From assembly GCF_017301615.1 (NCBI RefSeq), contig NZ_CP059066.1:2029001-2093000 (forward strand): a stretch of DNA of 64,000 bases, read 5' to 3'. The stretch comes from Koleobacter methoxysyntrophicus (lineage in GTDB: Bacteria; Bacillota; Thermosediminibacteria; Koleobacterales; Koleobacteraceae). The position numbers and the translations under genes are program-made. Shown here in pieces: positions 1-64,000 of the stretch. How positions within the stretch are numbered: the first letter of the stretch is position 1; each line of letters starts with the position of its first letter. The notes under the pieces were generated by a model. It had not been told where the DNA came from. It did no database searches and saw only the letters and a list, made by a program, of their open reading frames with translations.

Positions 1-886
1 AGAAGTATTTTTGATTTCTGAGGCTGTAAGGGGAGAAGGGGGAATTTTAATCAACAAGACTGGAGAAAGATTCATGCAGTTGTATCACCGCGATGCAGAA
101 CTTGCACCAAGGGATGTGGTATCAAGGGGAATCTTCAAGGAAATGCTTAAAACAAATTGTGATAAAGTGTTTCTTGATATAACCCATAAAAGCAGAGAAT
201 TTCTTAAAAGCAGGTTCCCAACTATTTTTACAATGTGTTATAATTCCGGTATAGATATTTCAAAGGAATTCATCCCTGTATCACCTGCCGCCCATTACTC
301 TATGGGAGGGATAATGACCAATATATACGGAGAAACCGGTATTAAGGGCCTTTTTGCTGTTGGGGAAACTTCTTGCAATGGTGTGCATGGTGCAAATCGG
401 TTGGCCAGCAATTCCCTTCTTGACTGTATCGTATTTGGTGCCAGGTGTGCAGAAAAAGCCCTTCAATATTATTCCGAAGATTTTATTAATCCAGAAGAAT
501 CGTATAATTTCCGGCATCCGGATAGAAGTTATTGGAGATGTTTGGGTAAGCGTAAGCATCATTTAACCGGTGAAATCCGAAAAACGCTAAAAGAGATAAT
601 GACCAAAAATGTCGGGATTATCAGAGATCAGAAGGGGCTGAAAACGGCTTGTGATTTCATTAGATCCCGAATAATTACCTCAAAATTTGATTGCTGGGAA
701 GATATTGAGACATTGAATATGCTCCTTGTTTCCTACTTCGTAACACTTTCGGCGATAATAAGAAAAGAAAGCAGAGGAGCTCATTATAGGGAAGACTATC
801 CTGCAATGATGAAAGAGTGGGAAAAACATATAATTTTGCAGAAGAGGGGTGATAGGATTGAAGTTACAACAGCATATAATCGATGA
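1..886 (+). CDS. nadB: L-aspartate oxidase, C-terminal part (5' end outside window)
   Basis: The reading frame is open from base 2, so the gene starts before the window; about 294 residues are visible. L-aspartate oxidase is an FAD flavoprotein that turns aspartate into iminoaspartate, the first step of de novo NAD synthesis. Visible family features are the HYSMGGI segment, the GLFAVGE segment, the NRLASNSLLD motif that closes the FAD site, and the helical C-terminal domain seen in NadB and fumarate reductase flavoproteins. The stop lies inside the start of nadC, so the two genes are translationally coupled. NadB is favoured over succinate dehydrogenase because nadC follows directly. nadA, expected next to it, would lie outside the window. 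Confidence 0.93.
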   Translation, partial: EVFLISEAVRGEGGILINKTGERFMQLYHRDAELAPRDVVSRGIFKEMLKTNCDKVFLDITHKSREFLKSRFPTIFTMCYNSGIDISKEFIPVSPAAHYSMGGIMTNIYGETGIKGLFAVGETSCNGVHGANRLASNSLLDCIVFGARCAEKALQYYSEDFINPEESYNFRHPDRSYWRCLGKRKHHLTGEIRKTLKEIMTKNVGIIRDQKGLKTACDFIRSRIITSKFDCWEDIETLNMLLVSYFVTLSAIIRKESRGAHYREDYPAMMKEWEKHIILQKRGDRIEVTTAYNR

Positions 887-1700
887 GATTATAAAAAATG
901 CTTTAAAGGAAGATTTAGGAACTATAGGGGATATAACTACGGATAATCTTATAAGCGACGACATTATAGTTGAGGGTGAGTTTGTATCAAAAGAAGAAGG
1001 CATATTAGCAGGCATAGAGATTGCCGAACGGGTTTTTAATATTATCGGTAATGAAAAGATATTACTTTCATGGGAAATAAAAGATGGTGAGAAATTCCTT
1101 CCCTATACGGTTATAGGCAAGATAAAAGGCCCTGCCTTATATATTTTAAAAGGAGAAAGGGTTGCCCTTAATTTCCTTCAACGGCTGTCAGGTATTGCTA
1201 CAAAAACCCGTATTTTAAGTAAAATGATCGGGGACTATAGATGCAGAATTACGGATACAAGGAAAACTACCCCCGGTTTAAGGGTTTTAGAAAAGTATGC
1301 GGTTTTTATAGGAGGAGGGGTTAATCATAGGTTCGGTCTATATGATGCCGTATTAATAAAAGATAATCACATTAAGGCCTGTGGTGGAATCTATAAATGC
1401 GTAACTAAGCTGAAGCACACCCTGTCTCACGTAAATAAGATTGAAGTAGAAGCTGAGACTTTGGAAGATGTAGAAGAAGCTTTAAAAGCCGGAGCCGATA
1501 TAATTATGTTAGATAATATGGATATTGAGACTATGAAAAAGGCAGTAGCAATGATAAAAGGGAAGGCAGTAATTGAAGCTTCGGGGAATATAAATGAATA
1601 CAACTTAAAGGAAGTGGCAGCTGTTGGTGTCGATTATATATCAATCGGTGCTTTAACCCATAGTTATAAATCTATAGATATTTCATTGAAATTTAGATAG
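858..1700 (+). CDS. nadC: Quinolinate phosphoribosyltransferase (nicotinate-nucleotide pyrophosphorylase, carboxylating)
   Basis: Converts quinolinate and PRPP to nicotinate mononucleotide in the cytosol. The 280-residue length is normal for NadC. Recognisable blocks are the DITT segment near the N-terminus, the RLSGIAT helix, the DTRKTTPGLR substrate-binding motif, the GG-NHR-GLYD segment, the KDNHI lysine motif and EVE followed by a DNM barrel strand. I chose the TTG at 858 because a GAGGGG ribosome binding site lies about 8 bases upstream; a GTG at 849 is in frame but overlaps that site. It overlaps the end of nadB and should be the last gene of the NAD operon. Confidence 0.95.
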   Translation: MKLQQHIIDEIIKNALKEDLGTIGDITTDNLISDDIIVEGEFVSKEEGILAGIEIAERVFNIIGNEKILLSWEIKDGEKFLPYTVIGKIKGPALYILKGERVALNFLQRLSGIATKTRILSKMIGDYRCRITDTRKTTPGLRVLEKYAVFIGGGVNHRFGLYDAVLIKDNHIKACGGIYKCVTKLKHTLSHVNKIEVEAETLEDVEEALKAGADIIMLDNMDIETMKKAVAMIKGKAVIEASGNINEYNLKEVAAVGVDYISIGALTHSYKSIDISLKFR

Positions 1701-1850
1701 CCGAGAACAGCATGTGAATTTGGAAACCTATCCCAAGAACCGGATAGGTTTGACCACCAACGGCTCCGCAATCCCTGGAAGATACAGCTCCCCAGTAATC
1801 TTCAGAACCCTGTTGAACGGGAATACCCAGCTCGGCTCTCCGCCATTTTT
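1700..1850 (-). pseudogene. Remnant of an alpha/beta-type small acid-soluble spore protein gene
   Basis: Read on the minus strand from about 1850 to 1700, one frame gives a segment with RAELGIPV, then EDYWGAVSSRDCGAVGG, then unrelated residues and a stop. The ELGI and (S/T)SR-x-x-G-x-VGG blocks are the signature of alpha/beta SASPs, which coat spore DNA. There is no start codon: a TGA lies just upstream in the same frame, inside the end of the neighbouring cotransporter gene, and the expected C-terminal basic helix is missing. I infer a truncated, decayed gene copy. A 10-bp inverted repeat lies within it at 1724-1751. Confidence 0.5.
1724..1751. other. Inverted repeat between convergent nadC and Na/Pi cotransporter
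   Basis: The arms AAACCTATCC (1724-1733) and GGATAGGTTT (1742-1751) pair perfectly over 10 bp with an 8-base loop. It lies between two convergent genes, where a terminator is expected, but no T-run follows on either strand, so I call it only a stem-loop. Confidence 0.45.
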
Positions 1851-3455
1851 TTAAAAATCATCGATTACCGTATGGGCTATATTTGTAGAGTGATCTCCGA
1901 TCCTTTCCAGGTTGCTGATAATGTCGAGATATATAACCCCAGAACTAGGATAACATAAACCTTTGTTCAACCGTTCAATATGATGCATCCTCAGGCATTC
2001 TTCCATTTCATCTATTTCATCTTCATGGGTCAGCACCTCTTCGGCAAGGGATATATTACCTGTTTCAAAGGATTTTATAGCATAGTTGAATATAGTTTTT
2101 ACTTTATTGAACATTAAATTTAATTCATTTATGGCCATTTCTGAGAAAGGAAGGTTTCTTTCATCTTTAAATTCAGCAAGTTCAATTATATTCTTTGCAT
2201 GGTCACCTACTCTTTCAATATCGTTTAAAATATTATAATATCCGGTAATTTTATTTAACTGACTGTTGTTTAATGAAGTGCGGGAGAGTTCGGATACAAA
2301 TTTCGTTATTTCTCTTTCTAATTCATTTATAACTTCTTCCTTCTTATAAATATTATGGACAGTATGATGGTTAAAGTTTAAAAACACTTCAATAGAATCT
2401 TTGAGGTTTTCTTCTGCCAGTTTGGCCATTCTCACAATCTCTTTTGTTACCTGACCGAATGCAACAGCCGGGGTATTTAATAAACGCTTGTCCAGAAATT
2501 TCAAACCCCGTTCAATTAAAGGCTCGTGCCCCGGAATTAATTTAGTGACTAATGCAACCAAAAGCCCTGCAAAAGGCAGTTGGATTACGGTATTTGCTAT
2601 ATTAAACATAGTATGGGCATTAGCAATTTGGCGCACAGGGTCGAGAGACGTCTTCATAACAATAGGGATAACGGCCGGTAGGAGTATTAAAAATATTATA
2701 GTACCTATTAAATTAAAAAACAAATGGATCAGTGCAGCTCTCTTGGCTGTAATATTTGCTCCCATACTTGAAAGAAGGGCTGTTACACATGTTCCTATGT
2801 TATCGCCGAACAGTATCGGAAGGGCGATGTTTAGGTTTATATTACCTGAAAAGGCTAAAGCCTGCAGGATACCAATTGTAGCACTGCTGCTTTGAACAAG
2901 AGCCGTGAGCAAGAATCCTGTAATAACCCCTAAAATAGGATGTGCAGAAAAGGCCGTCATAAGGTCAGAAAACCCCGGAAGCTTCGCTATAGGTTTCAAA
3001 GAACCTTCCATTATTTTCATCCCGGTAAACAACAAGCCGAAACCTAAGAGAATTTGACCCATATACTTTAGTTGTCTCTTTTTAGAGAACATATTAAGCC
3101 CTACACCGATGCCTATTGCAGGGAGGGCCAAATCAGTCAACTTAAAAGCGATTAATTGAGCGGTTACCGTGGTCCCGATATTGGCTCCCATGATAACACC
3201 GGTAGCCTGTTTTAAAGTCATGAGGCCGGCATTTACAAAACCTACTACCATTACGGTTGTGGCACTACTGCTTTGAATTAAAGCAGTAACTATAACACCC
3301 ACAATGACTCCGAGGATTCTGTTGTTAGTTAAAAATTCAAGAAGCCTTTTTAAACTATCTCCCGTTGCCTTCTGGAGACCTTCTCCCATTGATTTCATTC
3401 CATAAATAAACAGCCCCAATCCTCCCAGTAACGAAAAAAATGTCTCCATATTCAT
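1851..3455 (-). CDS. Na/Pi cotransporter family protein with PhoU-like C-terminal domain
   Basis: A 534-residue membrane protein. Two inverted Na/Pi-II repeats each carry the hallmark QSSSAT motif, the first at residues 61-66 and the second near residue 187. Several hydrophobic segments fill residues 5-320. The soluble C-terminal third (about 335-534) has two helical repeats typical of PhoU, with N-x-x-ERIGDH and ERVGDHAKNI blocks that bind metal in PhoU. The family imports phosphate with sodium or acts as a general Na-coupled anion carrier; the PhoU part probably regulates it. It is transcribed alone, convergent with nadC. A GGGGGAATTAG stretch upstream of the ATG provides the ribosome binding site. 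Confidence 0.88.
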   Translation of the reverse strand: MNMETFFSLLGGLGLFIYGMKSMGEGLQKATGDSLKRLLEFLTNNRILGVIVGVIVTALIQSSSATTVMVVGFVNAGLMTLKQATGVIMGANIGTTVTAQLIAFKLTDLALPAIGIGVGLNMFSKKRQLKYMGQILLGFGLLFTGMKIMEGSLKPIAKLPGFSDLMTAFSAHPILGVITGFLLTALVQSSSATIGILQALAFSGNINLNIALPILFGDNIGTCVTALLSSMGANITAKRAALIHLFFNLIGTIIFLILLPAVIPIVMKTSLDPVRQIANAHTMFNIANTVIQLPFAGLLVALVTKLIPGHEPLIERGLKFLDKRLLNTPAVAFGQVTKEIVRMAKLAEENLKDSIEVFLNFNHHTVHNIYKKEEVINELEREITKFVSELSRTSLNNSQLNKITGYYNILNDIERVGDHAKNIIELAEFKDERNLPFSEMAINELNLMFNKVKTIFNYAIKSFETGNISLAEEVLTHEDEIDEMEECLRMHHIERLNKGLCYPSSGVIYLDIISNLERIGDHSTNIAHTVIDDF

Positions 3456-3731
3456 TATTCTAATTCCCCCTTATTTGTCTACCAAACCAATTATAACAGA
3501 ATTGATAAAAAAATTAAATATAAGTTTTTTGCAGATATTAGCTTATCATCATCTGCATTATCCTGAGGTCGCCTTCTTGCCCTTAGTATGGCATATCTTG
3601 CAGCTTTTAATTCTATTAAGGGTATAATATAATTGTGTAAAGAGAAAAGCTATATAACAGTTCAAAGAAAGCAACCAAAAGACCATGAGGCTTGCTCCGT
3701 GGAGCGTCAAAATAAAAATGGGGGTTTAATA

Positions 3732-4838
3732 ATGCTGTCGATAAGGTTAAGTAAAATAATAACAGCCATTGTGATTATAATTTTCTTGTTCATATTTGCT
3801 GCCTGCGATAAAAGTGAAAACGAAATCCTAAAACAGCCTGAAATAGATAAGGCACCTGGTGGTTCTGATAAATCCGTCGAACAGAACAATAAAGGGGAAA
3901 GTGAAGGAAATATTCTAGAAGGAGAGGAAGCGGATAACAACCGGAAGGACATAGACCTGGCTGAAGTAAAACCCAATGAGGCGGGAAAGGTTATGATAAT
4001 AATGTATCATGATATTTCAGATAGGGAAGGTGAATGGTCCAGACATTATGAAAATTTCAGAAAGGACCTGGAAATCTTCTATCAGAAGGGATACAGGCTG
4101 ATAAGTTTAAAGGATTTTTTAGACAATAATATAGATATTCCCGCGGGTTTTTCCCCAATAATATTTACCTTTGATGATGGGACAAAGGGTCAGTTTAATC
4201 TTATTGAGAAGGACGGGGAATTGGTTATCGACCCTGTGTGTGCAGTTGGAATTCTTGAGGAATTTAACAAAAAATACCCGGATTTCGGGATGGCAGCTAC
4301 CTTTTATGTATATTACCCAATTCCCTTCAGACAGAAGGAATATATCGGGCAAAAATTTGAATATTTGATTAAAAACGGTATGGATATAGGGAACCACACC
4401 TACAGCCATGCAAACCTGAAGGGAATTTCCCGACAGGAAATACAGAAAGAGATAGGCCTTCATATCAAAAAAACCATGGGATATTTAAAGGATTATAATG
4501 TTGATACTTTGGCCCTGCCCTATGGCAGCTATTCAAAAGACAATTATGAAGTTATTATATCCGGCAGATATGACGATATAGAATACTTCAACAGAGCAAT
4601 ACTGATGGTTGGTGCAGAGCCTGCATTATCTCCTGTCCATAAAAGATTTGATCCCCATAGGCTTCCTAGAATAAGAGGAAGTCAGGTATATATCGACAGA
4701 TGGTTGAAGCATTTCGATGATAATCCACATGAGAGATATATAAGTGATGGAGACCTGAATACTATTACAGTTCCCAAAGAAATGAAAAAAAGTATTAACC
4801 CGGAAGCATTGAATGGCAAAGAGTTAAAGGTTTATTAG
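3732..4838 (+). CDS. Polysaccharide deacetylase lipoprotein (NodB domain)
   Basis: A 368-residue predicted lipoprotein: basic N-terminus, hydrophobic core, then a lipobox (FAAC) with Cys near residue 26, followed by a low-complexity Asp/Glu/Asn linker. The carbohydrate esterase family 4 domain follows, with MYHDIS, the FTFDDGT motif carrying the metal Asp, the NHTYSH motif with two metal His, and ALPYGSY. It should remove acetyl groups from cell-wall or extracellular glycans outside the membrane. I chose the ATG at 3732 because GGGGG precedes it and the signal sequence begins there; the frame is open further upstream to 3633 but those residues do not look like part of the protein. Confidence 0.85.
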   Translation: MLSIRLSKIITAIVIIIFLFIFAACDKSENEILKQPEIDKAPGGSDKSVEQNNKGESEGNILEGEEADNNRKDIDLAEVKPNEAGKVMIIMYHDISDREGEWSRHYENFRKDLEIFYQKGYRLISLKDFLDNNIDIPAGFSPIIFTFDDGTKGQFNLIEKDGELVIDPVCAVGILEEFNKKYPDFGMAATFYVYYPIPFRQKEYIGQKFEYLIKNGMDIGNHTYSHANLKGISRQEIQKEIGLHIKKTMGYLKDYNVDTLALPYGSYSKDNYEVIISGRYDDIEYFNRAILMVGAEPALSPVHKRFDPHRLPRIRGSQVYIDRWLKHFDDNPHERYISDGDLNTITVPKEMKKSINPEALNGKELKVY

Positions 4839-4840
4839 AT

Positions 4841-5113
4841 TTAAAACCTTCCTGTAATCAGCAAAATGCCGATTATAATAAAAGCAGAACCTGCACCTGC
4901 ATGTATATAACTGGTAGGAATTATTTCAGCAATAGTTCCTCCCAGTAATACTCCAATAAGAGAAGTGAGAATAAGGGCAGCAGAGGCCCCTAAGAATACA
5001 CCTAACATAGATTCGCTGTTATGAGCGGCCATAAGCATAGTCGTTAACTGGGTTTTGTCTCCTAATTCTGCGAGAAAAACTAGAACAAAGGTTATAAGGG
5101 ATGTTTTCCACAT
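4841..5113 (-). CDS. Half-size GDT1/TMEM165-family (UPF0016) membrane protein, probable Mn2+ exporter
   Basis: A 90-residue protein with three hydrophobic segments and the family signature E-x-G-D-K-T-Q near residues 16-22. Full-length GDT1 proteins have two such repeats; single-repeat forms must dimerise. Characterised family members export manganese or exchange Ca2+/Mn2+ for protons. A GGGAGGT ribosome binding site precedes the ATG. It follows a membrane protein gene on the same strand with two bases between stop and start, so they are co-transcribed. It ends only two bases from the convergent deacetylase gene. Confidence 0.82.
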   Translation of the reverse strand: MWKTSLITFVLVFLAELGDKTQLTTMLMAAHNSESMLGVFLGASAALILTSLIGVLLGGTIAEIIPTSYIHAGAGSAFIIIGILLITGRF

Positions 5114-5115
5114 TT

Positions 5116-5391
5116 TTATGACCTCCCAAGGGTCTTTTTCTTTTTCCTTGACCTGATGACTTTAATCCGTCCTGTATAGTGCTGCAGTAAACTACCGCAT
5201 AATCCCCCAATTATGGTTCCTATTATTATGCTGTATATAAAAGCATCACCGACACCTGTTGCTAGTTCCAAATTTATTCCTAAAATTGCCGGGAGACTCA
5301 ATATGCCTTTTATATTAAGCAAATATCCCGTGTAGAAAGGAATCCATGATACGAATGCCCATAAAATACCGATAACGATACCCTTTTTCAT
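5116..5391 (-). CDS. Small membrane protein of unknown function upstream of the GDT1 half-protein
   Basis: A 91-residue protein with about three hydrophobic segments and a highly basic C-terminal tail (IRSRKKKKTLGR). It lacks the E-x-G-D motif, so it is not the second GDT1 half by sequence. The tight spacing to the GDT1 gene suggests a functional partner, for example a second subunit. I do not recognise the family. The ATG is preceded by a GGGGTGA ribosome binding site on the minus strand. Confidence 0.6.
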   Translation of the reverse strand: MKKGIVIGILWAFVSWIPFYTGYLLNIKGILSLPAILGINLELATGVGDAFIYSIIIGTIIGGLCGSLLQHYTGRIKVIRSRKKKKTLGRS

Positions 5392-5535
5392 AAAAAATCA
5401 CCCCGGTTTTTAGTTCTACCTAATTATATAAAGATATACAATTATTTATTCCTGTTCTGTAAGTAATGTGTAATAATTTATTTTTTTTTTAATAAGTTGA
5501 ATATAGAAAAAATCTTTTTAAAAGAGGTGAGTATA

Positions 5536-6306
5536 ATGAAGGTTTTTCTTTTACATAGAAGGCATTTAATAACGATAGCAATCATAGTGGCAGGAACTAT
5601 AAGCCTGGCTGTTGTGGTTAGCTTTACCCAAACCCTTGTAACTGTATTTAAACCTTCAGAAAAGCTATTACCGATTTACCGGGTTTATACCCCTGAGAAG
5701 AAGCTTTCTATTTCCTTTGATGCGGCCTGGGGTTCGGATAAGACGCCCAAAATTTTAGAAATATTGAGAAAATACAACGTAAAAACGACGTTTTTCCTGG
5801 TAGGGTTCTGGATAGAAAATTACCCTGATATGGCAAAAAGAATTGTAGAAGAAGGCCATGAAATAGGGAACCACTCTTCAACACATCCTAAGATGGGCGG
5901 GCTTTCGGAAGAAAAGATATATGAGGAACTAAAACGAACACACGATATTATAAAGGAGACTACCGGCTTTGAAGCCACCCTTTTTAGACCGCCTTTTGGA
6001 GACTACAGCAATACACTTATCCGGGCAGCAGAGAAATTCGGTTATAAAGTAATCCAGTGGGATGTAGATTCTCTTGACTGGAAAAACTTCTCTTCGAGGG
6101 CTATTGCAGATCGTGTTCTGTCCAGGGTCGAGAACGGTTCAATAGTTCTATTCCACAATAACGGAGCCCATACCCCTGAAGCGGTTGATATAATTTTAGA
6201 GAAATTAATTTCTGAAGGGTATGAGATAATACCTATATCCCGATTATTGATAGATGGTGAATATTATATAGACCATAGAGGAGAACAGAGGCCTGTCGGC
6301 AAATGA
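5536..6306 (+). CDS. Polysaccharide deacetylase family protein, PdaB-like (sporulation)
   Basis: A 256-residue protein with an N-terminal membrane anchor (about residues 10-32) and a NodB domain. The first motif reads SFDAAWG rather than TFDDG, as in the PdaB subgroup that acts on spore peptidoglycan in Clostridia and Bacillus. The NHSSTHP motif (metal His), RPPFGDY and the late LFHNN block are all present. A GAGGTGAG ribosome binding site supports the ATG at 5536 over an upstream TTG at 5497. The missing second Asp of the usual DDG pair may affect catalysis, but it is a subgroup trait and not a local mutation. Confidence 0.82.
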   Translation: MKVFLLHRRHLITIAIIVAGTISLAVVVSFTQTLVTVFKPSEKLLPIYRVYTPEKKLSISFDAAWGSDKTPKILEILRKYNVKTTFFLVGFWIENYPDMAKRIVEEGHEIGNHSSTHPKMGGLSEEKIYEELKRTHDIIKETTGFEATLFRPPFGDYSNTLIRAAEKFGYKVIQWDVDSLDWKNFSSRAIADRVLSRVENGSIVLFHNNGAHTPEAVDIILEKLISEGYEIIPISRLLIDGEYYIDHRGEQRPVGK

Positions 6307-6395
6307 CTTTTTAAAAGTTGACTGTAATTTAAAACAAAAATATAATGGTAATAGGAATATTTATAAATATATTATTATATAGGAGAGAAGAGACG

Positions 6396-6671
6396 ATGCC
6401 GTATAATGAGGATCTACAGAAGGAAGTTCTGACCAGGCTCAGGACTATAAAAGGCCATATAGGTGGAATAGAGAAAATGGTTGAGGAGCAAAAGGACTGT
6501 CCGGATATTTTAATGCAGGTTGCTGCAATCAGGTCATCAATAGAAAAATTGGGCGTATTTTTGCTGGAAAATTATGCAGAAGAATGCCTTTTAAAGGCAA
6601 TAAGAGACAAAAAGGACATCTCCCAGACCTTTACAGATGTGGTTCAGCAAATATTGAGGTTCTTAAAGTAA
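6396..6671 (+). CDS. CsoR/FrmR-family (DUF156) transcriptional repressor
   Basis: A 91-residue all-helical repressor. The N-terminal RLRTIKGHIGGIEKM helix is the family hallmark. Copper-sensing CsoR uses Cys36, His61 and Cys65; here Cys35 and Cys64 are kept but the middle ligand is Tyr60, so the classic Cu(I) Cys-His-Cys site is broken. It may sense another metal, sulfane sulfur or an electrophile. An AGGAGAG ribosome binding site lies 8 bases before the ATG. No metal exporter is adjacent except the GDT1 half-protein about 1.3 kb upstream on the other strand. Confidence 0.85.
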   Translation: MPYNEDLQKEVLTRLRTIKGHIGGIEKMVEEQKDCPDILMQVAAIRSSIEKLGVFLLENYAEECLLKAIRDKKDISQTFTDVVQQILRFLK

Positions 6672-6698
6672 TTCTATGATTATGAAGGAGACAAGGCG

Positions 6699-7205
6699 AT
6701 GATTCCTGTTATTTCAATCGTAGGGCGTTCGAATAGCGGTAAAACTACCCTTTTGGAAAAGATTATTGGCGAATTGAGAAGGAGGAATATTAAGGTAGGG
6801 ACGATTAAACATCATCATTACACCTTTGATATAGATACTGAGGGTAAAGATACCTGGAGGTTTTGGATGGCAGGTTCTGATTCCGTAGCAATTTCTTCTC
6901 CTTCAAAATTTGCATTGGTGTCCAGAGTTGAAAAAGAAAAAAATATTGATGAGATAGTTCGTTTAATGGGAGATGTGGATCTTGTAATAACTGAAGGTTA
7001 TAAAAAATGCGACAAACCTAAGATTGAACTGATAAGAAGGCAAAAAGGGGAACAACCGATGGAATATCCTGAAGGGAATCCTCCTATTGCTTTTGTGGTA
7101 GACAGCAAAGAGGGATTCCAGGCCGGTGATATACCGGTTTTTTACCGGGATGACATAATCGAAATTGCAGATTTTATTATTGATTTTTGTAAGCTGAAAC
7201 CCTGA
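6699..7205 (+). CDS. mobB: Molybdopterin-guanine dinucleotide biosynthesis protein B (GTP-binding adapter)
   Basis: A 168-residue P-loop protein with the Walker A motif GRSNSGKTT near residues 9-17, the KHHHY block that follows it in MobB, and the VITEGYK motif near residue 100. MobB binds GTP and assists MobA in attaching GMP to molybdopterin for molybdenum and tungsten enzymes. The length is normal. No other molybdenum gene is in the window, so its target enzymes are elsewhere. It is closely followed by a strong terminator. Confidence 0.92.
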   Translation: MIPVISIVGRSNSGKTTLLEKIIGELRRRNIKVGTIKHHHYTFDIDTEGKDTWRFWMAGSDSVAISSPSKFALVSRVEKEKNIDEIVRLMGDVDLVITEGYKKCDKPKIELIRRQKGEQPMEYPEGNPPIAFVVDSKEGFQAGDIPVFYRDDIIEIADFIIDFCKLKP

Positions 7206-7240
7206 TATTAAATACAACTCCGGACCATTTTAATTTATAG

Positions 7241-7290
7241 AGGTTTCACCGTAAAATATAGAAGTATATGGTGAAACCTTTTATTTTTTG
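7241..7290 (+). terminator. Rho-independent terminator after mobB
   Basis: The arms AGGTTTCACC (7241-7250) and GGTGAAACCT (7270-7279) pair over 10 bp, followed by TTTTATTTTTT. The loop is 19 bases. Confidence 0.85.
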
Positions 7291-7453
7291 AATATATTGG
7301 TTGAAAATGTGGCAGGTAAAGTAAAGGTTTTTGGAGAATAGACAGATATATTTGATTATTAAATCCTGTCACATAATATTCCGGGTGGAAGATTTAGAAT
7401 AATAATTAACCATTCGGCCTGATTTAAAAGGGATTTACTTTTTCGCCCGTTAG

Positions 7454-7469
7454 TGGCATCTATTTTGCA
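7454..7469 (+). promoter_or_regulatory. Sigma-54 (-24/-12) promoter for the LevR-gat operon
   Basis: TGGCAT-CTATT-TTGCA matches the consensus TGGCAC-N5-TTGCA, with the GG and GC dinucleotides exactly 12 bases apart. It lies 28 bases before the start of the LevR-type sigma-54 activator gene. No second -24/-12 site is seen between that gene and the PTS genes, so this promoter probably drives activator and transporter together, giving positive feedback. Confidence 0.85.
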
Positions 7470-7496
7470 AAGTAAAACAATAAGGAGAGGGGAAAA

Positions 7497-10475
7497 ATGA
7501 TTGATAAAATAAAAGAATTGATCGAAAAGGAAGATAAAAAGAATCCTCTTACAGATGAAGAATTAGCAAAACTCCTAAACATTAAAAGGGAACAAATTAC
7601 TGTGCTGCGCAATGAAGAGGGAATACTTGATTCAAGGGAGAGACGAGGACCTATTCTGATAAAACATCTAAAAGAAATATTACTTAACAATCCCGGTATT
7701 TCGGATAGAGAATTAACCAGGCAGATTAAAAAACGAGGATTTAAAATTTCTAGGTATACAGTAAAACAATATCGTAATGAAATAGAAGATAAAACGAAAA
7801 AAGAAATAATTAATATATCACAGCCGAAATCCGATAAAAAGACTAATCTTGAGTATAAAGGGCCGGAAAATACCGCTCTTTATAATAAAACCGAACCGGA
7901 ACGAGATGCCTTTTCAAATATAATTGGTTCCACAGGGAGTTTAAAGCCTCTGATACAGCAGGCTAAAGCCGCTGTCCTTTATCCCCCATTTGGCCTTCAT
8001 ACTTTAATTTTGGGGAATACCGGTGTAGGGAAGAGCGACCTGGCAGAGGCCATGTATCAATTTGCGAAACAGGCGGGGACCATTGATGCAGATGCTCCTT
8101 TTGTAATTTTCAATTGTGCAGATTATGCTGATAATCCTCAGCTCCTGTTGGCACAGCTATTCGGATATGTCAAAGGTGCTTTTACCGGTGCTGACACCGA
8201 TAAAGAAGGTTTGGTGGAAAAAGCAAACGGGGGAATATTATTCCTGGATGAAGTCCACAGGCTCCCCCCTGAAGGCCAGGAAATACTGTTTTATATAATG
8301 GACAAAGGGAAGTTCAGGAGACTGGGTGAAACGGGAGAAGCGAGAAAGGTTAACCTGATGATAATTGCGGCTACAACGGAAAATCCGGAATCCACTCTGC
8401 TCCAGACCTTCAGGCGGAGAATCCCGATGATTATTGAATTACCACCCCTTTCTGCCAGACCTCTTTCTGAGAGGTTTGAAATGATAACCTATTTCTTCCG
8501 TAAAGAAGCCGGAAGGACGGGGATGTCAATTAAGGTTTCTCAGGAAGCATTAAAAGCACTGCTGCAGTACGAGTGTCCGGGAAACATCGGTCAGCTGATG
8601 AGCGATATACAGGTTGCCTGTGCGAGGGGTTTTTTAAATCATATGATAAACCAGACAAAAGTTATGGACATAAAGATCGAAGACCTGCCTTATCATACAA
8701 GAAAAGGCCTGTTGAAAATACAGAACAGAACAGAAGAAGTTGAAAATATCGTTAAAGGCAGCCTGATTGTTCACCCTGATAATAAACCGATTGATGTGCT
8801 GCCTAAAGAAGACTTATATACCCTTCCTTCAGAGATATATCAACATATTGAACAAAGATATGCGGAACTCCAGAGCAAAGGCATGTCCTGCGACATTATA
8901 AATTATATACTGGGTACCGAATTGGAGAGCCGATTTAAAAAAATAATGAAGCAGGTAGAATCTAATGCAAGACCCCTTGAGAAAAAGGATTTGGTGAAAA
9001 TAGTAGGTATAGAGGTAGCCGATGTTGTAGAAAAGATGCTGAAAATTGCCGAAAGGAAATTAGGGGTTTCCGGAGATAGTCTATATTACTGCCTGGCAAT
9101 TCACCTGAGCACAACCCTTGAACGGGTGAAGCATGGGAAAACCATATTAAATCCTCAATTGCAAAAGGTAAAGAGGGAATATTTTCATGAATATAAGGTT
9201 GCTAAAGAGATGGTGGGTTTGGCAGAAGAAAAACTTAATATTAAACTTCCGGAAGATGAAATCGGTTTCGTCGCGATGTATTTACGCACCCTTACAGAAA
9301 AGGAAGAAACGAGGGAAGAAGGAAGGATAGGAATTGTCGTTATTTCTCACGGCCATGTAGCAAACGGGATGGCTGAGGTGGCCAACCGTTTACTAGGGGT
9401 AGTTCATGCAAAAAGTGTAGAGATGTCCCTGGATGAAAGCCCTGAAATGGCTTTAGACAGAGCAATCGAGGTGGTAAAAAGCTGCGATGAAGGGAAAGGG
9501 GTTCTTCTTTTAGTGGATATGGGTTCCCTTGTGACCTTTGGCGAGATAATTACGGAAAGGACGGGGATAAGGACCCGCATTATTTCGAGGACAGATACAG
9601 TAATGGTGATAGAGGCCGTTAGGAGGGCAATACTGCCCGGAGTAACGTTAGATGAACTTGCCGATACATTGGAAGAGAACCCCAAATACTTAACCAGGTT
9701 ATCGAATAATAGACCGGAAAAAGGGAAAAAACCTAAAGCAATTTTAACCATATGCATAACCGGTGAAGGCTCCGCTATTAAAGTTAAGGAATACATCGAA
9801 AACCTGATACCGGGTTTGGAAGATATAGAGATAATCCCTATTGGTGTACTAACGGAAAATATCGGGGATTTAATCTCCGCCATAGGGGAAAAAAAGGATT
9901 TATTGGCTGTAGTTGGAACAATAAACCCCGATTATGATAATGTGCCATTTATATCTATTGAAGAAATCATGAAAGGTTCAGGGATTGCTGGTCTTAAGGA
10001 AATAATTAGCGGGAGAAAGAAAAGGTTAGATCCTAGGGATGCACATGGCCCAAAATGTCATTTAAAAAAGATGTTTTACCCTGAGATAGTATTGATGCAG
10101 CAGAAGGGCTTTAGCAAGGAACAGGTCATACACCATTTGGGGGAACTATTGATTAAATACGGTTATGTTAGGGAAGGTTTTGTTCAGCAGGTCTTTGAAA
10201 GAGAAAAGGACGGCATAACATTTATAGGCAATGGAATTGCCGTCCCCCATGCTGAACCTTCATATGTGCTGAAGCCGTGTATAGCCTTTGCAAATCTGGC
10301 TGAGCCGGTAGACTGGGATGGTTACCCTGTTAACCTGGTTTTTATGCCGGCGCTACTGCCTGCGTGTAAACCGGTTTTCCAGGACCTGTACAATATAATA
10401 CGATCTCCCGATTCCCTAAAAGCCCTTAAAGAAGCGACCAATTTTGAACAATTGATGGATGCTTTAAAAGAGTGA
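7497..10475 (+). CDS. LevR-type sigma-54-dependent transcriptional activator with PTS regulatory domains
   Basis: A 992-residue activator. Residues 1-96 hold two HTH-like repeats resembling the sigma-54 RpoN box; the second reads SRYTVKQYRN at 85-94. Next comes the AAA+ domain with Walker A GNTGVGKS (173-180), the sigma-54 contact loop GAFTGA (about 227) and Walker B LFLDEVH. A PRD domain follows (about 460-575) with His near 536; the second PRD His position appears to be Tyr (FVAMYL). Then come an EIIA-Man-like domain (His about 618), a GatB-like EIIB segment and a C-terminal EIIA-Fru/Gat domain (AVPHAEP, His about 918). Activity is expected to be set by PTS phosphorylation. It is first in the operon, before galactitol-type PTS genes. 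A GGAGAGGGG ribosome binding site precedes the ATG. Confidence 0.9.
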   Translation: MIDKIKELIEKEDKKNPLTDEELAKLLNIKREQITVLRNEEGILDSRERRGPILIKHLKEILLNNPGISDRELTRQIKKRGFKISRYTVKQYRNEIEDKTKKEIINISQPKSDKKTNLEYKGPENTALYNKTEPERDAFSNIIGSTGSLKPLIQQAKAAVLYPPFGLHTLILGNTGVGKSDLAEAMYQFAKQAGTIDADAPFVIFNCADYADNPQLLLAQLFGYVKGAFTGADTDKEGLVEKANGGILFLDEVHRLPPEGQEILFYIMDKGKFRRLGETGEARKVNLMIIAATTENPESTLLQTFRRRIPMIIELPPLSARPLSERFEMITYFFRKEAGRTGMSIKVSQEALKALLQYECPGNIGQLMSDIQVACARGFLNHMINQTKVMDIKIEDLPYHTRKGLLKIQNRTEEVENIVKGSLIVHPDNKPIDVLPKEDLYTLPSEIYQHIEQRYAELQSKGMSCDIINYILGTELESRFKKIMKQVESNARPLEKKDLVKIVGIEVADVVEKMLKIAERKLGVSGDSLYYCLAIHLSTTLERVKHGKTILNPQLQKVKREYFHEYKVAKEMVGLAEEKLNIKLPEDEIGFVAMYLRTLTEKEETREEGRIGIVVISHGHVANGMAEVANRLLGVVHAKSVEMSLDESPEMALDRAIEVVKSCDEGKGVLLLVDMGSLVTFGEIITERTGIRTRIISRTDTVMVIEAVRRAILPGVTLDELADTLEENPKYLTRLSNNRPEKGKKPKAILTICITGEGSAIKVKEYIENLIPGLEDIEIIPIGVLTENIGDLISAIGEKKDLLAVVGTINPDYDNVPFISIEEIMKGSGIAGLKEIISGRKKRLDPRDAHGPKCHLKKMFYPEIVLMQQKGFSKEQVIHHLGELLIKYGYVREGFVQQVFEREKDGITFIGNGIAVPHAEPSYVLKPCIAFANLAEPVDWDGYPVNLVFMPALLPACKPVFQDLYNIIRSPDSLKALKEATNFEQLMDALKE

Positions 10476-10565
10476 AACTGGAGTGCAGCAGAGGTGGTAT
10501 TAGGTAATTCAATTGTGCCTGTTTTAAAAACAACGTGTAGATAAAGATAAGGGGGTATAAATATC

Positions 10566-11045
10566 GTGGATGTTATGAAGTTATTTAAAGAGGATTTAAT
10601 AGTAACAGGTTTAGAAGCAAAAAATGATGAAGAAGTTATAACCGCTTTGGGGAACCTGCTTTATTTGAAGGGGTATGTAAAAAAGAGCTTTGTTAAGGCG
10701 GTTATTGACAGGGAAAAAAAATACCCAACCGGTTTGCCGATAAATGAAATAAATCTTGCAATACCCCATACTGATGCTGAGCATGTATTAAAACCAGCAA
10801 TTGCATTAGCCGTACTGAAAAAACCGGTTCTTTTCAAAAATATGGCAGATCCTTGCCAAAAAGTAAAAGCAAATTTGGTTTTCACTATAGCTTTAAATGA
10901 TAGCCACAATCAGCCGATATTGTTGCAAAAACTCATGTCAATTTTTCAGGATGAGAAACTGCTGTTGACTATAAAAGAATCACAAAGCGCTTCTTCTATT
11001 TTTGACATAATTAAATTAAAGTTCAAAGAAGAAAATGTGTCTTAA
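10566..11045 (+). CDS. gatA: PTS galactitol/fructose-type EIIA component
   Basis: A 159-residue EIIA of the fructose/mannitol/galactitol fold. The phosphorylatable His sits in LAIPHTD near residue 61. It accepts phosphate from HPr and passes it to the EIIB encoded next. It resembles the C-terminal domain of the preceding activator, suggesting a shared origin. The start is a GTG with GGGGG about 10 bases upstream. The gat symbol follows the family of the three subunits; the true sugar is unknown because no catabolic enzyme follows. Confidence 0.85.
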   Translation: MDVMKLFKEDLIVTGLEAKNDEEVITALGNLLYLKGYVKKSFVKAVIDREKKYPTGLPINEINLAIPHTDAEHVLKPAIALAVLKKPVLFKNMADPCQKVKANLVFTIALNDSHNQPILLQKLMSIFQDEKLLLTIKESQSASSIFDIIKLKFKEENVS

Positions 11046-11096
11046 TAAAAATAAAAACAGAATAAGTTCTATCAAAATAACGAGCGAGGGGGTGAA

Positions 11097-11381
11097 ATGT
11101 TGAAAAAAAGAATTGTTGTAGCATGCGGAACAGGAATTGCCACTTCAACGGTTGCTGCAGAGAGGATTTCAAAAGAATGTGAAAAGGCAGGAATAGATGT
11201 TGATATCATCCAGTGCAAAGTATCAGAAATTAACAGCTATTTGGCGGATGCAGACCTAATAGTTTCAACAACAATTTTGCCAGTAAAGACGGATGTACCC
11301 GTAGTAAATGGCTTGCCTTTTATTACAGGAATAGGCATTGAAAAGGCAGTAGAAAGCATCGTAAAAGAATTAACCTGTTGA
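11097..11381 (+). CDS. gatB: PTS galactitol-type EIIB component
   Basis: A 94-residue cytosolic EIIB of the GatB family. The phosphocysteine is Cys10 in VACGTGIATS, the active-site loop of this family. A GAGGGGGTG ribosome binding site precedes the ATG. It lies between the EIIA and the interrupted EIIC genes in one operon. Confidence 0.9.
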   Translation: MLKKRIVVACGTGIATSTVAAERISKECEKAGIDVDIIQCKVSEINSYLADADLIVSTTILPVKTDVPVVNGLPFITGIGIEKAVESIVKELTC

Positions 11382-12217
11382 TAAAGGATTGTATTTTTTG
11401 ACTGAAATATTAATATGAAGGAGGTTAATATGATGAGCATAATAAATTTTATTCTTGACCTTGGGGCCACTGTTATGCTGCCAATAATCATCTTTCTTTT
11501 AAGTATCATCTTAGGTCAAAAACCAGGAAAGGCTTTTAGATCAAGTATTACAATCGGAGTTGGTTTTATCGGCATAAATCTGGTTATAGGATTATTGGTT
11601 AATAATTTGGGCCCTGCAGCAAAGGCTATGGTAGATAGAATGGGCATAGAATTAAATGTTATTGATGTAGGATGGCCTGCAGCGGCGGCAATAGCTTTTG
11701 CTTCTAAAGTCGGAGCATTGGTAATTCCAATAGGATTGGCTGTTAATATTTTAATGCTTATTACAAAAACAACAAAAACTGTAAATGTGGATTTATGGAA
11801 TTTCTGGCACTTTGCATTTACCGGGGCTTTGGTAAATGCTGCAACAGGAAGTTTAACATTGGGAATGATCGCAGCAGCAATAAATGCGGCTATTGTTTTA
11901 AAACTGGGTGATTGGACCGCACCAATTGTGCAGGAATTTTACGGTATTCCGGGCATATCATTACCTCACGGTTTTTCAGCTGCTTATGTTCCTATAGCTA
12001 TCCCAATAAATAAACTAATTGACAGAATACCGGTTATCAATAAAATTGAGGCAAGCCCGGAAACTATTAACAAAAAGTTCGGTGTATTTGGTGAACCGAT
12101 TATCCTAGGGTTGATTCTAGGTTTAATTCTTGGGGTTTTAGCAGGTTATGACCTTAAAGGAATCCTGCAATTAGGGATGTCTATGGCAGGTGTAATGCTG
12201 TTAATGCCGAGAATGGT

Positions 12218-12225
12218 AAAAATTT
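12218..12225 (+). repeat. Left 8-bp target-site duplication of the ISL3 element
   Basis: AAAAATTT directly precedes the element and is repeated exactly at 13573-13580. Eight base pairs is the usual duplication length for ISL3-family elements. Confidence 0.95.
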
Positions 12226-13572
12226 GGTTCATCTCCATTTCCGTTGGTAAAAAGCAGCTAAAATAGAAGGACATCTGCATACCTCGTCGTAATTAGATAT
12301 TGACTCTAAAACATCTAAGGAGGTATTACAGATGTCCAATATAAGTATAACATCATTATTCCCCTTTCGTCGACTAAAATTTATAGGTTCAGAGGACATT
12401 GATTTCGAGCAGGGTACCGGAAAAGTAGTTGAATTAAAACCAGACCTGCGTTTTACGCCCATTTGTTCTAAATGTAGCAGTAAAGGAGTCGGTAAGCATT
12501 CTAACCATCAACGTTTCTTAAGAGACCTTTCCTTAGGTCCTCATAAAACGCTAATCCATCTACATTATCGCAAGATAGAGTGTCCTCTGTGCGGTCAAAT
12601 AGTTGTAGAAGAGCTGGATATAGCCGAACCTGGTGGGCCAAGGGTAACCCGGCGTTTGGCTGTCTACATACAGGAACTCTGTAAATTAATGACCGTAAAG
12701 GATGTAGCAGAACATCTCCAGCTGGATTGGAAAACGGTTAAAGAAATTGATAAACAGGGTCTTAAGCAGGAATTTGCCGATATAGACTACAACGGATTAC
12801 GGTATTTGGCAATAGATGAAATCTCTTATGGAAAACACCACCGGTATCTGACTAATGTCATCGATTTTGAAACCGGCCGGATTGTTTGGGTTGGTAAAGA
12901 CCGTAAATATGAAACCTTAAAAGAGTTCTTCTTAAAGATGCCGGAGGAGGTACGAGACCAAATTAAGGCTGTTGCCATGGATATGTGGGACCCATTTATT
13001 AAAGCAGTTTCTGAATTTTGTCCCCAGGCTGCCATTGTCTTTGATGTATTTCATATAGTCGCTCAATACAATAAAGTAATTGACAAGGTCCGTAGAGTAG
13101 AAACCAGGGCTGCAATGGAAACTGATAAAAATGTCATTAAGGGCAGCCGCTGGATCCTGCTTAAAAATCCGGAGAATCTTAAAGAAAAGGAAATACCTCG
13201 TTTGGAAAAACTGCTTTCGATTAATAAGAACCTTTCCACCGTATACATTTTGAAAGATGAGCTAAAAACAATCTGGCAATGTAATGACCGCCAGCAGGTG
13301 TCAAAAGCGCTTGATGAGTGGTGCACAAAAGCATTGGAATCCGGTATACCTGCATTAAAACGGTTTGTGAAAACCTTACGACGCCATGAATACGGTATCC
13401 TTAATCACGCTGATTATCCAATACATACGAGTAAGCTGGAAGGGATAAACAATAAAATTAAGGTTATCAAACGTCAAGCTTATGGCTTCCATGACCTGGA
13501 GTATTTTATCTTAAAAGTTAAACAAGCCTGCTCATGAAAGCGTTAGTTCACCAACGCTTTTGGAGATGATCC
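12226..13572 (+). mobile_element. Complete ISL3-family insertion sequence (copy 1)
   Basis: The element is 1347 bp. Its ends are imperfect inverted repeats: left begins GGTTCATCTCCA, then CGTTGGT; right, read inward, begins GGATCATCTCCA, then CGTTGGT. Exact 8-bp duplications flank it. It holds one transposase gene in the same orientation as gatC. A decayed second copy lies at 40574-41783. Confidence 0.95.
12332..13537 (+). CDS. ISL3-family transposase
   Basis: A 401-residue transposase, full length for the family. The N-terminus carries a zinc-finger-type segment (CSKC near residues 45-48 and CPLCG near 85) and the phrase HNHQRFLRDLSLG-like block that introduces ISL3 DNA-binding domains. The DDE catalytic core begins about residue 150 (LAIDEIS) and includes AVAMDMWDPF. 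The C-terminus has the HTSKLEGINNKIKVIKRQAYG block with the catalytic Glu. An AAGGAGG ribosome binding site precedes the ATG. The gene appears intact, so the element may be active. Confidence 0.95.
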   Translation: MSNISITSLFPFRRLKFIGSEDIDFEQGTGKVVELKPDLRFTPICSKCSSKGVGKHSNHQRFLRDLSLGPHKTLIHLHYRKIECPLCGQIVVEELDIAEPGGPRVTRRLAVYIQELCKLMTVKDVAEHLQLDWKTVKEIDKQGLKQEFADIDYNGLRYLAIDEISYGKHHRYLTNVIDFETGRIVWVGKDRKYETLKEFFLKMPEEVRDQIKAVAMDMWDPFIKAVSEFCPQAAIVFDVFHIVAQYNKVIDKVRRVETRAAMETDKNVIKGSRWILLKNPENLKEKEIPRLEKLLSINKNLSTVYILKDELKTIWQCNDRQQVSKALDEWCTKALESGIPALKRFVKTLRRHEYGILNHADYPIHTSKLEGINNKIKVIKRQAYGFHDLEYFILKVKQACS

Positions 13573-13580
13573 AAAAATTT
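13573..13580 (+). repeat. Right 8-bp target-site duplication of the ISL3 element
   Basis: AAAAATTT, identical to 12218-12225, immediately follows the right inverted repeat. Confidence 0.95.
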
Positions 13581-14109
13581 TAATGGAAGGGCTTATTCCA
13601 GTATCTGAGGCTGCAAGAGATTTTATGCAGAAGCGGTTTTCAGGGCAAGAGTTTTATATTGGGCTTGATTCTGCTGTAGCTATCGGGCATCCTGCAGCCA
13701 TTGCAACTGCCCTTATACTGGTACCTATTACTATAATTCTTGCTTTAATTGTACCGGGGAACAATGTTTTGCCTTTTGGAGATTTGGCTACTATACCGTT
13801 TATGATAGCAATGGTTGCACCCATTTCAAAAGGGAATGTTTTTAGGTCAGTTATTATCGGTGCTATTGTTATTGGTGTAGGCCTGCTTATAGCTACAAAT
13901 GTCGCGCCTCTGCATACGCAGGCTGCCATAGATGCGGCTTTCCAATTCCCAGAAGGGGCTTCGAAAATTTCTAGTATATGTGATGGCGCTAACCCCTTAA
14001 CCTGGGTACTGTTACAGATAATGAAGATTTTTAGGTAAAAAGCGTAAAACAGTTTTTATTTCGATAAATAAATGCCAATAATTTTCAGCTTCTAATAGTT
14101 CATGATAGT

Positions 14110-14140
14110 CGGGGGAGGCTCCCCCGAATTTTTTATTTTT
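14110..14140 (+). terminator. Rho-independent terminator closing the LevR-gat operon
   Basis: CGGGGGA (14110-14116) pairs with TCCCCCG (14120-14126), a GC-rich 7-bp stem with a 3-base loop, followed by AATTTTTTATTTTT. Confidence 0.9.
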
Positions 14141-14392
14141 TGAATTAATGCATTAATTTCTGTGAAATCAAAATTATAAAGGCAGTATATAAATTTAAGT
14201 AGGTAGCAAGAAGGGAAAAGTAACCCTGTTAATAACTTGAGGGAATGTCACCTTAAAAGGGCTAATTATCGTGAGAAAATGACGTTGATAAGGAGAAAAC
14301 AGTCTTTTATACAATTGATATCCTTTATGACTAAAAGTGCAGAAGATGAGTTGTAATATAGTATAAAAATCTAATATTTGGGGTGAGTGAGG
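14141..14392. other. Gene-free stretch with spaced GAGAAAATGAC-like repeats
   Basis: No convincing gene. Three related blocks, GGGAAAAGTAAC (14213), GGGAATGTCAC (14241) and GAGAAAATGACG (14273), recur at about 30-base intervals in the same orientation, with a partial fourth (GGAGAAAACAG at 14292). Spaced repeats of this sequence type occur at the ends of IS21-family elements; no transposase remains here. The right part ends in the ribosome binding site of the next gene. Confidence 0.35.
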
Positions 14393-14920
14393 ATGCAAGG
14401 AGATTTAAGTAATTTAAAAAATAAAATCCTGGAAAAGGCTTATAAAAGAGGTTATTATTACGAAGGCAAGTATAGAGGTTGTTCACAAGCTGTGGTCGCA
14501 GCTATTTTAGATCTTTTTAACATAGACGAAATCGTCTTTAAGGTAGCCAGTGGATTTTCCGGAGGAATAGCAGAAGAGGCAAAGGGCACATGTGGAGCAT
14601 TTTCAGGTGGCGTGATGATAATTTCATACATCTTTGGTAGAGATCTGGTACATTATCATCTAAGCTGATCTAAATTCAGATATCGGGAGCTTATTAGGAA
14701 ATTGCGTCGTCTATTTTATGAAACTTATAATGGTGAGACATGTTTGGCTGTACAAAATTTTATATTTGGCCGATATTATGATATGAGTGACCCTGCCCAA
14801 AAAAAGGCTTTTGAAGAAGCCGGAGCCCATAAGGACAAATGTACACACGTAGTAGGAACTGCTGCAAAGTGGATTACAGAAATCTTATTAGACGAAGGGG
14901 TACCATTACAGAAACTATAA
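14393..14920 (+). pseudogene. C_GCAxxG_C_C family redox protein gene interrupted by an in-frame TGA
   Basis: One reading frame continues from 14393 to 14920 except for a single TGA at 14666-14668. The first part has the YRGCSQAV segment and GTCGAFSGG, matching the family's Cys-rich core; the second part, after the TGA, continues with RELIRKL, GETC and KCTHVVGTAA, which hold the last two conserved Cys. Together they give about 175 residues, close to the family's usual length. The family is a probable redox protein with a bound cofactor of unknown role. The TGA replaces a residue in a variable linker, not a conserved Cys, so I favour a nonsense mutation over selenocysteine. Confidence 0.75.
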
Positions 14921-15089
14921 AAACAGGCCGATTATCTCCTATACTTTTCAAGGAAAATTTATATACTTATACAATGTTATATGTTATAATGTAGTTATAT
15001 GGAATAATTGGATAGGTTTAGTATTTTAAAAGATAAACTTTACAATTACTTGAGTGCCGTATTTATTCTGTTTCTTTAGGATGATGCGC

Positions 15090-15656
15090 ATGAGTAACTT
15101 TATGTCAAAAAATGAATACATTATAGCTTTTCAGAAACTCTATAACTTTATATATAAAACCATCCTATATATTATAAAAGACAAAGATTTGGCTTTGGAT
15201 ATTTGCCAGGAAGCTTTCATAAGAGGATACAATAAGATACATACCCTTAATAATACAGCAAAGTTTAGGACCTGGATACTGAAAATAGCTACCAATATAG
15301 CATATGAATATATTAAACGAAATAAAGAAATATGCGTTGAAGATATTAATGGTATAATACAATTGGAAAACGAGTTTTATTGCAAAGTAAACAATGTAGA
15401 GCAAGAAGTTTTGAACCATGAACTAGAGGAGGAAATAAAAAAGATATTAATCTCATTAAATTCGAGGTATTCCACTGTCTTAATTTACAGGTTCTACTGT
15501 GAAATGACTTATGAAGAAATAGCTACAGAACTCGGTATTGATATTAATTCAGTTAAGGTAAATCTGTACAGGGGAAAAAAACAATTTAAAAAACGGTTAC
15601 AGATGAATAATACCCTTAAAGAATACATAAGGGGTGTAGGGATAAATGGAAAATAA
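15090..15656 (+). CDS. ECF-type RNA polymerase sigma factor
   Basis: A 188-residue sigma-70-family protein. Region 2 (about residues 10-85) has DLALDICQEAFIRGYNKI and FRTWILKIATNIAYEYIKR, the core-binding and -10 recognition helices. Region 4 (about 120-175) has MTYEEIATELGIDINSVKVNLYRGKKQFK, the -35 helix-turn-helix. I chose ATG 15090, which follows an AGGATGAT stretch; other ATGs at 15081, 15084 and 15102 are possible. The next gene overlaps its end and encodes a membrane protein, the usual sigma/anti-sigma arrangement. Likely targets are the two promoter motifs at 16977-17009 and 17049-17081. Confidence 0.9.
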   Translation: MSNFMSKNEYIIAFQKLYNFIYKTILYIIKDKDLALDICQEAFIRGYNKIHTLNNTAKFRTWILKIATNIAYEYIKRNKEICVEDINGIIQLENEFYCKVNNVEQEVLNHELEEEIKKILISLNSRYSTVLIYRFYCEMTYEEIATELGIDINSVKVNLYRGKKQFKKRLQMNNTLKEYIRGVGINGK

Positions 15657-16425
15657 AGGGGATATGATTATAAAAAGATGCCTGGATGATGTAATAAGCA
15701 GTTTACCCGAACCAGATATTCAACCGGATTGGGGTACTTTAATCTCACGGATTGAGGAAGATGAAAAAAAGGGAAATACTTACAAAACGATTTTTTTAAT
15801 CAAAGCAAAAAAATATTTAATCGCAACATCAATCTCCCTGTTAATTCTCTTCCTGTTAACTTTCATAAGTATATCTTTAACCGTCAGTCCAACCAGTGCA
15901 AAGAACACCTTTGTAGAGAATATCATTTTTAAAGTAAGACAAAACATCGGTAGTATTTTTAAAATGTCAACCGATTACAACATAGAAAATAATGATATAG
16001 AGAAAGAGGAAAGTAATGATTTGATAAAAAAGCTTAATACAACAGATATTGAGGAAGCGCAGACCATTTCAGGCGGTATAATTACTTTTCCCGCTTATAT
16101 GCCTCCAGCTTACAGCCTGGAGAATATAACCTTATACAAAGTGGAGAATAAAGTGAAAAACATATTCCTTGAATATACTGATAATAAAGGGAATTACATT
16201 AAGCTAAGGGAAACCATAATTGCTGAAGGAAATGCCTATGAAATAAACTACAAACAGGACAACGCAAGTGTATCAAAGTTTCAAGAAGACAGTATCCATT
16301 ATATTCTATTATCCTTTGAGAATGGGATATCCAAACTAATCTGGGATAAATTCGGCATAAATTATATGCTGACAGGTCCATTGAATAGAGATGAAATGTT
16401 AAATATCGCAAAATCCATAAAATAG
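15646..16425 (+). CDS. Membrane protein with DUF4367-like domain, probable anti-sigma factor
   Basis: A 259-residue protein with a short cytosolic N-terminus (about 55 residues, helical and charged), one membrane segment (about 57-79) and an extracytosolic domain. The C-terminal half (about 140-259) resembles DUF4367 domains: GGIITFPAYMPPAY, a repeat of beta-strand residues, and a terminal EMLNIAKSIK helix. It overlaps the sigma-factor gene by 11 bases, so the two are coupled. By position it should bind the sigma factor and release it on an envelope signal. No CHCC zinc-binding anti-sigma motif is seen. Confidence 0.75.
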   Translation: MENKGDMIIKRCLDDVISSLPEPDIQPDWGTLISRIEEDEKKGNTYKTIFLIKAKKYLIATSISLLILFLLTFISISLTVSPTSAKNTFVENIIFKVRQNIGSIFKMSTDYNIENNDIEKEESNDLIKKLNTTDIEEAQTISGGIITFPAYMPPAYSLENITLYKVENKVKNIFLEYTDNKGNYIKLRETIIAEGNAYEINYKQDNASVSKFQEDSIHYILLSFENGISKLIWDKFGINYMLTGPLNRDEMLNIAKSIK

Positions 16426-16427
16426 AC

Positions 16428-16456
16428 GAGAGAGGGGGGCCCTTCTCTCTTTTAGT
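16428..16456. terminator. Bidirectional terminator between convergent genes
   Basis: GAGAGA (16428-16433) pairs with TCTCTC (16444-16449), with further G-C pairing inside. A CTTTTAG stretch follows on the plus strand. It lies between the convergent anti-sigma and DUF6147-like genes. Confidence 0.65.
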
Positions 16457-16943
16457 TTATAAAATACGGATTGGTGTAGCTTGTCTGCATCTCCATCAAA
16501 CTGCCATCCTCAGCATAATGAGTTCCTTTTACTCTGTATTCATAACCTTTGTCAACAGTAGCACTTTTAAAACAGTATGCCTCATTCTTATTAAACTCAA
16601 CAGTGTTCCATGTTTTAACAGTAATCCAGGATGCCCCTGTTTTCTTTTGCAGTTCAACTTTTACACATACTTCTTCTACGCTAGAGTATGTCTCTGTGCT
16701 TCCTTCCACTCCAACCAGACCATTTCCGTAATCATGCAAAGCAGTATACCATACAATAATCAGGTCTACTTCTCCGGCAGCATTGGGTACCAACTCCATA
16801 TCAGGCTTGGAATGATAGTCTTTTATGGTATTAATGGCTGTTTGTGATTGAAATGCATCACCTGCAGCATAAGCAGTTGTTGTGGAAACTATCAACAAAG
16901 GAATAATTGATAGAGCAATAAGGATTTTAATATAATTTTTCAT
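16452..16943 (-). CDS. Secreted protein, DUF6147-like
   Basis: A 163-residue protein with a clear signal peptide (basic start, hydrophobic core, cleavage expected after AYA at about residue 26). The mature part is beta-rich with paired segments (VCVKVELQKKTGASWITVKTWN and YRVKGTHYAEDGSLME) resembling the DUF6147 family of exported Clostridia proteins of unknown role. It has two Cys that might form a disulfide. A GAGAGGAGAG ribosome binding site precedes the ATG. It is preceded by an ECF-like promoter motif, so it is a likely target of the nearby sigma factor. Confidence 0.75.
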   Translation of the reverse strand: MKNYIKILIALSIIPLLIVSTTTAYAAGDAFQSQTAINTIKDYHSKPDMELVPNAAGEVDLIIVWYTALHDYGNGLVGVEGSTETYSSVEEVCVKVELQKKTGASWITVKTWNTVEFNKNEAYCFKSATVDKGYEYRVKGTHYAEDGSLMEMQTSYTNPYFIN

Positions 16944-16976
16944 AACAACTCTCCTCTCTGTATTTTTTTATCCATA

Positions 16977-17009
16977 ATATAAGAGGGAAGATTTACTGAA
17001 AATGTTACA
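16977..17009 (-). promoter_or_regulatory. ECF-sigma-like promoter, leftward, for the DUF6147-like gene
   Basis: On the minus strand, TGTAACATTTT (starting at 17009) is followed 24 bases later, start to start, by CTCTTATAT (starting at 16985). The same two blocks at the same distance occur on the plus strand at 17049-17081. TGTAAC resembles the AAC-containing -35 of ECF promoters. Confidence 0.65.
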
Positions 17010-17048
17010 GGTTTTCGAAAGAAATTCAAAAAAATTTTCCCAAAACAG

Positions 17049-17081
17049 TGTAACATTTTTTGCCTTAAAACACTCTTATAT
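17049..17081 (+). promoter_or_regulatory. ECF-sigma-like promoter, rightward
   Basis: TGTAACATTTT at 17049 and CTCTTATAT at 17073 reproduce the blocks and 24-base spacing of the leftward site. It points toward the decayed small gene and the secreted protein gene at 17560. Confidence 0.65.
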
Positions 17082-17084
17082 ATA

Positions 17085-17559
17085 GATAAGCACAATAGAA
17101 TAATGAAGAAGGAGAGGTTATGCTTATGAGGGTGTAATAACTGCATATGTAGAATGCAGGTAATATTAAAACTATTACTTTTCATATAAAAGATATGCTG
17201 TTGAACGAGAGAACAATGGTTTTGGAGGAAGCCATATAAAAAGTAAAAATATGTATTAAAAATTCAATTATGAGGGGAGAGGTAATAATCAATGAAAAAA
17301 ATCTGTTTCTAATTCTTTTAGTTATAAGAGGGTAAAATTCTATTTGAAAGGGAGTGAGACCATTGGGCTAGTAACTTATTTGTTTACCTGTATAGCAAGA
17401 GGCTACCATTGGTAAAAGCTTGAAAATAACCTTAACTAAAACCCTTAAAAAGACTGAATCTTGTTCCCAAGAGGTTTTTAAAGGAGAAAAAATAGTTACT
17501 CTATTAAAATGTTCTCTCAACAATATCCAAAAATTTAATAAAAAAGGGGGATAGTCTAA
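17085..17559 (+). other. Gene-poor leader region with remnants of small genes
   Basis: No intact gene above 40 codons is convincing. An AAGGAGAGG site at about 17108 precedes a five-codon frame (ATG at 17125). A CTGCAT/ATGCAG stem lies at 17141-17159. At 17271 a GGGGAGAGG site precedes ATG AAA AAA ATC TGT TTC TAA at 17292; a shift by one base in the A-run gives a signal-peptide-like string (KNLFLILLVIRG, then stop). I read this as a decayed secreted-protein gene. The rest is AT-rich with nothing recognised. Confidence 0.4.
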
Positions 17560-18084
17560 ATGTTAAATAAGAAAAATGTATCTTTATTAGTAATAGTTTG
17601 TTTATTAATGATAATAAACTGTAATTTGGCGTTCGCTGATAATGGTAATCTAATAAAACCGAATGATGCGGGGGGGTATTGGGAGTATTGGAAAGTAGTA
17701 GAGGTAGGAAGCCAATATTGGACGTATAGCTCTTGGGAAATCGGAGCTTCAGGGACTGGTTATAAAGGTGATTCTATAGCTTATGGTGAACAAAAATCTT
17801 GGAGTAGCACCTATTCTGGAACGCTTAAATGTTCGAAAAATGAAATTGAGGCATCAGTAGGATATAGTTTTACTAATAGCGGTTCTCAATGGGCATCATA
17901 TACAGCATATTTTGAGTACGATGGTCAGTATATAGAAATACAAGTGAGAAGTGTATATAAAACCAAAAGTGTAAAACAACAAAAGTGGATTCATAATGAT
18001 GGGTATGATGTTCCAACAGGAGAATATGCATATGTGTATCCCAAAGGTTGGGATCATTGGGATTATAGAGCTGTGAAATATTAA
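17560..18084 (+). CDS. Secreted protein of unknown function
   Basis: A 174-residue protein with an N-terminal signal peptide (cleavage expected after AFA, about residue 26). The mature part is rich in Tyr, Trp, Ser and Gly, with no Cys except one, and looks like a beta-sheet surface or extracellular protein. Repeated aromatic motifs include GGYWEYWK, SQYWTYSSW and WDHWDYR. I do not recognise the family. An AAGGGGG ribosome binding site lies 8-9 bases before the ATG. It is downstream of the rightward ECF-like promoter and may be part of the envelope response. Confidence 0.65.
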   Translation: MLNKKNVSLLVIVCLLMIINCNLAFADNGNLIKPNDAGGYWEYWKVVEVGSQYWTYSSWEIGASGTGYKGDSIAYGEQKSWSSTYSGTLKCSKNEIEASVGYSFTNSGSQWASYTAYFEYDGQYIEIQVRSVYKTKSVKQQKWIHNDGYDVPTGEYAYVYPKGWDHWDYRAVKY

Positions 18085-18189
18085 CAATAACATACTTAAA
18101 TGATGTTTTTAGCTGAGGCTCGTAAGTATACACGGAGCTTTTATAATTTTTTTACAAATTTATGTGCGCTCCTGCATATTTAATGTTGA

Positions 18190-18216
18190 AAGAGGAGGGG
18201 GTAACCGCCCCCTCTT
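18190..18216 (+). other. GC-rich stem-loop just before a GTG-start gene
   Basis: AAGAG-GA-GGGGG (18190-18201) pairs with CCCCCTCTT with a two-base bulge. No T-run follows, so it is not a standard terminator. It ends about 20 bases before the GTG at 18239 and could trim, stabilise or attenuate the transcript. Confidence 0.45.
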
Positions 18217-18238
18217 CTAGATTGGAGGGATTACCATC

Positions 18239-19078
18239 GTGAAGAAAAAAATTACAGTTACAATAGCGCTGGTTATGATTTTAATAGCAAGTATTATTTT
18301 CTTAATCTATCGCCAGCGTAAAAGCACTGAGGCCGAACTTTTTTTAAATGATTGGGAAGGATATATATGTGCGAGTAGTAATGAAGTTTTTCTATTGCAG
18401 ATTCCTTGGTTCGTAATAAATAAAGATATAAAATTAAGTGAAATCAAATTTTATTTGTTAAATTTACCTGATACAGCAGAGATAATCAAAAAAGATATTG
18501 AGTTGCGATATTCGAGAGAAAATATATCGCAGTATTTAATAAACTTTTATATAAAGATCAAAACACCGCATTTATATAAAAATGACAATCTTAATTTGAT
18601 AATAGAAAAAAGTAATGTTAAGGGCATAATTCCTTTGGGAAGATGGGTTTTTGAAATTATACCGTATGAGCAAAATGAATTAAGGATTCGTGAGCATATA
18701 ACCATGTATAGTGGTAAAAATATAGATTATCCATATTATATGTTTGTAGTGGAGAACAAGAGCAACCAACCGGTAACTCTGCATGATATAGCTTACGATT
18801 CTCCCAATTTAACTAAAATAAATATCAAATATGACGATAACGCAACATTAGAAAATAACGAATGGAAGGATTTCCCCATAGGCGGGTTGACTTTAGCACC
18901 TTTTTCTTCTAAGGCCGTAGCTGTTTTTATTGAATCAAAAAATTCCAAGAAACTATACGCTCTTAAACCTAAAATAATATATTCTATTAATGATAAAATC
19001 TTTGAGATGCCTGGTGATATGTATCTCGTTACAATTTCAATGTCAAAAGAAGATATTATGAGAAAAGCAATGAGATGA
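18239..19078 (+). CDS. Membrane-anchored protein of unknown function
   Basis: A 279-residue protein with one N-terminal membrane segment (about residues 5-23) followed by a large extracytosolic part. The sequence alternates beta-strand-like hydrophobic patches with charged loops; a segment near residues 170-200 (FVVENKSNQPVTLHDIAY) resembles Ig-like beta-sandwich domains. I recognise no family. The GTG start has a TTGGAGGG ribosome binding site. It follows the secreted protein gene with only a stem-loop between, so they may share a transcript. Confidence 0.6.
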   Translation: MKKKITVTIALVMILIASIIFLIYRQRKSTEAELFLNDWEGYICASSNEVFLLQIPWFVINKDIKLSEIKFYLLNLPDTAEIIKKDIELRYSRENISQYLINFYIKIKTPHLYKNDNLNLIIEKSNVKGIIPLGRWVFEIIPYEQNELRIREHITMYSGKNIDYPYYMFVVENKSNQPVTLHDIAYDSPNLTKINIKYDDNATLENNEWKDFPIGGLTLAPFSSKAVAVFIESKNSKKLYALKPKIIYSINDKIFEMPGDMYLVTISMSKEDIMRKAMR

Positions 19079-19160
19079 ATATTTATTGTACCTGAATCCG
19101 TTGATTATTAAATTCCCAAAAACCTTGTACGAGTAAGAAAAAAGTTGTAAAATCCAAGTA

Positions 19161-19290
19161 AGGGGACAAAAAACGCAATCTTCACGAACTTTTAAACACC
19201 TCTCTGAATTTGAGCGAGGTTAAATATATGCCTTACTAAAAGAAGGTTACTCACAGGCTGAAATAGCGAAATGGAGATTATTCTAAACGT
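19161..19290 (+). pseudogene. Remnant of an IS30-family transposase N-terminus
   Basis: From 19185 the frame reads RTFKHLSEFERG, a TAA stop, then IYALLKEGYSQAEIAK. This is the helix-turn-helix start of IS30-family transposases (HLT-ERG-I-LLKEG-S--EIA). The frame ends in further stops and no catalytic core follows. Only about 100 bp remains, so it is a relic. It lies directly against a truncated gene. Confidence 0.65.
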
Positions 19291-19620
19291 CGTATCACTG
19301 ATGAAAGAATAAACTCAAAGGAAAAAATAATTTCATTACTTCAAACAGTGTATTCTTCTCAATTATCTGAAAAAATCTATACCGATACGCTCGAGTTTTA
19401 TTCTGAGAACGGGTATGTATACCAGCCTAATTTTGAATTTATATATACCAAAGATTGGAACAAAGCAAATATTAAACGTATTAATAACAAAGGCGATGTA
19501 GCTGTTGTTATAGTTGAAGTACCAGAGGAAATCGGTGAAGAGTGCATACAATGCATTCTAAGCATTGAATTCATTTATGAAAAAGCGGACGGCTGGAAAC
19601 TAAATTCTCTTATTTATTGA
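19267..19620 (+). pseudogene. 3' part of an unknown gene truncated next to the IS30 remnant
   Basis: The frame is open from 19267 to 19620 and encodes about 117 residues with no good start codon or ribosome binding site; a GTG at 19348 would give 90 residues. The residues look like a soluble extracytosolic domain (LLQTVYSSQLSEKIY, FIYTKDWNKANIK, ILSIEFIYEKADGWKL) of the kind found in small lipoproteins. The 5' end with any signal sequence is missing, probably lost with the IS30 event. Confidence 0.5.
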
Positions 19621-19684
19621 CAAAAACAGGGGGAAGGTAATGCAACAAACTTCTTTGATTCATTGAGTATAAGAAATTGTTTTT

Positions 19685-19712
19685 CCTCTCCAAGTGAGGG
19701 GCGTTTTTTTTT
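19685..19712 (+). terminator. Rho-independent terminator
   Basis: CCTCT (19685) pairs with AGGGG (19697-19701) including one G-T pair, followed by CGTTTTTTTTT. It separates the accessory stretch from the glucitol-type PTS locus. Confidence 0.7.
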
Positions 19713-19741
19713 GTTTCTCAGCTTGCAGCAACAATTAACCC

Positions 19742-19770
19742 TTGACAAAACTGAGAAAATTTTATAATAT
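19742..19770 (+). promoter_or_regulatory. Vegetative promoter for the SorC-family regulator
   Basis: TTGACA at 19742-19747 is followed after 17 bases by TAATAT (19765-19770); a TATAAT at 19763 gives a shorter 15-base spacing. Confidence 0.6.
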
Positions 19771-19824
19771 TTAAATATAGAACAAATGTAATTAAGAAGA
19801 ACAGATGTAAAGGCTGTTGATAGT

Positions 19825-20775
19825 ATGAGGACATGGAAAGATGAACGGTTAATGGTAAAAATAGCGAATATGTATTACAATGAAAATTTGACCCAGCAGA
19901 ATATATCGGATAGGTTAGGGATATCAAGACCTGTAGTTTCGCGCCTCCTTCAAAGGGCAAGAGAGGAAAATATTGTTGAAATAAAAATAAATTCATTTTA
20001 CAGCTTCGCGGATAAGGAAAAACTGCTCGAAAAAATGTATAATCTAGAAGAGGTAATTATTGTGCCCTATCAAAACGAGGGAGCAGTCAATTTAAAGGAA
20101 ATCTTAGGAGAAGCGGCTGCCGATTATTTAGAGAGAATTATAAAAGACGGTGACATTGTAGGAGTTTCATGGGGAACTACATTATACGAGATACCCCGAC
20201 ATCTGACCAACAAAAGGGTATTGCCGAATACAACCTTTGTACCCCTTGTGGGAGGAATAGGCCAAACAAAATATGAAGTTCATTCTAACCAGATAGTAAT
20301 TCAGTTGGCTGAGAAATTTGGATGCAAATGTATTCTCCTCCATGCACCTGCTATAGTTGACAGTATTGAAATAAAAGAAATAATTATCTCTGATATGAAT
20401 GCGAAGAATGTTCTGGAGCTGGCCAGGAAGTCGGATATTGCCCTTGTTGGCGTCGGCGCTCCTATCAGCACGTCTAATATACTGAAATCGGGATATATAG
20501 GAGAAAGAGAATTGAAAAATTTGAAGCAGAGCGGTGCAATAGGGGATATATGTACCTTTTTCTTCAATGAAAAAGGTGAATTGTGTGATGTGGAAATAAA
20601 CAACCGAGTGGTAGGTATAACCTTAGATGACCTGCGGAAGATACCGAGGGTCATCGGCATAGCGGGTGGCAAACAGAAAGCCATGTCAATCCTTGGTGCC
20701 CTTAGAGGCAGCTACCTGGATGTGCTGGTTACCGATGAACGGACCGCCGATTATTTGATTAGTCAGGGCAGGTGA
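19825..20775 (+). CDS. SorC/DeoR-family sugar-sensing transcriptional regulator
   Basis: A 316-residue regulator. The N-terminal HTH (about residues 20-45, NLTQQNISDRLGISRPVVSRLLQRA) is typical of the SorC family. The C-terminal sugar-phosphate-binding domain includes DGDIVGVSWGTTLYEI, VPLVGGIG and a late GGKQKAMSILGALRGSYLDVLVTDE block. It should bind a phosphorylated sugar and control the PTS genes that follow. No strong ribosome binding site is seen before the ATG; the start is set by homology to the family's N-terminus. gutM follows four bases later. Confidence 0.9.
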   Translation: MRTWKDERLMVKIANMYYNENLTQQNISDRLGISRPVVSRLLQRAREENIVEIKINSFYSFADKEKLLEKMYNLEEVIIVPYQNEGAVNLKEILGEAAADYLERIIKDGDIVGVSWGTTLYEIPRHLTNKRVLPNTTFVPLVGGIGQTKYEVHSNQIVIQLAEKFGCKCILLHAPAIVDSIEIKEIIISDMNAKNVLELARKSDIALVGVGAPISTSNILKSGYIGERELKNLKQSGAIGDICTFFFNEKGELCDVEINNRVVGITLDDLRKIPRVIGIAGGKQKAMSILGALRGSYLDVLVTDERTADYLISQGR

Positions 20776-20779
20776 TATA

Positions 20780-21166
20780 GTGTGGCATAGAGTGCTTTTT
20801 GTTATCGGCTTGTTTTGGATTTTGCAGGTTATTATGACGTATTTTCAAGTTAAGCATTATCAGTCAAGAATTAGAGAACTTAGGAAAAAAGGCGCTATCG
20901 GGATAGGTACTGTAAAAGGCAAATTGAGGGCAGGGGTTATAATTATTTTAGCAGTAAAAAATGAACATGTAGCCGATGCAGAGATTATGAAAGGCTATAG
21001 CGTTTTTGCGAGATTCAAAAGAATACCGGGCCTTGTAGGTAAAAGAGTCAACGAACTTTTAGAAAATAATTTTAATTTGAGTAAAGCGGAAAAGAAGGCA
21101 CTGGAGATTGCTGTGAAAACCTTAACTGAAAATCACAGCCTTGAGGGAGAGCTGCAAAATGGCTGA
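20780..21166 (+). CDS. gutM: GutM-like glucitol operon activator
   Basis: A 128-residue protein with one N-terminal hydrophobic segment and the GutM pattern of VKHYQSRIRELRKKGAIGIG, then a basic RFKRIPGLVG block. GutM activates the glucitol (sorbitol) operon in enterics together with a repressor. The start is a GTG right after the regulator gene, so they are co-transcribed. Its stop overlaps the start of a 57-codon frame (ATGgcTGA). Confidence 0.88.
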   Translation: MWHRVLFVIGLFWILQVIMTYFQVKHYQSRIRELRKKGAIGIGTVKGKLRAGVIIILAVKNEHVADAEIMKGYSVFARFKRIPGLVGKRVNELLENNFNLSKAEKKALEIAVKTLTENHSLEGELQNG

Positions 21167-21332
21167 CCAACCTGACAGAAGAGTAAGTCTAACACCGGGA
21201 TGTAAGATATATCATTTATTTAATTATTCAGAGGTAATAGTTAAAGGAAATAAAGAGGTATTCCTTATAAAAATAGAAAAAATTGATAATCAGAGATCGC
21301 ATGATTTTGGGCCGCGGGCCAAGAGGAAATAG
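21159..21332 (+). CDS. Short open frame overlapping gutM, possibly a recombination scar
   Basis: A 57-codon frame begins with an ATG that overlaps the gutM stop and ends inside the stem of a terminator. A GAGGGAGAG site lies upstream. The product (basic, no membrane segment) resembles no PTS subunit I know. In this position one expects srlA, the EIIC of the glucitol PTS, which is a membrane protein of about 180 residues. I suspect the frame is chance sequence brought in by the deletion that removed srlA. Confidence 0.3.
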   Translation: MADQPDRRVSLTPGCKIYHLFNYSEVIVKGNKEVFLIKIEKIDNQRSHDFGPRAKRK

Positions 21333-21346
21333 CTCTTGGTTTTTTT
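21319..21346 (+). terminator. Rho-independent terminator inside the glucitol-type operon
   Basis: CCAAGAG (21319-21325) pairs with CTCTTGG (21333-21339) around a 7-base loop, followed by TTTTTTT. A perfect terminator inside an operon and overlapping the 5' end of the truncated srlE frame marks a rearrangement junction. Confidence 0.8.
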
Positions 21347-22220
21347 ATTTAATAAACAAAAGATTGCGGAATTAACAGGAGGAACGGCTGTTGATGGTTT
21401 TAAGTCTTCTGTTCCCGAAGAGGAGATTGCATGTGTGGTTATAGATTGTGGCGGAACAGCCCGCTGTGGGGTTTATCCTAAAAAGAGGATACCAACCATA
21501 AATCTCACTCCTGTTGGTCAAGCAGGGCCATTAGCTAAATTTATTACTGAAGATATATATGTGTCAGGGGTTAAAGAGAAAAATATATCTCTGGTTGATG
21601 AAGGTGCGGAGGATATCCGTATTACTCGTCGAGAACATACAGATAATGAAGGTAATGGCACCCGGAACCAACAAGACTCCGGGAAAAAGAACGGCAATAT
21701 CCTTGAACGTATCGGGAGGGGAGCAGGGGCTGTAGTAGGGATATTCTTCCAGGCAGGGAGAGAAACTATAGATCAGATTATAAAAAACATATTGCCTTTT
21801 ATGGCCTTTGTCGCCACCCTTATAGGCATTATTTTAAAATCAGGTGTTGGAGACTTTATTGCTAATACGATAGCCCCATATGCCGGGACATTCCCGGGGT
21901 TGCTGATAATCTCTATCATATGTGCAATACCGGTATTATCACCCCTTCTGGGTCCGGGAGCAGTTATTGCTCAGGTGGTAGGGGTTCTCGTCGGTGTTGA
22001 GATAGGGAGAGGCAATATCCCGCCTCAATTTGCTTTACCTGCTCTATTTGCTATAAATCCTCAGGTTGGATGCGATTTTATCCCTGTAGGTTTAGGGTTG
22101 GGTGAAGCAAAGCCGGAAACGGTTGAAATAGGTGTACCGGCCATATTAATCTCACGGCTTATCACAGGACCAATTTCCGTAATTATAGCTTATTTGTTCA
22201 GTTTCGGTTTATATGTCTAA
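21336..22220 (+). pseudogene. srlE: PTS glucitol/sorbitol EIIB(C) component, N-terminally truncated
   Basis: The open frame gives up to 294 residues. The phosphocysteine is in [11 protein letters not shown] at residue 38; in E. coli SrlE it is at residue 72, so about 34 N-terminal residues are missing. The rest is complete: [22 protein letters not shown], a charged linker, then the membrane part with [24 protein letters not shown] and INPQVGCDF. The only near start is a TTG within the terminator stem, with no ribosome binding site and a TAG just upstream. I conclude the gene lost its 5' end in a deletion that also removed srlA and is probably not made. Confidence 0.75.
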
Positions 22221-22250
22221 ACCAACAAATTAAAACAAATTAAAACAAAA

Positions 22251-22281
22251 TTCGATGGCGCCATATTCTGGCGCCATCGAA
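22251..22281 (+). other. Strong intercistronic hairpin between srlE and srlB
   Basis: TTCGATGGCGCCA (22251-22263) and TGGCGCCATCGAA (22269-22281) are perfect 13-bp arms around a 5-base loop. No T-run follows. It lies 30 bases before srlB and may set RNA ends or protect the downstream message. The AT-rich repeat ACAAATTAAA precedes it. Confidence 0.65.
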
Positions 22282-22310
22282 AATTAGAAATTATGATGGA
22301 GGAGAAACGA

Positions 22311-22670
22311 ATGAGCATATACAGAGTAACGGTGACTGGGATTGGTGCTATGGCAGGGGAATTTATGGCCCAGGGGATGATAGTATTGTTTGATGAAAAT
22401 GCACCACCCGAACTGGCCGAAATATCAATACTGCATTCAAAGGGCACTGTAGAGGGCAGTATTAGACCGGGGCATTTTTTTTCAATCAATGATTCCGTTT
22501 ACAGGGTAACGGCGGTAGGCTACAAGGTTGGGGAAAATTTATCGAAACTGGGTCATATTACTGTTAAATTTGACGGCAAAACATCACCGGAACTCCCCGG
22601 AGACCTGCATGTAGAAGCGAAAGATGTGCCCGCTATAAATCCAGGTGATGTTATTGAAATTAAAGAATAA
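22311..22670 (+). CDS. srlB: PTS glucitol/sorbitol EIIA component
   Basis: A 119-residue cytosolic protein matching EIIA-Gut along its length: YRVTVTGIGAMA, MIVLFDENAPPELAE, ILHSKGTVEG with the conserved His, and the late NLSKLGHITVKFDG and PGDVIEI blocks. The start is ATG 22311 with GGAGGAG 8 bases upstream; an in-frame ATG at 22293 precedes that site. Without a complete EIIB/EIIC its role is uncertain unless another permease is supplied elsewhere. Confidence 0.88.
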   Translation: MSIYRVTVTGIGAMAGEFMAQGMIVLFDENAPPELAEISILHSKGTVEGSIRPGHFFSINDSVYRVTAVGYKVGENLSKLGHITVKFDGKTSPELPGDLHVEAKDVPAINPGDVIEIKE

Positions 22671-22697
22671 AATTTATAAAAGGGGATGAGTCTAATA

Positions 22698-23987
22698 ATG
22701 AATCTGAATGAAAAACTGCACAGTTTGGATGAACAGGGCAAACCCATAAAAATAGGGCTTGTAGGTGCCGGCCAGATGGGGAAAGGGATGGTGAGCCAGA
22801 TTTCCCGCATGAAAGGGATATACACTGCCGCAATTGCAGATATAAATGGCGAGAGGGCTGTTGATGCATATGTTGCTTCAGGGATACCGTCATCAGAAAT
22901 AATAAAGGCTTCTAATTTAATCCAAATAGATGATGCGATAAAATCTGGGAAACCGGTAGTTACGGAAGATGCAAGCTTAATAGCAAATGCCGAACTGGTT
23001 GATGTAGTTATAGATGCTACGGGTATCCCTGAAGCAGGGGCGGCTTTAGCACTGCAGTCAATAACTAATAAGAAGCATATCGTAATGTTAAGCGTAGAAA
23101 CTGATATTACCATAGGGCCCATTCTAAAAAAACTGGCCGATAGTGCCGGAATAGTATATACGGGTTCTGCAGGGGATGAACCGGGAGCCATAAAAGAATT
23201 GTATGATTTTGCCGATGCCCTAGGATTTGAAATAATAGTTGCCGGAAAAGGCAAAAACAATCCTCTTGACAGAGAAGCTACACCCGAAACCTTATCGGAA
23301 CAGGCCAAAAAGAACAACATGAATCCCAAGATGCTGACCTGTTTTGTTGATGGAACAAAGACCATGGTGGAAATGACAGCTGTTGCCAATGCAGTAGGTT
23401 TTATACCCGACTGCAGGGGTATGCACGGACCGAAGGCTGAAGTTGATGAACTGCCGAAGATATTCAGTTTGAAAGAACAGGGTGGAATTCTTAACAGAAA
23501 AGGTGTGGTAGACTTTGCAAATGGTGTGGCACCGGGAGTGTTCGTAGTTGTAACTACCGACCTGGAAACCATCCATGAGGAACTAAGGTACTTGAAAATG
23601 GGGGATGGGCCTAATTATGTTTTTTACAGACCATATCACCTTTGCAGTATTGAAACCCCATTATCGGCAGTTAGGGCATATATTTATAATGAACCCACTA
23701 TCGTACCTTTAGGAAGACCAAAAGCTGAAACGGTTGCCGTGGCGAAAAGGGATTTAAGAGCCGGAGAATATCTTGACGGCATAGGGGGATTCACGGTTTA
23801 TGGGATAATTGAAGAATATGAAGTGGCGAAAACCAGCGGTTTTCTGCCAATAGGTCTGGTTAATGATAAAACCAGAGTAAAAACAGATATAAAAAAGGGA
23901 GAGATAATTACCTATAACATGGTGGAAATCGATAATGAATCACCCGTAGTCCAGCTGAGAAAACTGCAGGAAAAAATAGTGGGTTAA
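22698..23987 (+). CDS. NAD(P)-dependent oxidoreductase with SAF domain (homoserine dehydrogenase-like)
   Basis: A 429-residue protein. Residues about 20-170 form a Rossmann domain with GLVGAGQMGKGM and DATGIPEAG; the middle resembles homoserine-dehydrogenase-like oxidoreductases (GSAGDEPGAIKELYDFA). The C-terminal part (about 345-415) is a SAF domain (VAVAKRDLRAGEYL, FLPIGLVND) as found in antifreeze-like and sugar-acid enzymes. Related proteins are encoded next to sugar PTS genes, so it probably oxidises a sugar or polyol derivative. ATG 22698 is chosen because AGGGGATGAG lies upstream; the ATG at 22686 is inside that site. Confidence 0.75.
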   Translation: MNLNEKLHSLDEQGKPIKIGLVGAGQMGKGMVSQISRMKGIYTAAIADINGERAVDAYVASGIPSSEIIKASNLIQIDDAIKSGKPVVTEDASLIANAELVDVVIDATGIPEAGAALALQSITNKKHIVMLSVETDITIGPILKKLADSAGIVYTGSAGDEPGAIKELYDFADALGFEIIVAGKGKNNPLDREATPETLSEQAKKNNMNPKMLTCFVDGTKTMVEMTAVANAVGFIPDCRGMHGPKAEVDELPKIFSLKEQGGILNRKGVVDFANGVAPGVFVVVTTDLETIHEELRYLKMGDGPNYVFYRPYHLCSIETPLSAVRAYIYNEPTIVPLGRPKAETVAVAKRDLRAGEYLDGIGGFTVYGIIEEYEVAKTSGFLPIGLVNDKTRVKTDIKKGEIITYNMVEIDNESPVVQLRKLQEKIVG

Positions 23988-24048
23988 TTTGTGGCATATT
24001 TTGTAACGAGAAAGGTGTAAGAATATTGGGAGAAATAATGCCTGGTTC

Positions 24049-24064
24049 TGGCACCTTTCTTGCA
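24049..24064 (+). promoter_or_regulatory. Sigma-54 promoter of the acetoin-dehydrogenase-type operon
   Basis: TGGCAC-CTTTC-TTGCA is a perfect match to the -24/-12 consensus with GG and GC 12 bases apart, 37 bases before acoA. It lies in a 9-bp inverted repeat (AGAAAGGTG at 24009, CACCTTTCT at 24052). Acetoin operons are commonly activated by the sigma-54 activator AcoR, which is not in the window. Confidence 0.9.
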
Positions 24065-24101
24065 TTTAATTAGGATAAAAATTAATGGGAGGAATTGTAC
24101 C

Positions 24102-25058
24102 ATGATTTCCAGAGACAAGATGTTATGGATGCTGCGGAAGATGTTAGAAATAAGGAGATTTGAGGAAAAGGTAGATGAGTTATTTAAGGCCAATTTAATG
24201 TGGGGAACATGCCATCTGTATATCGGCGAAGAAGCTACTGCTGTTGGCGCATGTGCTGCTATTGAAGAAAAAGACTATATAACAAGCACCCATCGCGGAC
24301 ACGGCCATTGTATTGCAAAAGGCGGGGATTTAAATAAAATGATGGCTGAGCTCCTCGGAAAGGAAACGGGTTACTGCCGGGGAAGGGGTGGTTCTATGCA
24401 TATTGCAGATGTGGAATCGGGTAATCTAGGGGCCAACGGTGTAGTGGGGGGAGGTATTCCGATAGCCACCGGTGCTGCATTAAGTTCCAAGATGAAAAAA
24501 GACGGAAGGGTAACCCTCTGCTTTTTCGGCGATGGTGCTTCAAACCAGGGGGTTTTTCACGAGTCACTAAATCTAGCTTCAATATGGAAACTCCCGGTAG
24601 TATATATATGTGAGAACAACCAGTACGGGATGTCGGTACCTGTTCAGAAGGCCAGTGCTGTAGTTGATATTGCCGAAAAGAGCAGGGCTTATAATATACC
24701 GGGAGAAATCGTCGATGGTAATGATGTGCTTTCCGTGTATGCCGTTGTTAAAAAGGCAGTGGAACGGGCGAGAAAAGGTGAAGGGCCTTCATTAATAGAG
24801 TGTAAAACATATCGCTGGATGGGCCATTCAAAAAGTGATGCAAATGTATACAGGAGCAAAGAAGAGATAAAATCGTGGAAAGAAAAATGCCCGATCAGGA
24901 GATTTGAAGAATATCTTATAAATAACAGAGTCGCATCAGAACAGGAAATAGAAAAGATAAAGAGAGAAGTAGAGGAATATATCCAAAAGGCCGAAGAGTT
25001 CGCCTTGAAAAGCCCTGAGCCATCTATAGACGGGATTTCTGATGGGGTATATGCATAA
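24102..25058 (+). CDS. acoA: Thiamine-diphosphate dehydrogenase E1 alpha subunit, acetoin dehydrogenase type
   Basis: A 318-residue E1 alpha. The thiamine diphosphate motif begins GDGASNQG (about residue 145) and ends ENNQYGM. THRGHGH and GRGGSMHIAD are conserved substrate/cofactor loops. With E1 beta it cleaves acetoin (or a 2-oxoacid) and transfers the two-carbon unit to the E2 lipoyl group. Acetoin is preferred over pyruvate because of the sigma-54 promoter, the short alpha subunit and the gene order alpha, beta, E2, E3, lipoyl synthase; this is inference. The start is ATG 24102 with GGGAGGAA upstream. Confidence 0.85.
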   Translation: MISRDKMLWMLRKMLEIRRFEEKVDELFKANLMWGTCHLYIGEEATAVGACAAIEEKDYITSTHRGHGHCIAKGGDLNKMMAELLGKETGYCRGRGGSMHIADVESGNLGANGVVGGGIPIATGAALSSKMKKDGRVTLCFFGDGASNQGVFHESLNLASIWKLPVVYICENNQYGMSVPVQKASAVVDIAEKSRAYNIPGEIVDGNDVLSVYAVVKKAVERARKGEGPSLIECKTYRWMGHSKSDANVYRSKEEIKSWKEKCPIRRFEEYLINNRVASEQEIEKIKREVEEYIQKAEEFALKSPEPSIDGISDGVYA

Positions 25059-25082
25059 TCTAGAAATAGGGGAGTGAACAAT

Positions 25083-26060
25083 ATGGCACAAATTACTTAT
25101 ATTCAGGCATTAAGGGATGGAATACGGGAAGAAATGCAGAGAGACGAAAACGTATTTATAATGGGTGAAGATGTCGGCCTATATGGCGGTGCCTTTAAGG
25201 TTACCCAGGGGCTCCTCGATGAATTCGGTGAAGAACGGGTAAGGGATACACCGATTTCAGAAGCAGCCATTGCCGGTCTGGCTGTTGGAGCAGCTTTAAC
25301 GGGTATGCGGCCCATTGCTGAAATAATGTTCTTTGACTTTACTACCCTTACTATGGACCAGATTATCAATCAGGCTGCTAAAATAAGATACATGTTTGGA
25401 GGAAAGGCAAAGGTACCTATGGTTTTAAGGGCTCCTATGGGGTGCGGGACCGGGGCAGCTGCTCAGCATTCTCAGAGCCTGGTGGCTCTTTTTGCCCATA
25501 TCCCCGGCCTTAAAGTTGTAATGCCTTCAACCCCTTATGATGTAAAAGGGTTGATAAAATCGGCAATAAGGGATGATAATCCGGTTATTTTTGCGGAACA
25601 CAAGCTGCTGTACTGGACCAAAGGCGAAGTCCCTGAAGGGGATTATATCGTTCCCTTAGGGGAAGCTGACATAAAGAGAAAGGGTAAGGATGTTACTGTA
25701 ATTGCAGGGTCTATTATGGTTCCGAGGGCATTGGAAGCTGCGGGTATACTTGAAAAAGAAGGAATAGATGTTGAAGTTGTTGACCCTAGAACCCTTGTGC
25801 CGTTAGATGAAGATACTATAATGGAATCGGTTATAAAAACAGGGAGGGTTCTAATCGTAGAAGACGACTGCAGAAATAATGGCTGGGGTGCAGAAGTTGC
25901 TGCAAGGATAGCAGGAGGAGAAGCCTTCGATTATCTTGATGCTCCGATTATGAGGCTGGCGGGTTTGGATATCCCTATACCCTATAATCCCAAATTAGAG
26001 AAAAAGGCCGTTCCGCAGGTTGAGGATATCGTAGATGGAATAAAACAGGTCCTTTTATAG
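25083..26060 (+). CDS. acoB: Dehydrogenase E1 beta subunit, acetoin dehydrogenase type
   Basis: A 325-residue E1 beta. It begins [15 protein letters not shown] and has [25 protein letters not shown], the MRAP-like [18 protein letters not shown] loop and the C-terminal transketolase fold ([24 protein letters not shown]). It completes the E1 heterotetramer with the preceding gene, 24 bases upstream. A GGGGAGTGA ribosome binding site supports ATG 25083. Confidence 0.88.
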
Positions 26061-26081
26061 GAGACAAAGGAGGGTGCTTAA

Positions 26082-27380
26082 ATGGCAACACTGGTTAAAA
26101 TGCCCAAATTGGGTCTAACAATGACAGAGGGGACTATAGTAAAGTGGTTAAAAAAGGAGGGCGAAACCGTAGAAAAAGGAGAACCCCTCTTAGAAATTCT
26201 TACAGATAAGGCAACACTGGAGGAGGAATCTCCGGCTTCAGGAATTTTAAAGAAGGTGTTGTACCAGGAGGGAGCGGTTGTAGGAATAGGCAAAACTATT
26301 GCGGTGATAGCAAAGGAAGATGAGGATATAGCCGGATTGGATCTGGAAGGGGAATATGATACACCCCCTTCGGAAAAGGGAAAAAATGCAGCGGGAATCC
26401 AGAACAAAGGGGAAAAGAAACCCGTTACGGCATCGGACAGGGTCAAGGCATCACCGGCCGCCAAAAGAAGGGCCAGGGAAGAAGGTATTGACATAGGACA
26501 GGTTCAAGGAACAGGACCCGGCGGTCGGATTATTGAACAGGATATTATCGATTTTGTAAAATCCGCTAAAACGAAGGTATCACCTACCGCAGAAAAGATT
26601 GCGGTGTCTAAAGGCATTGACGTAAAAGAAATCGTTCCTGAAAAAGGTATAAGGGTTATGAAAGAGGATGTATTGAAGGCTGTAGGCCGCGGGAAGAAAA
26701 CACCGCTGTCGGGGATGAGAAAGATAATTGCCGACAAGATGGTATTGAGTAAAAATACCATTCCCCATTATTATGTCAGTATGGATGTGGATATGACGGA
26801 GGCCGTCCGGTTAAGGGAAAATATAAATGGCTTTTTAAAGGATTCGGACATAAAACTTTCATATAATGATATTTTAATCAAGGCATCTTCCCTTGCCATA
26901 AGGGAATTCCCTGTAGTCAACAGCTATGTGGATGGGGAGGCAGTTGTATTCAAAGAAGAAATAAATATAGGTATTGCCGTTGCCCTTGAAGACGGCTTGA
27001 TCGTGCCTGTGATTAAAAACGCCGATAAAAAGGGCCTAAAACAGATCGCATTTGAAAGGGAACAGCTGATCGAAAAGGCCAGGACGAATAAGCTGCTGCC
27101 CGATGAATTTTCAGGGGGTTCCTTTACTATTTCCAGCTTAGGGATGTTCGGGGTGGATAGATTTACTGCAATAATAAACCATCCCGAAACGGCTATTCTC
27201 GCTGTTGGAAGGATAAAAAAACAGCCGGTTGTTGAAGAAGATAATATTGTAATAAGGCCTATAATGAATTTAACCCTTTCTGCCGACCACCGGGTTATCG
27301 ATGGGGCTTTAGCTGCAGCTTTCCTTAATAAGATAAAAGAGTATCTCGAAAACCCGTTTTTACAGCTTATGGAGGGTTAA
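26082..27380 (+). CDS. acoC: Dihydrolipoamide acyltransferase (E2) of the acetoin-dehydrogenase-type complex
   Basis: A 432-residue E2. The N-terminal lipoyl domain carries the lipoylated Lys43 in LTDKATLE. Two peripheral-subunit-binding-like segments follow, one at about 126-160 (ASPAAKRRAREEG with GTGPGGRI) and a second at about 167-203 (VSPTAEKIAVSKG with IRVMKEDVL). The catalytic domain from about 210 has the active-site DHRVIDG with His403. It transfers the acetyl group to CoA and forms the complex core. A second binding domain is unusual. An AAAGGAGGG ribosome binding site precedes the ATG. Confidence 0.88.
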   Translation: MATLVKMPKLGLTMTEGTIVKWLKKEGETVEKGEPLLEILTDKATLEEESPASGILKKVLYQEGAVVGIGKTIAVIAKEDEDIAGLDLEGEYDTPPSEKGKNAAGIQNKGEKKPVTASDRVKASPAAKRRAREEGIDIGQVQGTGPGGRIIEQDIIDFVKSAKTKVSPTAEKIAVSKGIDVKEIVPEKGIRVMKEDVLKAVGRGKKTPLSGMRKIIADKMVLSKNTIPHYYVSMDVDMTEAVRLRENINGFLKDSDIKLSYNDILIKASSLAIREFPVVNSYVDGEAVVFKEEINIGIAVALEDGLIVPVIKNADKKGLKQIAFEREQLIEKARTNKLLPDEFSGGSFTISSLGMFGVDRFTAIINHPETAILAVGRIKKQPVVEEDNIVIRPIMNLTLSADHRVIDGALAAAFLNKIKEYLENPFLQLMEG

Positions 27381-27422
27381 TGTGCACATCTGACATTTTT
27401 TAATTCTGAGGCAAAAAACTCC

Positions 27423-27452
27423 TTGATAATACCGGCCGACAATTAATATAAT
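27423..27452 (+). promoter_or_regulatory. Possible vegetative promoter before the E3 gene
   Basis: TTGATA (27423-27428) and TATAAT (27447-27452) are separated by 18 bases, in the 119-base gap before the E3 gene. It would let E3 and lipA be made without the sigma-54 promoter. Confidence 0.6.
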
Positions 27453-27499
27453 AAAGTGGAGTATAGATTAGTTTCCACAAAGAAGGAGGCCCTAGCATA

Positions 27500-28888
27500 A
27501 TGGAAAACCAGTACGACATTACCGTTATAGGAGGAGGCCCCGGCGGTTATGTAGCGGCAATAAAAGGGGCCAAAATGGGAGGAAAGGTAGCTATAATAGA
27601 GAAGGACAAATTAGGTGGAACCTGCCTAAACAGGGGATGTATACCTACAAAGGTTCTGGTAAACAGTGCTCATGTTTTCAATACCATAAAAAGGGCAGGG
27701 GAATTCGGGATAGAAGTTAAAGATCCGGCTGTTAATGTTCCGGCTTTATATAACAGAAAAGATGCCGTTGTCAGTAGACTCAGACAGGGAGTGGAGTATT
27801 TAATAAAAGCAAATAAAATCCGGCTTTTCCGCGGGGAGGGGAAAATAACGGGGGAAAATTCCGTAGAAATCCTTACGGATTCAGGAGAGCAGACTGAAGT
27901 CCGCACCCGAAATATAATAATAGCAACGGGTTCTGAGCCGGCCAAGATACCTGTTCCCGGGATAGAGCTCGAAGGGGTTATAACCAGTGATGAAGCCCTT
28001 AACTTAAAATCCTTACCTGACAGCGTAGTTATCATAGGGGGAGGGGTTATAGGTCTTGAATTTGCAAGTATTTTCAACAGCTTTGGAGTAAAAACAGCAG
28101 TTGTAGAGATGCTGCCCCGAATTCTTCCCCAGGAAGATGAAGAGATTTCCCGGGAATTATATGGTATAATAAAAAGGGATAGGGTAGATATATATGTAAA
28201 TTCCAGGGTGGAAAAGATAGAAAAGGGTGAAAAGGGCCTTGGAGTAGTCTTTGAAGAAAAAGGCAGTGTGCGGAGGATAGAAGGGGAAAGGGTTTTAATA
28301 GCAGTTGGAAGGAAGCCTGTTGTCTGTGAAATGAATGGAATCGACATTACATTAAAGGGTAAATTCATCGATGTGGATGACAGAATGAGGACAAATTATA
28401 AAAACATCTATGCTGTAGGGGATGCAGCCGGAGGCCCCCTTTTAGCCCATGTTGCCTTTGCAGAGGGTATAGTGGCAGCCGAGAACTGCATGGGCAGAGA
28501 TTCAAAAATTGATTATAAAGTTGTGCCGAGGTGCATATTTACTCATCCGGAGGTTGGGGCTGTCGGACTGACGGAGGAAGAAGCCAGAAGGAGATTTAGG
28601 GATATAAAAATAGGGAAATTCCCCTTTAGTGCCAACGGCAAGGCCCTGGCCATGGGTGAAAATGAGGGATTTGTGAAAATCATTGCGGATTCAGAATGGA
28701 ATGAGGTTTTAGGGGTGCATATATTGGGTCCAAATGCTACGGAATTGGTTGCCGAAGGTGCCCTTGCTATTAAACTGGAATCAACGGCCGAAGAAATCGC
28801 TGAAACTATACATGCCCATCCGACCCTGGCGGAAGGGATTATGGAGTGTGCCCATGATATACTGGGAGCCCCCCTGCATAAAATCTAG
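27500..28888 (+). CDS. acoL: Dihydrolipoyl dehydrogenase (E3)
   Basis: A 462-residue flavoprotein. The FAD dinucleotide motif GGGPGG (11-16), the redox-active disulfide in GGTCLNRGC (Cys42, Cys47), the NAD motif GGGVIGLEFAS, the second FAD motif IYAVGDAAGG and the C-terminal His-Glu pair in HAHPTLAE are all present. It reoxidises the E2 lipoyl group with NAD+. It has its own promoter-like sequence and an AAGGAGG ribosome binding site, so it may also serve other lipoyl systems. Confidence 0.92.
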   Translation: MENQYDITVIGGGPGGYVAAIKGAKMGGKVAIIEKDKLGGTCLNRGCIPTKVLVNSAHVFNTIKRAGEFGIEVKDPAVNVPALYNRKDAVVSRLRQGVEYLIKANKIRLFRGEGKITGENSVEILTDSGEQTEVRTRNIIIATGSEPAKIPVPGIELEGVITSDEALNLKSLPDSVVIIGGGVIGLEFASIFNSFGVKTAVVEMLPRILPQEDEEISRELYGIIKRDRVDIYVNSRVEKIEKGEKGLGVVFEEKGSVRRIEGERVLIAVGRKPVVCEMNGIDITLKGKFIDVDDRMRTNYKNIYAVGDAAGGPLLAHVAFAEGIVAAENCMGRDSKIDYKVVPRCIFTHPEVGAVGLTEEEARRRFRDIKIGKFPFSANGKALAMGENEGFVKIIADSEWNEVLGVHILGPNATELVAEGALAIKLESTAEEIAETIHAHPTLAEGIMECAHDILGAPLHKI

Positions 28889-28912
28889 ATTAGTTTCTGG
28901 AGGAGAATATAT

Positions 28913-29779
28913 ATGACAGAAAGACTGCCCCCATGGTTAACCCGGCGGGTTCCAAAGGCTGAAGTTCTTGAAGAAATGAAAGATATGCTTGAAGGTCTGG
29001 GTCTTCATACCGTTTGCGAGAGCGCTCACTGCCCCAATATAGGGGAGTGTTTTGCTAAAAAGACGGCCACATTTATGATACTAGGGGACCGGTGTACCAG
29101 GAATTGCCGTTTCTGTGCAGTTACCTCAGAAAAGCCGTTACCGGTTGATAAAGATGAACCTATAAGGGTTGCCAGGGCAGTTGAAAACCTTCGGCTAAAG
29201 CATGTAGTTATTACCTCGGTTACAAGGGACGATTTAGAGGATGGAGGGGCTTTTATCTTTGCCAGCACAATATCGGAGATAAAGAAAATAAATCCCCCTC
29301 CTACTATTGAGGTCCTCATTCCAGATTTTCAGGGCTCAATTCAGGCCCTTGGAAAGGTTATCGATGCCCATCCGGAAATAATTGCCCACAATGTAGAAAC
29401 CGTTCCAAGGCTCTATCCACAGGTAAGGCCTCAGGCAGATTATAGGCGTTCCCTTAACATAATAAAGATGGTCAAAGATAAACAACCTGATATATATACA
29501 AAATCTGGGTTGATGGTGGGGCTGGGTGAGACAAAAGAGGAGGTCCTTGGATTAATGGATGACCTTAGGGGTTCAGGATGTGATATAATTACAATAGGTC
29601 AGTACCTGAGACCGTCCTCTAAACATCTGGAGGTTAAAGAATTCATAAAACCGGAAGTTTTTGAATATTATAAAAATGAAGCGCTGAAAAAAGGTTTTAA
29701 GCACGCGGCTTCTTCACCTTTTGTAAGGAGTTCATACAATTCCGAGGAGTTTTTCTTAACACTTACAAAAAGGCAATAA
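28913..29779 (+). CDS. lipA: Lipoyl synthase
   Basis: A 288-residue radical SAM enzyme that inserts two sulfurs into octanoyl groups on E2 or H-protein. The auxiliary cluster motif is C35-x4-C40-x5-C46 (CESAHCPNIGEC) and the radical SAM motif is C61-x3-C65-x2-C68 (CTRNCRFC). The RSSYNSEEF segment near the C-terminus provides the conserved Ser ligand. Its place right after the E3 gene fits a role in lipoylating the E2 encoded upstream. A GGAGGAG ribosome binding site precedes the ATG. Confidence 0.95.
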   Translation: MTERLPPWLTRRVPKAEVLEEMKDMLEGLGLHTVCESAHCPNIGECFAKKTATFMILGDRCTRNCRFCAVTSEKPLPVDKDEPIRVARAVENLRLKHVVITSVTRDDLEDGGAFIFASTISEIKKINPPPTIEVLIPDFQGSIQALGKVIDAHPEIIAHNVETVPRLYPQVRPQADYRRSLNIIKMVKDKQPDIYTKSGLMVGLGETKEEVLGLMDDLRGSGCDIITIGQYLRPSSKHLEVKEFIKPEVFEYYKNEALKKGFKHAASSPFVRSSYNSEEFFLTLTKRQ

Positions 29780-29789
29780 GGGGGACAGA

Positions 29790-30116
29790 ATGATGACAAC
29801 TAAAATGGAAGCTGAGCTGTTTTGCCTGCACTGTAAAGAAGATACCCCCCATACCGTTGTTTATGTGGGTCAGAGCTTGAAAAGGATTAAATGCAATAAA
29901 TGCGGAAGCGCATTGGAAATAAAAAAGGATAAGCTCATTGAACACTATGCTGTTGACTTTATTGAGAGGGTCTTTACAAAACCCTACAGGATGACCAAAG
30001 AACTGGAAGGTGATCTGAAAAAATTTATAATTTCTTTACCTATCAGGATTATCACGAAACCTTATCGCATTGCCAAAGAGGTGGAAGACCTTATCAGCGG
30101 CAGAAAAGATGAATGA
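29790..30116 (+). CDS. Small zinc-ribbon protein of unknown function
   Basis: A 108-residue protein. Four Cys in two CxxC pairs (CLHC near residue 12 and CNKC near 35) form a probable zinc ribbon. The C-terminal half has two similar TKPYR-containing segments, ERVFTKPYRMTKELE and RIITKPYRIAKEVE, an internal repeat. I recall similar proteins in thermophilic Clostridia but know no function. A GGGGGA ribosome binding site precedes the first ATG of a pair. It lies between lipA and the enzyme I gene on the same strand. Confidence 0.7.
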   Translation: MMTTKMEAELFCLHCKEDTPHTVVYVGQSLKRIKCNKCGSALEIKKDKLIEHYAVDFIERVFTKPYRMTKELEGDLKKFIISLPIRIITKPYRIAKEVEDLISGRKDE

Positions 30117-30123
30117 AAATACT

Positions 30124-30146
30124 AAAGGGTGACAGCTTCACCCTTT
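30124..30146 (+). terminator. Terminator-like hairpin before the enzyme I gene
   Basis: AAAGGGTGA (30124-30132) pairs perfectly with TCACCCTTT (30138-30146). The T-run is short (TTTT-GATATATT), so termination may be partial. Confidence 0.45.
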
Positions 30147-30199
30147 TGATATATTATATATTTATTTATAAAATAAAAGAAGTAAGGGGGAATAAGAGT

Positions 30200-31927
30200 T
30201 TGAAAGGGATCGCTGCATCTCCGGGTATAGCTATTGGACATGCCTATGTTTTAAAAGAAGAGGAAATACTCATCAATACTCAAAACATTTCAGAAAGTGA
30301 AGTCGATAAAGAAATAAAAACCTTTGAAGAGGCAGTTTTAAAGTCAAAACAGCAGTTAGAAAGAATTAAAACCAGAACGGAACTTGAAATGGGTAAAGAC
30401 AAAGCGGAAATATTTAAAGCCCATATAATGGTGTTGGAAGACCCGGCCCTTATAGAGGAAGTGAAGCAGAAGATTAGAAACGAAAGGATTAAAGCCGATA
30501 ATGCCGTTGATCAGGTTATAAAGGAATTTGTTGCAGTGTTTGAAGCAATGGAAGACGAATACATGAAAGAGAGGGCTGCCGATGTTAAGGATGTGGGCAC
30601 AAGGCTGTTAAAAAACATATTAAATATTCCCTTTCAGAGCCTTGCCGACATCCAGGACGAAGTTATAGTTGTCGCCAGGGATTTAACACCTTCAGATACC
30701 GCTCAGATGAATAAAAGTAAGGTAATGGGTTTTGCCACAGATATCGGAGGGCGTACTTCCCATTCCGCTATTATGGCCAGGTCCCTGGAGATTCCGGCCG
30801 TTGTCGGGTTAGGCAATATTTCATCCAGCACGAAAAATGGAGATACGGTTATACTGGACGGCAATGATGGGATAGTTATCATAAATCCCGATGAAACTAC
30901 CCTTGAAAGGTATTTGGAATTAAAAGAGCAACACAAAAAATTGCAGGAGGAACTGGCTAAATTAAGGGAACTTCCTGCTGAAACATTGGATAAACACAGG
31001 GTAGAACTGGCGGCAAACATAGGGACACCAAAAGATGTAAAAGGTGCCCTCGATAATGGTGCTGAAGGTATCGGCCTTTACAGGACGGAGTTTTTATATA
31101 TGGATAGGGATAACCTTCCGACAGAAGATGAGCAGTTTGAGGCTTACAAAGCCGTTGCCGAAGCCATGGAGGAAAAACCGGTAATAATCAGGACCCTTGA
31201 TATCGGTGGAGATAAGAGGCTTCCGTATATTGATTTCCCGGAGGAATTAAACCCGTTCCTGGGTTGGAGGGCAATAAGGATGTGTCTTGACAGGCCGGAA
31301 ATAATAAAAACCCAGTTAAGGGCAATTCTTAGGGCCAGTTCCTACGGGAAACTGCGAATTATGTATCCCATGGTTTCGAATATTTCCGAGGTTAGAAGGG
31401 CGAATGCCATCTTAGAAGAAGCCAAAAAGGAGCTCGAAAGAGAGGGGATATCCTTTGACAGAGAGATAGAAGTGGGGATAATGGTAGAAATCCCAGCAGC
31501 AGCTGTTGCAGCTGATATACTGGCAAAAGAAGTGGATTTCTTCAGTATAGGTACAAATGACCTGATTCAGTATACCCTGGCGGTTGACCGGATGAACGAA
31601 AATATTGCCCATCTGTATCAGCCCCTTCACCCGGCTATTTTACGCCTGATTAAAAATGTGATCGAGGCATCTCATACCAATGGAATATGGACGGGTATGT
31701 GCGGCGAAATGGCCGGTGATGTTAATGCAGCTCCTATACTTCTGGGTCTCGGCCTTGATGAGTTTTCAATGAGCGCCGTTTCCATACCGCGGGTTAAGAA
31801 GATAATAAGGTCGCTGACCTTAAAGCAGGCAAAAAAAATAGCCGATAAAGCCTTAAACATGGAATCCCCTGAAGATATAGAAGAATATATGAAGGATATT
31901 GTTAATCAAATTTTAAAAACTGAATAA
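30200..31927 (+). CDS. ptsI: Phosphoenolpyruvate-protein phosphotransferase (PTS enzyme I)
   Basis: A 575-residue enzyme I, the usual length when started at TTG 30200, which has AAGGGGG 8 bases upstream; the frame is open further upstream but those residues are not part of the family. The phosphorylated His188 is in GGRTSHSAIMA. The PEP-binding barrel has GLYRTEFLY, MVEIPAAA, FSIGTNDLIQY and the GMCGEMAGD motif with the catalytic Cys. It takes phosphate from PEP to HPr and so powers the two PTS loci in the window. ptsH is not adjacent. Confidence 0.95.
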   Translation: MKGIAASPGIAIGHAYVLKEEEILINTQNISESEVDKEIKTFEEAVLKSKQQLERIKTRTELEMGKDKAEIFKAHIMVLEDPALIEEVKQKIRNERIKADNAVDQVIKEFVAVFEAMEDEYMKERAADVKDVGTRLLKNILNIPFQSLADIQDEVIVVARDLTPSDTAQMNKSKVMGFATDIGGRTSHSAIMARSLEIPAVVGLGNISSSTKNGDTVILDGNDGIVIINPDETTLERYLELKEQHKKLQEELAKLRELPAETLDKHRVELAANIGTPKDVKGALDNGAEGIGLYRTEFLYMDRDNLPTEDEQFEAYKAVAEAMEEKPVIIRTLDIGGDKRLPYIDFPEELNPFLGWRAIRMCLDRPEIIKTQLRAILRASSYGKLRIMYPMVSNISEVRRANAILEEAKKELEREGISFDREIEVGIMVEIPAAAVAADILAKEVDFFSIGTNDLIQYTLAVDRMNENIAHLYQPLHPAILRLIKNVIEASHTNGIWTGMCGEMAGDVNAAPILLGLGLDEFSMSAVSIPRVKKIIRSLTLKQAKKIADKALNMESPEDIEEYMKDIVNQILKTE

Positions 31928-31938
31928 ATTTATAGGGG

Positions 31939-31965
31939 CACCGGGGAAAACCGGTGTCTTTTTAT
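31939..31965 (+). terminator. Rho-independent terminator after ptsI
   Basis: CACCGG (31939-31944) pairs with CCGGTG (31951-31956) around GGAAAA, followed by TCTTTTTATG. Confidence 0.8.
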
Positions 31966-32014
31966 GTATAGCGCGATTTTAAGGAGGAATAATACACTTT
32001 AAGGTGAAGGACGA

Positions 32015-32233
32015 ATGACAAAAATAAGGAAGTCCCAAAAAAATAAACAGAATAAATTAAGAGATGAAATCGAAAAATCTAAGGGAACTCTGAAATACGA
32101 GATAGCTGAAGAATTAGGACTTCTTGAAAAAGTAAGAAAACTCGGATGGGGAGGCCTTTCGGCAGAAGAAACCGGAAGAATAGGCGGCCTTGTTGCCAAA
32201 AGAAAAAGGGAAATGAGAATGAGAGGGAAATAG
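32015..32233 (+). CDS. Alpha/beta-type small acid-soluble spore protein
   Basis: A 72-residue basic protein. The central LKYEIAEELGLLEKV segment and the SAEETGRIGGLVAKRKREM segment match the two conserved blocks of alpha/beta SASPs, which bind and protect DNA in the dormant spore. The GRIGG form of the second block is the SspF/minor-SASP variant. Expression is expected in the forespore under sigma-G; no promoter is certain. An AAGGTGAAGG stretch precedes the ATG. Confidence 0.88.
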   Translation: MTKIRKSQKNKQNKLRDEIEKSKGTLKYEIAEELGLLEKVRKLGWGGLSAEETGRIGGLVAKRKREMRMRGK

Positions 32234-32314
32234 GCTTGTTTATAGAGAATAAATATTATATAATGGTAAAGGAATAATTCTTTAAAAAGCAATACTTGCT
32301 CTAAAAAATCGTTG

Positions 32315-32480
32315 GTTTAAACAGGTGCCCGTTAACCGGGTTAAAAGGGAATCAGGTGAAAATCCTGAGCGGTCCCGCCACTGTAAACCGGGGAGTGAAC
32401 CCGCATATATGCCACTCAATTTTTTGGGGAAGGCGCGGGGGAACGGTGAACCGTAAGCCAGGAAACCTGCCTGTTTAGAT
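32315..32480 (+). ncRNA. Cobalamin (B12) riboswitch
   Basis: The region has the B12 aptamer landmarks in order: AACAGGTGCC at the 5' side of P1, GGGAATCAGGTGAAAATCCTG, GCGGTCCCGCCACTGTAA, the GGGGAGTGAACCC arm, and the B12-box-like GTAAGCCAGGAAACCTGCC at the 3' side. P1 forms from TAAACAGG (about 32317) and CCTGTTTA (about 32470). It precedes a corrinoid uptake and salvage operon, which it should shut off when B12 is plentiful. Confidence 0.96.
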
Positions 32481-32532
32481 GTACCGTAAACCTTCGTAGG
32501 AAAGGGGGGGTACCCGTGATAGCCAAAATATC

Positions 32533-32565
32533 CTCAGCCTTTCAAACAGGAGGCTGAGTTTTTTT
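32533..32565 (+). terminator. Terminator of the cobalamin riboswitch expression platform
   Basis: CTCAGCCT (32533-32540) pairs with AGGCTGAG (32551-32558), followed by seven T. Its loop contains CAAACAGG, which copies the 5' strand of P1 and could pair with the P1 3' strand as an antiterminator when B12 is absent. Confidence 0.9.
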
Positions 32566-32623
32566 ATAATAGCTGAATAAACTTAGAGCCAAATTCTATT
32601 CAGAATGTCGGGAGGTAATGATA

Positions 32624-33571
32624 TTGAAAAAGATGGTATTGAAAAGAAGGGGAATAACATTAACCGTAATTTTCCTTTTGCTGATATTTTTACTTTTAAC
32701 CGGCTGTTCGAAAAAAACCGGAGATATTGTAAAGGATTCAGAAGGATTTCCCGTTCATATAGTCGATGATATGGGGAGAAACGTTGTTATAGACCGGGAA
32801 CCTCAAAGGATAATTTCCCTTGCGCCGAGCAATACGGAAATCCTCTTTGCACTGAACCTGGGAGAAAGAATTGTCGGGGTTACGGAATATTGTGATTATC
32901 CTCAGGAAGCAAATAATAAGGAAAAGATAGGAGGATTTTCAACACCGAATATTGAAAAGGTCATATCCCTTAATCCCGATCTGGTAATAGCAACCAGTAT
33001 GCATCAAAAAGCGGTAGAAGAGCTTGAAAGGCTGGGAGTCCCTGTTATAGTCCTGTTCCCCAAAAAGGTATCGGACGTGCTGAAAAATATAACCCTTATT
33101 GGCAGGGCTACAGGTCAGGAGGATGTGGCAGAAGGTCTTGTTAAAGACCTTAAAGCACGAATGGATGCGGTGACTGATAAGACGGGGAAGATTCCCGAGG
33201 GAAAACGGCCCAGGGTCTATTATGAGGTGTGGCATGACCCTTTAATAACCGCAGGGCCCGATACCTTTGTTGATGACCTTATTACTCTAGCAGGGGGTAT
33301 TAACATTGCAGGAGATTCAAAATCCAGTTATCCTGAAATCAGCCTGGAAGTTGTAATACAAAAGGACCCCCAGATATTCATTTATTCGCATCATGGAGAC
33401 AGTCGGCAGGACATAGGACAGATATACAGCAGGCAGAACTGGCAGGATATTTCGGCCATTAAAGATAGAAAGATTTATACTATCGACCAGAACCTGGTTC
33501 AAAGGGGTACACCGAGGCTTGTGGATGGGTTAGAAGAACTGGCAAAAATGCTACATCCCGACCTATTTTGA
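32624..33571 (+). CDS. btuF: Corrinoid ABC transporter substrate-binding lipoprotein
   Basis: A 315-residue lipoprotein with a hydrophobic leader and lipobox LLTGC (Cys near 27). The PF01497-type fold is shown by RIISLAPSNTEILFAL, GVTEYCDYP, LNPDLVIA and the long backbone helix region. It should bind cobalamin or cobinamide outside the cell. TTG 32624 lies 7 bases after GGGAGGT; the ATG at 32618 is too close and the ATG at 32633 is an alternative. It is the first gene under the B12 riboswitch. Confidence 0.9.
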   Translation: MKKMVLKRRGITLTVIFLLLIFLLLTGCSKKTGDIVKDSEGFPVHIVDDMGRNVVIDREPQRIISLAPSNTEILFALNLGERIVGVTEYCDYPQEANNKEKIGGFSTPNIEKVISLNPDLVIATSMHQKAVEELERLGVPVIVLFPKKVSDVLKNITLIGRATGQEDVAEGLVKDLKARMDAVTDKTGKIPEGKRPRVYYEVWHDPLITAGPDTFVDDLITLAGGINIAGDSKSSYPEISLEVVIQKDPQIFIYSHHGDSRQDIGQIYSRQNWQDISAIKDRKIYTIDQNLVQRGTPRLVDGLEELAKMLHPDLF

Positions 33572-33607
33572 CCTGTTTTAAAGATAGACTTTATAAGAGG
33601 GATAATA

Positions 33608-34666
33608 ATGGGAAATGTGTATAAAAGGAAAAAATGGCTTAAGATATTCTTCGTGTTGATTATTCTCCTGCTCATATCAATAGTTTTTTCTTTAGGGATA
33701 GGTGCTGTCAAAATACCGGCAGGGGATATCATAGGTATTTTTGTAAAAAGGATACTATATCCCGGCAGCCAGTTGAATCCGTCATGGCCTGAAAGCTTTG
33801 AAACCATTATTCTCAATATCAGATTACCCAGGGTTGCCCTTGCCGCCCTTGTCGGCATGGCCTTAGCCCTTGCCGGTACTACATATCAGGGGATTTTTAT
33901 TAATCCTATGGCTGACCCTTACATTATAGGAGCGTCTTCCGGAGCATCCCTTGGGGCGTCAATAGCTATTGCACTGTCTTTAAATTTCAGTTTCTTGGGC
34001 ATAAGCTCCGTCCCCTTTTTCGCCTTTTTGGGGTCATTGGGGACTGTTGCCCTGGTGTACAGACTGGCTAAAACAGGTGAAAAGATTCCGGTAATGACCC
34101 TTCTGCTCTCGGGAATTGCCGTTACCACCTTTGTATCTGCCTTTGTTTCTCTGTTTGTATATTTTAGCGGTCAAAGGCTTCACCAGATTCTCTTCTGGAT
34201 GATGGGCGGATTTGCTTCTGCAAGCTGGTTGTATGTTAAAATGATATTCCCTTATGTTATTCTGGGTTTCGCAGTTAACCTGTTTTTTGCAAGGGAGTTA
34301 AACATTATGCTCCTGGGTGAAGAGACGGCCTACCATTTAGGGGTGTCTGTGGAGAAACTCAAGAAAATGCTTTTGATATCTTCTTCTATACTTACAGCTG
34401 CAGCAGTATCTGTAAGCGGAATAATCGGCTTCGTAGGTCTGGTAGTGCCCCATATGGTAAGATTGGTTGTAGGTCCAGACCACAGAATCCTGGTACCTTC
34501 AAGTGCACTTTTCGGGGCTTCATACCTTATCCTGGCAGATACTATTGCCAGAAGCGTCCTTCCTCCGGAGGAAATACCGGTAGGCATTATAACATCCATT
34601 TTTGGAGGGCCGTTCTTTATCTATCTGCTGAAACGGAGAAAAGACCAGATTTTTTTAGGGGGGTAA
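33608..34666 (+). CDS. btuC: Corrinoid ABC transporter permease (FecCD family)
   Basis: A 352-residue membrane protein with about ten hydrophobic segments. Family landmarks are RLPRVALAALVGMALALAGTTYQGIF, NPMADPYIIGASSGASLGA, a VGLVVPHMVRL loop that contacts the ATPase, and EIPVGIITSIFGGPFF at the C-terminus. It forms the channel for the BtuF ligand. The next gene is cobU, not an ABC ATPase, so the usual third component (btuD) must be encoded elsewhere or shared. Confidence 0.92.
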   Translation: MGNVYKRKKWLKIFFVLIILLLISIVFSLGIGAVKIPAGDIIGIFVKRILYPGSQLNPSWPESFETIILNIRLPRVALAALVGMALALAGTTYQGIFINPMADPYIIGASSGASLGASIAIALSLNFSFLGISSVPFFAFLGSLGTVALVYRLAKTGEKIPVMTLLLSGIAVTTFVSAFVSLFVYFSGQRLHQILFWMMGGFASASWLYVKMIFPYVILGFAVNLFFARELNIMLLGEETAYHLGVSVEKLKKMLLISSSILTAAAVSVSGIIGFVGLVVPHMVRLVVGPDHRILVPSSALFGASYLILADTIARSVLPPEEIPVGIITSIFGGPFFIYLLKRRKDQIFLGG

Positions 34667-34669
34667 GTT

Positions 34670-35224
34670 TTGGATAAAGGGAAACTGTATTTTATCACCG
34701 GTGGGGCCAGAAGCGGAAAAAGCACCTTTGCCGAAAAGCTGGCAGCGTCGTTTCAGAAAAAGGTACTGTATATTGCTACCTGTGAACCCTGTGATGAGGA
34801 AATGGTTAAACGGGTCAAGCTTCACAGGGAAAGAAGGCCCCTTTCATGGGAAACCATAGAAGAGCCTTATGATGTTGAAACGGTAATATCGACCTATGGA
34901 AACAGGTACGGCACAATCCTTATCGATTGCCTGACCCTTTTTGTTACCAATCATTTGCTGAAAACCAACCCTATTGATGATTACAGCAGTGAGGATGATA
35001 GAGAGAAAGAAGTGCTTCAGCATGTGGAGAATATGGCAAAATGGCTTCTAGCGGTAGATGCTCATGGGATTATTGTATCCAATGAAGTAGGGATGGGGCT
35101 GGTTCCGGATAATCCCTTAGGCCGCTTTTACAGGGATGTGCTGGGTAAGGCAAACCAGATTGCAGCTTCCATGGCCCATGAAGTGTATTTTATGGTTTCT
35201 GGAATCCCTTTAAGGATAAAATAA
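34670..35224 (+). CDS. cobU: Adenosylcobinamide kinase / adenosylcobinamide-phosphate guanylyltransferase
   Basis: A 184-residue bifunctional enzyme. The P-loop GGARSGKS is at residues 11-18; HRERRP (with the guanylylated His) and DCLTLFVTN follow, and the C-terminus has VSNEVGMGLVP and FRDVLG-like FYRDVLGKANQ. It phosphorylates adenosylcobinamide and adds GMP in the nucleotide-loop assembly. The TTG start follows the btuC stop by three bases with GGGGGG upstream. Confidence 0.94.
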   Translation: MDKGKLYFITGGARSGKSTFAEKLAASFQKKVLYIATCEPCDEEMVKRVKLHRERRPLSWETIEEPYDVETVISTYGNRYGTILIDCLTLFVTNHLLKTNPIDDYSSEDDREKEVLQHVENMAKWLLAVDAHGIIVSNEVGMGLVPDNPLGRFYRDVLGKANQIAASMAHEVYFMVSGIPLRIK

Positions 35225-35252
35225 AAAGCGCAAAAAAATTTTAGGACGGGGG

Positions 35253-35852
35253 ATGAAAATGAATAAACCTTTTGAAAAAGGGCTCATTCAGGTATATACC
35301 GGCAACAGCAAGGGCAAGACTACAGCAGCCCTGGGTTTGACCCTCAGGGCCGTAGGGCACGGCCTTAAAGTGTGTATTATACAGTTTTTGAAAGGGAGCA
35401 TGTACACGGGAGAACTGTTTTCGGCCCAGAGACTCTATCCTAATGTTGAAATATACCAGTTCGGAAAAAACTGTCCATATGCATCCTTAATAAAAGATGG
35501 ATTTATGAAGTGTATCGGCTGTGGAGAGTGTTTTGTAATGAGGGAAAAGATTACACCGGTAGACAGGGAAATAGTTTCAAAGGCTGTAGGATTTGCCGAA
35601 GGGGTTGTTTTAAGTGAAAAATATGATATTGTGGTGCTGGATGAGATTAGCCATGGAATAAATGTTGGCTTAATAGACCTCAATGAAGTCCTGGAACTGT
35701 TGAACCGCAAACCTGAAAGGTTAGAACTGGTTTTGACAGGCAGGAATATGCCCGAAGAGATTATTGAAGCAGCCGATCTGGTTACAGAAATGGTGGAGAT
35801 AAAACACCCCTTTAAAAAAGGGATATCCAGCAGGAGGGGGATTGAGTATTAA
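35253..35852 (+). CDS. cobO: Cob(I)alamin adenosyltransferase (CobA/CobO/BtuR type)
   Basis: A 199-residue ATP-binding protein that attaches the 5'-deoxyadenosyl group to cobalt. The P-loop is in YTGNSKGKTTAALG (about 17-24), followed by IIQFLKG and the late VVLDEISHGINVGL and VLTGRNMPEEIIEAADLVTEM blocks. A four-Cys patch near residue 85 (MKCIGCGECF, plus an upstream Cys) is a variation in the middle loop and could bind metal. Its stop overlaps the next start. Confidence 0.92.
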   Translation: MKMNKPFEKGLIQVYTGNSKGKTTAALGLTLRAVGHGLKVCIIQFLKGSMYTGELFSAQRLYPNVEIYQFGKNCPYASLIKDGFMKCIGCGECFVMREKITPVDREIVSKAVGFAEGVVLSEKYDIVVLDEISHGINVGLIDLNEVLELLNRKPERLELVLTGRNMPEEIIEAADLVTEMVEIKHPFKKGISSRRGIEY

Positions 35853-36745
35853 TGGCAGGATTTGTAGAAGCAGTCGCTAGATGTCCGGGAAGCTGCGGGG
35901 AACTTGTTGAAGGAAGCCGAGGTGGCCACAGTTTCCTTATTACATGCCCCGTAAATATCTATTCCTATGTAAAGGTTACCCTGGACCGCAATATAAGGGG
36001 TATTACAGGGCCGCATGACCGCGTCAAAACCGTTGCTGCCGTTGAAAAAACCCTGGAATATATGGGTGTAAAGGGAGTTGGGGGTTGGATATCGGTAGAC
36101 TCCCAGATACCTGTTGGCGCCGGCATGGCCAGCAGCACAGCGGATATTACTGCTGCCTGTATGGCTGCATCAGCGGCTTTGGGGAAGGAACTTTCGATGG
36201 ACGAGATAGCTGATATTGCCCTTTCCATTGAACCCAGTGATGGGGTTATGTATAAAGGGATAGTGGCCTTTGATTTTATAAAGGGCTCTATAAGGGAATT
36301 TTTAGGGATGCCGCCTCCTATCGATATTTTAATAGCGGATATGGGGGGCAGAGTTGAAACCCTAGATTTTTATAAAAGGGACAATCTTGGGGAATTGAAC
36401 AAAAAAAGGGAACCCGAGGTGTTAAAAGCGGCAGACCTGGTAACGCGGGGCATAAAGCTGGCAGACCCGGATCTAATCGGCAGGGGTGCGACTATAAGTG
36501 CCCTGGCAAATCAGGACCTGTTATTAAAACCCCAGTTGCCAAATATAATCGATATAGCTAAAGAACTTGGAGCATTAGGTGTCAATACTGCCCACAGTGG
36601 TACAGTAATAGGCATAATGTTTTCGGCAGGTTCAATTGTGCTGGATGATGTGGAAAGAATTATCAAGCTCAAAGTCGAGGGGATAAAGAGGTTTTTTAAA
36701 GCAAAAATTACGGGAGAAGGTCCACAGGTTATAAGGAAGGGGTAA
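35852..36745 (+). CDS. L-threonine kinase, PduX-like (GHMP family)
   Basis: A 297-residue GHMP kinase. The N-terminus ARCPGSCGELVEG is typical of PduX, and the ATP loop is PVGAGMASSTAD. PduX makes L-threonine phosphate, the precursor of the aminopropanol linker of cobalamin. Context with cobU, cobO and cbiB supports this role. The threonine-phosphate decarboxylase (CobD) is not in this operon. The start overlaps the preceding stop by one base. Confidence 0.88.
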   Translation: MAGFVEAVARCPGSCGELVEGSRGGHSFLITCPVNIYSYVKVTLDRNIRGITGPHDRVKTVAAVEKTLEYMGVKGVGGWISVDSQIPVGAGMASSTADITAACMAASAALGKELSMDEIADIALSIEPSDGVMYKGIVAFDFIKGSIREFLGMPPPIDILIADMGGRVETLDFYKRDNLGELNKKREPEVLKAADLVTRGIKLADPDLIGRGATISALANQDLLLKPQLPNIIDIAKELGALGVNTAHSGTVIGIMFSAGSIVLDDVERIIKLKVEGIKRFFKAKITGEGPQVIRKG

Positions 36746-36748
36746 TAA

Positions 36749-37708
36749 ATGTACATATTACAAACTGTCACGGGTTATATTCTGGACCTGATTATAGGGG
36801 ACCCGAGAAGGCCAACCCATCCTGCAGTGCTGATAGGCAAAACCGTTTCATTCTTTGAGAAAATTGCATTTCGTTATTTTCATTCACCCCTTTGTCAGAG
36901 GCTTGCCGGTACTGTTTTAGCAGTTATAGTGCCGGCAGGCAGTTACTTAACCGTAAGAATTCTAATTGACGGCATGTCAAGGATAGGCACAGCATCAGGA
37001 TTTTTTGCCGCAGTGTGGCTTATCTCAACAACTATTGGAGGGAAGGAGCTCCGCAAAGAAGGGAAAACAATATATGACTTTTTAGAAAAAAAGGATTTAA
37101 ATGGAGCCAGAAAACGGCTGCAGTTTATAGTGGGAAGGGATACCCGAAACCTTTCGGTATCGGAAGTAACGAGGGCTGCAGTCGAAACGATAGCGGAAAA
37201 TACCGTTGACGGCATCTTATCCCCGCTTTTTTATGCCTTTTTGGGCGGTGCCCCTCTGGCAATGGCTTACAGGGCAGTGAATACCCTCGATTCTATGGTC
37301 GGGCATAAAAATGAGAGATATATTCATTTTGGATGGGCTTCAGCCAGATTGGATGACCTTTTAAATTTCATTCCGGCCCGTATATGTGCTGTGATAATGG
37401 TAGTCGTCAGCGGATTCATGGGCTTAAACTGGAAAAATGCCCTGGAGATAATGCTGAGGGATGCCCGAAAACACCCCAGCCCCAATAGCGGCTATCCCGA
37501 ATCTACCGTTGCCGGGGCCTTAGGGGTCAGGCTAGGCGGTGTTAATACCTATAACGGGGTTCCCAGTTTCAGGGCCTATTTGGGGGAGCCGCTGAAGGAT
37601 TTAACCCCTGACTGTATCCTGAAAACCTTAGATATAGCATTTTATTCGTCCCTGCTTTTTGTTTTAGGAGGGGCTATCATTATGAGGTGGTTATCATGGG
37701 GTTTTTAA
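36749..37708 (+). CDS. cbiB: Adenosylcobinamide-phosphate synthase
   Basis: A 319-residue membrane protein that joins aminopropanol phosphate to adenosylcobyric acid. It begins with YILDLIIGDPRRPTHPAVLIGK, then has GRDTRNLSVSEVTRAAVETIAENTVDG and the KHPSPNSGYPES block typical of CbiB/CobD. Four to five hydrophobic segments are seen. It is co-transcribed with the flanking genes; an AAGGAAGGGG site precedes the ATG. Its end overlaps cobS. Confidence 0.95.
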   Translation: MYILQTVTGYILDLIIGDPRRPTHPAVLIGKTVSFFEKIAFRYFHSPLCQRLAGTVLAVIVPAGSYLTVRILIDGMSRIGTASGFFAAVWLISTTIGGKELRKEGKTIYDFLEKKDLNGARKRLQFIVGRDTRNLSVSEVTRAAVETIAENTVDGILSPLFYAFLGGAPLAMAYRAVNTLDSMVGHKNERYIHFGWASARLDDLLNFIPARICAVIMVVVSGFMGLNWKNALEIMLRDARKHPSPNSGYPESTVAGALGVRLGGVNTYNGVPSFRAYLGEPLKDLTPDCILKTLDIAFYSSLLFVLGGAIIMRWLSWGF

Positions 37709-38442
37709 GGGCTTTAGCATTCCTTACCCGAATACCGGTATTTATAAAAGTAAATATAGACGAGCACACCCTGGCAAGGAGTGTAGTTTTTTTCCCGGCA
37801 GTGGGTTTGATTATTGGTCTAGTATTGGGTTTTTCGGATGTTCTTTTGAGTTACCTTTTCCCTCCAGCCCTTCAAGGGGCCTTCCTCCTGATTGCCTCAA
37901 TTATTATAACAGGGGGGCTTCATCTGGAGGGGCTTGCTGATACTGCAGATGGGATTTTAAGCGGCAGGCCGAAGGAGAAGGCCCTGGACATTATGAAGGA
38001 CAGCCGCATCGGGGCCTTTGGTGCCATTACCCTTATTATGACTCTAATTTTAAAATATTCCTTTTTTATAAGCCTTCCCGGTCATATCAGATTTCAGGCT
38101 CTGGTATTTAGCCCTATGTTGAGCCGCTGGATTATGGTTGCTGCTATCGTATTTTTCCCCTATGCAAGGAAAGAAAGAGGAATGGGAACAGCCTTTGTAG
38201 AACACACAGGGAAGACGGATTTTATTTTAGGAGGTCTGTTACACCTGCCGGCTGCTTACATATTGCTCGGCAGTAAAGGCATATATGTTACTGCAGCGGC
38301 CTTTTTGCTGATAATGCCAGTGATGTTTTATATATACCGCAAAATAGAAGGCATGACAGGGGATACCTATGGGGCTTTGAATGAAATAGCCGAAGCCGTT
38401 TCCCTTACCCTTTTCATACTGGGGGATAGATTGCATGGTTGA
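37696..38442 (+). CDS. cobS: Adenosylcobinamide-GDP ribazoletransferase (cobalamin synthase)
   Basis: A 248-residue membrane enzyme that joins alpha-ribazole to adenosylcobinamide-GDP. It has AFLTRIPV at the N-terminus and the metal-binding block HLEGLADTADGILSG, followed by RIGAFG. Several hydrophobic segments complete it. ATG 37696 is chosen with GAGGTGG upstream; it overlaps the end of cbiB. cobT, which makes alpha-ribazole phosphate, is not in the operon. Confidence 0.94.
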   Translation: MGFLRALAFLTRIPVFIKVNIDEHTLARSVVFFPAVGLIIGLVLGFSDVLLSYLFPPALQGAFLLIASIIITGGLHLEGLADTADGILSGRPKEKALDIMKDSRIGAFGAITLIMTLILKYSFFISLPGHIRFQALVFSPMLSRWIMVAAIVFFPYARKERGMGTAFVEHTGKTDFILGGLLHLPAAYILLGSKGIYVTAAAFLLIMPVMFYIYRKIEGMTGDTYGALNEIAEAVSLTLFILGDRLHG

Positions 38443-39046
38443 GTTAATTCTCGTTCGCCATGGAGAAACTGAGTGGAACAAAAAATTCAGGTACCAGGGG
38501 AGTTCCGATATTCCCCTGTCCGAAAAGGGGATAAACCAGGCCCGCCTTGTTGGGGAACAATTAAGATACAAAAGGGTATCTAGGATAATTTCCAGTGACC
38601 TTCAAAGGGCAGTAAAAACCGCAGAGTTTATTGCTCGTTACCACTCCCTTCGCGTTGAAGAAATGGAGGAGTTCAGGGAACTGGATTTTGGGAGATGGGA
38701 GGGGTTAACTTATGAAGAAGTCCGGCAGAGGCATCCTGATGACCTGATAAAATGGGAACAATGTCCTTATAATTTTCATCCTACTGGTGGAGAATCACTG
38801 GCAGAGGTGTATAAAAGGGTCATAAGGGGCTTTGAATACATCTGTGCATCTGCTGTAAGTGAAGAGAGGATTGTCATTGTAACCCATGCCGGCCCGATAC
38901 GGATAATTCTAGGTTGGGTTTTAGGCATTACCCATTATCCGAAAAATATAAACATCGATTACGGGTCCATAAGCATTATAAGGAAATTCATGGATTACTA
39001 TTTTGTGGAAAAAGTAAATTTTACCTCTGTCTTTTCCTCAGGTTGA
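38435..39046 (+). CDS. cobC: Alpha-ribazole phosphatase / histidine phosphatase
   Basis: A 203-residue histidine phosphatase. The active-site motif is RHGETEWN (from residue 8), the second Arg is in SSDLQRAVKTAE, the conserved Glu in RELDFGRWEG, and the second His in VTHAGPIR. In this context it should dephosphorylate alpha-ribazole phosphate before or after the CobS step. It overlaps the end of cobS by eight bases and ends the operon. Confidence 0.88.
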   Translation: MVELILVRHGETEWNKKFRYQGSSDIPLSEKGINQARLVGEQLRYKRVSRIISSDLQRAVKTAEFIARYHSLRVEEMEEFRELDFGRWEGLTYEEVRQRHPDDLIKWEQCPYNFHPTGGESLAEVYKRVIRGFEYICASAVSEERIVIVTHAGPIRIILGWVLGITHYPKNINIDYGSISIIRKFMDYYFVEKVNFTSVFSSG

Positions 39047-39504
39047 GGTACTCTGGATATGCTTCGCTCAACAGTTAAAAGATAGATGTATCTCCCTTAA
39101 AAGCAGTGGGTCGGCTTGAACCCGGGGGGCTATATAGATATGACAAAATACCTTCCATAAAATGCTGTTACCTTCAGAAGCGAAGGTAAAATTGAAAAAA
39201 ATCGAACAATAAAATTTAGTATTTCAAAATGATTCAGCCGGGGAATCCCCGGCTTTAAACTCTATAGGGAAGCAGTTTCCCACCATAAACAAACCTTTTT
39301 TAGTCTGTGTTTTTGAAGGAGTTGTATTCTATCCGGAAATGTTGATTGAAAAATTGTTTGCGCTAATTCCAGAACAAAATATATAGGAATTAAAAAATGA
39401 ATTGGAGAATAAATTGAAATAAAGTTTTAGCAGAAATTCATTAATTGCTTTGTGCTCGGCACTGCCACTTCAGCTCTTTTACGCTATCACAGGTGGGATA
39501 CACT
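39047..39504. other. Gene-free stretch with two hairpins and a possible gene remnant
   Basis: A TTACCTTC/GAAGGTAA stem lies at 39168-39189 and a stronger AGCCGGGG/CCCCGGCT stem at 39236-39254, followed by TTTAAAC, which may end the cobalamin operon. From 39312 to 39422 a frame reads FEGVVFYPEMLIEKLFALIPEQNI, a stop, then ELKNELENKLK; this looks like the tail of a decayed gene I do not recognise. Confidence 0.4.
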
Positions 39505-39942
39505 TCAATCTGCATTTATCTCTCCCTTTCCCCATTTTTCGAATGAATCCTCAACGGTTTTAAGAACAAACTCTGCATCTTTAATGGCCATTTCAGCATC
39601 TTCTGGGCCGTACTCTTCGGTAGGTATAAAATCTTCGGCGCCGTAAAGGCTAAGTTCCCTTTCCTTGCGTAAGCGTTTTGAAATGCTTTTTATTTTGTCC
39701 AGGTGATTTTGCAAGATTAGAGGAAGCGATTCCCTGTGCTTTTCGAGTACACGTCCCACATCGTGTATTTTAGGCACTTCAACGCCAATTGCTCTCAACA
39801 CGGCTTTTAATAAAAGTTCCACCATTTCCTGGGATTCTCTGACTACGTCGGAGTAAGCTCCGTGCTCGTAAAAAAAACTAAGAGCTTTGAATCGAACTTT
39901 TGCTTTTTCAAGATAGGCTGAAGTTAACGCGTCTATTCTCAT
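39505..39942 (-). CDS. HEPN-domain protein (partner of MNT nucleotidyltransferase)
   Basis: A 145-residue helical protein of the HEPN superfamily, with VRESQEMVELLLKAVLRAIG as the second core helix. HEPN proteins paired with MNT proteins form type VII toxin-antitoxin modules in which the HEPN part is the RNase toxin. I do not see a clean R-x4-6-H RNase motif; an Arg and a His are present (RAIGVEVPKIH) but farther apart. Its ATG overlaps the stop of the MNT gene by four bases (ATGA), so they are coupled. Confidence 0.78.
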   Translation of the reverse strand: MRIDALTSAYLEKAKVRFKALSFFYEHGAYSDVVRESQEMVELLLKAVLRAIGVEVPKIHDVGRVLEKHRESLPLILQNHLDKIKSISKRLRKERELSLYGAEDFIPTEEYGPEDAEMAIKDAEFVLKTVEDSFEKWGKGEINAD

Positions 39943-40472
39943 AGTTCAATACCTCCTAAAAATTTTCCGCTTTCAACTTTCCACTCCCAAAAATTGCTTA
40001 ATTCTGACTTCTTTGCGCCGTGCTGCTTCATTAAACTTTTTGTGGACTTTATTATGCGGGATATAATACCTTCACGGTCGAACAAGATTTTATTATGTTC
40101 AGCAAGGTCTAAATAAATTGGGTGAAACATCAGGGATTCTTTTTTTTCAAGGATATACGGTGAGAGCTCGCAGAAAATATCATCCTTTTCATATAATTCC
40201 TGGCCCAAGGGTTCAAGGGTGAGCTCCACGTTTTCGACAAATTCTCTCATTCTCTTGCTCAAATTTTGAGCTTCTTTCAAAATAATAAGAAAGTCCAGAT
40301 CCGAATTTTTCCTGTTTTCCTCTCTGGCGTAGGAACCGAAAATTGCAAGGCCTAAGAGAGAATTTGCGTAGTATTCAATTATACGCTCTAGTGCATAAAA
40401 AATGTATTTTTTGTGAAGAGGAGAAAAAGTCTTCAGCTCTGATACGCATCTTTCCAATTCTTTTTTGTCCAC
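39939..40472 (-). CDS. MNT-type nucleotidyltransferase
   Basis: A 177-residue protein with the minimal nucleotidyltransferase motif GSYAREENRKNSDLDFLI near residue 46, including the two catalytic Asp. In MNT-HEPN pairs the nucleotidyltransferase inactivates the HEPN toxin by adding AMP. A GTG at 40472 follows AAAGGTGG; a second GTG at 40481 would overlap that site. It lies about 100 bases from a decayed ISL3 element. Confidence 0.8.
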   Translation of the reverse strand: MDKKELERCVSELKTFSPLHKKYIFYALERIIEYYANSLLGLAIFGSYAREENRKNSDLDFLIILKEAQNLSKRMREFVENVELTLEPLGQELYEKDDIFCELSPYILEKKESLMFHPIYLDLAEHNKILFDREGIISRIIKSTKSLMKQHGAKKSELSNFWEWKVESGKFLGGIEL

Positions 40473-40573
40473 GAAAACCACCTTTTGGTCGATTTTTCTC
40501 TTTTCTCAAGGAGATTATATCAAATTTAAATTGCCGTATCAACTTTTAACGTTGACAGTGTAAAATTTTTAAG

Positions 40574-41783
40574 GGATCATTTCCAAAACCGTTGGTGAAC
40601 TAACGCTTTCATAAGCAGGCTTGTTTAACTTTTAAGATAAAATACTCAAGGTCATGGAAGCCATAAGCTTGACGTTTGATAACCTTGATTTTGTTGTTTA
40701 TTCCTTCCAGCTTGCTTGTATGTATTGGATAATCAGCGTGATTAAGGATACCGTATTCATAGCGGCGTAAGGTTTTCACAAACCGTTTTAAAGCAGGTAT
40801 ACCGGATTCCAATGCTTTTGTGCACCAGTCATCAAGTGCTTTTGACATCTGCTGACGGTCATTACACTGCCAGATTGTTTTAAGCTCATCTTTAGAAAGG
40901 TTCTTATTAATGGAAAGCAGTTTTTCCAAACGAGGTATTTCCTTTTCTTTGAGATTCTCCGGATTTTTCAGCAGGAGCCAGCGGCTGCCCTTAATGACAT
41001 TTTTATCAGTTTCCATTGCAGCCCTGGCTTCTGCTCTACGGACCCCGTCAATTACTTTATTGTATTGAGCGACTATATGGAATACATCAAAGACAATGGC
41101 AGCCTGGGGGCAAAATACGGTCTTTACCAACCCAAACAATGCGGCCGGTCTCAAAATCGATGACAGTGGTCAGATACCGGTGGTGTTTTCCATAAGGGAT
41201 TTCATCTACTGCTAAATACCGTAATCCGTTGTAGTCTATATGGGCAAATTCCTGCTTAAGCCCTTGTTTATCAATTTCTTTGACCGTTTTCAGATGTTCT
41301 GCCACATCCTTTACGGTCATTAATTTACAGAGTTCCTGTATGTAGACAGCCAAACGCCGGGTTACCCTTGGCCCGCCAGGCTCTGCTATATCCAGTTCTT
41401 CTACAACTATTTGACCGCAGTGGGGACACTTTATCTTGCGGTAATGTAAATGGATTAGTGTTTTATGAGGACCTAAGGAAAGGTCTCTTAAAAAACGCTG
41501 ATGGTTAGAATGCTTACCAACTCCTTTGGTTTTACAGCTAGAACAAATGGGCGCAAAACGCAGGTCTGGTCTTAATTCAACTACTGTCCCAGTGCCCTGC
41601 TCGAAATCTATATCCTCTGAACCTATAAATTTCAGTCGACGAAAGGGGAATAATGATGTTATACTTATATTGGACATCTGTAATACCTCCTTAGATATTT
41701 TAGGGTCAATATCTAATTACGACGAGGTATTCAGATGTCCTTCTATTTTAGCTGCTTTTTACCAACGGAAATGGAGATGAACC
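40574..41783 (-). mobile_element. Decayed ISL3-family insertion sequence (copy 2)
   Basis: This copy is in minus orientation and is 1210 bp, 137 bp shorter than copy 1. Both ends are kept: GGATCATTTCCAAAACCGTTGG at 40574 when split as GGATCATTTCC and CCGTTGG, and the complement of GGTTCATCTCC at 41783. The flanking 8-mers, TTTTTAAG (40566-40573) and AAGTTTTT (41784-41791), do not match, so no target duplication remains. Confidence 0.9.
40609..41677 (-). pseudogene. ISL3-family transposase, inactivated
   Basis: Compared with the intact copy, the gene has three internal losses: about four codons before KTVKEI, about 110 bases between VGKDR and FCPQAA, which shifts the frame, and five codons after KNLS. 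The N-terminal part runs from 41677 to about 41119 in one frame and the C-terminal part to 40609 in another. The C-terminus also ends one residue differently (KQACL). It cannot make an active transposase but its ends might be moved by copy 1. Confidence 0.93.
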
Positions 41784-41879
41784 AAGTTTTTTAATCTGCG
41801 TTTTTGAGGATGCAGTCAAAATAACATAACGATAAGACAATTGTCGCAAGCAGTTATTTCCATGTTCTCAAATCTGTGA

Positions 41880-42028
41880 TATAATGGTAACAGAAATTGG
41901 TGGCGACGCTTTCTAGGCTTCCTAGCCTGTGATGGAGGAGAATCAAACTCCGAAGTGAGCTAAGCTAAGAACTTTAATCGGGAGAGCATACCTTGAATTA
42001 ACTACAATAATGAACTGGTGGTGATAAA
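41880..42028 (+). other. Possible structured 5' leader of the fic gene
   Basis: A TATAAT at 41880-41885 may be a -10 box without a clear -35. The transcribed part then holds CTAGG/CCTAG (41915-41927), GGAG/CTCC and AGCTAAGCTAAG, suggesting several short stems. I recognise no RNA family. Confidence 0.35.
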
Positions 42029-42823
42029 TTGGATTTCTATGAGATTGACAAGCTTAAAAATGAATTAGATAAATTTAGGCCACTCTCACCGGAGCTGATG
42101 GATGCTATAGCCAAAAAATTCAAGATCGAGTGGACCTACAATTCTAATGCCCTAGAAGGTAATACCCTAACCCTGCAAGAGACATCATTTTTCCTGCAGC
42201 ACGGTTTGACTTCCAAAGGCAAGCCGTTGAAGGATTATCTGGAAGCTCAGAACCATGCCGAGGCCATTGACCGGATTAAAGAAATAGTAAAAAACAATAG
42301 ACCCATAACCGAAGGCTTGATAAAGGAATTTCATGCATTGCTTTTTAAAGGTATAGACCATTTCTGGGTGGGGCCGCAAGAAAACCGGGTCAAGAAAAAC
42401 ATAACTCCCGGAAAATACAAGACTGAACCAAACTATGTAGTGAATTTGGAAGGAGAAATCCATTATTACTGTGACCCTATAAAGGTTCCTGAAGAAATGG
42501 AGCGTCTGGTGGAGATGATAAATAAATCGAAATATCACCCGGTGGAACTGAGTGCTAGGGCGCATTACGGTTTGGTAGCCATACATCCTTTTAATGACGG
42601 CAACGGAAGGGTGGCAAGGCTTTTAATGAACTTAATACTGATTAAAAACGGATTTTTACCCGTTATAATAAAGACTGACAAAAAAGAAGATTATTACGCT
42701 GCTTTAATGAAAGCTGACAGAGGAAATATATATGATTTTATACAGCTTGTTGCCGAGGAAGAAAAAAACAGCCTGTATATGGTGCTGGATATTATAAAGA
42801 AAGAAAAAAAAGCAGAATTGTAG
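42029..42823 (+). CDS. Fic-family protein (probable AMP-transferase), class II
   Basis: A 264-residue Fic protein. The active-site motif HPFNDGNGR begins at His186. An N-terminal inhibitory motif S39-x3-E43-G44 (SNALEG) marks class II Fic proteins, which block their own activity until released. Fic enzymes transfer AMP from ATP to target proteins. The start is TTG 42029, with GGTGGTGA upstream. It stands alone, between a decayed insertion sequence and the his operon. Confidence 0.9.
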   Translation: MDFYEIDKLKNELDKFRPLSPELMDAIAKKFKIEWTYNSNALEGNTLTLQETSFFLQHGLTSKGKPLKDYLEAQNHAEAIDRIKEIVKNNRPITEGLIKEFHALLFKGIDHFWVGPQENRVKKNITPGKYKTEPNYVVNLEGEIHYYCDPIKVPEEMERLVEMINKSKYHPVELSARAHYGLVAIHPFNDGNGRVARLLMNLILIKNGFLPVIIKTDKKEDYYAALMKADRGNIYDFIQLVAEEEKNSLYMVLDIIKKEKKAEL

Positions 42824-42890
42824 GCTGAAGTGAATTAAGGCCATTTAAAAACAGGCTAGTAAAGACAAAAACCTGATGTAAAATATGGGG

Positions 42891-42919
42891 TTGACGGAAG
42901 GTTGAGTTTATGCTATGAT
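42891..42919 (+). promoter_or_regulatory. Vegetative promoter of the his operon
   Basis: TTGACG (42891-42896) and TATGAT (42914-42919) are 17 bases apart, about 75 bases before hisZ. No T-box or leader peptide rich in His codons is seen. Confidence 0.75.
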
Positions 42920-42994
42920 ACAATTATGTTTAGATGATTTAATTTGTTAATACTTTAATATATTAAATTGATAAAGCAAAGGGCTGGTGCAAGA

Positions 42995-44245
42995 ATGAGC
43001 GTTAAATTTTCCCTTAAACCCGATGGAGTAAGGGACTTCCTCCCGGAAATGGCTGCTGCCAAACGCAGTCTGGAGAAAACCCTGTATGACGTTTTTACCG
43101 ATTGGGGATTTGAGGAGGTTATTACTCCAGCTTTTGAATACCTCGAAACCTTTTTAATGGGTTACAGCTTTGACATGGCAGAAAGGATATACAAATTTTT
43201 CGACAGGAAGGGTCGGGTTTTGGCTTTAAGGCCCGATATGACCACTCCTATCGCCAGGATTGTAGCAAATCACTATAAGGATTTGCAGTTTCCTTTAAGG
43301 CTATGCTATTTCTCAAACATATTCAGGTTTGAGGAACCACGGGGTGGGCGCCAGTGCGAATTTTATCAGGCCGGAGCCGAACTTATAGGAGTTGAAGGGA
43401 TAGATTACGATGCGGAAATTATTGCCCTTGCAGTTGAGGGCTTAAAGAAGGCCGGAATCAAGGAGTTTAAGGTCAGTGTGGGCCATACGGGATTCTTGAA
43501 AGGAATCCTGAATGCCGTTGATGCGGAAGAAGAAATCAAAGATGATATCCATACCCTTTTATTGAACAAGGATTTTGTCGGGTTAAAAAAATTGCTGGAT
43601 TCCTGCAGATTTGATGACAGCCTGAGGGAATTGATTTTAGGCTTGACCCGTAACAGCGGAAATGTTATTGAAGAGAATGACCGGATATGTAAAAATGAGA
43701 TTATAGCCCGGGCAATAAAGGAGTTGAAGACCTTAAAGCACCTCCTCTCGGCATATGATGTAGAGAAATATATTTCCTTTGATCCGGCATTGATAAGACC
43801 CCTTGATTACTACACAGGGATTATATTTGAAATATATTCCCCGTCTTTAGGTTTTCCGCTATGCGGAGGGGGGCGTTACGATAACCTGATTGAGAAATTC
43901 AATGGAAGCTACCCTGCAACAGGCTTCGCGTTTTATATAGAGGGGATTTTGCAGGTGCTGGAACGGCAGAATACGATTAAAGCGAATACAGATAGGGATT
44001 ACCTGATTTGTTATGATGAGATTAATATAGAAAAGGCTATTAAAAGGGCTGTAGAACTTAGAAACAGGGGATACGGCGTCGAACTCTATAAGACAGGGGA
44101 TAGGGAAAAGGGAATATCTTATGCCGAGAAAAAAGGTTTTAGAGAACTGTTCATGTTTGAAGGGGAAAGGGAGGAAAAAATAACCCTTCTGAAGAAAAGG
44201 AATACTATGGTCAACAATAAATTTCTATGGTGTGGCATACATTAG
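42995..44245 (+). CDS. hisZ: ATP phosphoribosyltransferase regulatory subunit
   Basis: A 416-residue paralogue of histidyl-tRNA synthetase lacking the anticodon-binding domain. It begins KPDGVRDFLPEMAAAK and has class II synthetase motifs: LRPDMTTPIAR (motif 2 region), RFEEPRGGRQCEFYQAGAELIG and the late PLDYYTGIIFE and CGGGRYDNL (motif 3). It activates the short form of HisG encoded next. ATG 42995 matches the family N-terminus; AAAGGGCTGGTG upstream is a modest ribosome binding site. Confidence 0.93.
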   Translation: MSVKFSLKPDGVRDFLPEMAAAKRSLEKTLYDVFTDWGFEEVITPAFEYLETFLMGYSFDMAERIYKFFDRKGRVLALRPDMTTPIARIVANHYKDLQFPLRLCYFSNIFRFEEPRGGRQCEFYQAGAELIGVEGIDYDAEIIALAVEGLKKAGIKEFKVSVGHTGFLKGILNAVDAEEEIKDDIHTLLLNKDFVGLKKLLDSCRFDDSLRELILGLTRNSGNVIEENDRICKNEIIARAIKELKTLKHLLSAYDVEKYISFDPALIRPLDYYTGIIFEIYSPSLGFPLCGGGRYDNLIEKFNGSYPATGFAFYIEGILQVLERQNTIKANTDRDYLICYDEINIEKAIKRAVELRNRGYGVELYKTGDREKGISYAEKKGFRELFMFEGEREEKITLLKKRNTMVNNKFLWCGIH

Positions 44246-44280
44246 CCTATTAATACAGATAGATGTTAGGGGGTTTTTCA

Positions 44281-44922
44281 GTGGAGCTTTTGACCATTGC
44301 TCTCCCTAAAGGCAGGATTTTGGAAGAATCCCTGGATTTGCTGAGGGAAGCGGGTATTGACTGCGATAATATAAATGAAGACAGCAGAAAGTTGATTTTT
44401 GTTTCTGATAAATCCAATATTAAGTTTATTCTGGCAAAGCCTTTTGATATACCCACGTATGTGGAATACGGGGTTGCCGACCTGGGTATTGTGGGAAAGG
44501 ATATTCTCTTAGAAGAACCCAGAGATGTGTATGAACTGCTTGACTTGAAGCTTGGGTACTGCAGGATAGTAGTAGCGGGGCCGAAGGGCAAAAAGGAATA
44601 CCCCGCACATCTGCGGGTAGCAACAAAGTTTCCCCGTATAACGGAAAAGTATTTTATAGAAAAGGGCCGGCAGGTGGAAGTCATAAAATTAAACGGTTCG
44701 GTAGAATTGGCTCCCATAATAGGTCTTGCAGATAAGATTGTGGATATAGTTTCCACAGGCACCACTTTAAAGGAAAATAACCTAGTGGAACTGGAACAGA
44801 TTGCGGAAATCACCGCCAGGCTGATAGGGAACAAGGTCAGCTTTAGGCTAAAAGCCTCGAGGATAGATGAGCTGATAAAAGGTATAAATAACATTATTGA
44901 AAGAGGAGAAAAAGATGCTTAA
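44281..44922 (+). CDS. hisG: ATP phosphoribosyltransferase, short form
   Basis: A 213-residue short-form HisG, which needs HisZ. It begins LTIALPKGRILEESLDLL and has FVSDKSNIKFILAKPFDIPTYVEYGVADLGIVGKD and the PRPP-binding DIVSTGTTLKENNL. It starts histidine synthesis by joining ATP and PRPP. GTG 44281 follows TTAGGGGGT by 7 bases. It overlaps hisD. Confidence 0.95.
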   Translation: MELLTIALPKGRILEESLDLLREAGIDCDNINEDSRKLIFVSDKSNIKFILAKPFDIPTYVEYGVADLGIVGKDILLEEPRDVYELLDLKLGYCRIVVAGPKGKKEYPAHLRVATKFPRITEKYFIEKGRQVEVIKLNGSVELAPIIGLADKIVDIVSTGTTLKENNLVELEQIAEITARLIGNKVSFRLKASRIDELIKGINNIIERGEKDA

Positions 44923-46222
44923 GATAATGGATTACAGTGAATTTTCGGTCCGACATAGAGGTCTGTTTCAAAACCCCGAAATCGAAGAACAAATACGCCG
45001 AATGATAAAGGATATACGGGAAAAGGGTGATAAAGCCCTTTTTGCATATATTAAAGCCTTTGATAAAGCAGACATGGATAATGTGGAGGTTAGTGAAGGG
45101 GAAATTGAAGAAGCATATAAGAAGGTAGAGCCTGATTTTTTAAGGGCTGTACGGAAAGCAAAACAGAATATAACAAAATACCATGAAAAACAGAGAAGGA
45201 ATTCGTGGATTTCTGAAGAACATGATGGTATACTGCTCGGCCAGAAGATTACACCTATTGAAAGGGTGGGCGTATATGTCCCCGGGGGCACTGCTTCATA
45301 CCCTTCTTCCGTTTTGATGACGGTTATACCGGGCAGGGTGGCAGGAGTTCCCGAAATCGTAATGTGTACCCCACCGGCAAAGGACGGGGGCATAAACCCG
45401 TATACCCTAACGGCAGCCAGGGAAGCGGGAGTGGATAAAATATATAAAATCGGGGGTGCACAGGCCGTTATAGCTATGGCCTACGGTACCGAGAGTGTGC
45501 CGAAGGTTTACAAGATATTCGGTCCGGGTAATATATATGTCACAATGGCTAAGAGGTTGGTATACGGGGCAGTTGACATAGATATGCTGGCGGGCCCAAG
45601 TGAAGTCTTGATAATAGCCGACAATAAAGCAAATCCCCGGTTCATTGCGGCAGACCTCCTATCCCAGGCAGAGCATGACCCTATGGCATCATCCATTTTA
45701 ATAACCCCTTCTGTAGAACTGGCACATAAAGTACAGACAGAAATCGGCAGCCAAATAGAAGGACTGCCCAGAAAGGAAATTATAAGAGAGTCATTGAGCA
45801 AAATGGGAGCAGTTTTGATTGTCCCTGATATATACAGGGCTCTGGAGCTGGCAAATGAAATCGCCCCTGAACACCTGGAGCTTCAGGTGGAAGACCCCTT
45901 CAGGTATCTAGGGTTTATAAAAAACGCCGGGGCAATATTTTTAGGGGAACATTCGCCTGAACCTCTGGGGGATTATTTAGCAGGGCCAAATCACGTGCTG
46001 CCTACAGGAGGAACTGCCAGGTTCTATTCCGTATTAAGTGTAGATGATTATGTAAAGAAATCGAGTATAATATATTATTCCCGTCAGGGATTAGAGGAAA
46101 TAGGGGAAGATATAATCAAACTGGCCCATGTTGAAGGGCTCAAGGCTCATGCCAATTCAATTGAAGTGAGGATAAGAGAGGGAGCCAATTCAGTTGAAGT
46201 GAGGAGAGGAGAGGAAAGATGA
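44915..46222 (+). CDS. hisD: Histidinol dehydrogenase
   Basis: A 435-residue enzyme that oxidises histidinol to histidine in two NAD-dependent steps. Landmarks are VGVYVPGGTASYPSSVLM, GPGNIYVTMAKRLVYG, DMLAGPSEVLIIAD, LLSQAEHDPMASS with zinc/catalytic His, and APEHLELQ. The C-terminus carries a 33-bp tandem duplication (46151-46183 and 46184-46216) that repeats NSIEVR/NSVEVR and extends the tail. ATG 44915 has AAAGAGGAG upstream. Confidence 0.95.
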   Translation: MLKIMDYSEFSVRHRGLFQNPEIEEQIRRMIKDIREKGDKALFAYIKAFDKADMDNVEVSEGEIEEAYKKVEPDFLRAVRKAKQNITKYHEKQRRNSWISEEHDGILLGQKITPIERVGVYVPGGTASYPSSVLMTVIPGRVAGVPEIVMCTPPAKDGGINPYTLTAAREAGVDKIYKIGGAQAVIAMAYGTESVPKVYKIFGPGNIYVTMAKRLVYGAVDIDMLAGPSEVLIIADNKANPRFIAADLLSQAEHDPMASSILITPSVELAHKVQTEIGSQIEGLPRKEIIRESLSKMGAVLIVPDIYRALELANEIAPEHLELQVEDPFRYLGFIKNAGAIFLGEHSPEPLGDYLAGPNHVLPTGGTARFYSVLSVDDYVKKSSIIYYSRQGLEEIGEDIIKLAHVEGLKAHANSIEVRIREGANSVEVRRGEER

Positions 46223-47307
46223 ACATAGAGGATTTTGTCAGAAAAGACATACATAACTTAGAACCGTATAAGCCTATTACATCCAATTGGGATATCAAGC
46301 TGGATGCCAATGAAAGCCCCTATGATGTGCCCGATCAGATCAAGGAAGAGATATGGGCAGAGGTTAAGAAGAATATGTTTGCCCGGTATTATGACCCTAC
46401 TTCAGAAAAACTAAGGGAGGCACTGGCCGCATATACGGGCGCAGAAAAAGAGCAGATTATAGTGGGGAATGGCGCTGATGAGATGATCAGCACCCTTCTT
46501 CTGGCCTTTGGGGGGCCGGGTAGGGAAGTTATTATTCCTACACCTACCTTCCCTGTTTATAAGACCTTTGCGGTTATTTCAGGGGCAAGACCCGTCGAGA
46601 TACCTCTTAAAAAGCCGAAAGGTATGGATGAAATCTGGGAACCTGACTATGAAGGGATAAAAGCGAGATTCTCCAAAACCGATCCTCAGATTCTAGTTAT
46701 CTGCTATCCTAATAACCCTACCGGTAATTATTTCTCTGATGATAAGGTCATAGAATTAATCGAAGGTTTTAACGGAATAGTTGTAATCGATGAAGCCTAT
46801 TATGAATTCGGCGGGAGGAGTTTTGTGCCCCTTATAAACAAATATAAAAATCTGGCTGTAATAAGGACATTTTCAAAGGCCTTCTGTCTTGCCGGCTTGA
46901 GAATAGGATATATGGTAGCGAATGAGGATATCATTGAAGAGATATACAAGGTTAAGCTCCCCTATAATGTCAGCCTGTTCTCCCAGATTGCCGGTCAGGT
47001 CATGTTAAAATACACGCATTTTATGGAAGAGGTTAAGGAAAATATAATAAGAAACAGGGAATATCTATACAATGCCCTGAAATCCATTGGTGGATTAACT
47101 CCATATCCGAGTGAAGGTAATTTTATCCTTGTAAGGTTTTCAAAAGGGCGGGATGAGGTCTATAATGGATTAAGGGGTAAAAGGATCTCCATAAGAAAGC
47201 TGGAAGGTGAGGCATTAAAGGACTGTTTGCGGATATCCGTCGGTAGCAGAGAAGATATGGACAGGATGATTCTCGAAATGAAAAGGATATTAGAAGGGAT
47301 TGAATGA
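46219..47307 (+). CDS. hisC: Histidinol-phosphate aminotransferase
   Basis: A 362-residue PLP enzyme of fold type I. It has KLDANESPYDVP, the IVGNGADEMI substrate loop, YPNNPTGNYFS, DEAYYEFGG and the PLP Lys in TFSKAFCLAGLRIGY. Its ATG overlaps the hisD stop (ATGA), so translation is coupled. Confidence 0.95.
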   Translation: MNIEDFVRKDIHNLEPYKPITSNWDIKLDANESPYDVPDQIKEEIWAEVKKNMFARYYDPTSEKLREALAAYTGAEKEQIIVGNGADEMISTLLLAFGGPGREVIIPTPTFPVYKTFAVISGARPVEIPLKKPKGMDEIWEPDYEGIKARFSKTDPQILVICYPNNPTGNYFSDDKVIELIEGFNGIVVIDEAYYEFGGRSFVPLINKYKNLAVIRTFSKAFCLAGLRIGYMVANEDIIEEIYKVKLPYNVSLFSQIAGQVMLKYTHFMEEVKENIIRNREYLYNALKSIGGLTPYPSEGNFILVRFSKGRDEVYNGLRGKRISIRKLEGEALKDCLRISVGSREDMDRMILEMKRILEGIE

Positions 47308-47310
47308 TTT

Positions 47311-47898
47311 ATGGTAAGGAAGGGCGAAATACACAGGAAAACAGGGGAAACAGAAATAAAGGTTAACATGAACCTGGATGGGGAAGGTATAGGGAGAATA
47401 AATACCCCTATCCCTTTTTTAAATCATATGCTGGAACTGTTTGCAAAACACAGCCTCTTTGATCTAGAACTTACAGCTTCAGGGGATGTGGAGGTGGATT
47501 TCCACCATACGGTAGAAGATATTGGAATCTGCCTAGGAAAGGCATTTAACAAAGCATTAGGGGATAAAAAGGGTATAAAGAGATTTTGTTCCGCTTTTAT
47601 CCCCATGGACGAAGCCCTTATCCTTTTGGCCGCTGATATTAGCGGCAGACCCTTCCTCAAATATGATGTTAACATTCCGGCAGAAAGGGTCGGTAATTTC
47701 GATACAGAACTGGTGGAAGAATTCTTTAGGGCTTTCGTGAACAGCGGTAATTTTACACTGCATGTAAGGCTTATAGAGGGGAAAAATGCCCATCATATAA
47801 TTGAAGCGGTATTTAAAGCCCTGGGGAGGGTATTATCAGGAGCAGTAGAACTGGATTCCAGGATAAAGGGAGTACCATCAACAAAGGGAATCCTTTAA
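47311..47898 (+). CDS. hisB: Imidazoleglycerol-phosphate dehydratase
   Basis: A 195-residue monofunctional dehydratase. The manganese-binding His-rich motifs are FLNHMLELFAKHS, DFHHTVEDIGI and KNAHHIIEAVFKALGR. It lacks the phosphatase domain of enteric HisB, so histidinol-phosphate phosphatase must be encoded elsewhere; none is in this operon. Confidence 0.95.
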   Translation: MVRKGEIHRKTGETEIKVNMNLDGEGIGRINTPIPFLNHMLELFAKHSLFDLELTASGDVEVDFHHTVEDIGICLGKAFNKALGDKKGIKRFCSAFIPMDEALILLAADISGRPFLKYDVNIPAERVGNFDTELVEEFFRAFVNSGNFTLHVRLIEGKNAHHIIEAVFKALGRVLSGAVELDSRIKGVPSTKGIL

Positions 47899-47915
47899 AA
47901 GAAGGGAGAAATAAT

Positions 47916-48524
47916 ATGATAGCTATTATAGATTATGGGATGGGCAATTTAAAGAGTGTGGAAAAGGCCTTTGAAAGGGTCGGGGTCAGAGCTGTTATTA
48001 CCCGGGAAAAGGGTATTATAGATGATTCGGATGGTTTGGTTCTCCCCGGAGTTGGGGCTTTTGGGGATGCAATGGCAAATCTGGCTGATTCAGGCCTGGA
48101 TAAGGTGATTATTGAAAATGTAAAAGCAGGTAAACCCCTATTAGGAATCTGTCTGGGGATGCAGCTCCTCATGTCTAACAGTGAGGAAGGGGGGTTATAC
48201 CGGGGGTTGAACCTGGTGGAGGGAACTGTGGTTAGATTTAGGGGTAACCTGAAGGTGCCCCAGGTTGGCTGGAACCAGATTAAAATCCAGAAGCCTCATC
48301 CCCTGTTGGAAGGCATCCCCGATGGATCTAATTTTTATTTTGTCCATTCATATTATGTAAACCCCGTAGAAAAAGAGGTAGAAATTGCTTTAACCGATTA
48401 TGAGACGGCATTTCCCTCGATAATAGCTAAAGGTAATGTGTACGGAATCCAGTTCCATCCTGAGAAGAGCAGTTATCCGGGATTAAGGATCTTGAAGAAT
48501 TACGGGGTGATGGTAGGATGCTGA
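47916..48524 (+). CDS. hisH: Imidazole glycerol phosphate synthase, glutaminase subunit
   Basis: A 202-residue class I glutamine amidotransferase. The nucleophile Cys is in GICLGMQLL, and the His-Glu pair is in GIQFHPEKS. It supplies ammonia to HisF. AGAAGGGAG precedes the ATG; the stop overlaps the hisA start. Confidence 0.96.
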   Translation: MIAIIDYGMGNLKSVEKAFERVGVRAVITREKGIIDDSDGLVLPGVGAFGDAMANLADSGLDKVIIENVKAGKPLLGICLGMQLLMSNSEEGGLYRGLNLVEGTVVRFRGNLKVPQVGWNQIKIQKPHPLLEGIPDGSNFYFVHSYYVNPVEKEVEIALTDYETAFPSIIAKGNVYGIQFHPEKSSYPGLRILKNYGVMVGC

Positions 48525-49252
48525 TAATTCCGGCAGTTGATATAAGGGGAGGCAGGTGTGTACGCCTTACCCAGGGTCGATTTGACAGGGAACAGGTTTT
48601 CAGTAATGATCCCGTTGAGATGGCATTAAACTGGCAGGAAAAGGGGGCAAAAAGGCTTCATGTTGTCGATCTGGACGGAGCTGTTCAGGGCAAACCGCAG
48701 AATTTAAAGGTTATTGAGAAAATAGTCAATACCGTGAATATCCCCGTCCAGCTGGGAGGGGGGATAAGGGACATAGATACGATAGATAAATGTATATCTA
48801 TTGGAATAGACAGGGTTATAATGGGCACATCAGCTGTATTTAACAGAGAGATAGTAAAAAAAGCCGTATCTCTGTATCCGGATAAGGTCATTGTAGGAAT
48901 AGATGCAAAGGATGGGAGGGTTGCCGTTAAGGGGTGGTTAGAGATATCAGAACAAAAAAGCGTTGACCTTATCAAGGAAATTGAGCAATTTGGAATTAAC
49001 CGCATAATTTATACCGATATAACTAAAGACGGTATGATGACCGGGCCCAATCTCGCCGCCCTGGAGGAGATACTGGAAAATACCGGAATGAAGGTTATAG
49101 CTTCAGGGGGTATATCCTCTATAGGTGACCTTATAGCCTTAAAAAAAATGGAGGTTAAGGGGTTGGAAGGGGCCATAATCGGGAAAGCCCTTTACCTCGG
49201 GAAAATCGATTTGAAAGCTGCCCTTGAGATTATGGAAGGAGAAGATAGCTGA
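48518..49252 (+). CDS. hisA: Phosphoribosylformimino-5-aminoimidazole carboxamide ribotide isomerase
   Basis: A 244-residue beta/alpha barrel enzyme. It begins [15 protein letters not shown] with the catalytic Asp, and has [22 protein letters not shown], the second catalytic Asp in [14 protein letters not shown] and the phosphate-binding IASGGISS. It overlaps hisH at its start and hisF at its end. Confidence 0.96.
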
Positions 49253-50010
49253 TGCTTACAAAACGGATAATACCCTGCCTTGATGTTAAAGACGGCAGGG
49301 TGGTAAAAGGTGTAAACTTCCTGAATTTAAGGGATGCAGGTGACCCTGTGGAACTTGCAGGGACCTACGACCGTGAAGGAGCAGACGAATTGGTTTTTCT
49401 TGATATAACAGCATCCTATGAAGGAAGAAAAACCATGCTGGACGTAGTAAAGAGAACGGCAGAGAACGTATTTATACCCTTTACCGTAGGAGGAGGGATT
49501 TCGGACCTTGAAGATATAAGGGGGATTTTAAGAGCAGGGGCCGATAAGGTTTCCATAAACACTGCGGCTGTAAAAAACCCTTCTTTAATAAAAGACAGTG
49601 CATCCAGGTTCGGGAGTCAGTGTATAGTTGTTGCAATAGATGCCAGGAGGAGCGATAATAATTCATGGCAGGTATATATCCACGGAGGTAGAACTAATAC
49701 CGGTTTAGATGCCCTGGAATGGGCAAAACGGGTAGAGAGCCTCGGAGCAGGGGAGATACTCCTGACCAGTATGGATAAGGATGGTAAAAAAGAAGGTTAT
49801 GACGTAGAACTGACCCGCATAATATCAGAGTCCCTTAATATACCTGTAATAGCTTCCGGTGGCGCGGGTAAAATGGAAGATTTTAGGGATGTGTTCATAA
49901 AAGGGAAGGCTGACGCTGCTCTGGCTGCTTCCGTTTTTCATTATGCCGAATTCAGAATAAAAGACGTTAAGGAATATTTAAGGGGTCAGGGGGTAGAAGT
50001 CAGGCTATGA
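49252..50010 (+). CDS. hisF: Imidazole glycerol phosphate synthase, cyclase subunit
   Basis: A 252-residue beta/alpha barrel. It begins [16 protein letters not shown] with the catalytic Asp, and has [26 protein letters not shown] and [15 protein letters not shown] with the second catalytic Asp. It makes imidazole glycerol phosphate and AICAR with HisH. The ATG shares one base with the hisA stop. Confidence 0.96.
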
Positions 50011-50642
50011 TCCGGGGAATAGAAGATATAAAGTTTGATGAAAAAGGACTGGTACCGGTTATCGTTCAGGATTATCTTAACAAAAGGGTTTTAATGATGG
50101 CCTATATGAACAGAGAGTCGTTGATTAAAACGATAGAAACGGGAGAAACCTGGTTCTGGAGCAGATCGAGAAACCGGTTATGGCATAAGGGTGAAACCAG
50201 CGGGAATATCCAGAGGGTAAAGGAAATCTTATATGACTGTGATGGGGATACCGTTTTAATAAAAGTCGAACAGAAAGGAGCAGCCTGCCATACGGGCAGT
50301 CCGTCGTGCTTTTTTCGCCGCCTTGGGGAAGAGAACGACCTATCCGGGGATAATGTATCATCATACTCCGTAATAACGGAACTTTTATCTGTCATTGACA
50401 GCCGTTTTAGAGAGCGGCCTGAAGGGTCTTATACAGCAAAACTGTTTAATGGAGGAGAAGATCGAATTTTAAAGAAAATAGCAGAAGAGGCAGGAGAGGT
50501 ATTAATCGCCGGGAAAAACAGCAATAGGGATGAAATAATTTATGAAACTGCAGACCTATTATTTCACCTGTTTATTATGCTGAGGTATTATGGGGTCGAG
50601 TTCGAGGATGTTTTGAATGAATTAGATAGGAGAAGGAATTAA
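50007..50642 (+). CDS. hisI: Bifunctional phosphoribosyl-AMP cyclohydrolase / phosphoribosyl-ATP pyrophosphohydrolase
   Basis: A 211-residue fusion (HisIE). The N-terminal cyclohydrolase has [28 protein letters not shown] and the metal-binding [20 protein letters not shown]. The C-terminal pyrophosphohydrolase (about 125-211) has [16 protein letters not shown] and [13 protein letters not shown]. It overlaps hisF by four bases (ATGA) and ends the his operon. Confidence 0.95.
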
Positions 50643-50686
50643 GTAAGGGGCTTTTTCCGTGCCTCATAATAAAAGGGGAACCTCTA

Positions 50687-52264
50687 ATGAAAGAAACCTT
50701 GAGGATAAAAATAGATACTAAAGACAGGGTCGGGATGGTCCTCGACGTGTTAAAAGTTCTTTCCGAAAATAATATCAATATAATATCGATGGAAGTGTCG
50801 CCCGGGGTTATCTTTTTAAAGCTCGATAATCTGCCTGAACAAGTGTGGTTAAAGCTAAAAGAAGACGTCCAGAAGACTAAGGGAGTTGAAAACATTACGG
50901 AAATAGAGCTTCTTCCATACGAGAGAAGAGAACGCCAGATCAAGGCTGTTCTAGATTCTGTAAGCGAGGGGATTATTGCCGTAGATAAGAATGGCCATAT
51001 CACCATATTCAATCCTGTAGCGGAGAAAATACTCCAGCTTAAAGAAGAGGAAGTCCTGGGAAAGCCTCTTAAAGAAGTGCTTCCAATTGATGCACCTATG
51101 TTGAAAACCCTGAAAACCGGTAGAGGATATGATAACGAAGAAATAATGATAGACGGGCCAAAAGGGAGGAGCCACTATATTACTACAGGCAGGCCCATAA
51201 AAAATGAATATGGCAGGACTATAGGTGCAGTAGCTTCTTTAAAAGATATGTCAAAGGTAAGGGAACTAGTTTATTCGATTACAAAGCCATCTATGATAAC
51301 CTTTGATGACATAATTGGGGAAAGCCCGGCTATAAAAAGGGTGAAAAACCTGGCAAAAACCGTTGCGCGGAGTGATTCAACCGTCCTTTTGATCGGAGAG
51401 AGCGGTACCGGCAAAGAGCTTTTTGCTAGGGCTATTCACATGGCTTCCCCCCGCAGCAATAATCCTTTTGTCCCCGTAAACTGTGCAGCTCTTCCCGATA
51501 CCCTGCTTGAGAGCGAATTGTTCGGTTATGAAGAAGGGGCTTTTACCGGAGCAAGAAAAGGAGGAAAGCAGGGGCTGTTTGAGTTTGCCCAAAGAGGTAC
51601 CATTTTTCTGGATGAGATAGGGGAACTGGTTCCCCACCTTCAGGTAAAACTATTAAGGGTATTACAGGAGGGAAGGGTCAGGCGGATAGGGGGAAACCAG
51701 GAAATTAAAATAGATGTTAGGGTAATAGCTGCAACGAATAAGGACCTTGAGGAGAAGATCAGAAAAGGGGAATTCAGGGAAGACCTTTACTATCGGTTAA
51801 ATGTAATTCCCATTTATATCCCTCCTTTGAGGGAGCGAAAAGAGGATATTCCGATACTGCTGGACTACTTCATAGAAAAATTTAAAGCCAAGATGAATAT
51901 AATAGAAGATATTAAGGTTGATGGCGAAGCAATGAAAAAATTGATGAGTTACAGCTGGCCCGGAAATATAAGGGAGCTTGCAAACATCGTAGAACGGGGC
52001 ATAAACCTTGCCGGCAGCAACATAATAAAACCGGAAAATCTGCTGGTTAATACGGACGATGAGAAAATTTATGATAATTGTAATGATAATCCACCGTATC
52101 AGGAGGAAATAATTCCTTTAAAGGAAGCGACAAGCCGAGCGGAAAAAGAGGTTATAGAAAAGGCCTTGAAAAAGTATAAATCTTCCAGGGAAGCGGGCAG
52201 GGTTTTAGGTGTTTCACACACAACCATACTGAATAAAATGAAAAGATATAATATCAAATTGTAA
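50687..52264 (+). CDS. Sigma-54-dependent activator with ACT and PAS domains (TyrR-like)
   Basis: A 525-residue activator. Residues 1-77 form an ACT domain (DRVGMVLDVLKVLSENNINI), a ligand sensor usually for amino acids. A PAS domain follows (about 85-185; SEGIIAVDKNGHITIFNPVAEKI). The AAA+ domain has Walker A GESGTGKE (about 238), the GAFTGA loop (284-289), FLDEIGEL and WPGNIRELANIVER. The C-terminus is an HTH of the Fis type (about 480-525; SSREAGRVLGVSHTTILNKM). TyrR-like activators of this build sense amino acids. Its neighbour, methionine gamma-lyase, has a sigma-54 promoter and is the obvious target. Confidence 0.92.
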   Translation: MKETLRIKIDTKDRVGMVLDVLKVLSENNINIISMEVSPGVIFLKLDNLPEQVWLKLKEDVQKTKGVENITEIELLPYERRERQIKAVLDSVSEGIIAVDKNGHITIFNPVAEKILQLKEEEVLGKPLKEVLPIDAPMLKTLKTGRGYDNEEIMIDGPKGRSHYITTGRPIKNEYGRTIGAVASLKDMSKVRELVYSITKPSMITFDDIIGESPAIKRVKNLAKTVARSDSTVLLIGESGTGKELFARAIHMASPRSNNPFVPVNCAALPDTLLESELFGYEEGAFTGARKGGKQGLFEFAQRGTIFLDEIGELVPHLQVKLLRVLQEGRVRRIGGNQEIKIDVRVIAATNKDLEEKIRKGEFREDLYYRLNVIPIYIPPLRERKEDIPILLDYFIEKFKAKMNIIEDIKVDGEAMKKLMSYSWPGNIRELANIVERGINLAGSNIIKPENLLVNTDDEKIYDNCNDNPPYQEEIIPLKEATSRAEKEVIEKALKKYKSSREAGRVLGVSHTTILNKMKRYNIKL

Positions 52265-52294
52265 AAAAATCTTTCCATTTGGAAAGATTTTTTT
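52263..52294 (+). terminator. Rho-independent terminator after the ACT-PAS activator gene
   Basis: A perfect 14-bp stem (52263-52276 with 52281-52294), core ATCTTTCC/GGAAAGAT around ATTT, with A-run and T-run flanks; it could act in both directions. Confidence 0.9.
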
Positions 52295-52403
52295 ACAGAA
52301 AAGGGTTTTTTGCGGAAAGAAACTTTGCCAAAGACTTAATGCTTTCTTGATTCTTTGAGCTAAAAGGCTATAAAATAAAGAGGCTTTCGGGATAGCAATT
52401 ACC

Positions 52404-52419
52404 TGGCACATTATTTGCT
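52404..52419 (+). promoter_or_regulatory. Sigma-54 promoter of the methionine gamma-lyase gene
   Basis: TGGCAC-ATTAT-TTGCT has GG and GC exactly 12 bases apart and lies 43 bases before the ATG. It follows the terminator of the adjacent sigma-54 activator gene. Confidence 0.88.
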
Positions 52420-52462
52420 TAGAACTGTAGACAGCCTATTTTTAGCTGGAGGTGCTCATTTT

Positions 52463-53650
52463 ATGAAAGATATCAGTAAAATGGGATATGCTACAAAAAT
52501 AATTCATGCCGGACAAGACCCCTGCCCTGTTACCGGAGCTCTTGCAACCCCTATCTATCAGACTTCTACCTTTGTGTTTGAAAATGTTGACCAGGGTGCT
52601 GCCCGTTTCTCGGGTGAACAATCAGGATATATTTACACCAGGCTGGGGAATCCTACCCAGACAGCCTTGGAAGAAAAGATGGCACTTTTAGAGGGAGGGG
52701 AGGCAGCTTTAGCCTTTTCTTCTGGGATGGCGGCGATATCTGCTGTAATCCTGGCATTGGTTGAAAAAGGTGATCACATTGTGGCCGATGAAACCCTTTA
52801 CGGATGCACCTTTGCTTTCCTAAAGGAAATGATAACAAAATTCGGTGTAGAGGTTACTTTTGTTGATGCATCAAAAATTGAAGAAGTGGAAAAGGCAATC
52901 AGGGATAATACAAAGGTTATATATTTCGAATCGCCAGCTAACCCGACCATGAAATTGGTGGATATGAAGGCCGTATCCGAATTGGCAAAAGAGGCAGGAA
53001 TAGTTACGGTTATGGATAATACATTCATGTCACCGTATTTTCAGAGGCCAATTGAATACGGGATAGATGTTGTAGTCCACAGCGCTACTAAATATATAAG
53101 CGGTCATGGTGATGTCATAGCCGGAGTGATAGTAGGAAGAAAGGAATTTATAGATGAAATAAGAATGACTACCCTAAAGGATATCGGCGGTGTTATTAGT
53201 CCCTTCAATGCATGGCTTCTCCTGAGAGGCCTGAAGACCCTTGCCGTAAGAATGGAAAAGCATAATGAAAATGCCCTTAGAATAGCAGAGTTTCTTGAAG
53301 AGCATCCAAAGATTGAAAGGGTATTTTATCCCGGCCTTCCATCTCACCCACAGCATCATCTGGCGAAGAAGCAGATGAAAGGCTTTGGCGGTATGATGTC
53401 TTTTGAAATTAAAGGTGGATATGAAGCAGGGAAAAAGTTGATGGATAGTGTAAAACTATGTCACCTGGCCGTAAGCTTAGGTGATGTGGATACCCTGATA
53501 CAGCACCCCGCGTCGATGACCCATTTCGTTGTTCCCAGAGAAGAAAGGTTGAAAGCCGGCATTACCGACGGCCTTGTGAGACTGTCGGTTGGCATTGAAG
53601 ATGTTAATGATATTTTAGGTGATTTAGAACAGGCTTTGGAGAAAATATAA
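52463..53650 (+). CDS. mgl: Methionine gamma-lyase
   Basis: A 395-residue PLP enzyme of the Cys/Met metabolism family. [11 protein letters not shown] holds the Tyr and Cys that mark methionine gamma-lyases (Cys116 in Pseudomonas). The PLP Lys is in [21 protein letters not shown] and the late [17 protein letters not shown] are family blocks. It should split methionine into methanethiol, ammonia and 2-oxobutyrate. The start ATG 52463 has TGGAGGTG upstream. Cystathionine gamma-lyase is the main alternative. Confidence 0.88.
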
Positions 53651-53796
53651 TACCATTTTATTCTTTAGAGTCAACTTTATTCTTTAAAATTGACAGGTAA
53701 ATGCCGGCCTTTAACAAAAGGGCATCACATATTAAGAGAGAGTAAGATTTTATAAGAATAATCTTTATAAAAACAGTAAATCTTAATAATTAGCGG

Positions 53797-53825
53797 TTGA
53801 CTTTGGTTTTAATCTGATGTATACT
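53797..53825 (+). promoter_or_regulatory. Vegetative promoter of the tRNA pair
   Basis: TTGACT (53797-53802) and TATACT (53820-53825) are 17 bases apart, 25 bases before tRNA-Val. Confidence 0.8.
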
Positions 53826-53850
53826 TAAAATTGTCTCTAAATAAAAGGAG

Positions 53851-53926
53851 GGGCGAATAGCTCAGCTGGGAGAGCACCTGCCTTACAAGCAGGGGGTCAC
53901 AGGTTCGAGCCCTGTTTCGCCCACCA
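53851..53926 (+). tRNA. tRNA-Val (anticodon TAC)
   Basis: A full cloverleaf: acceptor GGGCGAA/TTCGCCC, D-arm with AGCTCAGCTGGGAGAGC, anticodon stem CCTGC/GCAGG with loop CTTACAA (anticodon TAC at 53884-53886), T-arm with GGTTCGAGCC, and encoded CCA. Confidence 0.98.
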
Positions 53927-53927
53927 C

Positions 53928-54004
53928 GGCCCAGTAGTTCAGTTGGTCAGAACGCCGGCCTGTCACGCCGGAGGTCGAGGGTTCAAGTCCCTTCTGGGTC
54001 GCCA
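53928..54004 (+). tRNA. tRNA-Asp (anticodon GTC)
   Basis: A full cloverleaf one base after tRNA-Val: acceptor GGCCCAG/CTGGGTC with one G-T pair, anticodon stem GCCGGC/GCCGG with loop CTGTCAC (anticodon GTC), T-arm GGGTTCAAGTCCC and encoded CCA. Confidence 0.98.
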
Positions 54005-54017
54005 TAACAGGAAAGAG

Positions 54018-54058
54018 AAAGATAGAAGTTTTAATCTGCTTCTATCTTTTTTGTTTTA
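54018..54058 (+). terminator. Rho-independent terminator after the tRNAs
   Basis: AAAGATAGAAG (54018-54028) pairs with CTTCTATCTTT (54039-54049), followed by TTTGTTTT. Confidence 0.9.
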
Positions 54059-54061
54059 TAC

Positions 54062-54991
54062 TCATTTAAGAGATTTAGTATCAAATGAAGTCTCTCTATT
54101 ATTAATTTTTCTGCATATCTTACAATCCCGGCAAAATGATATTTTACCATCAAAGATGTTTTTTAGAGTTTCAATTACTTCTTGATTTATTTTCACATTT
54201 CTCTCGTGTATTATTATTTTTCTGGGAGCTATCGTAATTAAAACGCTTATTAAGAGGTCATCATGATTTATTTCATTCTCCGGACTTTCATTTTCAAAAT
54301 CATTTAAGAACTCTCTATTTATACAATTTAATTTTTCATCTAACAACCTAAAACCTTTAGATTTAATCAAGACATGAATAATTTCCCTTTTAGGTTCCTG
54401 CACTTCAACAAAATATTTCAGTAGTTTTATAAATTCCCTGTATTCCTTTTCCATCAAAAATTCATCTACTGCTTTTTCAACTAGGTCTTCTAATTCCGTT
54501 AGATAGTCTTTTAATCTGAATTTTATAAAACCCTCTATATTGATTTGATTGTTGAATTCGAGATATTTTATGACTTTGCTGGTTATATTCATCTTCTTAT
54601 TTAACTGCTGGACCATATTATCTTTTTCGATGGTATCATCATAGTTTAAAAAACGGGCTGTATATTTTTGTATCGTTTCCCGTTCTCTGCTGTTAAAATA
54701 ACTGAAATTCTCCTTAATTATGTCCCTGATTATTTTCTGTTCCAGGTCATTTGTTATGATATCGGTTATCGCACGAGCAGCATGATAATTAAAACTTAAA
54801 ATAACATCTTCATAGGAATCATTTAAAATATCATCGTCCGGTATACAGCAGCTTAAAAAGGTGTAGTCACCTTTAAGGTTTCTATTAATTGTTACGTCAA
54901 TACCCTTCTGTTTTAAGAGGCTGAATTCTTTCTTTAACCTTTCAACAATCGTGTTTATATTATCTAAAGCTCCTATACACAGGAGCTCCAT
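54062..54991 (-). CDS. ytxC: Sporulation protein YtxC-like
   Basis: A 309-residue helical protein with the YtxC pattern: a central block of charged helices including EGFIKFRLKDYLTELEDLVEKAVDEFLMEKEYREFIKLL split over about residues 154-193, and a C-terminal domain with IAPRKIIIHER and a CRDCKICRK Cys patch. YtxC is a conserved endospore-former protein whose role is unknown. A GGAGGGAGGG site precedes the ATG. It is a single gene. Confidence 0.85.
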   Translation of the reverse strand: MELLCIGALDNINTIVERLKKEFSLLKQKGIDVTINRNLKGDYTFLSCCIPDDDILNDSYEDVILSFNYHAARAITDIITNDLEQKIIRDIIKENFSYFNSRERETIQKYTARFLNYDDTIEKDNMVQQLNKKMNITSKVIKYLEFNNQINIEGFIKFRLKDYLTELEDLVEKAVDEFLMEKEYREFIKLLKYFVEVQEPKREIIHVLIKSKGFRLLDEKLNCINREFLNDFENESPENEINHDDLLISVLITIAPRKIIIHERNVKINQEVIETLKNIFDGKISFCRDCKICRKINNRETSFDTKSLK

Positions 54992-55109
54992 TTCAAATCC
55001 CTCCCTCCTAGTAGTAATATTATATGTTTACCTTTTTATTAGTATACAAATCCCTTATATAAGGGATAATTTGCTAATTAACCATTAAAAACAATCTGTC
55101 ATCTAAGAA

Positions 55110-55142
55110 AAATTAAAAAAACTTCGGGCTTTCGCCCGAAGT
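55110..55142 (-). terminator. Rho-independent terminator for the macro-domain gene
   Basis: On the minus strand, ACTTCGGGC (55142-55134) pairs with GCCCGAAGT (55129-55121) around a GAAA loop, followed by TTTTTTAATTTTT. Confidence 0.88.
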
Positions 55143-55163
55143 CAAAACGCAATTTTATTTTTT

Positions 55164-55706
55164 TTATTCATTTAATATTTCATCTAGTGCTTTTTTGTAT
55201 ATGGAGTAGTCTTCTTGACTAAATAATACAAATCTTACCAATTCGATTTCAGGGTGAGATTTCAGGTATTCTATAACGGTTTGCAGTGCGATTCGAGAAG
55301 CGGGTTCTGTAGGATATCCGAATGCCCCTGTGCTTATAGAGGGAAATGAAATGCTTTTTATACCATTTTCCGATGCCAGTTTTAAGCTGTTTAGATAAGA
55401 ATTTTTAAGGTCAACAGGGTCCCTTGAACTGCCGCTGTAAACGGGACCCACAGTATGGATGATGTACTTCGCTTTTAACCCGTGGCCTGACGTTATTTTT
55501 GCTTCCCCCGTTTCACATCCTCCTAGTTTTTTACATTCTTCCCACAGCCCGGGGCCCGCTGCCCTGTGAATTGCTCCCGCTACCCCTCCGCCCGGTGCCA
55601 GACGTTTATTTGCTGCATTTACAACAGCGTCAGTATCCTGCTCAACGATATTCCCCGTGATTAATTCCAGGATTGAATTTCCTATCTGTTTTTTTAGTTT
55701 GCTCAT
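55164..55706 (-). CDS. Macro-domain protein, probable O-acetyl-ADP-ribose deacetylase
   Basis: A 180-residue macro domain of the YmdB/MacroD type. Landmarks are DAVVNAANKRLAPGGGVAGAIHRAAG with the catalytic region, GEAKITSGHGLKAKYIIHTVGPVY and SISTGAFGYP. It should hydrolyse O-acetyl-ADP-ribose or remove mono-ADP-ribose. An AAAGGAGG site precedes the ATG. It is a single gene. Confidence 0.92.
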   Translation of the reverse strand: MSKLKKQIGNSILELITGNIVEQDTDAVVNAANKRLAPGGGVAGAIHRAAGPGLWEECKKLGGCETGEAKITSGHGLKAKYIIHTVGPVYSGSSRDPVDLKNSYLNSLKLASENGIKSISFPSISTGAFGYPTEPASRIALQTVIEYLKSHPEIELVRFVLFSQEDYSIYKKALDEILNE

Positions 55707-55861
55707 ATGAAAATGCCTCCTTTCTGAAAACGATATTATGATATTATCTTAATTATCTTAACAGGAGAGGTTTGCATCCCGGTCAAAACGAACCTCCCCA
55801 TTGTATTTTATTTTTAGTATTTAATTCTAGAAGTATGTAAGATTTCCTTCATGAAAAATCA

Positions 55862-55898
55862 ATAAAAATAAAAGGGATATATCGAACCGATATATCCC
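55862..55898 (-). terminator. Rho-independent terminator for the ornithine aminotransferase gene
   Basis: On the minus strand, GGGATATATCG pairs with CGATATATCCC (55898-55874, 3-base loop), followed by TTTTATTTTTATT. Confidence 0.88.
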
Positions 55899-55915
55899 TG
55901 AAGCCTAAAATATAT

Positions 55916-57106
55916 TTATTTTTCCAAAACCTTCTTGACCCTTTCCAGTGCCCAATCCAGTTCTTCTTTTTTAATAACCAGAGGAGGAGCAAACCTTATT
56001 ACGTTTTCGTGGGTTTCTTTACAGAGGATTCCTTCCTTCATAAGGGCTTCACAATAGGGTCTTGCCTTTGTGGTTAACTCAACCCCTATAAAGAGGCCTT
56101 TCCCTCTGATTTCTTTGATTTCAGGATTGTTAATTTTCTTCAACTGCCCTTTTAAATATTCCCCCAGTTCCAGCGATCTTTCAGGCAGCTTTTCTTCTAT
56201 CAGCACATCCATTGCTGCTAATGCACAGGCACAGGCTAATGGATTACCGCCAAAGGTCGAACCATGAGAACCGGGTTCAAAGAGGTCTAAAAGTTCTTTA
56301 TCACCGGTAACGGCAGAAATGGGTACTACACCACCGCCTAAAGCCTTACCCAGAACGTACAAATCGGGTTTAACGGATTCCCAATCACAGGCAAACAGCT
56401 TCCCTGTTCTGCCGAAACCTGTCTGGATTTCATCGGCAATAAATAATACATTGTTTTCCTTGCAGACCTTATATGCTTCCTTTAAGAAATTTTCAGGGGG
56501 TATGACGACACCGGCTTCACCCTGAATAGGTTCGACTAGGAATGCAGCGGTATTAGGATTTATAGCCTTCTTTAAGGCATCAAGGTCACCGTAAGGGATA
56601 TTTACAAATCCGGGGGTTTTTGGACCGAATCCCCTTGTGTATTCTGGTGTGGATGAAAATGAAATTATTGTAACGGTTCTTCCGTGGAAGTTTCCGTCAC
56701 ACACAATTATCTCAGCTTTATCTTCAGGGACTTTCTTAACATCGTAAGCCCATCGGCGGGCGCATTTGATAGCGGTTTCTACGGCTTCAGCGCCGGTATT
56801 CATTGCCAGCACCTTTTCTTTTCCGGTCAGCTCTGCCAATCTCTTACAGAAGGGCCCCAGCTGATCGTTATGAAAAGCCCTGGAGGTTAGTGTTACTTTA
56901 TCGAGTTGTTTTTTAGCAGCTTCGATGATTTTAGGGTGTCGATGGCCCTGGTTTAAGGCTGAATATGAGCTAAGCATATCAAGGTAGCGGTTTCCTTCCG
57001 GGTCTTCAACCCATACCCCTTCAGCCTTAGTGATTACTATCGGTAAGGGAAGGTAATTTGGAGCACAGTACCTGTTTGTTAGTTCAAGAATCTCTTTCGT
57101 TTGCAT
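55916..57106 (-). CDS. rocD: Ornithine aminotransferase
   Basis: A 396-residue class III aminotransferase of ornithine aminotransferase type. Landmarks are [56 protein letters not shown] and the PLP Lys in LGKALGGG. It moves the delta-amino group of ornithine to 2-oxoglutarate, giving glutamate semialdehyde, which leads to proline or glutamate. An AAGGAGTGA site precedes the ATG. A sigma-54 promoter motif lies about 140 bases upstream. Confidence 0.92.
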
Positions 57107-57244
57107 AATTCTTCACTCCTTCAGAAAATATTTATTTAAATTACATTATAGCATAATAAAACTAAAAAAGTTATAATTATTTATCGATTTTTATGACATA
57201 TATCTAGTATTCGGCATATTCTTACCGTTATTTCTTTTTGTTTC

Positions 57245-57260
57245 TGCAAAATTTGTACCA
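57245..57260 (-). promoter_or_regulatory. Sigma-54 promoter motif upstream of rocD
   Basis: On the minus strand TGGTAC-AAATT-TTGCA has GG and GC 12 bases apart. The fourth base of the -24 block differs from consensus. It points toward rocD, whose Bacillus homologue is under the sigma-54 activator RocR. The 138-base leader is long but plausible. Confidence 0.65.
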
Positions 57261-57280
57261 GCTTCATAAAAAGATAAAGC

Positions 57281-57720
57281 TGTTATCATTCTTTTACTCA
57301 ACAAGGATTTTTCCTTTGCATAATCTTGAGTATAAATAATCTTTATGAAAACACCTTGATGAAAAATTTCAAAAATAGAAAAATATTAAGCGCAAAATAT
57401 TTGTTAATGCAAAATAAATTGCCGTTTGATATAATTTAATTCTACAAATAGAGCAGTTGTTTTTGCCTTCTTTTAATGCTTTAATCATCCATTGCCCTAA
57501 CCTTATTTTTTTAATTTAGCTCGGTATTGCATAATTCAAGTTATGAAAGATACATTTGCAAAATAGAATACAATACTTGGAGCTGAAGTGCTTTTGTTTC
57601 TTCAATGCTGTCGGTGTTTCTTTGCTTTTGCGAACTGTGGTTAGCAAATGGCTTTACCAAACGAATTTTCTTGAATGCGAAATCAGTATATTGTAAATAA
57701 AAAAAATTTAATCATTATAT
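57281..57720. other. AT-rich gene-free stretch
   Basis: No open frame, hairpin or RNA gene here is convincing. The sequence is AT-rich with scattered TATAAT-like strings. Activator sites for the rocD sigma-54 promoter could lie here. Confidence 0.4.
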
Positions 57721-57914
57721 ATTAAATAAAAAATTTCAAGAAAAAGAAGAGGTTTTTTTTTCCTGGTGGCGAATATATAATAATAAAAGATTGGTTAGCC
57801 CAGCAATCCAGTTAATTCATCCTTAATATGTTGCGGTTATTATTAATCCGGAAAAGGGTGATAATTAAAGCAAGATTTTTCTAAGTATCGAAACCTAAAA
57901 GGAGGTTGTTTTTT
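57721..57914 (+). promoter_or_regulatory. Conserved leader A (promoter, operator and 5' UTR)
   Basis: This stretch aligns along its length with 61040-61239. Shared parts include AAGAAAAAGAAG, a T-run, GCGAATATATAATAATAAAAG, the operator-like ATTGG...CCAG block, and GGGTGATAATTAAA before the AAAAGGAGG ribosome binding site. TATAAT at 57776 may be the -10 box. Confidence 0.7.
57790..57809 (+). promoter_or_regulatory. Operator-like dyad A
   Basis: ATTGG-TTAGC-CCAG, followed by CAATCC. It matches 16 of 20 bases of the site at 61120 and lies 22 bases after the conserved GGCGAA block. Confidence 0.6.
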
Positions 57915-58028
57915 ATGAGGCTTGAGTTGAGTATGGAAAAAACCTTAAGGTTAAAGATAGCAGAAAAGGCTCTGGAGGCCCTTAGCACCCCAATTCAGGG
58001 TCAGACTATTTTTGAGTGGAAATCATGA
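57915..58028 (+). CDS. Small protein of 37 residues, unknown
   Basis: An AAAAGGAGG ribosome binding site at 57897-57905 sits 9 bases before the ATG, better than for many genes here. The product is a charged, probably helical peptide (MEKTLRLKIAEKALEALS) ending in FEWKS. It is the first frame behind leader A and is followed by a methyl-accepting protein gene 145 bases later. I know no homologue. It could be a real small protein or the leftover start of a longer gene. Confidence 0.5.
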   Translation: MRLELSMEKTLRLKIAEKALEALSTPIQGQTIFEWKS

Positions 58029-58173
58029 TTTGAAAGGAGGGGTCCAGGGTAATTGTTCTCCTTTTATATTTGTAATAATAGAAGAAACCAAAATTTTACC
58101 CCGATTAAGAATAGTAAACATACAAGAAGGATATAGCAAAATTGGTCTAATATAGCAGGGGGAGAGTGATGGT

Positions 58174-59793
58174 GTGACAAAATCCATTATTATTTTTAGA
58201 ATTTTTACCGCTACGTGTATCATACTACCGGCCGCTGTCCTGTTCTTTTCAACCGACGGAAAGATGCCCGCATATTTTTCCGGCATAATTGGTCTGGAGC
58301 TTCTTCTATCTCTGATACTGTTAAATTTCCTGGCTATGTCAGCTTTGCGGTTTGAATCGTTTATAAAAATGTCTGTAGAGTCTTCCGATGATAACGGCAG
58401 GAATGCGCGAAATAAACGGTTTTACATGTTCGATGAAACCGTGAAAGATATGTATTCATTTATTGAGAAGGTTAACGGTATTAAAAGGGAGTTGAAAATA
58501 GTATCGGAACAGGCGGTATATCTAGCGGAGCAGCTTTCCTCCAGTATGAAGGATCTGGACGGTTCCTATGCCCAGATTGTCGATTCCATACAAAGTGTAG
58601 CTACCGGAACCGAAAAGCAATCCTCCGTGGCTTACGAGTCCAAAACTCAACTTGGAAACCTGCTGGATTTATCGAAAGATACATCGGACAGGGCCGTAAA
58701 GGCCGGTAAAGGGTTCAATCAACTCATCCGGGTCATGGACGACTCTTCCGCCATGATAAAGCTCCTGGTGGAAAGCATAAACGGCGGTAACCAGTTAAGC
58801 GATGAGTTAGCACGGGATATGGCGAACCTCCAGGAAAATAGCCGGAAGATCAAAGATATTACCGCTGCCGTAGAGGAGGTGGCCGATCAGACAAACCTGC
58901 TGGCCTTAAACGCTGCCATAGAAGCAGCCAGAGCAGGGGATTACGGCCGTGGATTTGCGGTGGTGGCCCAGGAAATAAGGAAACTGTCCGAGGAGTCCAA
59001 GGTGCTGGCAAAAAATATCGGAACGCTTTTAGGAGTAATGGTAGAGCAGGTAAACCGGAATATGGGAAGGACCGAAGAAAATCTTGAAAGGTCAAAAAGG
59101 GATGTTCTGCAAGCTCAAGATTCGATGCATGCCGTGGAAGAGGTATTAAAAAACGCTTATGGTTTCCAAAAAGAGATTGAGAGCATTCAAAATAATGCAA
59201 AAAAACAAGCCGGAGAAGTAGCCGCAATAGTGGAGGCTTTTGACGGTATAGTGAAGATTGCAGAAGAAACGGCAGCATCCTCTCAGAAAGTTGCGGCGGC
59301 TGGTGAGGAGCAGAAGGCCTCCATGGAAGAACTGGTAAAGATGTCAAATTACTTTAAGGACACACAAGAGAGATTAAATGCTATCATAAAAAATTTTGCA
59401 AATAACACGACTCTGTCTGAAGAGAAGAAAAAATCCCTAGGCTTTCTTATCGACATATTGAACCGGGAAGCCCGGTCTGCGGAAATACTGTCAATGGATA
59501 AAAATCGGCACAAATCAGTATTTGAAAGACTCCAGAAGGAATATCCGGAATTTCAAATATTGTACTCTGCCTCAAACGGAAAACTTTTTCATATTACCCG
59601 GCCTGTAGATATAGAAGATATAGCTTTCAGGCCCTGGTATAACGAAGCCGTCAAGGGAAGTCCGTACATTTCAGAGCCCTACGTACCCGTTGGAACCGAT
59701 GATATGTGTGTAACCATCTCGGTTCCTATAATTGATGAAAACAGAGAAATCCGGGGCGTACTTGCTTCTGATATCCTTGTAAAAGACCTTTGA
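58174..59793 (+). CDS. Methyl-accepting chemotaxis protein with C-terminal PDC/Cache-like domain
   Basis: A 539-residue protein. Two hydrophobic segments near the N-terminus (about 5-25 and 33-57) are joined by a very short loop, so there is no periplasmic sensor. A long coiled-coil signalling domain follows with the conserved hairpin tip [30 protein letters not shown] split near residues 232-261. After it, residues about 425-539 form a PDC/Cache-like fold ([39 protein letters not shown]). Sensor after signalling domain is the reverse of the usual order and places the sensor in the cytosol. The start is GTG 58174 with GGGGGAGAGTG upstream. Confidence 0.85.
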
Positions 59794-59993
59794 CAGTCTT
59801 TTAGGATACAGACGGATGTCAGGTTTTTATTAACTGAAAGTAGTTCTTCCGGCCAGATATCTTTCAAGTCTTCTTTATTTTTCAGCGGCAGGGAAATCCT
59901 AAACCGGTATTGACTACGGGCATAGGGAGAAGGCTTCCTCTATAATAACATAGTAGGGCAGTATGGATTGCAATCAACAGAGGAGGGTAAAGA

Positions 59994-61007
59994 GTGAGGT
60001 TTTCAAGGCTAATATATGCGGTTGACTCTCATACCATGGGTGAGCCAACCCGCGTTGTTATTGGTGGAGTTCCGCATATTCCTGGTAAAACCATGGCCGA
60101 GAAAAAGGAATATCTTGAGAAAAACATGGACCATTTAAGAACAGCATTAATGCACGAACCTCGCGGACACAGGGATATGTTTGGTTCAATAATTACAAGC
60201 CCCGTTAACCCCGAAGCCGATTTCGGAATAATCTTTATGGACGGTGGTGGATATCTCAACATGTGCGGTCATGGTTCAATAGGTGCAGTAACGGTAGCAA
60301 TTGAAACAGGAATAGTAAAATCAGCAGAACCTATAACTTATGTAAAATTAGATACTCCCGCAGGGCTTGTCCAGGCAAGGGCAGAAGTAAAAGACAATGT
60401 GGTAAAATCTGTAACTGTAAGAAATGTCCCTGCATTCCTCTACAAAGCAGATGCTGAAATCGATGTGCCGGATATTGGTAAGGTAAAAACGGACATTGCC
60501 TTTGGTGGAAGCTTTTTTGCAATAGTAGATGCAAAACAATTTAACGTAAGAATAGTTCCGGAAAACATCGATGTTCTCATTAGAATAGGTATGGCTATTA
60601 GAAGGGCGGCAAACGAGCAGATAAAAGTACAGCATCCAGAAAATGAACATATTAAGGCTATAGAGCTTGTCGAAATTTGCGATGAAACAGAGAACCCCAA
60701 AGCACATTTAAGGAATGTCGTAATTTTCGGGGATGGACAGGCAGACAGGTCTCCATGTGGAACTGGAACAAGTGCGAAAATGGCAACGTTGCATGCTAAA
60801 GGGAAACTCGGTTTAAAAGAACCTTTCTACTACGAAAGCATAATTGGAACAATTTTCAAAGGGGAACTCGTTGAAGAAACTAATGTTGGGCCTTATGAAG
60901 CCGTAATTCCGGAAATAACAGGCAACGCATTTATAACCGGTTTTAATCAATTTGTAATTGACCCTGAAGACCCAGCAAAATATGGATTTTTGCTGGGAAT
61001 GCTGTAA
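59994..61007 (+). CDS. prdF: Proline racemase family protein, probable proline racemase
   Basis: A 337-residue enzyme. Both catalytic Cys are present: MCGHGSIG (about residue 89) and DRSPCGTGTSAK (about 255). The first Cys excludes hydroxyproline dehydratases, which have Thr or Ser there. The sequence follows the Clostridium sticklandii proline racemase closely by eye (DSHTMGEPTR, EPRGHRDMFGS, FGGSFFAIVDA). It should interconvert L- and D-proline for Stickland-type metabolism; 4-hydroxyproline epimerase is the alternative. GTG 59994 follows GAGGAGGG. No prd reductase gene is in the window. Confidence 0.87.
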   Translation: MRFSRLIYAVDSHTMGEPTRVVIGGVPHIPGKTMAEKKEYLEKNMDHLRTALMHEPRGHRDMFGSIITSPVNPEADFGIIFMDGGGYLNMCGHGSIGAVTVAIETGIVKSAEPITYVKLDTPAGLVQARAEVKDNVVKSVTVRNVPAFLYKADAEIDVPDIGKVKTDIAFGGSFFAIVDAKQFNVRIVPENIDVLIRIGMAIRRAANEQIKVQHPENEHIKAIELVEICDETENPKAHLRNVVIFGDGQADRSPCGTGTSAKMATLHAKGKLGLKEPFYYESIIGTIFKGELVEETNVGPYEAVIPEITGNAFITGFNQFVIDPEDPAKYGFLLGML

Positions 61008-61039
61008 CCCTTAAATTGCAGGAAAATAAAAATGGTTCA

Positions 61040-61239
61040 TTAATATATATTAAATTAAAAAAATTTTAAGAAAAAGAAGGATTTTTTTCCCTTATGACGA
61101 ATATATTAAAAATAAAAGAATTGGATGACCCAGTAATCCGGTTAATTGTCTTCAGCATTTTGCTGCTATTTTTAATTCGAGAAAGGGGTGATAATTAAAT
61201 CGAAATTTTTTAGCATAAAAATTTAAAAGGAGGATGATT
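61040..61239 (+). promoter_or_regulatory. Conserved leader B (promoter, operator and 5' UTR)
   Basis: Homologous to 57721-57914 from the AAGAAAAAGAAGG block through GACGAATATATTAAAAATAAAAG, the operator, AATTCGAGAAAGGGGTG and GATAATTAAAT to the AAAAGGAGG ribosome binding site of the transporter gene. Confidence 0.7.
61120..61139 (+). promoter_or_regulatory. Operator-like dyad B
   Basis: ATTGG-ATGAC-CCAGTAATCC, 24 bases after GACGAA. Its core TGGATGACCCAGTA occurs in reverse complement at the third site. Confidence 0.65.
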
Positions 61240-62760
61240 ATGAACAGTAATGACAACATAACCTTTGCCTCGCGATTCGGATTTATATGTGCGGCTATAG
61301 GGATGGCTGTTGGTACAGGGAATATCTGGCGTTTTCCCCGCGTTGCTGCCGCAAACGGCGGTGGGGCTTTTCTGGTAGCATTAACCGTTGCTATCTTTGT
61401 GTGGGCAATCCCTCTGCTGATGGCAGAAATGGTTATCGCCAGGAAGACGAGGCTGGGGACTGTAGGAGCAATCAGGGATTTTATGGGTAGAAAATTCACC
61501 TGGATCGGCGCCTGGCTGGGGTTTGCCGGCTTAGCAATAATGTTTTATTATTCCGTAGTAATGGGATGGACTGTTAAATATTTTACTCTTTCATTAACAG
61601 GCACACTTACCAGGGGAGATGTGGATACTGTAGCCATATGGAACACATTTACCACTACACCATCGCAGACAATATTCTTCCACTTTGTTTCTATGCTGAT
61701 AGGGGCCGTTGTTATTTATAAAGGGGTAACTGAAGGCATAGAAAAGGTAACTAAAGTGATGGTTCCTGCCCTGTTCATACTTTTGACTATAACGGCAATA
61801 AGGGCAATAACCCTTCCCGGGGCTATAGAAGGGATTAAGTACTTATTTACGCCTAATCTTGAGCATCTGGCCAGCGGAAAGACATGGCTTGAAGCCTTTA
61901 CCCAGGCGGCATGGTCAACAGGAGCAGGTTGGGCACTCCTTATGACCTATGCCGTATATACCAAGAAAGAGGAAGATATCGGCGTTAACTGCTTCCTTGT
62001 GGGTTTTGGTGATACCCTGGCTGCATTGATTGCGGGTATGGCCGTTCTTCCTACCATATTTGCCCTTGCACCGACAGTTGAATATGCCCACGAAGCCCTT
62101 GGGGCAGGCAATACGGGTTTAACCTTTATTTATCTGACCGCCCTGTTTAGCAAGATGCCCGGTGGGGCTATTATAGCACCTATATTTTTCTTGGCAATGG
62201 CTTTTGCAGCCCTGTCATCCCTCCTGTCCATGATAGAAGTAGGTGTGCTGAACCTCCAGGATGCCGGATGGGAGAGGGGCAAAGCAACTCTGTTTGTATG
62301 CGGTTTTGGATTCCTCCTCGGAGTCCCGTCAGCTTACAGCCTGAATTTCCTGGATAACCAGGACTGGGTCTGGGGGGTAGCACTGCTGATAAGCGGTCTG
62401 CTGGTTTCCATCGCTATTATGAAATACGGTGTGGAAAAGGCAAGGATGGAGGAAATAAACCACAAGTGGAGCGATATGTATATTGGCAGATGGTGGTCTA
62501 TATGCATCCAGCTGTTCCCCTTGATGTTTGCCGTAGTATTCGGATGGTGGGTATGGCAGTCCATCGGCTGGTATCCCGATTCGTGGTGGAATCCTCTGGA
62601 GGTATTCAGTCCGGGGACCATGTTTGTCCAGTGGGCTATTGCAATAGCAATATTCATAGGCCTCAACAACTGGCTTGCTGACTGGATAAAGAAAGGAAAT
62701 GCACCGGGCGGGATTCAGCATACCATCTCCGGTGATACCACCATAAAGGAGGGCAAATAA
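61240..62760 (+). CDS. Sodium-dependent amino acid transporter, NSS (LeuT) family
   Basis: A 506-residue membrane protein with about 12 hydrophobic segments. The first segment has the unwound sodium/substrate motif GMAVGTGNIWRFP; the AWSTGAGWALLMTYA segment matches transmembrane helix 6 and FAALSSLLSMIEV matches helix 8. It couples amino-acid uptake to sodium. Its place after proline racemase and before an amino-acid dehydrogenase suggests an imino acid or related substrate. ATG 61240 lies 7 bases after AAGGAGG; ATG 61234 is too close. Confidence 0.9.
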   Translation: MNSNDNITFASRFGFICAAIGMAVGTGNIWRFPRVAAANGGGAFLVALTVAIFVWAIPLLMAEMVIARKTRLGTVGAIRDFMGRKFTWIGAWLGFAGLAIMFYYSVVMGWTVKYFTLSLTGTLTRGDVDTVAIWNTFTTTPSQTIFFHFVSMLIGAVVIYKGVTEGIEKVTKVMVPALFILLTITAIRAITLPGAIEGIKYLFTPNLEHLASGKTWLEAFTQAAWSTGAGWALLMTYAVYTKKEEDIGVNCFLVGFGDTLAALIAGMAVLPTIFALAPTVEYAHEALGAGNTGLTFIYLTALFSKMPGGAIIAPIFFLAMAFAALSSLLSMIEVGVLNLQDAGWERGKATLFVCGFGFLLGVPSAYSLNFLDNQDWVWGVALLISGLLVSIAIMKYGVEKARMEEINHKWSDMYIGRWWSICIQLFPLMFAVVFGWWVWQSIGWYPDSWWNPLEVFSPGTMFVQWAIAIAIFIGLNNWLADWIKKGNAPGGIQHTISGDTTIKEGK

Positions 62761-62873
62761 TGGAACCTATCACCGTCTTTTTTATGATACTAATACTGGG
62801 TTTTTATATCGGCGGTTTTATATTTTTTGCGAACAAAGCTGCACTGCAGGAGAAAAATAAAAGGAAATCCTGA
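62760..62873 (+). CDS. MetS-type small subunit of the NSS transporter
   Basis: A 37-residue protein with one hydrophobic segment (MILILGFYIGGFIFFA) and a basic tail. Its ATG shares one base with the transporter stop (TAATG), a coupled arrangement. Small single-span subunits of this type follow some NSS transporters, as MetS follows MetP, and are needed for transport. Confidence 0.8.
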   Translation: MEPITVFFMILILGFYIGGFIFFANKAALQEKNKRKS

Positions 62874-62887
62874 ATAAGTTAATAGGG

Positions 62888-62920
62888 ATAAGGGGTTCCC
62901 TGTAAGGGGAAGCCCCTTAT
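62888..62920 (+). terminator. Terminator-like hairpin after the transporter genes
   Basis: ATAAGGGG (62888-62895) pairs with CCCCTTAT (62913-62920). The T-run is weak (TCTATG), so read-through is possible. Confidence 0.4.
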
Positions 62921-63019
62921 TCTATGAAAGTTAGATATTTGAAAAATTTAAACCTTAATGAAATTCTTTTTATTTTATATGAAAGGAATTTGTTGTTCTA
63001 TGACGAAATATTAAATAGC

Positions 63020-63038
63020 ATACTGGGTCATCCAGTAT
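63020..63038 (+). promoter_or_regulatory. Operator-like palindrome C
   Basis: ATACTGG-GTCAT-CCAGTAT is a perfect 7-bp dyad with a 5-base centre. Its reverse complement matches the core of site B. It lies 20 bases after GACGAAATATTAAA, the same promoter-side block seen at sites A and B. Confidence 0.7.
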
Positions 63039-63107
63039 ACAGGATTATCCGCATGAACATATAAATACAGATTTACCCTGAGTTAGATAAAAAAGGGAGG
63101 GAATTTT

Positions 63108-63422
63108 GTGCGAATAAAAGAACACCCTATTTTAACTTTTGAAAAAGGCAAAAGGGTAGAATTCACCTTTGACGGCAAAAAGATGTGGGGATACGAAGGA
63201 GAACCCATAGCTGCTGCCCTTCACGCTAACGGAGTAAGGGTCTTGAGAAGGAGCGCAGAAAAACACAGGCCCAGGGGTTTCTACTGTGCCATCGGTAACT
63301 GCTCATCATGCCTTATGACAGTAGACGGTGAGCCCAATGTAAGGGTATGCATCGAGAAGCTTAAAGAAGGGATGAAAATAGAAACACAGAAGGGGAAAGG
63401 TGATTTACGTGAAAAAAACTGA
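63108..63422 (+). CDS. [2Fe-2S]-binding subunit of an amino-acid dehydrogenase (HcnA/SoxA-like)
   Basis: A 104-residue ferredoxin-like protein. Cys are in FYCAIGNCSSC (near residues 64-72) and RVCIEKL (near 84), a 2Fe-2S spacing found in the small subunits of opine, proline and sarcosine oxidase/dehydrogenase complexes. The start is GTG 63108 with AAGGGAGGG upstream. It overlaps the next gene, which encodes the FAD subunit. Confidence 0.85.
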   Translation: MRIKEHPILTFEKGKRVEFTFDGKKMWGYEGEPIAAALHANGVRVLRRSAEKHRPRGFYCAIGNCSSCLMTVDGEPNVRVCIEKLKEGMKIETQKGKGDLREKN

Positions 63423-64000
63423 GATAGCCGTTATAGGCGGGGGACCGGCCGGCTTGTCGGCTGCCATAAGCGCAAGCTTGATGGGGGCAAAAGTAACCCT
63501 TTTAGACAGAAATTCAAGAGTGGGTGGGCAGCTGGTAAAACAGACCCACATGTTTTTCGGCTCACAGAAGCAGTATGCCTCAATCAGGGGAATAGATATA
63601 GCCGGAATCCTCGAAAAGCAATTGGACTCCGAGAAAGTTGAGGTTATTCTGGATGCGGCGGTTTTGGGATATTACAGAGAAGATGGGGTTATAGCCTATG
63701 AAAAGGACGAAAGGTTCAAATTGTTAAAACCCGAGCGGGTTATCGTGGCTACGGGGGCTTCCGAAAAGGTCCTGGCCTTTCCAAACAACGACCTGCCGGG
63801 GATATACGGGGCAGGTGCCGTTCAAACCCTTATGAATGAGCACGGAGTAGTTCCCGGAGAAAGGGTGCTTATGGTAGGGGCAGGTAATATAGGGTTAATT
63901 GTAAGCTACCAGCTTATTCAGGCAGGGGTTAAGGTAGAAGCCATAATAGATGCAGCGCCGGCTATAGGTGGTTACTGGGTCCATGCCTCAAAGGTAAGGC
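63409..64000 (+). CDS. FAD-dependent oxidoreductase subunit (HcnB/SoxA-like), 3' end outside window
   Basis: About 197 residues are visible. GTG 63409 overlaps the previous stop. The FAD motif GGGPAGLSAAI is at residues 8-18, SRVGGQL follows, VIVATGASEKVL is the ATG motif before the second dinucleotide site, and VGAGNIGL is the NAD/FAD motif near residue 162. With the preceding [2Fe-2S] protein this is the alpha-type subunit of a membrane or soluble dehydrogenase for proline, hydroxyproline, sarcosine or opines. The catalytic beta-type subunit is expected just past the window. Confidence 0.88.
   Translation, partial: MKKTEIAVIGGGPAGLSAAISASLMGAKVTLLDRNSRVGGQLVKQTHMFFGSQKQYASIRGIDIAGILEKQLDSEKVEVILDAAVLGYYREDGVIAYEKDERFKLLKPERVIVATGASEKVLAFPNNDLPGIYGAGAVQTLMNEHGVVPGERVLMVGAGNIGLIVSYQLIQAGVKVEAIIDAAPAIGGYWVHASKVR

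Follow-up and report, generated by a model that had tools for sequence, protein, structure and literature searches.

Two identical sites facing apart at positions 16977-17081 of the window, the 64,000-nucleotide stretch of the Koleobacter methoxysyntrophicus genome analysed here (contig NZ_CP059066.1, 2,029,001 to 2,093,000), are in all likelihood promoters for the ECF sigma factor encoded beside them, which would fire both ways from a single intergenic region. This reading of the sequence agrees with the initial annotation, which had proposed that one sigma factor drives both divergent outputs. It is supported by the ECF-type spacing of the sites, the adjoining ECF/anti-sigma pair, the relative L004, the recurrence of such pairs at other loci, and the covariation of the -12 base with a residue of the sigma factor. 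The features that the argument draws upon are as follows:

15054..15656, + strand: ECF sigma factor gene (PF04542, PF08281 and TIGR02937, all over cut-off)
15646..16425, + strand: putative anti-sigma factor gene (PF14285), overlapping the sigma gene
16428..16451, no strand: terminator-like hairpin between two convergent genes (hairpin search)
16452..16943, - strand: gene for a secreted DUF6147-like protein of 163 aa, the candidate left-hand target (PF19644 below cut-off)
16977..17009, - strand: predicted left ECF promoter, TGTAAC-N17-CCTC-TTATAT (motif, kept in L004, promoter scoring)
17010..17048, no strand: A+T-rich stretch between the two -35 boxes (sequence)
17049..17081, + strand: predicted right ECF promoter, TGTAAC-N17-ACTC-TTATAT (motif, kept in L004)
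17109..17138, + strand: strong Shine-Dalgarno and 5-codon mini-ORF at the start of the predicted rightward transcript (sequence)
17327..19080, + strand: cassette with the genes for the 174-aa and 279-aa proteins (96.9% identity to the genome of another family)
17560..18084, + strand: gene for the secreted 174-aa protein, the first long right-hand gene (ORF, no known family)

The inverted pair and the adjoining genes

The motif TGTAACATTTT-N13-CTCTTATAT is present in exact form at 16977-17009 (-) and 17049-17081 (+), with the two copies facing apart across a gap of 39 bases and identical at all 20 named bases. Within each copy 13 bases separate the TGTAACATTTT and CTCTTATAT boxes, giving 24 bases from start to start, just as the inverted pair had initially been described. 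Read as ECF promoters, both sites fit AAC-N17-NCTC. The genome search that had been proposed for this motif was carried out over the whole genome, a single contig of 3.10 Mb, and the two window sites are its sole exact copies. When up to 3 mismatches are allowed these are still the only sites in the window, against a mean of 0.01 in 100 dinucleotide shuffles; in the genome, 3 mismatches yield one extra site as compared to one match of the reversed control. This extra site, the third match in the genome (C1:2654999), was rejected because it lies within a coding ORF (L074 1317-1724, - strand). In view of the shuffles, the conservation in L004 and the recurrence at other loci, a chance similarity between the two sites has negligible probability. 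Rfam searches of seven loci (L001, L004, L005, L113, L114, L115 and L123) recovered T-box, TPP and glycine elements only, none of them at the pair.

A close comparison is provided by L004, a metagenome-assembled genome labelled Clostridium thermobutyricum, whose sigma factor is 83% identical to that of the window. It retains the gene order and both sites, with the -35 boxes 35 bases apart as against 39. All 40 motif bases are the same in both, in a region whose DNA identity is 84% (16% difference over 2.2 kb), and the fast-changing part of this region is the A+T-rich stretch at 17010..17048, which is possibly an UP element common to both promoters. The window gene order is also kept in L005 (Tepidanaerobacteraceae), whose sigma factor is 52% identical. 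The left site there has the sequence TGTAAC-N16-TATC-TATAT, and the right one, by reading, has lost the TGTAAC (the -35 is now CGGACC) and kept TATC-TATAT; the automatic scan reported no pair in this locus (p 0.62). To the right of the site lie another sigma-like gene and then more secreted proteins. L005 bears upon the alternative that only one of the window sites is an active promoter and the other a decaying relic, as the right site of L005 seems to be. Such decay would be in keeping with the loss of the right TGTAAC in L005 and with the exchange that has changed the rightward gene beside the site (see below), whereas both sites are unchanged in L004 and two matching sites are kept at other loci. 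We therefore regard a relic as unlikely and prefer two functional promoters. L005 additionally encodes, at 2376-2941, a second and interrupted DUF6147-like copy, which has a -12G-type promoter despite a local sigma factor with S in region 2.4, and which seems to have come from a locus of the L110 kind.

The ECF sigma factor and membrane partner that the initial annotation had placed just to the left were both recovered there (15054-15656 and 15646-16425). The sigma ORF opens with GTG, and the ATG at 15090 is its likely start. The protein contains regions 2 and 4 only, without region 3 or 1.1, as is characteristic of ECF (group IV) sigma factors, and in the region 2.4 alignment it shows E where DXXR-type ECFs have D. 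Its partner has the hallmarks of a co-encoded putative anti-sigma factor, namely an overlapping gene, a membrane segment and a match to DUF4367 (PF14285; 55.8 bits vs a cut-off of 22.1, E 7e-15) that places it in this family, and the arrangement recurs in the module described below. It is laid out as a short cytoplasmic N-terminus, one membrane helix and an extracellular DUF4367 domain, and a low-confidence model predicts a long helix at residues 45-78. The left-hand gene had been described as encoding a secreted DUF6147-like protein. The secreted character is upheld by a signal-peptide-like N-terminus read from the sequence; the family assignment is weak, with PF19644 at E 0.006 and 17.1 vs 24 bits, short of the Pfam cut-off, and hence the protein is termed "DUF6147-like" only. 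PF19644 is matched at E<=0.01 by 6 of 15 aligned relatives of this protein; a family search with PF19644 gave no match in the own genome or in 14 control genomes and is uninformative. AF2 models of the DUF6147-like protein (pLDDT 56, three rows) and of the anti-sigma factor (pLDDT 48, three rows) were too poor for their folds to be named, and the β-sandwich and RseB likenesses obtained with them are leads only.

The absence of the motif before the sigma gene, already noticed in the initial annotation, was confirmed over the 350 bases that precede the sigma reading frame. Among the 11 pair loci (L005 counted) L113 alone has a site in front of its sigma gene. According to the available part of one source (PMC8103513), positive autoregulation was an early criterion for ECFs that a later definition does not require, and ~55% of ECFs are autoregulated; no sign of it is seen at the window locus. 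The same part of that source gives AAC at -35 with CGT at -10 as an early criterion for ECF target promoters. Both window promoters have the AAC, and CTC at -10; the CTC in place of CGT fits the E in region 2.4.

A recurring gene module with divergent pairs of predicted promoters

DUF6147-like relatives were detected in 19 of 149 relatives by a single-sequence search and in 62 of 398 genomes of the phylum by a profile search. Sixty regions were picked from these single-sequence and profile matches by DUF6147-like score, amounting to a subset of the profile matches, and together with the window, L004 and L005 they constitute 63 loci with 72 DUF6147-like matches. Of the 72 matches, 52 have an ECF sigma gene and 51 a DUF4367 gene at a distance of up to 3 kb, while 20 have no ECF gene in that range. 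As the 3.1 Mb of the own genome contain only 4 ECF-like matches, proximity by chance would be expected in ~1% of cases; thus the ECF sigma factor, the putative DUF4367 anti-sigma factor and the DUF6147-like gene constitute, on the evidence of their gene neighborhoods, a conserved module. It occurs in three gene orders, convergent as in the window (20 matches), divergent (15) and in the same direction (17). A search of a literature that excludes most subscription journals returned nothing on DUF6147, on DUF4367 or on DUF4367 with ECFs, and no description of the module, of back-to-back promoters or of covarying specificity.

Loci were scanned for pairs, defined as two similar xxAAC sites facing apart. 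Pairs in the convergent order were observed at ten loci (the window, L004, L113, L114, L115, L123, L164, L165, L181 and L194), beside which L005 represents one further, decayed pair. Their score was reached by none of 2000 shuffles for the window, L004, L113 and L181, by 3 for L115, 11 for L165, 18 for L123, 31 each for L114 and L194, and 73 for L164. At p<=0.02 (300 shuffles) a pair is present in 7 of 19 convergent loci vs 0 of 32 in the other two orders (Fisher 4e-4); the other 12 convergent loci show no pair at this threshold, with L114, L123 and L164 among them just above the cut. Since window/L004, L164/L165 and L114/L115 are related loci, the independent cases number approximately seven. 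A motif for the two modules of G067 gave 6 matches there at <=3 mismatches, including the 4 known pair sites, and 0 with the reversed control. Pair sequences match within a locus and differ between loci, the variants being TGTAAC..CTC, GGAAC..CATC, TGAAC..TGTC, AGAAC..GTC and TGAAC..CGTC.

Inverted symmetry between divergent genes is, as is generally known, typical of operators, and the pair might accordingly be conceived as a single operator bound by a repressor or activator dimer rather than as two promoters. However, each copy is a two-part element with ECF spacing, and the distance between copies varies, both in close relatives (39 vs 35 bases) and across loci (~9 to 44 bases); this fixed spacing within each promoter combined with a variable gap between them argues for two promoters and not one palindromic operator. 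Moreover, the sequence of the sites follows sigma region 2.4 (see below), and the sigma pair are the only regulatory genes found to recur in the module among those looked for. A single operator is thus very improbable, and the two-promoter interpretation is the one carried forward here.

Region 2.4 of the sigma factor and the -12 base

In Thermoanaerobacter tengcongensis the RpoE1 promoter is tGTTAC-N16-CGTC, with D66 recognising the -12G and the aspartate of DXXR in region 2.4 accounting for this base, as stated in the available part of the report (PMC3397946). The residue at the position of this aspartate is E in the window, L004 and L113, S in L005, N in L114 and L115, and D in a paralog of the window sigma factor. 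The E of the window sigma factor is accompanied by -12C in both window promoters. To compare residue and base more widely, 28 promoter calls were tabulated, all with a score of at least 8.4 and an ECF gene within 3 kb, the promoters having been called without use of the -12 base. L128 (A with A), L112, L186 and L188 also passed the score threshold, as did second copies at L110 and L121, but all of these were omitted since they have no ECF gene within 3 kb. A -12G accompanies D or N in 15 of 16 calls, and -12 A or C accompanies other residues in 10 of 12 (Fisher 5e-5); both the decision to treat N together with D and the cut on promoter score were made after the output was seen. With one vote per 50%-identity cluster the figures are 8 of 9 and 7 of 9 (p 0.015), and with 40%-identity clusters p is 0.04. 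Exceptions to the rule are L168 (residue T with base G), the second DUF6147-like copy of L005 (S with G) and L123, an automatic call of D with A that is probably the wrong site. As the pairs were found by similarity, agreement at -12 within a pair is partly built in. These comparisons support a covariation of the -12 base with the residue of the sigma factor that should recognise it.

The paralog of the window sigma factor is 50% identical to it, is encoded ~63 kb away and carries D in region 2.4. Its -12G promoter, TGAAAC-N17-GGTC, is a single site, TGAAACTTTTTTGC-N9-GGTCATATAAG, near the paralog locus. The E/-12C of the window and the D/-12G of the paralog both fit the rule, suggesting that these two paralogs of one genome are insulated from each other. 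This observation is pertinent to a further alternative, in which the window sites are read by another sigma factor, for example the paralog, which is encoded outside the window, or the housekeeping sigma. A paralog of 50% identity at such a distance and a weak sigma-70-like match overlapping the left site might favor it, but the paralog, with its D, has a -12G promoter close to where it is encoded, while the window sites have C, and sigma-70-like matches are no commoner than in shuffles (11 vs 14.2). We consider this quite unlikely and assign both sites to the adjacent sigma factor.

A second ECF/DUF4367 module is found in the own genome 14 kb past the end of the window (L072 1476-2065 and 4010-5440; C1:2104477 to ~2108440). 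It is broken up by transposase remnants and shows by eye a C-terminal DUF6147-like gene remnant behind it; a single, unpaired -12G ECF promoter precedes the gene for a secreted protein of 152 aa.

A probably exchanged right-hand unit and a proposed switch with two outputs

Rightward of the pair are encoded the secreted 174-aa protein and a 279-aa protein, neither of a known family; Pfam yielded nothing above cut-off for the right-hand secreted proteins. The cassette that contains both genes matches L109 2384-4135, on contig G007:C24, which belongs to a genome from a different family of the same class; there the copy sits behind a remnant DUF6147-like gene. It was probably acquired by recent horizontal transfer. 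The 96.9% identity implies that the genes now on the right have probably come in recently behind a promoter that is older than they are, and that the ancestral right-hand target was probably a different one. Elsewhere the right arm starts with secreted-protein genes in L114, L115 and L123, and also in L113 after a protease-like ORF (by a reading of the N-terminus); L181 instead has a 708-aa membrane protein. In L109 the stretch 4272-12832 encodes many small secreted proteins in one direction, plus DUF6147-like and DUF4367 fragments, and is perhaps an exchange site for secreted-protein genes.

Leaders similar to that at 17109..17138, with a Shine-Dalgarno and a mini-ORF, are found in L004, L113, L114, L115 and L123, the mini-ORF of L123 being just ATG-TAA. 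A 5' Shine-Dalgarno that lacks a proper gene and has a stabilising effect on its mRNA is known as a STAB-SD, a stabiliser with which Agaisse and Lereclus (1996) are reportedly linked, and the Shine-Dalgarno of the rightward leader is perhaps an element of this type. RNA folding of this leader is no better than that of shuffles (z -0.94).

Several other features of the window were encountered. At 19200-19620 a gene for an IseA-like DL-endopeptidase inhibitor is represented by its C-terminal part, preceded by bases that, by eye, resemble a transposase helix-turn-helix remnant. A gene of the C_GCAxxG_C_C family (14387-14920) forms one open frame but for a single in-frame TGA at 14666-14668; the TGA may encode selenocysteine or may simply be a nonsense mutation. 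From translations only, a 401-aa transposase-like ORF (12332-13537) seems to interrupt a gene for a PTS-type EIIC (11415-12266 and 13583-14038).

The SigX/SigW class of Bacillus subtilis has, as generally known, a TGTAAC or TGAAAC -35 element and an adjacent membrane anti-sigma factor, and the window locus resembles this class in its TGTAAC -35 and adjacent putative membrane anti-sigma. It differs in that the window sigma factor scores far below the SigW, SigX, SigY and SigM cut-offs and would have a small, one-locus regulon at the window. The extracellular DUF4367 region bears a weak resemblance to RseB of the E. coli sigma-E system (Foldseek E 6e-3 with a low-confidence model; a lead only), although the RseB-like region is here fused to the membrane anti-sigma factor. 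As far as the available part of PMC3397946 goes, Tt-RpoE1/Tt-TolB of T. tengcongensis is comparable in having an ECF sigma factor with a membrane anti-sigma gene directly downstream, a -35 with TAC/AAC, ~16-17 bases, NNTC at -10, and a region 2.4 residue reading -12. In contrast to the window sigma factor with its E and -12C, however, Tt-RpoE1 is subject to autoregulation and uses D66 to read -12G; Tt-TolB is a 645-aa TolB-like anti-sigma factor where the window has a DUF4367 protein; and, unlike Tt-RpoE1, the window has two predicted divergent targets and no copy of the site before the sigma gene. The kind of system, an ECF regulon, is already known, and the evidence as a whole supports one sigma factor with two divergent outputs and no evident autoregulation.

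By analogy to ECF systems in general, the DUF4367 membrane protein would keep the sigma factor inactive until an extracellular signal frees it. RNA polymerase with the window sigma factor would then start both ways from the one intergenic region, producing the secreted DUF6147-like protein leftward and a unit of other secreted proteins rightward. The sigma operon itself would be transcribed from another promoter, resulting in a switch with two coupled outputs and no evident positive feedback.

We tentatively propose a broader interpretation, which we hold to be plausible without leaning towards it. The ECF sigma factor, the DUF4367 membrane anti-sigma factor and the DUF6147-like secreted protein might constitute an undescribed module that is widespread in the phylum. 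In some lineages its regulon might consist of one intergenic region fired both ways without feedback, with the right arm serving as a place where secreted-protein cassettes are exchanged. Region 2.4 might have changed in step with both promoters, generating a natural series of insulated sigma/promoter pairs that includes rare readers of -12C and -12A. Quite apart from this broader interpretation, the locus offers a regulon that can be tested and points to what two unnamed families probably do, with DUF4367 as an anti-sigma factor and the DUF6147-like protein as its main output. The natural sigma/promoter partners with unusual -12 bases may help to explain how ECFs read the -10 element, and might be usable as insulated genetic switches.
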